From an uncultured SAR86 cluster bacterium (GTDB lineage Bacteria > Pseudomonadota > Gammaproteobacteria > Magnimaribacterales > AG-339-G14), in NCBI GenBank assembly GCA_902514645.1, contig CABXRO010000012.1, positions 1 to 32,675 on the forward strand: 32,675 bases of DNA, in the 5' to 3' direction. Both the position numbers and the translations under genes were made by a program. This document shows positions 1 to 32,675 of the stretch, in pieces. Under the pieces are notes generated by a model that saw only the letters and a list, made by a program, of their open reading frames with translations, was not told the origin of the DNA and did no database searches. Position 1 is the stretch's first letter; each line of letters opens with the position of its first letter.

Positions 1-611
1 TAAAAAAAAGAGAAGGAGACAAGATTGAAGTATTTAATTCGAAAGGGCAATTCCTTGAAGCATCTATTTCCCTTTTAAACAAAAAAACCTGTGAAATTTT
101 TTCAATAGGCGAGACAAAAATTCAAGAAAAATCCTTCCCAAAAATCTCTTTAGGCATTTCTGAAATAAAAAACTTTGAAAAAATTTTAAATGAAGTAACT
201 CAATTGGGAGTTTATCGAGTTGATTGCTTATCATCTGAAAGATCGAAGTTTTTGAAAAAACCTTCAGAAAAAAAAATAGAAAGATGGAAAAGAGTTGTTA
301 CGGGAGCTTGTGAACAATCCGGAAACAATTGGATGCCACAAATTGGACATAAGACCTTAGATGAATGGCAAATGGAAATACCATCGGAGAATAAGTTTTA
401 TCTAAATCCAGGAGAGAATAAAAATATTGAATCCTTGTCGAAATTAGATGAAATTTACTTTTCCATAGGCCCAGAAGGAGGCTTTTCTCCTAAAGAAATT
501 GATAAAATGAAATCCAATGGTTTAGAAGGTATCTCGCTTGGAGAGTTGGTTATCAAAACAGAAACGGTACCTACTGTATTATTGTCAATGTTAAAAATTT
601 TAAATAAATAA
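1..611 (+). CDS. rsmE: 16S rRNA (uracil-1498-N3)-methyltransferase, 5'-truncated by window edge
   Basis: Frame is open from base 3 (KKREGDKIEVFNSKGQFLEASI...), upstream of the listed ORF start at 204. Contains RsmE-like SxxRSxFL, ERWxRVxxxACEQSGN, IGPEGGFSxxEI and LGxxVIxTETxP motifs. Confidence 0.93.
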   Translation, partial: KKREGDKIEVFNSKGQFLEASISLLNKKTCEIFSIGETKIQEKSFPKISLGISEIKNFEKILNEVTQLGVYRVDCLSSERSKFLKKPSEKKIERWKRVVTGACEQSGNNWMPQIGHKTLDEWQMEIPSENKFYLNPGENKNIESLSKLDEIYFSIGPEGGFSPKEIDKMKSNGLEGISLGELVIKTETVPTVLLSMLKILNK

Positions 612-612
612 A

Positions 613-1548
613 ATGAAATTAGCTTTTGTAATGGATCCCATCTCTCAGATTTCTTATAAAAAAGATTCTACTTTAGCTATGATGGTTGAGGCTCAAGAAA
701 AAGGGCATGAAATTTTTTACATTGAGCCAAACTGTCTTTTTTTTAATTCTGACAAACCCTGTGCAAAATTTTCTCCTATTTCAGTTAAATATCAAGAATC
801 TAGCTGGTTTGAAAAAGGAGAAAATAACGTCTCATCTTTAGATTTCTTCGACGCAATATTAATGAGACAAGACCCTCCTTTCGATATGGGCTACATTAAT
901 AACACTTATATATTGGAGGCTGCCACAAAATTGGGAGTCCGAGTATTCAATGATCCAAAAGCCCTCAGAAATAACAATGAAAAATTGGCAATTCTTGATT
1001 ATCCTTCTTTAATTACCGATACCATAGTGTCTTCTTCAAAAGAGATTATTAAAGACTTTGTTGATACAAATTCCGAAGTAGTTATAAAACCTTTAGGTTT
1101 GATGGGCGGGGAAGGGATCAGAAGACTTCATCATAAAGACGAAGATCTTCTTGAAACTCTCGACTTGATTGATCAAAAAAAAGAAAAAATGATGATACAA
1201 AAATTCATTCCTGAAGTATTTGAAGGAGATAAAAGAGTTATTCTAATTTCAGGCGAAGATTGTGGTTTTTCTGTGACCAGGATTCCTCAAGGAGATGATT
1301 TTCGTGGAAATCTTGCTGCTGGAGGAAAGGCAGAAGTAAGAGAATTGAACAATAGAGATCTTGAGATTGTAAATGCTATAAAACCCAAATTGATCGAAAA
1401 CGGTATTTTGGTTGCAGGTATAGACATATTGGGATCCTTTCTAACTGAAATAAACATTACCAGCCCTACTTGTTTTAGAGAATTGTATGATCAACAAGGC
1501 ATAAATCTCGCTAAGGACTTAATTGAGAAGATAGAAAAAGCTTTTTAA
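613..1548 (+). CDS. gshB: Glutathione synthetase
   Basis: MDPI..I.YKKDST.AMM.EAQ..GHE, RQDPPFDMGYI, VIKPLGLMGGEGIRR, AAGGKAEVR, GIDILGSFLTEINITSPT are GshB signatures. Confidence 0.96.
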   Translation: MKLAFVMDPISQISYKKDSTLAMMVEAQEKGHEIFYIEPNCLFFNSDKPCAKFSPISVKYQESSWFEKGENNVSSLDFFDAILMRQDPPFDMGYINNTYILEAATKLGVRVFNDPKALRNNNEKLAILDYPSLITDTIVSSSKEIIKDFVDTNSEVVIKPLGLMGGEGIRRLHHKDEDLLETLDLIDQKKEKMMIQKFIPEVFEGDKRVILISGEDCGFSVTRIPQGDDFRGNLAAGGKAEVRELNNRDLEIVNAIKPKLIENGILVAGIDILGSFLTEINITSPTCFRELYDQQGINLAKDLIEKIEKAF

Positions 1549-1970
1549 TGGCGAATATCTTAGGCATAGATTACGGACAAAAATATATCGGTTATGCCAT
1601 CGGTAATGACATTACACTTACTTCCTCAATCCAAGGAACAATTATTTATAAAAATCAAAAAAAACTCTTTCAAGAAATACAAGATTTAGTAACCGAGTGG
1701 GAAGTAAAATTAATTATTTTAGGTCTTCCAATAAATATGGACGACACAGAAAGTGAAATGTCTAAAGAGGTTAGAGGTTTTAAGGAAAAAATAGAAAAAT
1801 CTTTAAACATAGTATGTAAACTTCATGATGAGAGACTGTCTTCTTTTGAGGCAAAGGAACAAAAGGAAATAATTAAAAAAAATAAGATACAACCTAATCC
1901 AGGAATTGACGCCTTAGCAGCTCAAGTAATTTTGGAATCTTGGTTAAGAGAAAAAAGTAAAAATGTCTGA
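1548..1970 (+). CDS. ruvX: YqgF/RuvX-type Holliday junction resolvase-like protein
   Basis: GIDYGQKYIGYAIG N-terminus, ILGLPINMDDTESEM, HDERLSSFEA. Adjacent to gshB as in many gammaproteobacteria. Confidence 0.92.
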   Translation: MANILGIDYGQKYIGYAIGNDITLTSSIQGTIIYKNQKKLFQEIQDLVTEWEVKLIILGLPINMDDTESEMSKEVRGFKEKIEKSLNIVCKLHDERLSSFEAKEQKEIIKKNKIQPNPGIDALAAQVILESWLREKSKNV

Positions 1971-3711
1971 TTTCATTCCTGAAGATTTTATACAAAAAGT
2001 TCTAGAGGATTCAGATATTGTCTCTCTAGTTGATTCTTATGTTCCTTTAAAAAGAAAAGGCAAAGATCATTGGGCGCAGTGTCCTTTTTGTGATGATGGT
2101 AGTAACCCATCATTTAGCGTGAGTGATCAAAAGCAATTTTATTATTGTTTTAAATGCAGAGCTTCAGGAAATGCTATTGGTTTTTTGATGAATTATCAGT
2201 CAAAAGATTTTGTTGGGGCTGTGGAAATTTTAGCTAAAAACCTTGGTTTGGAAATTCCAAGGACTAAATCAAACTATGATAGGGAAAAATTTGATGAATT
2301 ATTTCATTTTAATGATGAGGCTAAAAACTTTTATAAGAATAATCTTCTTAGGCCGAAGGAAGGAGAACACATAAGATCTTATTTGAAGGAAAGAGGAATT
2401 TCTGAAGAAATTTCAAAGGAATTTGAATTGGGTTTATGTTTGGAAGGTTGGGATAATCTTGTAAAACATTTTGAATCCAAAAAGATTGAAGCTAAAGAAT
2501 CTTCTAAACTTTTTAAAGTCGCAAAAAATGAAAGAAAGTATGATGTCTTTAGAAATAGATTGATTTTTCCTATTGTCTCTAGAAGAAACAAAATTGTTGG
2601 ATTTGGAGGAAGAGTCTTAGATGATGAAGATCAACCCAAATACCTAAATACTCCAGAATCCGAAGTATTCAAAAAAAGCAGAGAACTATATGGACTTCCA
2701 AATGTTTTAGAAAGAAACTCAAGACCAAGACAGATCTTAGTAGTTGAAGGTTATATGGATGTTTTGGCTTGTTTTAGTTTTGATTTACCTATTGCCGTTG
2801 CAACATTGGGAATAGCGACTAATAAATTTCATTTAGAAACACTTTTTCAAAAGACAGATGAAGTTATTTTTTGTTTTGATGGAGATGAGGCAGGTAGAAA
2901 TGCCTCAAAATTAGCACTCGAAATAGCTATTCCAGTTGTTAAAGATGGTAAAAGAGTTAAGTTTTTATTCTTACCAGATGATCATGATCCTGCAAGTCTG
3001 CTGTTAGAGAAAGGAAAAGATGAACTACCTAAGCTAATTAACGATGCAACAAATCTTTCTGACTATTTATTTGAAAGCATTCTAAAAAAACACGACAGCT
3101 CTTTAGAAGGAAAGGCTGCAGCATCCAAAGAGTTTGTTTCTATAGTGAAGCCCATGCAAGAAGGCAACTTTAAAACTATTCTTATCAATGAGTTTTCAAA
3201 AAAAATGGATATTGATCTTAGTGAAATTTCACCAACAAAACCAGAAGCTAAAAAACATTCTCAAACAGAGGACATGCAAATGGATTTCAGCAAGGTAATC
3301 AAGAGTTTATTAAAATGCATTATTCATAATCCAGATTTAGCTAAATCAGAACACTTGGATTATTTTATAGATAACAATGAGTTTTTAATCAGCCCCTTAA
3401 TCTCTTTTTTGAGAGCAAAATCAGACGTATCTTTTTCTATGATCATCCAAGAATTTCCTGATCAAAAAAATATTCTTATAGATCTATCAAATGATCAAAA
3501 CCTAATTAGTTCTGATGAGGGTTTGAAATTTATAATGCAGGCAGTAGAGTATATCGAAAGAAATCAAGGAGATAACCTTTTACAAAAATTGAAGATAATG
3601 CATGAAAAAAATGAATTAGACCCTAAAGAAAAAATAGAACTTAAAAAGCTTCTTACTGCTAAATTTGAGCATCTTTCTAAGGACGAACTATCCTTATTTA
3701 AAAAGCTCTAA
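1963..3711 (+). CDS. dnaG: DNA primase
   Basis: Zn-finger CPFC..(x)..CFKC, GFGGRVLDD, YLNTPES..F.KS..LYG, VVEGYMDV, CFDGDEAGR TOPRIM motifs. Confidence 0.97.
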   Translation: MSDFIPEDFIQKVLEDSDIVSLVDSYVPLKRKGKDHWAQCPFCDDGSNPSFSVSDQKQFYYCFKCRASGNAIGFLMNYQSKDFVGAVEILAKNLGLEIPRTKSNYDREKFDELFHFNDEAKNFYKNNLLRPKEGEHIRSYLKERGISEEISKEFELGLCLEGWDNLVKHFESKKIEAKESSKLFKVAKNERKYDVFRNRLIFPIVSRRNKIVGFGGRVLDDEDQPKYLNTPESEVFKKSRELYGLPNVLERNSRPRQILVVEGYMDVLACFSFDLPIAVATLGIATNKFHLETLFQKTDEVIFCFDGDEAGRNASKLALEIAIPVVKDGKRVKFLFLPDDHDPASLLLEKGKDELPKLINDATNLSDYLFESILKKHDSSLEGKAAASKEFVSIVKPMQEGNFKTILINEFSKKMDIDLSEISPTKPEAKKHSQTEDMQMDFSKVIKSLLKCIIHNPDLAKSEHLDYFIDNNEFLISPLISFLRAKSDVSFSMIIQEFPDQKNILIDLSNDQNLISSDEGLKFIMQAVEYIERNQGDNLLQKLKIMHEKNELDPKEKIELKKLLTAKFEHLSKDELSLFKKL

Positions 3712-3749
3712 TAGATCAAAATTTAATAGTTAAGACTTTCAAACTTATA

Positions 3750-3755
3750 TATAAT
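3750..3755 (+). promoter_or_regulatory. Possible rpoD-proximal -10 element (TATAAT)
   Basis: Exact TATAAT 15 nt upstream of the rpoD ATG in the dnaG-rpoD gap. No convincing -35 at canonical spacing. Confidence 0.3.
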
Positions 3756-3769
3756 CAACATCCCAAAAT

Positions 3770-5554
3770 ATGATTGACGACGATTTAGAGAATAGTGGGC
3801 TGAGAGAGCTCATAGAAAAAGGTAGAGAACAGGGATATATTACCTTTGCCGATATAAATGATTACTTGCCAGATGAAGTTTCAGATCCTGATCAACTTGA
3901 TGAGGTAATACAGATAATCAATGACTTAGGGTTGCAAGTTTTAGAAGAGGCCCCAGAAGAGGGTTCTAATTTTTCTCCTGCAAATCAAGATACTCCTGAA
4001 ACACCAACTGAAAATGAAATGGGTACCATTGAGTCGGAAGTTGGAAGAACTACAGATCCTGTTCGACTCTACATGAGAGAAATGGGCTCTGTTGATCTTT
4101 TGACCAGAGAAGGAGAAATTGCAATTGCCAAACGTATTGAGGAAGGAGCAAGAGATCTGCTCCATGCTTGTGCTTTTTATCCAGGAATCATTGAAGATGT
4201 TTTGTTGGAATATGAATTAATAAAAAAAGAAGATAAAAGAATTACAGATTTAGTAGTTGGTTTTATGGATGAAGAAGAAGACCTTCCTCCTTCAGCTCAA
4301 GAAGTTGCAGCTAAAGCAGATGATGATGAAGAAGAAGACGTGGGCATTAACATGGAAGAACTTGCAAAAAGATTTTCTTCTGTAAAAAGACAATATAACA
4401 AATCACAAAAAACGATTGCTTCTTCTGGAAGAGACAATGACAAAGCTCAAAAAGAACTAGACAAGCTCGGTGAAATTTTTAAATTTCTTAAACTTTCTCC
4501 AAAAAGATTTGAGACCATATCATTAACTGCTAGAGCTTTAGCAAAAGCCATTAGAGATTCGGAAAAAAAGATTTACGATATTTGCACACAAGACTGCAAT
4601 ATGCCTAGGAAAGATTTTTTAGAAATATTTAGAGACAATCAAACGAATTATAAATTTTTAGATAGCACAATACGTTCTAAAAAAAATTACGCAAAGCTTC
4701 TTAAGGATGTAAAGCCCGATGTAAATAAAATTCAAAAAAGAATTCTTTTGCTTACTGAAAATGTTGGTATGACCGTACAAGAGCTTAAAGATATAACTTC
4801 TAAAATGGCAAAAGGCGAAACAAAAATTAGAAGGGCAAAAAAAGATATGATCGAAGCAAATTTAAGATTGGTTATTTCCATTGCAAAAAAATACACCAAC
4901 AGAGGGCTTCAATTTCTGGATCTTATTCAAGAAGGAAATATTGGCCTCATGAAAGCTGTAGATAAATTTGAGTATAGAAGAGGATATAAATTTTCTACAT
5001 ATGCTACCTGGTGGATCAGACAAGCCATTACGAGGTCAATTGCCGATCAAGCAAGGACAATCCGTATTCCGGTCCATATGATTGAGACAATAAATAAGCT
5101 AAACAGAATTTCACGCCAAATGCTTCAAGAAAACGGTAAAGAACCTTCACCAGAAGAATTATCTGAGAAAATGGACATGCCGGAAGAAAAAATCCGCAAA
5201 GTTTTGAAAATTGCCAAAGAACCGATTTCCACTGAAACACCAATTGGTGACGAAGACGACACAACTTTAGGAGACTTCATTGAAGATCCTTTACAAGACT
5301 CTCCTATAGATGCAGCTACAGAAAACAATCTTCATGATGCAACAGATGGAGTCTTGTCTAGCTTGACGGCAAGAGAGGCTAAAGTTTTAAGAATGAGATT
5401 CGGGATTGGCATGAATACTGACCATACTTTGGAAGAGGTTGGCAAACAATTTGATGTCACTCGAGAGAGGATTAGACAAATTGAAGCAAAAGCATTACGC
5501 AAGCTTAGACACCCATCTAGATCAGGGCATCTTAAAACTTTCCTAGACGAATAA
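3770..5554 (+). CDS. rpoD: RNA polymerase sigma-70 factor RpoD
   Basis: Region 1.1 start, [86 protein letters not shown], and region 4 [22 protein letters not shown]. Confidence 0.98.
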
Positions 5555-5581
5555 ATTCATTCAGAATGTTATTAAATTTTA

Positions 5582-5658
<77 letters not shown>

Positions 5659-5709
5659 CTTTATTTAACGCAATGATTTTTTTAAAGATACATATTTGTC
5701 ACGTAGTGA

Positions 5710-7803
5710 TTAATTTGCATTAATTTCTTGTTGCAAAATTACTCGTCTTTCATCTATGAAACGTTTTATAGACGCTCTTGCAGGGTTACAAAACCCGGCT
5801 TCATTTCCTTCAATTTCTTCAGGATTATATGCATCCGCACATCCACTACCGCCATCTAAATTTGCTGGTCTTATGGCAGCATCGGTCGAGAGAATAGCCT
5901 GATCAAGTCGATTCTTTCTTTCCTGAAGCAAAGGACCAACTATGGACCAATTGAAAAATTCGTTCAAAATACTTTGAATTTCTTGATACAGAGCAGCCTT
6001 ATTGCTTTCCTCACTAAAAACTAAATTCCAGAGTATCGGCGGGTCATTAGGATAGAATTGCTCTCCTACCCAATGTGGATTATTGCCTGAAGGAAATGCT
6101 CTCATCTCGATAATGTCTGTAAAAGCATCATAATTCAAAGGCGTACATACGTTTAAGGTTGGATTGTTATCGCAATCATATCCAGGTACATCAATAAATG
6201 TGTAGTCGAAATCGTTTGGCATATAAACCCATTTATTGGTATGTTCATTGAAGTAAAGATAATAATTATTGGCAACACGAACATAATGATCTACTGCACC
6301 CACAACAATTTCTGCTGCCTGAGCCTTAATAAAACCCGGGATATCAAATTTTTGTCCTAGCTCTGCCACAGATGGATTACTTTGTACAAATTGAGCAAAT
6401 TCTCTAAACGCTATTCTTGCATCTGCTATAGATTTCTTTTTAGTTTTCAGATCATAAGTTGGCCTGTAGGGCAGAAACTGTGATACGTTTCCGATAGCGA
6501 TTCCGTTAGCATCTTTTGCATTAATTTCAGTGTTAACAAAATTTGGATTCAAATAATTGGCTGTTCCCAACCATTCCTCTGCCGAATCCGGATCTGATTT
6601 CTCAACACCAATAACACAAAAATTTGTATTAAAGAAAATAGTGGTATCTTCATAAGGATCACAATTGGCATTAAGAACAGGCACGCCAGCTAAGTTGCCA
6701 GGCGCTCCAACTTTAAATAAATAATTGTTTTTATCAAAGTATCTTTTCAAATATGGTTTATCGACTTGTTCCATCATTGTAAAGACACCCATGTTGTAAG
6801 TCCGAGGAAGTGCTTGACCATATAAGGTTTGACCAGCAGCTCCAGTTATTACGAGCTCTACTTGAGCATGGGTAGCTCTTGCTACAGGAACTCCAATTTG
6901 ATTCAGTAACTGATGCGTCAAAACTTCTCTTTGATAACTTGGATCGTCTCTATTGAAGCGAAATCTTAATTTTTCAACTCCCATGAATACTCTATCGTCT
7001 GCTTCCGGATATTCAGGAATATTTTGTGCAACAATTCCTAAACAAGGCAGACCAGGACCAACTGATGCTGGTGTTCCGTTAGCATCAATGCAAGCATATA
7101 CACTTTCATCTTCATCAAACTTTTCATCAAATTTAATAGCAAAACTAAATCGACGAGGTTTGGGCGGGGTACTTTCATAATCAACCGGATACTGCCTACT
7201 TGTATTACCCTGCATTTTAAAGCCCACATTTGAAACAAAGCCAAGGGAAGCTCCCTGATCATCAAGGTAATCAAAATCTGCCTGGCGGTAAATTTCACTG
7301 TGGGTCCAAGATGTCCAAGTTAAAGCAGGTCCACTGGCATCGTTGATACTGTAATTTGAACGAAGCGTGTCGAGCTCAAAAGCTCTCCATTCCTCATAGG
7401 TCATGGTGAGGCGAATTTTATGAAGACGATCTAAAGAAAACAAAGAGGTGCTCTCATCATTTGAACAATTTATTTCTATGCCATTCACATTATTTTGCCC
7501 TACAACACCTGTCTCATTCGCAATTGTGCAATCTTGTCTAGCAGGTTCTCTTTCAATATCTACCTTATATGCATCGCCCTCATTTAATTGTTGGTTGAAA
7601 GAAAAACTCCCATCCTGCGGAACTGACAAATTTTCAGAATTTAAAGATAATCCAATACTTCGAATATTATCCATGCCATTAATGGTGCCACTTATAGAAT
7701 ATGCAGGAATAGGTGGTTGAACCGGAGACGATCCACCACAACTAAGGAGAGACAAAGTCAGAAAGGTTCCCAAAAAAAAATTTAGCAATAACTCCTTATA
7801 CAT
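5710..7803 (-). CDS. CotH kinase family protein, predicted lipoprotein
   Basis: Lipobox-like LSLLSCGGSS. CotH core: LHKIRLTMTYEEW, FKMQGNTSRQYP, KLRFRFNRDDPSYQREVL, GVFTMMEQVDKPYLKRYF, NYLFKVG, WVYMPNDFDYTFID. Confidence 0.85.
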   Translation of the reverse strand: MYKELLLNFFLGTFLTLSLLSCGGSSPVQPPIPAYSISGTINGMDNIRSIGLSLNSENLSVPQDGSFSFNQQLNEGDAYKVDIEREPARQDCTIANETGVVGQNNVNGIEINCSNDESTSLFSLDRLHKIRLTMTYEEWRAFELDTLRSNYSINDASGPALTWTSWTHSEIYRQADFDYLDDQGASLGFVSNVGFKMQGNTSRQYPVDYESTPPKPRRFSFAIKFDEKFDEDESVYACIDANGTPASVGPGLPCLGIVAQNIPEYPEADDRVFMGVEKLRFRFNRDDPSYQREVLTHQLLNQIGVPVARATHAQVELVITGAAGQTLYGQALPRTYNMGVFTMMEQVDKPYLKRYFDKNNYLFKVGAPGNLAGVPVLNANCDPYEDTTIFFNTNFCVIGVEKSDPDSAEEWLGTANYLNPNFVNTEINAKDANGIAIGNVSQFLPYRPTYDLKTKKKSIADARIAFREFAQFVQSNPSVAELGQKFDIPGFIKAQAAEIVVGAVDHYVRVANNYYLYFNEHTNKWVYMPNDFDYTFIDVPGYDCDNNPTLNVCTPLNYDAFTDIIEMRAFPSGNNPHWVGEQFYPNDPPILWNLVFSEESNKAALYQEIQSILNEFFNWSIVGPLLQERKNRLDQAILSTDAAIRPANLDGGSGCADAYNPEEIEGNEAGFCNPARASIKRFIDERRVILQQEINAN

Positions 7804-7846
7804 TTTATATTTCTATAAGTACTCCAGCAGAAAAAAATAAAACCTA

Positions 7847-7879
7847 TTATAAAAAAATCAAGAGTTAAAGAGCTCTTGA
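7847..7879 (-). terminator. Rho-independent terminator of the ACAD/Coq4-like operon
   Basis: Inverted repeat TCAAGAG...CTCTTGA (7858-7879) overlapping the stop of the 7865..8392 gene, followed on the minus strand by TTTTTTT. Confidence 0.7.
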
Positions 7880-8392
7880 CCAACTAATTTTATTTATTGA
7901 CCGTTCACTCGATGAGAGAATTTTTATATTAAAGTCTTTTCTTAAATTTAAGATTTTTCTATTCAGAAGATCTTGTGAAAAAAAATAATTCCACTTTTTC
8001 ATTTTTCTAGTTTTAAAAAAAATCATCGGCCATTTTAAGAGCATCACTCTTAAATAGAGATAAGCATATTTAAAATAGCCAACTTCCTTTATAAGAGCAT
8101 AATTTTTTTCATTAGTTTCTTCTAAGTCAAGTGAGCCTTTATAAACATCTTTTATTAATTGAAAGTAGTCTCCACCAAAAAATAACCAGCAATCCAACAT
8201 TGCTTCTTCTTCTAAAGAAGTATCTAAACCAAAAACTACATGAGTAGCGTCGTGACATAAAATGTTCAGTTTTTCGTCTTCTGAACAATTTTCACCTAAA
8301 ACGTGTCGATTATTTTCTCTTAAATAATTTCGATATTCTTCTATGCCTTCTTTTAAAGTGAGTTCACAAGATTGATCTTGGTAATTAAGCAT
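7865..8392 (-). CDS. Small Coq4-like protein (paralog 2)
   Basis: 175 aa. Contains HDATH-VVFGLDTSLEE-E, i.e. HDxxHx11E, the Coq4 metal-binding motif. Paralogous over its length to 8461..8988. Confidence 0.65.
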   Translation of the reverse strand: MLNYQDQSCELTLKEGIEEYRNYLRENNRHVLGENCSEDEKLNILCHDATHVVFGLDTSLEEEAMLDCWLFFGGDYFQLIKDVYKGSLDLEETNEKNYALIKEVGYFKYAYLYLRVMLLKWPMIFFKTRKMKKWNYFFSQDLLNRKILNLRKDFNIKILSSSERSINKISWSRAL

Positions 8393-8460
8393 TCAAATAT
8401 TATAAATAAATGCTTAAAAATAATTCAACTTTGTTAAGAGACGATTTTTTTCTAGAAACT

Positions 8461-8988
8461 TTATTCGGGATTTTTGATAGCTCCAGACCACTCAATGTGT
8501 TTTTTAGGCCTTTGATTTTCAGAAAGTATCTGTATTCCGTATTCTCCCCTAAGATCAGAAATTTTTCTTTTAAGGTAAGAATCTGGGACTTTTAGAGGCC
8601 ATTTTTTTTTCATTCTAAATCTCATCTTTAAAATACCAAAAAGAGATTTATAAACATAAAACATTGATATAAAGGTTTTTTTTAAGCCTACTTCTTTCCA
8701 CAAAAATTTCATATGATTCTTTAAAAAGGGATCTTCAAAATAGGCAAGATAATCTTTCCACTGATAAGAACACAAAATAAGACCATGAAGGTCATTTATC
8801 GCTTCTTCTTCAAAAGTAACGCCATTTCCAAAAATAACATGGGTACAGTCATGACATTGCCAGATTTTATAGTCATCATCTGATTCATCTGTTCCAATTT
8901 TTTTATTATTTTCTTTTAAATAATCTAAATAGATTTTCAATCCCTCAGCTAAAGTAAGTTCACAGTTTTGATCTTTGAAAGCCAACAT
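8461..8988 (-). CDS. Small Coq4-like protein (paralog 1)
   Basis: 175 aa. HDCTH-VIFGNGVTFEE-E (HDxxHx11E). Shared N-terminus DQ.CELTL.EG...Y..YL.ENN and C-terminus KI..LR...I.ILS...R...I.WS.A with paralog 2. Confidence 0.65.
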   Translation of the reverse strand: MLAFKDQNCELTLAEGLKIYLDYLKENNKKIGTDESDDDYKIWQCHDCTHVIFGNGVTFEEEAINDLHGLILCSYQWKDYLAYFEDPFLKNHMKFLWKEVGLKKTFISMFYVYKSLFGILKMRFRMKKKWPLKVPDSYLKRKISDLRGEYGIQILSENQRPKKHIEWSGAIKNPE

Positions 8989-9004
8989 TAAGAAATTATA
9001 ACTT

Positions 9005-10225
9005 TTATAAGGTTTCGTGTTTACCTAATTCATACCTGGCAACTGTTCGCCTGTGAACTTCATCAGGACCATCTCCTATTCTTAAATATCTTACAGAGGC
9101 ATATAAGCTTGCTAAAGGCGTATCTTGAGAAACACCCGCACCACCATGAATCTGAATAGCTTTATCTATGACTTTAGTTGCCATTAAAGGAATTGCTACT
9201 TTAATTTGAGCAATTTCACTTTTTGCAATTTTATTTCCTGTGGTGTCCATCATGTGAGCTGCTTTGAGTGTCATTAATCTACACATTTCGATTTCTATTC
9301 TGCAGTCAGCTATAACATCATAATTTCCACCAAGTTCGGCCAGAGGTTTTCCAAAGGCTTCTCTATTAAGCGAGCGTTTACACAAAAGGTCTAAAGCTCT
9401 TTCTGCGACTCCAATAATTCTCATACAATGATGTATTCTTCCTGGACCTAGTCTTCCCTGAGCTATCTCAAAACCTCTACCTTCTCCTAAAATTAAGTTT
9501 TCTTTTGGGACTCTTACATCTTTAAGTTTCAGATGGGCATGCCCATTGGGCGCATGGTCTGCACCATAAACAGTCAACATTCTTAGATTTTCAATACCAT
9601 TTGCATCTGTGGGAATAAGGATCTGAGATTGTCTTTGGTGCTTAGGATTTTCTGGGTTCGTAACACCCATAAAAATCATTACTTTACAATCAGGCCTACC
9701 AAATCCAGAAGTCCACCACTTTTCTCCATTGACTACGTATTCTTCTCCGTCCTTTTCTATACTACTTTCTATATTGGTAGCATCAGAAGATGCCACGTTA
9801 GGCTCTGTCATGGCAAAAGCTGACCTGATTTCGCCATCTAAAAGAGGCTGTAACCATTTTTGTTTTTGAAAATCAGATCCGAATTTATCAAGAACTTCCA
9901 TATTACCTGTATCCGGTGCAGAACAATTAAATATTTCTGAAGCAAAACTTACTTTCCCCATCATCTCTGCAAGTGGAGCGTACTCTAAATTTGTTAAGCC
10001 AAAACCATTCTCACTTTCAGGTAAGAAAAAATTCCACAAACCTTGATCTTTTGCTTTTTGTTTCAATTCATTTATTACTTTAGGGACTTGCCATGGATTT
10101 CCAGCATCACGGAAAGCTTTCATCTCCAAAGCATAAGTCTCTTCAGCGGGATAAATATTTTCATCCATGAAAAGAGAAACTTTTTGAATCAATTCTCTTG
10201 TCTTTGAAGTGTGTTTAAAATTCAT
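9005..10225 (-). CDS. Acyl-CoA dehydrogenase family protein
   Basis: [68 protein letters not shown]. Preferred start [12 protein letters not shown] (10225) rather than the listed 10243. Confidence 0.93.
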
Positions 10226-10318
10226 AAATTTATGATAAACCAATGATATTCAAACCGTTATTTATTTTAGTGCTCAACGGATTATCTTTTATAATGATTC
10301 TTTCAAAATAGGGGGAAT

Positions 10319-11407
10319 ATGAGAGCACAAAACCTTTTTTTAATTTTATTATTTTCATCTGGTCTTTTTCCGGACTATAAATTCGAAACTATTCTTAGTG
10401 ATCTGAATGATGCTTGGAGTTTTGAATTTTTAAGTGAAGACAAAATCATCTATACCGAAATGCCAGGAAAATTAAAGATTACAGATTTTTTAAACGGATC
10501 AACCATTGATATAAAAAATGTTCCAAAAGTTCAATATAGTAGTCAAGGCGGCCTTTCGGAAGTTATCCTAGACCCAGATTTTTCTTCCAATAGAACTCTT
10601 TATCTCAGCTACTCTGCTCGCAACGATGAAGGAAAATCAACTTTGTATTTGATGTCTGCTGAATTAAATAAAGACTCACTTGAAAATAATAAAGTAATTT
10701 TCGAAGCTCAAGCTCCAAGAAGAGTTCCTGTCCACATTGGGGCAAAAATTGCGTTCTTAGAAGACGGCACCATACTCTTAGCAAGTGGAGATGGATTTGA
10801 TCATCGTGAAAAAGCTCAAACTTTAGATAATCATTTTGGAAAAATAATAAGAATAAATAAAGATGGAACAGTTCCTGCAGATAATCCATTTGTAAATGTC
10901 AAAGACGCTTTGCCAGATATCTATTCGTATGGACATAGAAATATGCAAGGCTTGATTGTTATGAAAAACGGGAAAATTTATGAACATGAACATGGCCCTC
11001 GAGGAGGAGACGAAATGAATCTCATAGAGCCTTCTATAAATTATGGTTGGCCTGCAATAACTTACGGTATAGATTATTCGGGTGCTGTGATTAGTCCCTT
11101 CACAGAAAAAGATGGTATGCAACAACCATTGTTGCATTGGACACCATCGATTGCTCCTTCTGATATGATTTTTTATGAAGGAAATAAATATCCCGAATTA
11201 AAAAATAGTTTTTTGGTGACTGCTTTGGTTTCAAAAGATGTAAAGAAAGTAACATTTTCTGAGAGCGGTAAAGATATTCAAGAAAGTCTTTTTGGAAGTT
11301 TGAATTCTAGATTGAGAAATATTCAGGCTTCTCCCAGCGGATTGATTTATCTTCTTACAGATGGTCCTAAGGGAAAATTAATAAAAGTTTTACCGGAAGA
11401 ATTATGA
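10319..11407 (+). CDS. PQQ-dependent glucose/sorbosone (aldose sugar) dehydrogenase family protein
   Basis: Signal peptide, WSFEFLSEDKIIYTEMPGKL, GGLSEVILDPDFSSNRTLYLSY, YSYGHRNMQGL, EHGPRGGDEMNLIEPSINYGWPAITYGIDYSG, WTPSIAPSDMIFYEG. Confidence 0.9.
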   Translation: MRAQNLFLILLFSSGLFPDYKFETILSDLNDAWSFEFLSEDKIIYTEMPGKLKITDFLNGSTIDIKNVPKVQYSSQGGLSEVILDPDFSSNRTLYLSYSARNDEGKSTLYLMSAELNKDSLENNKVIFEAQAPRRVPVHIGAKIAFLEDGTILLASGDGFDHREKAQTLDNHFGKIIRINKDGTVPADNPFVNVKDALPDIYSYGHRNMQGLIVMKNGKIYEHEHGPRGGDEMNLIEPSINYGWPAITYGIDYSGAVISPFTEKDGMQQPLLHWTPSIAPSDMIFYEGNKYPELKNSFLVTALVSKDVKKVTFSESGKDIQESLFGSLNSRLRNIQASPSGLIYLLTDGPKGKLIKVLPEEL

Positions 11408-12240
11408 AAATAGCAAAGTATCCTTTCGCTGTCCTATCTGCAGCTCTTTTTACAGTTATGCTAATAACACCAATTTCCTCGTTATCCAATTTAATCTGGC
11501 TTGCATCTGTTGATATGCCTGTAAGTTTATTTTCTTCTCTAGAGGTTATTTTGTTTGATTTTCAAAGGCTAGGAATAGTCTTATTGGGAGTGGTGAGTCT
11601 TGGTTTCACAGTTGCTTTTGTCGTGGCTGGACTTATTTCAAGATATAGCAGTTTAGGTGGAAAGTATCTTTATGCTGTAGCTGGTTCTGCGGCAATTGGA
11701 TTATCTTTGATTTTAATGGTGGAATTATTGTTTCAAACTCAATTGTTGGGTGGAAATAGAACTTTAATTGGTACCACCTTGCATTGGGGAGCAGGTTTTT
11801 TCGGTGGATACTTTTTTTACAATTTAATTTCAGAAGAAAAAAATTACACCTTTATCATTAGATTTTTGGGAGTTTTCTACGCTTACTTTATTTTAGGCTT
11901 AGTTCTCAATTGGGTATTCACCCCAGTCAGTGCTGCCGCTGAATTTGGTTTTTCCTTATATGAACTTAACTCAGCTGCTCAAAACGCTCTTTTACGAGAC
12001 TTTACTTCTTTTTTTGTAGCAACATTTTTATTTTCAATTTTAGGGGTTATAACTCTAAACCCGGTTTGGTTCTTTTCGGCTGGAATAATCTATATTGGCG
12101 CAGGTATATTTAATCTTGTTGCGATTTACGCACATGGAACTGACTTTAACCAGATTTTTGTTGGTGAATTTGTTTTGGGTAGTTGGCCCATTGCTCTAGG
12201 ACTTGTAATTAGTTATCAACAAAAGAAACTACAAGAGTAG
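11404..12240 (+). CDS. Multi-pass membrane protein of unknown function
   Basis: ATGA overlap with the preceding gene. Several hydrophobic segments (FTVMLITPI, GVVSLGFTVAFVVAGLI, LYAVAGSAAIGLSLILMVELLF, etc.). Confidence 0.75.
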   Translation: MKIAKYPFAVLSAALFTVMLITPISSLSNLIWLASVDMPVSLFSSLEVILFDFQRLGIVLLGVVSLGFTVAFVVAGLISRYSSLGGKYLYAVAGSAAIGLSLILMVELLFQTQLLGGNRTLIGTTLHWGAGFFGGYFFYNLISEEKNYTFIIRFLGVFYAYFILGLVLNWVFTPVSAAAEFGFSLYELNSAAQNALLRDFTSFFVATFLFSILGVITLNPVWFFSAGIIYIGAGIFNLVAIYAHGTDFNQIFVGEFVLGSWPIALGLVISYQQKKLQE

Positions 12241-12248
12241 ATTTGATT

Positions 12249-13055
12249 ATGAATTCTTGGCAAGCAACCGCTTTGAATACAGCTCCAGAATCTGAAAATC
12301 AAATCCACAGCGATGAACTTGCAAAAGAGTATGGTTTCAAAGGAGGCTTAGTTCCAGGTGTAACTGTTTCAGCCTACTTACTTCATCCAGTAATTGAATC
12401 ATTTGGCGAGACGTGGCTGGCAAACGGTTACGCCAAGTGCAAAATTACTTCACCTCTCTATGATGGTGAAACATTTACGGTTTTATCCGAGAACTTGAAG
12501 GAAAATTGCAGTAATACATTTTTAAAGAACCAAAAGGGAAGAATTATTGCTAATGCCGAATCAAAACTTATTAAAAATAAAATCCCAGAACCAAAATTCA
12601 GAGGAGACCTTTTAGTTCAGAAGAATTTTGAAGCACCCAAAGCCTCTTTTGCCGTTTGGGAAGAACTTAAAAAAGACGGTTGTCGAGCATTTGAATTTCA
12701 TTGGGGAGGGAAAGACCCTCTTATTTATCTTTCTGATGAAGTTCTTTTACCAGAAATTTTACAACCTAAAAAGGGAGGCTATGCTAACTTATGTTTTCTT
12801 CTAGGATGTTCTAATTGGATATTGGCTGGTAATGCCTTTATGAATCCTTGGGTTCATTTACAAACTAAATCTCAAAATTATAAGCCAGTCCCTTTTGATA
12901 CCAACCTTATTGCAGAAATGTCGGTTAAAGATTTCTATGAGAAAAAAGGGCATGAATTTATTGAAGTAGAAGTAAATTTATTTGAGAGTGAAACAAAGTC
13001 ATGTGCTATGAGTATCAACTTACTAGCAATTTTTAAACTTAGAAATAAAAAATAA
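12249..13055 (+). CDS. MaoC-like / double hot-dog fold protein
   Basis: HSDELAKEYGFKGGLVPGVTVSAYLLHPVI resembles the hydratase/MaoC G(G/L)(V/I)PG segment; second hot-dog-like C-terminal half. ATG at 12249 preferred over TTG 12243. Confidence 0.65.
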   Translation: MNSWQATALNTAPESENQIHSDELAKEYGFKGGLVPGVTVSAYLLHPVIESFGETWLANGYAKCKITSPLYDGETFTVLSENLKENCSNTFLKNQKGRIIANAESKLIKNKIPEPKFRGDLLVQKNFEAPKASFAVWEELKKDGCRAFEFHWGGKDPLIYLSDEVLLPEILQPKKGGYANLCFLLGCSNWILAGNAFMNPWVHLQTKSQNYKPVPFDTNLIAEMSVKDFYEKKGHEFIEVEVNLFESETKSCAMSINLLAIFKLRNKK

Positions 13056-13469
13056 TTAAGAAGTATCTACTGGTTGAGCTGTATGCAATAAGGTTGCAAC
13101 CAACTTATCTTCTTGATTGTAAATTCTTCCTTCGGAAGTTGCGCTACTTCTTCCTAATTTAATAATTTTAACTTTCATTTTTGCTGGACCTACAGCTAAA
13201 GGTCTGTGAAATAAAACGTGTAAATCAGTCGTCATCGGGGCTTTTTTTTCTGCATAACCAGAAATCATTGCAGCAGAAGTTGCATCGTCCAAAGCAGCTG
13301 TGATCATGCCCCCTTGAACAAAACCCATAGGATTTGAGCATTCTTTTTTGAAATTACAAGAAAAGATTATTTCTTCTTTCATTGTCTCAACATACTTAAG
13401 TTCAAGAAATTCCATTGATGATCCGAAGAATTCTTCTGTAAATTTTTTTAATTTTTTATCATTTTGCAT
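13056..13469 (-). CDS. PaaI-family hot-dog thioesterase
   Basis: NPMGFVQGGMITAALDDATSAAM, TTDLHVLFHRPLAVGPAKMKVKIIKLGRSSATSEGRIYNQEDKLVATLLHT. Confidence 0.88.
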   Translation of the reverse strand: MQNDKKLKKFTEEFFGSSMEFLELKYVETMKEEIIFSCNFKKECSNPMGFVQGGMITAALDDATSAAMISGYAEKKAPMTTDLHVLFHRPLAVGPAKMKVKIIKLGRSSATSEGRIYNQEDKLVATLLHTAQPVDTS

Positions 13470-13473
13470 TTAA

Positions 13474-13632
13474 TTACCTGACTAATTCGCTTGCCAAACT
13501 TCCTAGGACTATAATTGTTACTACAAACCATATCGACCATCCATAAGGCTTCAGAGGACTGCCTTTCATTCTAAGAGAAAACAAAGCCATATAAGAGGCC
13601 ATAATCCATGCTATCAATAAAAAATAAAACAT
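13474..13632 (-). CDS. 52 aa predicted membrane microprotein (not in ORF track)
   Basis: Reverse-strand ORF MFYFLLIAWIMASYMALFSLRMKGSPLKPYGWSIWFVVTIIVLGSLASELVR*, two hydrophobic helices, fits tightly between DUF1330-like and PaaI genes in the same orientation. Confidence 0.6.
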   Translation of the reverse strand: MFYFLLIAWIMASYMALFSLRMKGSPLKPYGWSIWFVVTIIVLGSLASELVR

Positions 13633-13643
13633 ATACAGATTTT

Positions 13644-13946
13644 CTAATACCCTTCTACAACGGCATAGAGCCTTATCGCTCCTCCGTTTAATACTTTTAA
13701 TGCCTGCCGATACTCTTCACTTTCATAAGCACTTATTGCTATCTCATAGGACGGAAACTCAACAACAACATTTCTAGAATATTCATCACCTTCCTTAGTT
13801 TCTTGACGACCGCCCCTTATAATAAATTTACCATTAAATTTTTTTACAACCTCTTCTGCAAGTTTTCCATATTCCTGTTGCTTATCGGATGAGACTACAT
13901 TCGCTTTTGCAACCCAATACCCTTTTTTTGAATTATCTTTAGTCAT
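13644..13946 (-). CDS. DUF1330 domain protein
   Basis: KGYWVAKANV, AEEVVKKFNGKFIIRGGRQETKEG, RNVVVEFPSYEIAISAYESEEYRQAL. Confidence 0.85.
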   Translation of the reverse strand: MTKDNSKKGYWVAKANVVSSDKQQEYGKLAEEVVKKFNGKFIIRGGRQETKEGDEYSRNVVVEFPSYEIAISAYESEEYRQALKVLNGGAIRLYAVVEGY

Positions 13947-13967
13947 GATTTTTATTAATTAATTATT

Positions 13968-14669
13968 CTAAACAAGTGTAATTTTTCTAAACTTTTTTTC
14001 TACTATCTCTTTTTTTTGAAGAAAAACTCTGTAGCTTCCTTTATCTTTTTTGAATACTACAGACTTAAAATCTTTCTCATCTTTTATGTGCAATGCCACG
14101 CCCCCATCCACAGCATAAACGTCTTTAATTTTTCCTTTCGAGAGAAACTTTTTTACAGAAGGTTTTCGTTCAGGCTCCTCATCATAGTGGGGGCAACAAG
14201 TACCTTTAATAAAATTTAAACAAGACATGATTTTTAAATCCGAGGACCAAGAATCGGTAACCCCATGCTGAAACCAGCAAATTGCTCCAGCACTTACACC
14301 GCTCATCACCACTCCATTCCGATATGCAGTTCTTAAAATTTTATCAAGTCCCCAATCTTTCCATACAGCTAACATACTTTTTGTATTCCCACCTCCAACA
14401 AAAATGGCATCTTGATTCAAAATGAGATTTTTTAAATCTGGGGTTCTTTTAAAAAAATCTAAATGTGTAGGATTACAATCTAGTTTTGTAAAAGTGCTGT
14501 AAAAATTAACTTTATAAGCCTCGTTGTCACCAGTTGCTGTAGGGATAAAACATATTTTTGGTTTTTTCTTTTTAGTTTGTTTCAAAATATATTCTTCAAT
14601 TATCCCTTGACCTGGATTGGCGCCAAATCCACCACCTCCAATTGCAATAATATTTCTTGGTTTAGGCAT
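13968..14669 (-). CDS. Peptidase S51 family (dipeptidase E / cyanophycinase-like)
   Basis: IAIGGGGF, ICFIPTATGD, AIFVGGGNTKSMLAVWKDWGL, GVVMSGVSAGAICWF (nucleophile GxSAGA), CCPHYDEE. Confidence 0.9.
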   Translation of the reverse strand: MPKPRNIIAIGGGGFGANPGQGIIEEYILKQTKKKKPKICFIPTATGDNEAYKVNFYSTFTKLDCNPTHLDFFKRTPDLKNLILNQDAIFVGGGNTKSMLAVWKDWGLDKILRTAYRNGVVMSGVSAGAICWFQHGVTDSWSSDLKIMSCLNFIKGTCCPHYDEEPERKPSVKKFLSKGKIKDVYAVDGGVALHIKDEKDFKSVVFKKDKGSYRVFLQKKEIVEKKFRKITLV

Positions 14670-17100
14670 CAGCTCCTCTTAAAACATCCTTAGGTGTTTT
14701 TGCAGTCAAATAAAAAGTAAATAAAGCAGCAATAATACCAATTACTAGAATAGATCCTGAGGCGCCGATTAAAATTACGTCCCAGTAAATTTTAGGGTTA
14801 ATTTCAAATACTATTTCTTCAATAAAAAAAGTTGTCATAACAGCAAGCAAACTACCTAGTACTCCAGCAAAGAATCCAATAGACAGATACTCTAAGAAGG
14901 TATTTTTTTGCATTGTTTTTTTATCTAATCCCAAGGTTTTTAAAATAGCATTTTGCTTTTCTCTTTGTTTAAAGCTTTCTTGGATTGTAGCCAGCATCAA
15001 GAATAATCCTGCTATCAATGTTAGACCAAGAATTAATTTCAAAGCTTGAGAAACTCTTGAAATGATTGATCGGACCTCTGAAATAATAGCTTCTAAAGAA
15101 ATAAATGAAATAGTTGGGAAGGTTTTTACCAATTCAACCGCAAGCTCTTCTTTTTCCTTTGGAATATGGAAAGAGGTAATGTAGGTAGATGAAATTTCTT
15201 TGAAATCATCTGGGTATCCGATTGCAAAAAAATTAGGACTAAAATTCTCCCAATTAACTTCTCTAATACTTTGAATATAGCTATCAATTTTTCTGCCAGA
15301 TACATCAATAAGAATTTCATCATTTAGCTTTAAATCATATCTTTCTGAAATTTCCGAAGAAATAGATATCCCATTTCCTTCCTCCTGGAACCAGCTACCA
15401 GCAATAAGTTCATTTCCTTCTGGAAGATTCTTCATCCAAGTAAAATTGAATGTACGGTCTATTTCTTTTCCAGATAATTTTCTAAAGAATCTTGCACTCG
15501 TTACAGGAAAGATTGGCTCGGAACTTATCTCATTAAGCTTCAGAAATTTTTTTAAATTTTCCATTTGACCTTCATAAATATTAAACAAAAGATTATTAGG
15601 AGCTTTATCAGGAAGAGAGTCTTCCCAAGAAGAAACTAAATTTGTGGAGGCTGAATAGGCTACCAAACTTAAAGCTATTGCAACGGTGACTGAAACGATT
15701 TGCATAGAGTTGAAAAGCTTCCTTCGACTCAATTCAAAGGCAAGCATTTTCATAGGTTTTAAAGGATTCAATCCTAAAGGCTTAATGAAATTGAAAGTGG
15801 TGTAAATAAAGAAAAAAATAAGGCCAGCAAAAGTTAAAATTGCGAAAAAGATAATATTTGTGAGTGCAAAATCTTTAATAAAGAATATCAAAAGAGCATA
15901 AAAACTGCTTAGACCTCCAATTAAATAGAAGGAAGAATTCAACCTATTTAAATTCCTTTCTGAGTTTCTCAAGATTGCATTAGGCGAGAGATTAAAAAGA
16001 TTTCTTAACATTGGATAAGCAAATCCTAGTAAACATAAAAATGCAGTAACGAAGGATATAAAATAAGGCTCTACTCCGGGTAAGGGCAAATTAGTGGGAA
16101 AATAATCTTTCAAAAGCTCTGTGAAGGACAATTGCACAATCCAACCAGCTGCAATTCCCGTAACAAAGGAAAAAAAGGCTATAAAACAAAAAATTAAAAT
16201 ATAAGTATTTCTAATTTGTAAAGGAGACAAACCCAAAGCTTTAAATACAGCTACATAATCGACGTGTCTCCTAGTAAATTGAAGAGAACAAATTGCTATC
16301 GCCAAGGAAGATAAAATTATTGCAAGCAAGGCTCCCAGTAGAAAGAAATTTGAAGCTCTTTCGATAGCTCTGCCAAGAGGGCTAGCTTCATTATCAGGAG
16401 ATGAGATTTCATCACCCGGTTTTTTAATTGATTGAAAAAAAGTTTCTAGTTCAGATATGCTTTCTGGAGGCGCTAGGAAAAGATATGAGTATCTGACTCT
16501 GGAACCAGGTTGAATCACGTTTGCGCTTACTAGGTCTGCAGAATTCATGATTGCTTTAGGAGCAAAAGCAAGAGATCCAGCACCTCTATCAGGTTCGGAA
16601 ATAATAATTCCCCCTACAAGAAAATCCTTTTCTCCGATATTAATTTTTTCGCCAACTGCAGTAGACAGCAGATTGGATAATCGAGCATCTAGCCACACTG
16701 TTCCAGCTTCTGGAGGAGTTTTCTTTATTTCTCTTATATTCTCTTTATTAGCTAATTCTATTTCACCCACCAAAGGATAGGGTGAAGAGATAGATTTTAT
16801 AGAAGCAAGTTGAAATTTTTCTTCAGAAGCTAAAACTGAGCCAAATTCATAAATTACCGTGTAGGCATAATTTCCTTCAGGGAATTCTGTCTTATCCAAA
16901 GCAGAGCTTGATTCAAATTTTAAATCACCCCCAAGGAACTGTTTGGATTCAAACATGAGAGATCCGTCGAGTCGGTCAGTAAAAAAAGTTATGGAAGCAA
17001 CTATGCCAACAGCCAAAGACAGAGATAAAAACATTAAAAGCAACTGTCCCGATTTGAACTCTCTCAAAAAGATTCTCGATGCCAAAGAGACAATTTTCAT
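14662..17100 (-). CDS. ybbP: FtsX-family ABC transporter permease, YbbP-like
   Basis: MKIVSLASRIFLREFKSGQLLLMFLSLSLAVGIVASITFFTDRLDGSL, QFLGGDLKFES, FkALGLSPLQIRN. ATGA overlap with ybbA stop (17097-17100). Confidence 0.9.
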   Translation of the reverse strand: MKIVSLASRIFLREFKSGQLLLMFLSLSLAVGIVASITFFTDRLDGSLMFESKQFLGGDLKFESSSALDKTEFPEGNYAYTVIYEFGSVLASEEKFQLASIKSISSPYPLVGEIELANKENIREIKKTPPEAGTVWLDARLSNLLSTAVGEKINIGEKDFLVGGIIISEPDRGAGSLAFAPKAIMNSADLVSANVIQPGSRVRYSYLFLAPPESISELETFFQSIKKPGDEISSPDNEASPLGRAIERASNFFLLGALLAIILSSLAIAICSLQFTRRHVDYVAVFKALGLSPLQIRNTYILIFCFIAFFSFVTGIAAGWIVQLSFTELLKDYFPTNLPLPGVEPYFISFVTAFLCLLGFAYPMLRNLFNLSPNAILRNSERNLNRLNSSFYLIGGLSSFYALLIFFIKDFALTNIIFFAILTFAGLIFFFIYTTFNFIKPLGLNPLKPMKMLAFELSRRKLFNSMQIVSVTVAIALSLVAYSASTNLVSSWEDSLPDKAPNNLLFNIYEGQMENLKKFLKLNEISSEPIFPVTSARFFRKLSGKEIDRTFNFTWMKNLPEGNELIAGSWFQEEGNGISISSEISERYDLKLNDEILIDVSGRKIDSYIQSIREVNWENFSPNFFAIGYPDDFKEISSTYITSFHIPKEKEELAVELVKTFPTISFISLEAIISEVRSIISRVSQALKLILGLTLIAGLFLMLATIQESFKQREKQNAILKTLGLDKKTMQKNTFLEYLSIGFFAGVLGSLLAVMTTFFIEEIVFEINPKIYWDVILIGASGSILVIGIIAALFTFYLTAKTPKDVLRGADA

Positions 17101-17756
17101 AGGATTTTCCCATCCATCAACTCTATTTTTTGATCGCATCTGTTTGCTAAAGAAAGGTCATGAGTGACAATTATTAGAGCACTTGAAGATTCTTGGAAAG
17201 CATCAAAGATAAGATCTGCAATCATTTCACTATTGTTAGAATCCAAATTTCCAGTTGGCTCATCACAAAAAAGTACTTCCGCTTCACAGGCAAAAGCTCT
17301 TGCTATTGCAACACGTTGTTGTTCTCCTCCTGAAAGATTTTGAGGATAATGCAGCAGTCTGTTCTGCATACCTACTTTTTCAAGATAATTAATCGCAATA
17401 TTTTTTGCGTCTTTTTTATTTTTGAGTTCAAGAGGCAACATTACATTTTCAAGCGCATTAAGACCTGATAAAAGTTCAAAATTTTGAAAAACAAACGCTA
17501 CGGATTCTTTTCTGATAGCAGCTCTTTCTTCTTCTGATAATAAATGAAGAGGCTTTTGATTTATGAAAATTTCTCCTGAGGAAGGTGAATCCAACCCGGC
17601 TAAAATTCCAAGAAGAGTAGACTTCCCAGAACCAGAGGGACCAACGACTGCTAAAGAGGAAGCTGTCTGTAAATTTAAACTTATATCGTCTAGTATGGTA
17701 ATTTCTTGATCATTAAAAATTACCTTTTTAGACAAATTTCTTGCTTCTATAATCAT
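17097..17756 (-). CDS. ybbA: ABC transporter ATP-binding protein, YbbA-like
   Basis: Walker A GPSGSGKST, NLSGGEQQRVAIARAFACEAEVLFCDEPTGNLD, VTHD. ATG at 17756 (MIIEARNLSKK). Confidence 0.93.
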   Translation of the reverse strand: MIIEARNLSKKVIFNDQEITILDDISLNLQTASSLAVVGPSGSGKSTLLGILAGLDSPSSGEIFINQKPLHLLSEEERAAIRKESVAFVFQNFELLSGLNALENVMLPLELKNKKDAKNIAINYLEKVGMQNRLLHYPQNLSGGEQQRVAIARAFACEAEVLFCDEPTGNLDSNNSEMIADLIFDAFQESSSALIIVTHDLSLANRCDQKIELMDGKIL

Positions 17757-17759
17757 CAA

Positions 17760-18386
17760 ATGAATTTTTTAGAAAAAAATGGATTAAAAATATTTACTTT
17801 TTTATTTTTAACTATTTTCTATTCTATCACTGCCAATACAAAGACGCTTTTGATTTTAGGAGATAGTATCTCTGCAGGTTATGGAATAAAAGAATCTGAT
17901 AATTGGGTTAGGTTAATGGAAACTTCAATTAACTCTCTTGGAACTGACTTAAACATAGTAAATTCTAGTGTCTCTGGCGATACTACAATTGGTGGTTTAT
18001 CAAGAATTCAAAGTGACTTAAAAGAATACAAACCCGATTTTGTCTTAATAGAGCTTGGGGGTAATGATGGAATGCGAGGCTATCCAATTGAAAATATTAA
18101 GTCTAATCTTCTAGAAATATCCGATGCCGTCATTGAAGCAAATGCTATTCCTTTGATCATGCAAATTAGAATTCCTCCAAATTTCGGAAAAAGATATGTT
18201 GCCGCTTTTGAAAGCATATACTCTCAGATAGCAGAAGAAAAAAATCTTGTAACGCTATCGTTTTTATTGGAAAAGGTTGCTTTGGATGAAAACTTGATGC
18301 AACCAGATGGGATTCATCCTAATACCAAAGCTCAGCCAATAATTGCCAATCAAGTGCAAGAGGAAATTTTAAGGATCATCAAATAA
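17760..18386 (+). CDS. tesA: SGNH-family acyl-CoA thioesterase I / lysophospholipase L1 (arylesterase)
   Basis: Signal peptide, TLLILGDSISAGYGI, NSSVSGDTTIGGLSRI, ELGGNDGMRG, DGIHPN. Divergent from ybbA-ybbP as in E. coli. Confidence 0.93.
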   Translation: MNFLEKNGLKIFTFLFLTIFYSITANTKTLLILGDSISAGYGIKESDNWVRLMETSINSLGTDLNIVNSSVSGDTTIGGLSRIQSDLKEYKPDFVLIELGGNDGMRGYPIENIKSNLLEISDAVIEANAIPLIMQIRIPPNFGKRYVAAFESIYSQIAEEKNLVTLSFLLEKVALDENLMQPDGIHPNTKAQPIIANQVQEEILRIIK

Positions 18387-18414
18387 ATAATTCTTGAATC
18401 AAGAATTATTTATT
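18382..18414. terminator. Perfect 16-1-16 inverted repeat between convergent tesA and TonB receptor; candidate bidirectional terminator
   Basis: AATAAATAATTCTTGA-A-TCAAGAATTATTTATT. Both stop codons (18384-18386 and 18410-18412) lie in, and pair with, opposite arms. Confidence 0.6.
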
Positions 18415-21400
18415 GCATTTTGTAATTAAAACCAACCTTGATAAATCGTCCCAAAGGATTATGAGTATTAGGGTCATAACTCATGTCCCAAAAAACAAAT
18501 GGAGGTTTTTTATCGGTTAAGTTGTAAACCGAAACAGAAAAATCAAAAGCTTTATCCCAACTATAAGTATAAGTCGCATCTAAAGTTGTATGAGAAGCAA
18601 TATCTACGCCAACTCTTTCATCTTTATAGGAAGAGATATAATTTACAGCTCCATAAAAGTTATGCTTGCTAGTTTTGTAATTTATAAAACCTTTTGCTTT
18701 TGTATTTGGCATTGAGCGGCAACTATTAGATATATTGAAGAAGCCGTTGCAAGATAATGGATCTACGACTTGAACACCATTTTTGGAGTAAGCAGCTACC
18801 TTATAGTCAATTATATAAGCTGCTTCCAGACCTGTTGAAATAGTACCAGCTCTGTAATCATCCTCAAACTTAACAAAAATGTCCAAACCATCTGTCTCAG
18901 TTTTTGGACCGTTTACAAATAAAGTAGTAATTCTGTTGATTTCTGAAGCATCAAAAGTTCCATCATTTATGCCACCAGGACCAAACACTTGTGTTCTTAC
19001 AGCTGTCCTAAGGTCACCTCCAGCAGCATAAGCAGCTGCAAGTTTCGGAGCACTCTCTACAATGATTGGATTATCGAAAACAAAATTATAATAATCAAAA
19101 GTTGCTTGCCAGTTATCGGTACCAAAATCTGTGATTAAGCCTAGGTTGAATGTTGTTGCCTCTTCAGGATCTAAATTTGTATTCCCCGTTTTATCCACTG
19201 CTTTGAAAGCACCAGTCGGACCAATAAACTCTAATTCCGTATACCTTTTATTCCAGACTTCATCTGGGTGGGGCGCTCGAAATGTAGTTTGACCAGTAAA
19301 CCTGATCGTCAGGTCATCTGTTGCAATCCATCGCATGACAATCTTGGGATCTAATGAATTTACTTTATCGTAATCTTCGTATCTAAGTGCCAACTGCAAA
19401 TCAAAATTATCAAGCACAGGCAGAGCAAATTCAGCAAACAAAGAATCTATTTTTTGGTTGTCGTCTCTACCAAAAGTTGGAGGTAAAAACATGAACAGGC
19501 CAGTGGGATTATTGTTTAAACAATTTTCTCTTGCAGTCGTATTTGCGTTTAATGATGGCAGGTTACAAGGATGCAAGTTCCCATCAAAAATATTTTGCTG
19601 AGCATTATATGAATTCAGTCCAGGTAAGGCAGGAGAGGATTGTTTGATATTGTAACCACGTCTTTCATAACCAAATGCCCAAGCACCATTTCCTCCGGAA
19701 AAATTTCCTAAAAATCCCTGTAGGGTGAAATCTAAAGTCAACAAAGTAGACTCAGCGTCAACTCTTCCTGTATCAACCATCCATGATAAAAGCTCTTTGG
19801 AGTTAGCAAAATTAGAATCGTAATTCGGGTTAAGTCCCACTCGATCTCCAATAACAGTTCCAACTTGATTATCATTTGTAAGACTATTTTGATTATCAAA
19901 AAAAGCCTGCTGAGCTTGTTCAACAGCATTGGAAAAGACATTTAAAAACTCACATCCATTAGGCCTATTATCAGATGCGATATCAGCAATTATTGTATTA
20001 TTCCCATCTGATAAAGTTGGGATGGGATCATTGTTATTTGCGTTTCCAAAATCAGTAATTATATAACCACAATTTGGACCACCATAGCCAAATAATGCAG
20101 CTGTGTATTTATGCGCTTGCGTATCGGAAAAGGTAATCGCACTTTCAGACATTGAATAATTAAGACCAGCCGAATAATCGATTTTTGAATTCAGTTTTCC
20201 TTCGAAATCAAAGGCGAACCTATAGGTATCGTATTTTCTCATCTCAACTTGGGCACCATTTACGTTTCCATTTGGGTTACCCGATGCCGCAAAAGGTCGC
20301 GTTCTCATTCTGTGATATGAAGCTGGATTAGTGCCGTCAGCCCCTGTAAATTCAACGTTATCCATCAGACCTTCGAAAGCAGGAAATTGTGCAAATAGTC
20401 TTTGTAGCCCTGGATGGATGTTTGGTACGTAACTTGAGTTGGGATCATTTGGTGGATAAGCAGGAGAGGTTGCATAACGAGGCACATCCGTTTTGCCATA
20501 TGCAAATTCGATATGAAAATCATGTTCATCCACTGATCCATTGAATTCAACCCAAAGTTGAGAGTTTGTTTGTCTTTCTTGAACGTTATCGAAATAAGCA
20601 TAATTGAAGCGGCATTTGCCTGCGTAACCCAATAAGTCAATGGAGCTAGCGCCATTTACACTATCCGTATAACTAAAATTTTGATCACTTGTGGTTGTAT
20701 GGTATCCACCTGCAGCGTTACATCCTGGATCGCCGAGCTCGGCATGAGAAGTAGAGTTATTTAAAGGCATAATAAAAGTTCCAGGATTTCCAATCGAAGA
20801 CCAACCTCCATAAGGATTTTGACTGACACTTTTTTTGGTAAAGTCAGTATTTTTCGAGAAGAAATCAGGTTTGTGTTGTTGCCCAAGCGATAATAGAAAA
20901 TTTGTCCCGTCATCAAGCTCGCTTCCATAGGTTATAGAAAACTCTTTTGCTTGATTTTCTGCACCGGGCATTCCTTTCGCAGCGATATTTACTTTTAAAC
21001 CTTCAAAGTTTGAATCGGTAATAAAATTTACCACTCCAGCAATAGCATCCGAACCATAAGTGGCTGCAGCTCCTTCCTTAAGAATCTCAATTCTATTTAG
21101 TGCTGCCATGGGTAAATCGTGAAGGTTTACCGATCTTCCTGCACCAGTCCTAGAAGGCACTGTTACTTGTCTTTTCCCATTTATCAAAACCAAAGTCCTG
21201 TTGGTGCCTAAACCTCTTAAATTAATATTTGCGATCCCTTCGGCTTGGTTTGCGCCAAACTGATTGGCTTCGCCGTCCATACCAGAACTTCCAGGAACCA
21301 TTTTTATGAGTTCCACAATATTTAAGTTTCCTTGAGCTGAAATCTCTTCTGCACTGAAGGTAGAAATTGGAGAACCCGTATCAATTGGGGTCCCTTTAAT

Positions 21401-21520
21401 TAAAGATCCGATCACAGTAACTTGTTCATCTTGAGCCAGATTGAAACCAGAAAACCAAGCAATAGTTAATCCCCATAAAATCAGTTTTTTATAAGACTTA
21501 CTTTTATTCAATAACAACAT
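18410..21520 (-). CDS. Large TonB-dependent outer-membrane receptor (substrate unknown)
   Basis: Plug: EQVTVIGSLIKG, ANINLRGLGTNRTLVLINGKRQ, LNRIEILKEGAAATYGSDAIAGVVNFIT. C-terminal beta-barrel TYSWDKAFDFSVSVYNLTDKKPPF...GRFIKVGFNYKMQ. Confidence 0.93.
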   Translation of the reverse strand: MLLLNKSKSYKKLILWGLTIAWFSGFNLAQDEQVTVIGSLIKGTPIDTGSPISTFSAEEISAQGNLNIVELIKMVPGSSGMDGEANQFGANQAEGIANINLRGLGTNRTLVLINGKRQVTVPSRTGAGRSVNLHDLPMAALNRIEILKEGAAATYGSDAIAGVVNFITDSNFEGLKVNIAAKGMPGAENQAKEFSITYGSELDDGTNFLLSLGQQHKPDFFSKNTDFTKKSVSQNPYGGWSSIGNPGTFIMPLNNSTSHAELGDPGCNAAGGYHTTTSDQNFSYTDSVNGASSIDLLGYAGKCRFNYAYFDNVQERQTNSQLWVEFNGSVDEHDFHIEFAYGKTDVPRYATSPAYPPNDPNSSYVPNIHPGLQRLFAQFPAFEGLMDNVEFTGADGTNPASYHRMRTRPFAASGNPNGNVNGAQVEMRKYDTYRFAFDFEGKLNSKIDYSAGLNYSMSESAITFSDTQAHKYTAALFGYGGPNCGYIITDFGNANNNDPIPTLSDGNNTIIADIASDNRPNGCEFLNVFSNAVEQAQQAFFDNQNSLTNDNQVGTVIGDRVGLNPNYDSNFANSKELLSWMVDTGRVDAESTLLTLDFTLQGFLGNFSGGNGAWAFGYERRGYNIKQSSPALPGLNSYNAQQNIFDGNLHPCNLPSLNANTTARENCLNNNPTGLFMFLPPTFGRDDNQKIDSLFAEFALPVLDNFDLQLALRYEDYDKVNSLDPKIVMRWIATDDLTIRFTGQTTFRAPHPDEVWNKRYTELEFIGPTGAFKAVDKTGNTNLDPEEATTFNLGLITDFGTDNWQATFDYYNFVFDNPIIVESAPKLAAAYAAGGDLRTAVRTQVFGPGGINDGTFDASEINRITTLFVNGPKTETDGLDIFVKFEDDYRAGTISTGLEAAYIIDYKVAAYSKNGVQVVDPLSCNGFFNISNSCRSMPNTKAKGFINYKTSKHNFYGAVNYISSYKDERVGVDIASHTTLDATYTYSWDKAFDFSVSVYNLTDKKPPFVFWDMSYDPNTHNPLGRFIKVGFNYKMQ

Positions 21521-21612
21521 AAAGACAAAATTATACTAACTCAAAATTCATTTCAAGGTAGAGAATTCAAGCATGCTTATAAATATAATTTTTTATGCCT
21601 TGATATATTAAT

Positions 21613-21631
21613 GAGAATGATTATCATCTAG
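21613..21631. promoter_or_regulatory. Fur-box-like site upstream of fbpA-like gene
   Basis: GAGAATGATTATCATCTAG matches GATAATGATAATCATTATC at 14/19 (hand alignment). Sits between divergent TonB receptor and ferric ABC operon. Confidence 0.65.
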
Positions 21632-21665
21632 AATCGATGTTCAAATATTAAATTTATAAAACTTT

Positions 21666-22694
21666 ATGAGACTAAAAGACATTCATCCATTTTTAATTAT
21701 TTTAGCAATCCTCTCGGGTTCTGCTTTTTCTAAAGAAGTAAATATTTATACTTCTAGACATTATGATTCAGACACCATTCTTTATGAGAATTTCACGGAA
21801 GAAACTGGAATCAAAGTAAATATAATTTCATCCAAAAGTAAGGCTTTACTGGAGAGGTTAAGATCTGAGGGAGAAAACTCTCCTGCAGATATTTTTATTA
21901 CAGTTGATGCTGGAAACCTTTGGAAGGCGCAAGAATATGGATTGTTTAGAAAGATAAATTCTAAAAAAATTGATTCAATCGTACCAAAAAATTTACGAGG
22001 AAAAAATAATGAGTGGACTGCTTTGGCTAAAAGAGCAAGGGTTCTTTTCTATAGTCCAAAAAAATACTCCTCCGATGATCTAAAGGATCTGAGCTACGAA
22101 GATTTGAGTTCTTCAAAATGGGAAAAAAAACTCTCAATCAGGAGTTCTAACAATCTTTACAATCAATCCTTAGTAGCTTCAATGATTGCCAAATACGGAG
22201 AGCGTTTTACTGAAGAATGGGCAAAGGGTCTGGTAAATAATTTCGCTCGCAAACCACAAGGAAATGACAGAGCTCAAATTATTGCAGTAGCTAACGACGA
22301 AGCAGATCTAGCGATTGCTAATAGTTATTATTTGGGTCTCATGCTTTCTGGCAAGAAAGGTGAAAAACAGTTAAGTGCCGCTAAAAAAGTAAAGATTCTC
22401 TTTCCGTCACAAAATAAAGCTGGAGCGCATATAAATATTAGTGGCGCAGGGATTATTAAATCTTCAAAAAATTACAATAACGCAATCAAATTTTTGGAAT
22501 TTATGCTTTCAGAAACAGCTCAAAAACATTTGGTTGAAAATACCTATGAATATCCAATTAACAAAAACGTAAAGCCTAGCGATTTAATATCTCAATTTGG
22601 GCTAAATTTCAAAGAGGATGTTACAGACGTTTATAAGTATGGGGAATTTAATTCAGCAGCAGTAAAGCTAATGGATAGAGTTGGCTGGCAATAA
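21666..22694 (+). CDS. fbpA: Fe(3+) ABC transporter periplasmic substrate-binding protein (FbpA/FutA type)
   Basis: KEVNIYTSRHYDSDTILYENFTEETGIKVNII, ADIFITVDAGNLWKA, NNFARKPQGNDRAQI, ADLAIANSYYLG, GAHINISGAGI. Confidence 0.92.
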   Translation: MRLKDIHPFLIILAILSGSAFSKEVNIYTSRHYDSDTILYENFTEETGIKVNIISSKSKALLERLRSEGENSPADIFITVDAGNLWKAQEYGLFRKINSKKIDSIVPKNLRGKNNEWTALAKRARVLFYSPKKYSSDDLKDLSYEDLSSSKWEKKLSIRSSNNLYNQSLVASMIAKYGERFTEEWAKGLVNNFARKPQGNDRAQIIAVANDEADLAIANSYYLGLMLSGKKGEKQLSAAKKVKILFPSQNKAGAHINISGAGIIKSSKNYNNAIKFLEFMLSETAQKHLVENTYEYPINKNVKPSDLISQFGLNFKEDVTDVYKYGEFNSAAVKLMDRVGWQ

Positions 22695-22735
22695 GAAATT
22701 TTTGAAATTTATCCTTATGCCTTCAAAATAGGCAG

Positions 22736-24367
22736 ATGAGCCTAATTAATTTTTCTTTAAAAAGCTTATGGCAGCCCTTAATAATAATTTTTGTGCTAAT
22801 TCTTTTAGCTCCGATTTTCTTTATCTTAATCAGCTTATTTGGCGAATATAATGCAAACTGGAATCACTTATATAATTACGTCCTTTCCAAGTACCTTCTA
22901 AATTCATTCTTTCTAATTTTAGGAGTTTCCATGTTGTCTACTGTTTTAGGAGTAGGCTCGGCTTGGCTAATAACAAATTATAATTTCATGAACAAAGCTT
23001 GGCTTGAATGGGCTATTATTTTACCTTTAGCGGTTCCGCCATATATTTTGGCTTACACTTTTACTGGGCTTTTTGATTCATATGGAACGTTAAACGAAAT
23101 TATAAAAAATATATTTGATACTAAAGATAATTACATATTCTTTCCAAGTGTTAGGAACATATACGGAGCAATAATAGTTTTTTCTTTTACGCTTTATCCT
23201 TACATTTATCTCACAACTAGAATGGCATTTTTAAACCAATCTAGAAGTCTTATGGAAGCAGGAAAATTATTAGGTTTTAACTCTTGGTCGTTATTTTATA
23301 AATTAGCTGTTCCACTAACTAGGCCTGCCTTAATTGCTGGGCTTGCTTTGGTTATCATGGAGACTATTTCTGATTTTGGAGCAGTGGAGCATTTCGCAGT
23401 TCAAACTTTCACTATTGGAATTTTTAGAACTTGGTTTGGTATGTATGATTTAAATACCGCGATGCAGCTTTCTAGCTTATTGTTAATTTTTATTGCTTTT
23501 TTTGTTGTTTTGGAAAGATCAGAACGAAACAAGATGTCCTATACCTATGCTAATTCAACCTTCAAGAAAACAGACTCAAAGAATCTCAAGGGCTTAAGAA
23601 GCTTTTATGCTTTTTTATTTTGCTTCACACCTCTTTTTATTGGTTTCATTTTACCGATCATTGAATTAACTAATTGGGCGATTTTTTTTCCTTCAGAAAA
23701 CTTTTTCTCAGAAAATGTAATCCATAGTTTTTTCAATACCATTTGGTTGGGCATAACAGCTGGGATAATTTGCACAATGTTTGCCTTATTTATAAATTTT
23801 TTAAAAAGATTTGATGACTCCCTCTTTTTAAGATCTTCAAGTCAGTTCCTTGCGTTGGGATATGCTTTACCAGGACTTGTTCTAGCGGTTGGAATTATTC
23901 AATTTTTTTCATTCCTGGATTATTATTTCGTTAGCTACTTTCTGAAAATTTCTATAGTTGGATCTGTAATAGGGTTAATAGTTGCTTACACGATAAAAGC
24001 TTATGCGTTAGCCAACAACACCATTGAATCGGGATTTCAAAGAATAAGTAGTTCAATTGACGATGTGTCATTGAGTTTAAATGGATCTAAATTTTCAATT
24101 TTCTATAAAATTCATATACCTCTATTGAAAACAAGTATTCTTACTAGTTTATTACTAGTCATTTCAGAAGTGATTAAGGAATTACCTGCTACTCTAATTC
24201 TAAGGCCCTTTAACTTCGATACTTTGGCAGTCTCAACATATATATATGCCTCTGAAGAAAGAATGTATGAAGCAGCTAGTCCAGCAATGTTGATTGTTTT
24301 AATTGGCTTGATTCCAATATTCTTTTTATCGCGCATAATCAGAGACTCTAGACCAGGCAAAACATGA
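22736..24367 (+). CDS. fbpB: Fe(3+) ABC transporter permease (FbpB type)
   Basis: Duplicated binding-protein-dependent permease: AWLITNYNF..WLEWAIILPLAVPPYILAYTFTGL; SLMEAGKLLGFNSWSLFYKLAVPLTRPALIAGLALVIMETISDFGAVEHF; KELPATLILRPFNFDTLAV. Confidence 0.93.
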   Translation: MSLINFSLKSLWQPLIIIFVLILLAPIFFILISLFGEYNANWNHLYNYVLSKYLLNSFFLILGVSMLSTVLGVGSAWLITNYNFMNKAWLEWAIILPLAVPPYILAYTFTGLFDSYGTLNEIIKNIFDTKDNYIFFPSVRNIYGAIIVFSFTLYPYIYLTTRMAFLNQSRSLMEAGKLLGFNSWSLFYKLAVPLTRPALIAGLALVIMETISDFGAVEHFAVQTFTIGIFRTWFGMYDLNTAMQLSSLLLIFIAFFVVLERSERNKMSYTYANSTFKKTDSKNLKGLRSFYAFLFCFTPLFIGFILPIIELTNWAIFFPSENFFSENVIHSFFNTIWLGITAGIICTMFALFINFLKRFDDSLFLRSSSQFLALGYALPGLVLAVGIIQFFSFLDYYFVSYFLKISIVGSVIGLIVAYTIKAYALANNTIESGFQRISSSIDDVSLSLNGSKFSIFYKIHIPLLKTSILTSLLLVISEVIKELPATLILRPFNFDTLAVSTYIYASEERMYEAASPAMLIVLIGLIPIFFLSRIIRDSRPGKT

Positions 24368-25029
24368 AGAAGGAAATTCTTACTATTAAAAAACTATTTT
24401 TTGAATTCAAAAAAGATAATGAAATTTTAACTGATATAAGTTTCGAATTAGCCGAAGGAGAAATTTTAGGAATCTTGGGGCCGTCTGGTATCGGTAAGAG
24501 TTCTCTCTTAAGACTGATTGCTGGATTAGAAAAACCAAAGAGCGGTGAAATTTTGTATTACGGCCAGATTTTAAGTAATAAAGATATTTTTATCCAGCCG
24601 CATCAAAGAGGCATTGGTTTTGTATTTCAAGAAAAAGTTTTATTTCCCCATTTAAATTCTTTAGAAAATGTGAAGTTTGGAGTTAAGGGGAATAAAATTG
24701 AAAAGGAAGCACAAGCTAAAAAATACTTGGGATTGCTTAAAGCTGAAAAGTTTGAACAATCTTACCCAAATTCCCTTTCCGGTGGAGAGCAACAAAGGGT
24801 TGCCATCGCAAGAGCCTTAGCACCTGAGCCAAAAACAGTTCTATTGGATGAGCCGTTTAGTTCTTTAGATATCGATTTAAGAAAAGATTTACGCAATGAT
24901 GCTAAAGATTTATTCAAAAAAACCAATACTTCTTGCATTATTGTTACCCACGAACTTGAAGAGGCGAGAGTATTTTGCGATCGCATCCTTAGATTAGAGA
25001 AAGGCTCAATTAAGGAAGTTACCATTTGA
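24364..25029 (+). CDS. fbpC: Fe(3+) ABC transporter ATP-binding protein (FbpC type)
   Basis: Walker A GPSGIGKSS, NSLSGGEQQRVAIARALAPEPKTVLLDEPFSSLD, VTHELEEA. ATGA overlap with fbpB stop. Confidence 0.92.
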   Translation: MKKEILTIKKLFFEFKKDNEILTDISFELAEGEILGILGPSGIGKSSLLRLIAGLEKPKSGEILYYGQILSNKDIFIQPHQRGIGFVFQEKVLFPHLNSLENVKFGVKGNKIEKEAQAKKYLGLLKAEKFEQSYPNSLSGGEQQRVAIARALAPEPKTVLLDEPFSSLDIDLRKDLRNDAKDLFKKTNTSCIIVTHELEEARVFCDRILRLEKGSIKEVTI

Positions 25030-25049
25030 TTCTTTCTTTATAACCAAAT

Positions 25050-25068
25050 AAAAATAATAATCATTCTC
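25050..25068. promoter_or_regulatory. Fur-box-like site 1 upstream of siderophore receptor
   Basis: AAAAATAATAATCATTCTC region, 15/19 to the Fur consensus by hand. Confidence 0.6.
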
Positions 25069-25077
25069 ATTGACATA

Positions 25078-25099
25078 CTAAATGATAATCATTATCATT
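25078..25099. promoter_or_regulatory. Fur-box-like site 2 upstream of siderophore receptor
   Basis: CTAAATGATAATCATTATC 16/19 to consensus, inside a perfect 9-1-9 palindrome AATGATAAT-C-ATTATCATT (25081-25099). Confidence 0.8.
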
Positions 25100-25134
25100 T
25101 GCCCAACAATCTTATACAAAAGGAGACTTTTCCT

Positions 25135-27303
25135 ATGAAAAAAACAATTTATTTGGTTGCACTAGTTATTTCTACTTCTGCAATCTTTGGACAAGATGAG
25201 GAGCTTGAAGTTAAAGGCAACGTTCTTTTTAAGGACCAAGTCAACTCCATGAAACCTCCGGCGCAAATTTTAAACGTGCCTCAGTCTGTATCAATCATCA
25301 CGGATGAAGATATTTTAAACCAAGGCTTTAGAGCTCTCGGCGACATAGTTCGTTATGTTCCCGGGATAACTTCAACTCAAGGTGAAGGACATAGAGACGC
25401 TATGGTAATTCGAGGTATTAGAACTACTTCTAGTTTTTACCAAGATGGCCTTAGAGATGACGTACAGTATTACAGATCTCTTTACAATGCTGAGCAAGTC
25501 GAGGTTCTTAAAGGGCCTAACGCGCTTCTCTTCGGAAGAGGTGGTGAAGGTGGTCTGATTAACAGAGTATCGAAAAAAGCAGTACTTGGTGAGACTTTCA
25601 CAAACCTGAATCTCGGTTATGACTCTTTTACAGCTAATGATTTTGCTGTTGATACCAACTTTCAACTAAACGATACAATTGCATTTCGTTTAATGGCTCA
25701 CTCAGACACATTAGCCAATCACAGAGATCTTTACGATGGTAGGCGTAATGGCTTAAATCCAACTTTCACGTTTACTCTCAATGAAGCAACTGAGCTGAAT
25801 ATTTCATTAGAATACTTAGATCATGAAAGATTTATCGACAGAGGTATTCCAACTACTGGAGCATTAGTAAATGAATCTTTAAAAGACGTCGTCTATGGAC
25901 ATCCAAGTAAAAACCTTCACACAACTGAAGGAACTATTTTAAAAGCAAACTTGGTTCATAACTATTCCGATAACGGAAAAATCAATCTAGCAATAATGGG
26001 TAACAACTTTAATAAAATGTATCAAAACATTTACGTAAAAGATGTTACAAATGGAAACACAGGATGTGAGACTAGCGCTACCATAACTACTGTAGCTTGT
26101 GTGGAAGGTTATAGAGATACAACGTTTAGAGAATCCTCTATTTTGAATCTAACGAATGTCAACACATTCGATCGAGCAACTCTTACCGTTGGATTAGATC
26201 TTATTGATACCGATAACGATAACGAACGTTATCATTCTCACTTTAGCAATGAAGCGGCTGATACTGCTGGAACTGCTGGTGCAACTTTAGGAGCATCTGG
26301 AATTAGAAATAATTTTAACTTAGCAAATCCAGGAGATTTCACTGTGGATGCTTTTGGAAACCGTACTGTTTTGGATTTCACTACAGATGTTAAAGTCAAA
26401 AGTTCAACAGAAATTAAAGTTGAATCAATCTTCATTACCGCTGACATAGATCTTGCTGATCAATGGCAAATGATTTTGGGAGCACGTTACGAAGAAGTTG
26501 ATACAACAATCACTAAACATCGTCCTGATGAAACTGGAACTTCTTTTAACGCCACATATTTAGCTTTAGCGGCAACTGATACTCTTCAAAGAAAAGATAG
26601 CCTTACGTCACCACGTCTGGGCTTAATTTTCAAACCACAAGAAAATATGTCGCTTTACTTAAGTTACAGCGAATCTTTCTTACCTAAATCAGGTGACCAG
26701 TACAAAGCCTGGAGCGGTGTTGTAAACAACGTAGCTGCTACTGAACCGGACGTCTTTGAAAATACTGAGCTAGGATTCAAATACAATACTGATTCTGGCA
26801 TTAATCTTGCAGTATCTTATTTTGATCAGGAGACTGTAAGGGGTCAGGCAGATGGTACCGGTGGTGCTGAAATCATAGATTTCGACATTCAAGGTATCGA
26901 ACTTACTGTTGGTGGACAAATTAATGATGCAAACTCAATTGATTTCTCACTTTCTTCAGTGGATGCAACAAACACCGATACTGGAGCAGATCAGAAAGAG
27001 ATACCTGAGCTAACTTGGTCACTTTGGTACACTTACCGCTCTAGTGACATGTTCTCACTAAGTGTTGGAGCTGTTTATCAAGATGAGCAGTGGATTAGTT
27101 CCACTTCCGCAGGAGCTCCTAAACTACCTGATTACACTAGATTTGACATGGCTATGTCAATTACACCAAGTGAAACTGATACGATTAGAATTAATATCGA
27201 GAATTTAACGAATGAAGATTATTATCCTTATTCTCATTCTACTCATCAGGTAACAGTTGGTGAATCTGCTAATTTAAGACTTTCTTACAGTAAAAGTTTT
27301 TAA
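25135..27303 (+). CDS. TonB-dependent siderophore receptor (Fiu/FhuE-like)
   Basis: AGGAG RBS and ATG at 25135 (MKKTIYLVALVISTSAIFGQ signal). LNVPQSVSIITDEDI, DIVRYVPGITSTQGEGHRDAMVIRGIRTTSSFYQDGLRDDVQYYRSLYNAEQVEVLKGPNALLFGRGGEGGLINRVSKK. Barrel end NLTNEDYYPYSHSTHQVTVGESANLRLSYSKSF. Confidence 0.94.
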   Translation: MKKTIYLVALVISTSAIFGQDEELEVKGNVLFKDQVNSMKPPAQILNVPQSVSIITDEDILNQGFRALGDIVRYVPGITSTQGEGHRDAMVIRGIRTTSSFYQDGLRDDVQYYRSLYNAEQVEVLKGPNALLFGRGGEGGLINRVSKKAVLGETFTNLNLGYDSFTANDFAVDTNFQLNDTIAFRLMAHSDTLANHRDLYDGRRNGLNPTFTFTLNEATELNISLEYLDHERFIDRGIPTTGALVNESLKDVVYGHPSKNLHTTEGTILKANLVHNYSDNGKINLAIMGNNFNKMYQNIYVKDVTNGNTGCETSATITTVACVEGYRDTTFRESSILNLTNVNTFDRATLTVGLDLIDTDNDNERYHSHFSNEAADTAGTAGATLGASGIRNNFNLANPGDFTVDAFGNRTVLDFTTDVKVKSSTEIKVESIFITADIDLADQWQMILGARYEEVDTTITKHRPDETGTSFNATYLALAATDTLQRKDSLTSPRLGLIFKPQENMSLYLSYSESFLPKSGDQYKAWSGVVNNVAATEPDVFENTELGFKYNTDSGINLAVSYFDQETVRGQADGTGGAEIIDFDIQGIELTVGGQINDANSIDFSLSSVDATNTDTGADQKEIPELTWSLWYTYRSSDMFSLSVGAVYQDEQWISSTSAGAPKLPDYTRFDMAMSITPSETDTIRINIENLTNEDYYPYSHSTHQVTVGESANLRLSYSKSF

Positions 27304-27328
27304 TTAATTTTTTGGGAGAGCAAAAAAA

Positions 27329-27430
27329 ATGAGCAAACTGTCAAAGCTAAGAAACATTAAGGAAGATGTTTTTAAGACAGGTTGCTCACTCTCCAGTTCG
27401 AAAAAGACTAAAGTTGGAATACTACGATGA
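27329..27430 (+). CDS. Candidate 33 aa micro-ORF downstream of siderophore receptor
   Basis: MSKLSKLRNIKEDVFKTGCSLSSSKKTKVGILR*, preceded by GGGAG, 25 nt after the receptor stop, upstream of a terminator. Confidence 0.4.
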   Translation: MSKLSKLRNIKEDVFKTGCSLSSSKKTKVGILR

Positions 27431-27489
27431 TTTTTAGAGAAGCCTTTTCATTTCATCTCATGGCAAATCTACTAAAGATCTCCCCCTAA
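27427..27489 (+). CDS. Candidate 20 aa micro-ORF overlapping the previous one by ATGA
   Basis: MIFREAFSFHLMANLLKISP*, start overlaps preceding stop (27427-27430). Too short for coding statistics. Confidence 0.2.
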   Translation: MIFREAFSFHLMANLLKISP

Positions 27490-27520
27490 GTAAATCAATA
27501 ATAGTTTTTTGGAGAGAAAG

Positions 27521-27550
27521 AAATCCCGCTTTTTAGCGGGATTTCGTCTT
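27521..27550 (+). terminator. Rho-independent terminator of iron operon (possibly bidirectional with convergent hemA)
   Basis: AAATCCCGCT-TTTT-AGCGGGATTT, 10-bp perfect stem, then T-rich CGTCTTTATA. Confidence 0.85.
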
Positions 27551-27555
27551 TATAA

Positions 27556-28806
27556 TCAATAAATTCTTCTTATTTGTTTTAATTCTTGGGAACTATACGA
27601 TTCCCTCCTCAAAGAAAGCTTGCTCCAAACATTGTCTAGTGAAGATAAAAATCTATTTATGTCTTCAGCTTGATGCTTAGGAGTTATAGTTACTCTGAAT
27701 CTTTCATCTCCTTTAGGAACTGTCGGATAAAAAACAGGCTGAATGTAAATTCCATAGTCTTCAATGAGAAGATTTGCCGCTTCTTTACATAACCTAGGAT
27801 CCTCCAAGTGAATCGGAATAATATGACTATCATTATCAAGATGAGGTATTTCCAAATCCCTTAAACCTGTTCGAATTAAATCTGAATTTTTTCTAATATC
27901 TTCACGAAGATTTTCTGATTTTTTTGCAATCTCTATGGCCTTGATTGAAGCCGCTGCAATACTTGGATTTGCGGACGAAGTAAAAATAAAACCAGGTGCA
28001 AAGCTTCTTATGAAATCTATTATGTCCGAACTTGCGGCCACATACCCGCCCATTTGACCAAAAGCCTTAGATAAAGTTCCGTTTATAATGTCAATGTCAT
28101 CAGCAACATTTTGTTCGTTAGCAATTCCTCTTCCTTCTGACCCGTATAGACCAACAGAGTGAACCTCATCTAAATAAGTAAGTGCATTGAACTCCTTCGC
28201 AAGAGAAACAATTTGTTTCAAGGGAGATCTGAGACCTTCCATTGAATAAAGAGACTCTAAAACTATGATTTTTGGAACACTTGCATTAGAAGTGTTCAAA
28301 AGTTCTCTTAGATGACTAACATCATTGTGTCGGAATATGTGACAAGGAACATTAGCATTCTTGATGCCCTGAATCATGGAAGCATGATTAAGCTCGTCTG
28401 AAAAAACCTCAACACCCTCTAATTTTTTACAAAGCGTCCAAAGAGTAGATTGATTTGCGGTGTAAGCTGAAGGAAAAATTAAGCTTGCTTCTTTGTTGTG
28501 TAAATTAGCTAGCTCTCTTTCTAAATCAGCATGGTAAGAAGATGTACCTGAAATGTTTCTTGTACCTCCAGAACCAGTACCTAATTCTTGGATTACTTCG
28601 ATCGACTTTTCAATAACTTCTGGATGTTGACTCAAATTTAAGTAATCGTTGCTACACCAAACTTCCACTGGTCTCTCATTACCCTCGAATCTTTCTGTTG
28701 CTTTTGGGAAGTGTTTTTTATCCCTATTGATCTCTCTAAATTTCCTATAAAGTCCTTGAGACTTCAATGAAGTCAGCTCATCGGAAAAATATTTTTTGTA
28801 ATTCAT
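27556..28806 (-). CDS. hemA: 5-aminolevulinate synthase (Shemin/C4 pathway)
   Basis: ALAS-type rather than BioF/Kbl: CSNDYLNLSQHP, GTGSGGTRNISGTSSYHADLERELA, HASMIQGI, DEVHSVGLYG, DIINGTLSKAFGQMGGYVA, SHIIPIHLEDPRLCKEA, GIYIQPVFYPTVPKGDERFRVT. Confidence 0.9.
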   Translation of the reverse strand: MNYKKYFSDELTSLKSQGLYRKFREINRDKKHFPKATERFEGNERPVEVWCSNDYLNLSQHPEVIEKSIEVIQELGTGSGGTRNISGTSSYHADLERELANLHNKEASLIFPSAYTANQSTLWTLCKKLEGVEVFSDELNHASMIQGIKNANVPCHIFRHNDVSHLRELLNTSNASVPKIIVLESLYSMEGLRSPLKQIVSLAKEFNALTYLDEVHSVGLYGSEGRGIANEQNVADDIDIINGTLSKAFGQMGGYVAASSDIIDFIRSFAPGFIFTSSANPSIAAASIKAIEIAKKSENLREDIRKNSDLIRTGLRDLEIPHLDNDSHIIPIHLEDPRLCKEAANLLIEDYGIYIQPVFYPTVPKGDERFRVTITPKHQAEDINRFLSSLDNVWSKLSLRRESYSSQELKQIRRIY

Positions 28807-28915
28807 CTCATCTCCGTCTGGAATATGGTGATTACTATAGACTTAAAACTCTTGAAACTGAATAATTATCTAGATGGGATTATAATAATATAGTTGTTTA
28901 TAAGGATTGGTTATA

Positions 28916-30415
28916 ATGGATGAGCTTAGAATAATTTCAAGAAAAAGCACTCTTGCCAAATTACAGGCTGTAGAAGTTGCTGAAGAAATTGGAAAAAAAT
29001 TTCCATCACTAAAAATAGCTTTCAAAACCAAAGACACTTCGGGTGATATAGACCTTACCACCCCTCTACACAAAATGCCTGAAATAGGAGTCTTTACATC
29101 AGATATCAGAGAAGAACTACTTTCCGGACAGGCTGATATTGCAGTACATTCCTGGAAAGATCTTCCAGTAGATCTAGAGCAAGGAACAGAAATAGCTGCA
29201 ACTATAAATAGAGCGGACTCTAGAGACGTTTTGATTTTTAAAAAAGATTCTCTAAAAAAGAAAAGCATTAACATCTTCACTTCATCTCCTAGAAGGCAAG
29301 AAAATTTATCAAATTTTTTAAAAAAAGCACTACCCTTGGAAATTTCTTCTTTGCGTTTTAGTGATATCAGAGGAAATATTCTTACCAGATTCCTTAAGCT
29401 GATGAATTCAGATGCCGATGGTTTGGTTTTAGCTAAAGCGGCTCTAGACAGGTTGCTATTTCCAAAGACGGAAAGTACGACTGAATTAAATTCTCTTAAA
29501 AATGATCTAAAAAAATTCTTATGGATGGTAATTCCATCTTCACAAAATCCATGTGCTCCTGGTCAAGGAGCATTAGCCATTGAGGTAAAATCTGGAAACT
29601 CAAAAATCATAGAATTAATCAGTAAAATCAATAACTTAGATGTTTTTAAAGATGTAGAAACCGAAAGAAAAAAACTAAAAAAATTTGGCGGAGGTTGTCA
29701 TCAAAAAATTGGAGTCAGCATAGAAAATCATCCTTTAGGAAAAATAATTACGGAAAAAGGTTTAACCCCAGAAAATGAGTTAATTAATAATAGGTCTTTA
29801 GTACCTTTCAAAAGAGAACTGACAAGATTCAAAAATCCTGTAAATGACTTCTTCCCAAAATTGAAAAAGGATTTTAATTTTTTTAAACGTTCAAAAATTA
29901 AAGAAGGTACAAAAGAAATTGAGACTATGAAAAATTCTGGTTTGTATATATCCAGAGCAAGTTCAATAGAAAAGGGTACTTCAATTGATTATTCTAATAT
30001 TGTTTGGACGAGCGGTATTGAAAATTGGTTCAAATTAGCTAAGAAAGGAGTTTGGGTAAACGGTTCTTCGGATAGTTTAGGAGAGGAACAATCTAAACCC
30101 AGTTCATTTTTTAAAAAGGTTAACTGGTTTCTTGTTTCTCACGAAGATTCAGATCCGAAAGATAAAAAACTTTTGGCAACATACAAACTAGTTCCAAAAA
30201 AAGATATAGGAGACCTAACGCGATACTCTCATTTTTATTGGATGTCTATTAGTTCTTTTAGGGAAGCGCTGAAAAGATTTCCAAGCATTGAATATGCAGA
30301 ACATTCTTGTGGCTTGGGCAAGACCTTTGATGAGTTAAATAAATTATATCCAAATAAAATAAAGCCATTTTTAAACTATGAAGACTGGCTGGAAAAAGTA
30401 AAAGAAGCAAAGTAA
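28916..30415 (+). CDS. hemC: Porphobilinogen deaminase with ~190 aa C-terminal extension, possible HemC-HemD fusion
   Basis: LRIISRKSTLAKLQAVEVAEEI, GVFTSDIREELLSGQADIAVHSWKDLPV, SSPRRQENL, IRGNILTRFLKL, GQGALAIE, cofactor Cys in FGGGCHQKIG. C-terminal FYWMSISSFREALKRFPSIEYAEHSCGLGKTFDELNKL resembles the last third of HemD. Confidence 0.85.
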   Translation: MDELRIISRKSTLAKLQAVEVAEEIGKKFPSLKIAFKTKDTSGDIDLTTPLHKMPEIGVFTSDIREELLSGQADIAVHSWKDLPVDLEQGTEIAATINRADSRDVLIFKKDSLKKKSINIFTSSPRRQENLSNFLKKALPLEISSLRFSDIRGNILTRFLKLMNSDADGLVLAKAALDRLLFPKTESTTELNSLKNDLKKFLWMVIPSSQNPCAPGQGALAIEVKSGNSKIIELISKINNLDVFKDVETERKKLKKFGGGCHQKIGVSIENHPLGKIITEKGLTPENELINNRSLVPFKRELTRFKNPVNDFFPKLKKDFNFFKRSKIKEGTKEIETMKNSGLYISRASSIEKGTSIDYSNIVWTSGIENWFKLAKKGVWVNGSSDSLGEEQSKPSSFFKKVNWFLVSHEDSDPKDKKLLATYKLVPKKDIGDLTRYSHFYWMSISSFREALKRFPSIEYAEHSCGLGKTFDELNKLYPNKIKPFLNYEDWLEKVKEAK

Positions 30416-30437
30416 GCTACGCACCTATTTACGTGTT

Positions 30438-31433
30438 ATGGCAAATTTTAAAAGAAAATATCCTCTTACAAGGTTAAGAAGAATTAGATCGAATAAATCT
30501 ATCAGAGATCTTATTGCGGAAAGCAAATTATCTATCGATGATTTGATTCAACCAATTTTTGTAAAAGAATCTCTAAAAGATAAAGAAGAAATAAAATCCC
30601 TCACTGGAATTTTTAGACATTCAGAAAAAAGTGTTATCAAGGAAATTGAAGAGCTTATGAACTTAGGCATTAAAGCAGTAGCAATATTTCCTGTAATTGA
30701 TGAAGATAAAAAAGACGAAAAGGGTTTAGAGTCAGTCAATGAAAATAATTTTCTCAATAATATCATTAGGATAATAAAGCAAAAGTTTCCTGAGATGTTA
30801 GTCATTGCAGACGTTGCATTAGATCCTTACACAAATCATGGACATGATGGCGTATTAAATTCAGATGGCGATGTTGATAATGATGAGACGCTCAAAATTC
30901 TAGAAGATCAGGCACTGAAGCTAGCTCAAGCAGGCACAGACATCATTGCTCCTTCTGACATGATGGACGGCAGAATTGGGGTTATAAGAAAAACTCTAGA
31001 ACAAAAGGATTTTAAAAATACTATGATTTTAGCTTACTCTGCAAAATACAGTTCAAAGTTCTATGGTCCTTTTAAGGATGCGGTAGAATCTGCAAAATTT
31101 TTTGGTAATAAAACAAAAGATACTTATCAAATGGCTGTAGCAAACATTGATGAAGCGCTTCATGAGGTTGCCTTGGATATAAATGAGGGCGCTGACATTG
31201 TAATGGTAAAACCAGCTATGCCTTATCTTGATGTTGTAAAGGCAGTAAAAGAAACATTTCAGATGCCCACTTTTGTGTATCAAGTAAGCGGAGAATACGC
31301 TATGTTGAAAGCAGCAATCGAAAAAAACTGGCTGAGCGAGGAAGTAATGTTTGAATCGCTTCTTTCTTTTAAACGAGCTGGTGCGGATTGCATCTTAACT
31401 TATGCCGCAAAAGAGATAGCAAAAAATCTATAA
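30438..31433 (+). CDS. hemB: Delta-aminolevulinic acid dehydratase (porphobilinogen synthase)
   Basis: RLRRIRSNKSIRDLIAESKLSIDDLIQPIFVKE, DVALDPYTNHGHDGV, APSDMMDGRIGVIR, AYSAKYSSKFYGPFKDA, DIVMVKPAMPYLDVV, YQVSGEYAMLKAA. Metal loop lacks the Zn cysteines. Confidence 0.96.
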   Translation: MANFKRKYPLTRLRRIRSNKSIRDLIAESKLSIDDLIQPIFVKESLKDKEEIKSLTGIFRHSEKSVIKEIEELMNLGIKAVAIFPVIDEDKKDEKGLESVNENNFLNNIIRIIKQKFPEMLVIADVALDPYTNHGHDGVLNSDGDVDNDETLKILEDQALKLAQAGTDIIAPSDMMDGRIGVIRKTLEQKDFKNTMILAYSAKYSSKFYGPFKDAVESAKFFGNKTKDTYQMAVANIDEALHEVALDINEGADIVMVKPAMPYLDVVKAVKETFQMPTFVYQVSGEYAMLKAAIEKNWLSEEVMFESLLSFKRAGADCILTYAAKEIAKNL

Positions 31434-31441
31434 TTCTCAAT

Positions 31442-31984
31442 ATGCCTAACTCTAGGTTTAAAAATGCTTTGAATCGGGTTCCTCAGGAAATTCCGCCAAT
31501 CTGGTTTATGCGCCAAGCTGGCAGATATCATGATCATTATCAAAATCTTAAGAAATCTTATTCTTTTGTTGAGCTCTGTAAAAGTCCAGCTTTGTCTGCT
31601 CAAACTGCATTGGGCCCAATAGAAGAATTCGACTTTGATGTGGCTATTTTGTTTAGCGACATTCTTTTTCCCTTGGAATCTTTGGGCATGGATTTGATTT
31701 ACGATCCAGGTCCAATATTTAAAGAAAATTTATCGGAGAAAAATGTCACAAAAATCTTTACCAACAAAAATCCCATTTCTTCTCTAGAATTTCAAGGAGA
31801 GGCAATAGAAAGAACAATGGAGCTACTTCCGAAAGATAAGTCGATGATTGGCTTCATTGGTGGACCATGGACATTGTTGTCTTTTGCCTCAGCGAAAAAT
31901 AAGTTAGAAAAATCAAATAAACTTAAAAGTTACCAATGGTCAATTCTAGAGGAACATATCTATCCTCTTTTACATCAAAATTGA
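31442..31984 (+). pseudogene. hemE: Uroporphyrinogen decarboxylase, 3'-truncated (about N-terminal half only)
   Basis: PPIWFMRQAGRYHDHYQNLKKSYSFVELCKSPALSAQTALGPIEEFDFDVAILFSDILFPLESLGM, GFIGGPWTLLSFA, then stop after 181 aa; HemE is typically ~340-350 aa and the C-terminal half is not found in any downstream frame. Confidence 0.8.
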
Positions 31985-32046
31985 TCTCTCAAAGATCTAA
32001 ACCATTTAGAGGCTAAGTCTTTTTTTTCGTCTAAACTTCTTGTCAT
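31975..32046 (-). pseudogene. hemF: hemF-like (oxygen-dependent coproporphyrinogen III oxidase) 5' stub
   Basis: ATGA overlap with hemH stop; MTRSLDEKKDLASKWFRSLRDQF* resembles HemF N-termini (..A.xWF..LRDxIC..FE..). Terminates where hemE terminates on the other strand. Confidence 0.6.
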
Positions 32047-32675
32047 AGTTGGGATATTTTATTGGTAATTAATTTATTGATAGCTTCAACATGCTCATCA
32101 CTGTCATTTAAGCAGGCGATGTAGTGAAAAGCCTCCCCTCCAGATTCTAAGAATATTTCTTTATTCTCTTCATCAATCTCTTCTATAGTTTCTAAACAAT
32201 CCATACTGAACCCGGGCGATAAAATTAAGATTTTTTTAGTGCCTTCTTTAGGTAATTTTTCCATCAATTCGCTTGTATAGGGCTTTAACCACTCTCTTCC
32301 AGCTGCTGCCAATCTTGATTGAAAACTTGTGACGTACTGATCCTCTTCAAGACCTAGAGCTTCTCCAACTAAACGAGAAGTCTTCTGACAAAAACAGTGA
32401 TAAGGATCTCCTTCGTCAAAGTATTTTTTAGGAATGCCATGATAAGAAAAAACTACCTTATCCTGTTTTCCATAGAATTCATGAGTTTTAATAGTTTTTG
32501 CTAATGCGTTTATATAATCAGAGTTATCGTGATAACCGCTTACAAAATGCAAACTAGGTACCCATCGCCATTTTGAAAGAACCCCGCTCACCTTGTCGAA
32601 TATAGTTGCAGCAGTGACTGCAGAATATTGAGGAAACAAAGGTAAGAGTAAAATTTTACGACAATTTTTATTCTT
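32043..32675 (-). CDS. hemH: Ferrochelatase, N-terminus beyond window edge
   Basis: Frame open to the window end (KNKNCRKILLLPLFPQYSAVTAATIFDKV). FSYHGIPKKYFDEGDPYHCFCQKTSRLV, SFQSRLAAAGREWLKPYT, LILSPGFSMDCLETIEEID. Confidence 0.95.
   Translation of the reverse strand, partial: KNKNCRKILLLPLFPQYSAVTAATIFDKVSGVLSKWRWVPSLHFVSGYHDNSDYINALAKTIKTHEFYGKQDKVVFSYHGIPKKYFDEGDPYHCFCQKTSRLVGEALGLEEDQYVTSFQSRLAAAGREWLKPYTSELMEKLPKEGTKKILILSPGFSMDCLETIEEIDEENKEIFLESGGEAFHYIACLNDSDEHVEAINKLITNKISQL

Follow-up and report, generated by a model that had tools for sequence, protein, structure and literature searches.

The window analyzed here, a 32,675-nucleotide stretch of SAR86 DNA, closes on a heme biosynthesis locus in which hemE, on the plus strand, and hemF, on the minus strand, are interrupted at a single point, and this raises the question of whether the organism has dispensed with two consecutive steps of heme synthesis or whether the contig misrepresents its genome. 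The initial annotation offered both options, a deletion or an assembly-type junction, but was silent on the fact that the end of the window, at 32675, is also the contig's own end. The source assembly (G000) totals 938,843 bases over 36 contigs, at a completeness of about 70%.

The coincidence of the two breaks is borne out by the reading frames. The hemE frame, opened by the ATG at 31442, enters the other arm of the join beyond 31981 and then meets a TGA finishing at 31984; this stop position is the one first reported, but the product amounts to 180 amino acids plus stop, not 181 amino acids. On the minus strand, an ATG at 32046 that overlaps the hemH stop opens a frame of 23 codons terminated by a TGA at 31977-31975. 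This stub had been likened to a HemF N-terminus, and the objection that it might bear no such resemblance falls away, since 19 of its 23 residues are identical to the HemF start of one congener (E 3e-11 in that single comparison). The full-length URO-D domain of a functional HemE is absent, with only part of the profile matched (Table 1), and for the full-length Coprogen_oxidas domain of a functional HemF the ~70% complete assembly gave no match, only the 23-residue stub. The hemH gene is truncated too, in this case by the contig end, with 210 of 338 codons present.

Table 1. Features of the heme locus at the end of the window
Feature	Position	Strand	Remarks
hemC, hydroxymethylbilane synthase, long form with C-terminal extension	28907..30415	+	Left arm of join, intact; TIGR00212 193 bits (cutoff 164); collinear with congeners
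hemB, porphobilinogen synthase	30438..31433	+	Intact; NF006762 473 bits; collinear with congeners
hemE 5' half, about 180 of 340 codons	31442..31981	+	Cut by join; URO-D profile positions 1-154 of 346; alignments to 13 of 14 congeners stop at 31980/31981
Join point, 6-nt microhomology CAAAAT	31976..31981		Common to hemE (sense) and hemF (antisense)
hemF 5' end, first ~22 codons	31982..32046	-	Inverted relative to hemE; 19/23 identical to congener HemF; antisense alignment in 14/14 congeners
hemH 3' two thirds, 210 codons	32043..32675	-	Inverted relative to hemE; Ferrochelatase profile positions 111-316 of 317; stops at contig end

The arrangement of the same genes in close relatives indicates the nature of the join. 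Within a comparison set of 15 same-genus genomes, hemE was recovered in 14 and is of full length in all of them, and in these 14 congeners the genes follow the uninterrupted, single-strand order hemC>hemB>hemE>hemH>hemF>; in one of them (L033) hemE, hemH and hemF overlap at their ends, with a HemG-like flavodoxin next in line. As hemE, hemH and hemF lie on one strand in the congeners and hemF and hemH run backwards in the window, the join reverses orientation. Forward alignments of the window stop at 31980/31981 in 13 of the 14 congeners, and at 31965 in L044, the most distant, whereas reverse alignments run from 31976 to the contig end in all 14. The two breakpoints are separated by 1,560-1,562 bp in 13 of the congeners and by 1,585 bp in the most distant. 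In the two genomes closest to the window in hemE (L036 and L042), CAAAAT is found at both breakpoints, and the window holds a single copy of it, at 31976-31981. Across congeners, the bases shared at the join number 5-6, and chance alone was computed to give an overlap of at least 6 nt in 0.28% of inverted joins placed at random in the heme operon.

Two other accounts of the join were considered and rejected. A contig of mixed source would be expected to betray a foreign arm, of which there is no sign, the identity to congeners being much alike on either side. The small inverted repeat (GATCT..AGATC) that had been linked to the join also fails as its cause, for GATCTCTCAAAGATC is native hemF sequence, ordinary coding sequence that is present in relatives too, and between 31900 and 32100 the sole inverted repeat of at least 8 bases has no part in the join.

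What should lie beyond the join is absent from the assembly. The 3' half of hemE, the 5' part of hemH, the 3' part of hemF and the downstream genes were not found elsewhere in the ~70% complete assembly, and neither were intact copies of hemE or hemF; a positive-control stretch of the same relative was readily located. When contig ends were mapped onto a 680-kb contig of a relative (G003), about 26 could be placed, and inverted joins were detected at two of them, namely the end of the window and the start of contig C7. In the latter (L091, bases 1-190), bases 6-190 lie in opposite orientation to bases 186-6000, about 0.66 kb apart and with a 5-bp overlap, within a gene that, from a reading of its sequence, we take to be lnt. 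The site is uninterrupted in 11 relatives, and L184, the most distant of those compared there, shares this arrangement, though its boundary is less sharp. Some 9 kb is missing between the two joins, which confront each other from its opposite edges, a pattern that poor amplification of the true template would produce. A single larger inversion linking both fold-backs can be dismissed: in G003 coordinates the breakpoints are partnered 287383 with 285822 and 277055 with 276396, which is not the pairing that such an event demands.

The copying of a sequence backwards onto itself is the usual artefact when single-cell DNA is amplified. Plate-style AG-/AH- names, a form of identifier given to single-cell genomes, are carried by 11 of the 13 named congeners, and from these names and the fragmentation of the assembly we infer that the source is a single-cell genome obtained by multiple displacement amplification (MDA). 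In single-cell Escherichia coli MDA, inverted chimeras made up 85% of the 475 recorded and usually lacked the stretch in between; where the segments lay less than 10 kb apart, 93.5% of the inverted ones showed complementarity at the join, ranging up to 21 bases (Lasken and Stockwell 2007, PMC1855051). A rate of 1.5 misassemblies per 100 kb is quoted in a benchmark of a single-cell pipeline (PMC11247762). The combination of an inverted join, a short distance and microhomology is the signature of MDA chimeras. Taken together, we hold with high confidence that the last ~700 bp of the window are an inverted chimera that arose when the DNA of one SAR86 cell underwent whole-genome amplification and that was subsequently assembled, which is to say that the assembly-type junction, as favoured by the inverted join, the microhomology and the missing continuation, was the better of the two options first offered. 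Two observations count against this reading: no self-inverted repeats were found among the contig ends (up to 6 kb each), so that the assembly is not full of fold-backs, and both flanks of the join lie in one contig, gap-free.

The chimera could have arisen as follows. In the middle of hemE, the 3' end of a growing plus strand, with the terminal sequence ...CATCAAAAT-3', would have been displaced by the strand-displacing polymerase and would have re-annealed through six bases to ATTTTG in the sense strand of hemF, on the same branched molecule and 1.56 kb downstream. Extension of the re-annealed end would then have proceeded backwards through the start of hemF and into hemH, and the true continuation, being under-amplified, would have been lost from the assembly, leaving the chimeric arm as the contig end. 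On this account the living cell very probably carries hemE, hemH and hemF whole and synthesizes heme; the breaks almost certainly reflect no real loss, and there is no evidence for the loss of hemE or hemF by the organism.

The alternative that comes closest to accommodating these data, though a very unlikely one, is a real and very recent in-place inversion of about 1.56 kb in this cell or strain, spanning the 3' half of hemE, hemH and the 5' end of hemF between CAAAAT and ATTTTG, which would break hemE and hemF and turn hemH against the operon. Its left junction would look exactly as observed, and the contig stops short of the point at which its distal junction would come. Nonetheless, that distal junction and everything beyond it are absent from the assembly, the event would disrupt an operon that is collinear in all 14 congeners, and a second, independent fold-back sits at the facing contig end, with four breakpoints that do not fit one larger inversion. 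Nor is there any sign of relaxed selection: the omega (dN/dS) values of the hemE and hemH pieces against congeners, 0.04-0.14, are similar to those of intact sister pairs, and the two higher hemH values trace to L040 and L041, which carry a 1-nt indel, and not to the window. Both pieces are under normal purifying selection, their codons show no erosion, and gene decay is ruled out by the omega values. It is less likely still that a genuine recent inversion of this size has left a SAR86 cell unable to finish heme synthesis and dependent on outside heme.

Lower again in probability is a purely computational misassembly, in which the assembler took a wrong graph path via a short repeat and no chimeric molecule ever existed. 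CAAAAT is indeed common to both sides of the join, but six bases fall far short of the k-mers with which assemblers usually work, and the two sites were not seen to share any longer repeat; hence, the assembler would need chimeric reads to produce the join. Least credible of all is the ancestral layout proposed in the initial annotation, hemB-hemE> <hemF-hemH, with about 1.3 kb deleted and two consecutive heme steps lost: it accounts for two frames stopping within 10 bp of each other and for a stub that is HemF, but the convergent layout occurs in none of the congeners, hemE, hemH and hemF sharing one strand in 14 of 14, a deletion cannot reverse orientation, the breakpoints are 1,560 bp apart, and the loss of function lacks support in a group whose members carry the operon intact and at a break that sits at a chimeric contig end.

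More generally, no heme auxotrophy should be read from G000, whose interrupted genes coincide with a chimeric contig end and in which two inverted joins flank one unrecovered stretch, one at each edge. Before gene loss is claimed from a single-cell draft, comparison with congeners should establish whether an inverted join lies close to a contig end.

The comparative survey also yielded several observations on the heme genes of SAR86. The window carries a 5-aminolevulinate synthase (ALAS) gene region on the minus strand (27556-28806), and SAR86 families f1 and f2 (genomes G000-G060) encode this enzyme of the C4 pathway, with TIGR01821 above cutoff in most, without glutamyl-tRNA reductase. In families f3 and f4, which belong to the same order, the situation is reversed: glutamyl-tRNA reductase is encoded (14 of 15 or more) and no ALAS scores above cutoff. 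Within this single gammaproteobacterial order, the heme precursor pathway appears to have been switched; among the papers searched, none matched SAR86 together with aminolevulinate synthase. The HemB of the window is 65-69% identical to that of alphaproteobacterial records named as PS1 clade, OCS116 cluster or Rhodobiaceae (L064-L066, L068, L071, L076), and 65-70% identical to that of more distant SAR86, which are scarcely closer than the alphaproteobacteria. These identities, together with ALAS, suggest that the heme cluster may have moved between alphaproteobacteria and SAR86. Families f1 and f2 have a divergent HemE, with full-length URO-D scores of ~207-249 bits versus 355-388 in f3, and that of L033 (3232-4251) falls under the NCBIfam hemE cutoff (200 versus 303 bits). 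In a metagenome-assembled relative (G002, C2:274398-275601) ALAS is split into two overlapping frames, probably by a frameshift error. In the hemH genes of L040 and L041, a run that is A7 in most other congeners (CATTCCAAAAAAAATATTTTG) reads A8 (oriented positions ~4450 and ~4037), with a frameshift in mid-gene for which sequencing error, a true frameshift and transcriptional slippage are all candidates.

Set against known systems, the locus resembles in its parts the SAR86 heme operon, hemC-hemB-hemE-hemH-hemF-(hemG-like), its hemE and hemH pieces being in frame and 83-92% identical at the DNA level to most congeners; the operon is whole and on one strand in those genomes, whereas in the window it is cut in mid-hemE and then continued backwards. 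A contig-end inversion at the same heme locus is found in another draft SAR86 genome of the same family (G024, contig C10; L078/L079; 30,231 bp), which bears a 7,152-bp inverted repeat at both ends, 99.99% identical and ending in the hemE tail. This is probably another amplification or assembly palindrome, but its arms are much longer than those of the window, nearly identical to each other and 15.9 kb apart. The closest likeness is to the inverted chimeras of Lasken and Stockwell (2007, PMC1855051), in which genuine local sequences are joined with the second segment inverted, mostly less than 10 kb away and with the stretch between lost, through 2-21 nt of complementarity. Here the second segment is inverted relative to the true genome order in 14 of 14 congeners, the distance is 1,560-1,562 bp in 13 of the 14, the complementarity is the 6 nt of CAAAAT, and the phenomenon recurs at the start of C7, the one further case among the ~26 mapped ends. 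Their chimeras were seen in single reads, whereas ours lies in an assembled contig, and the origin of its DNA is presumed.
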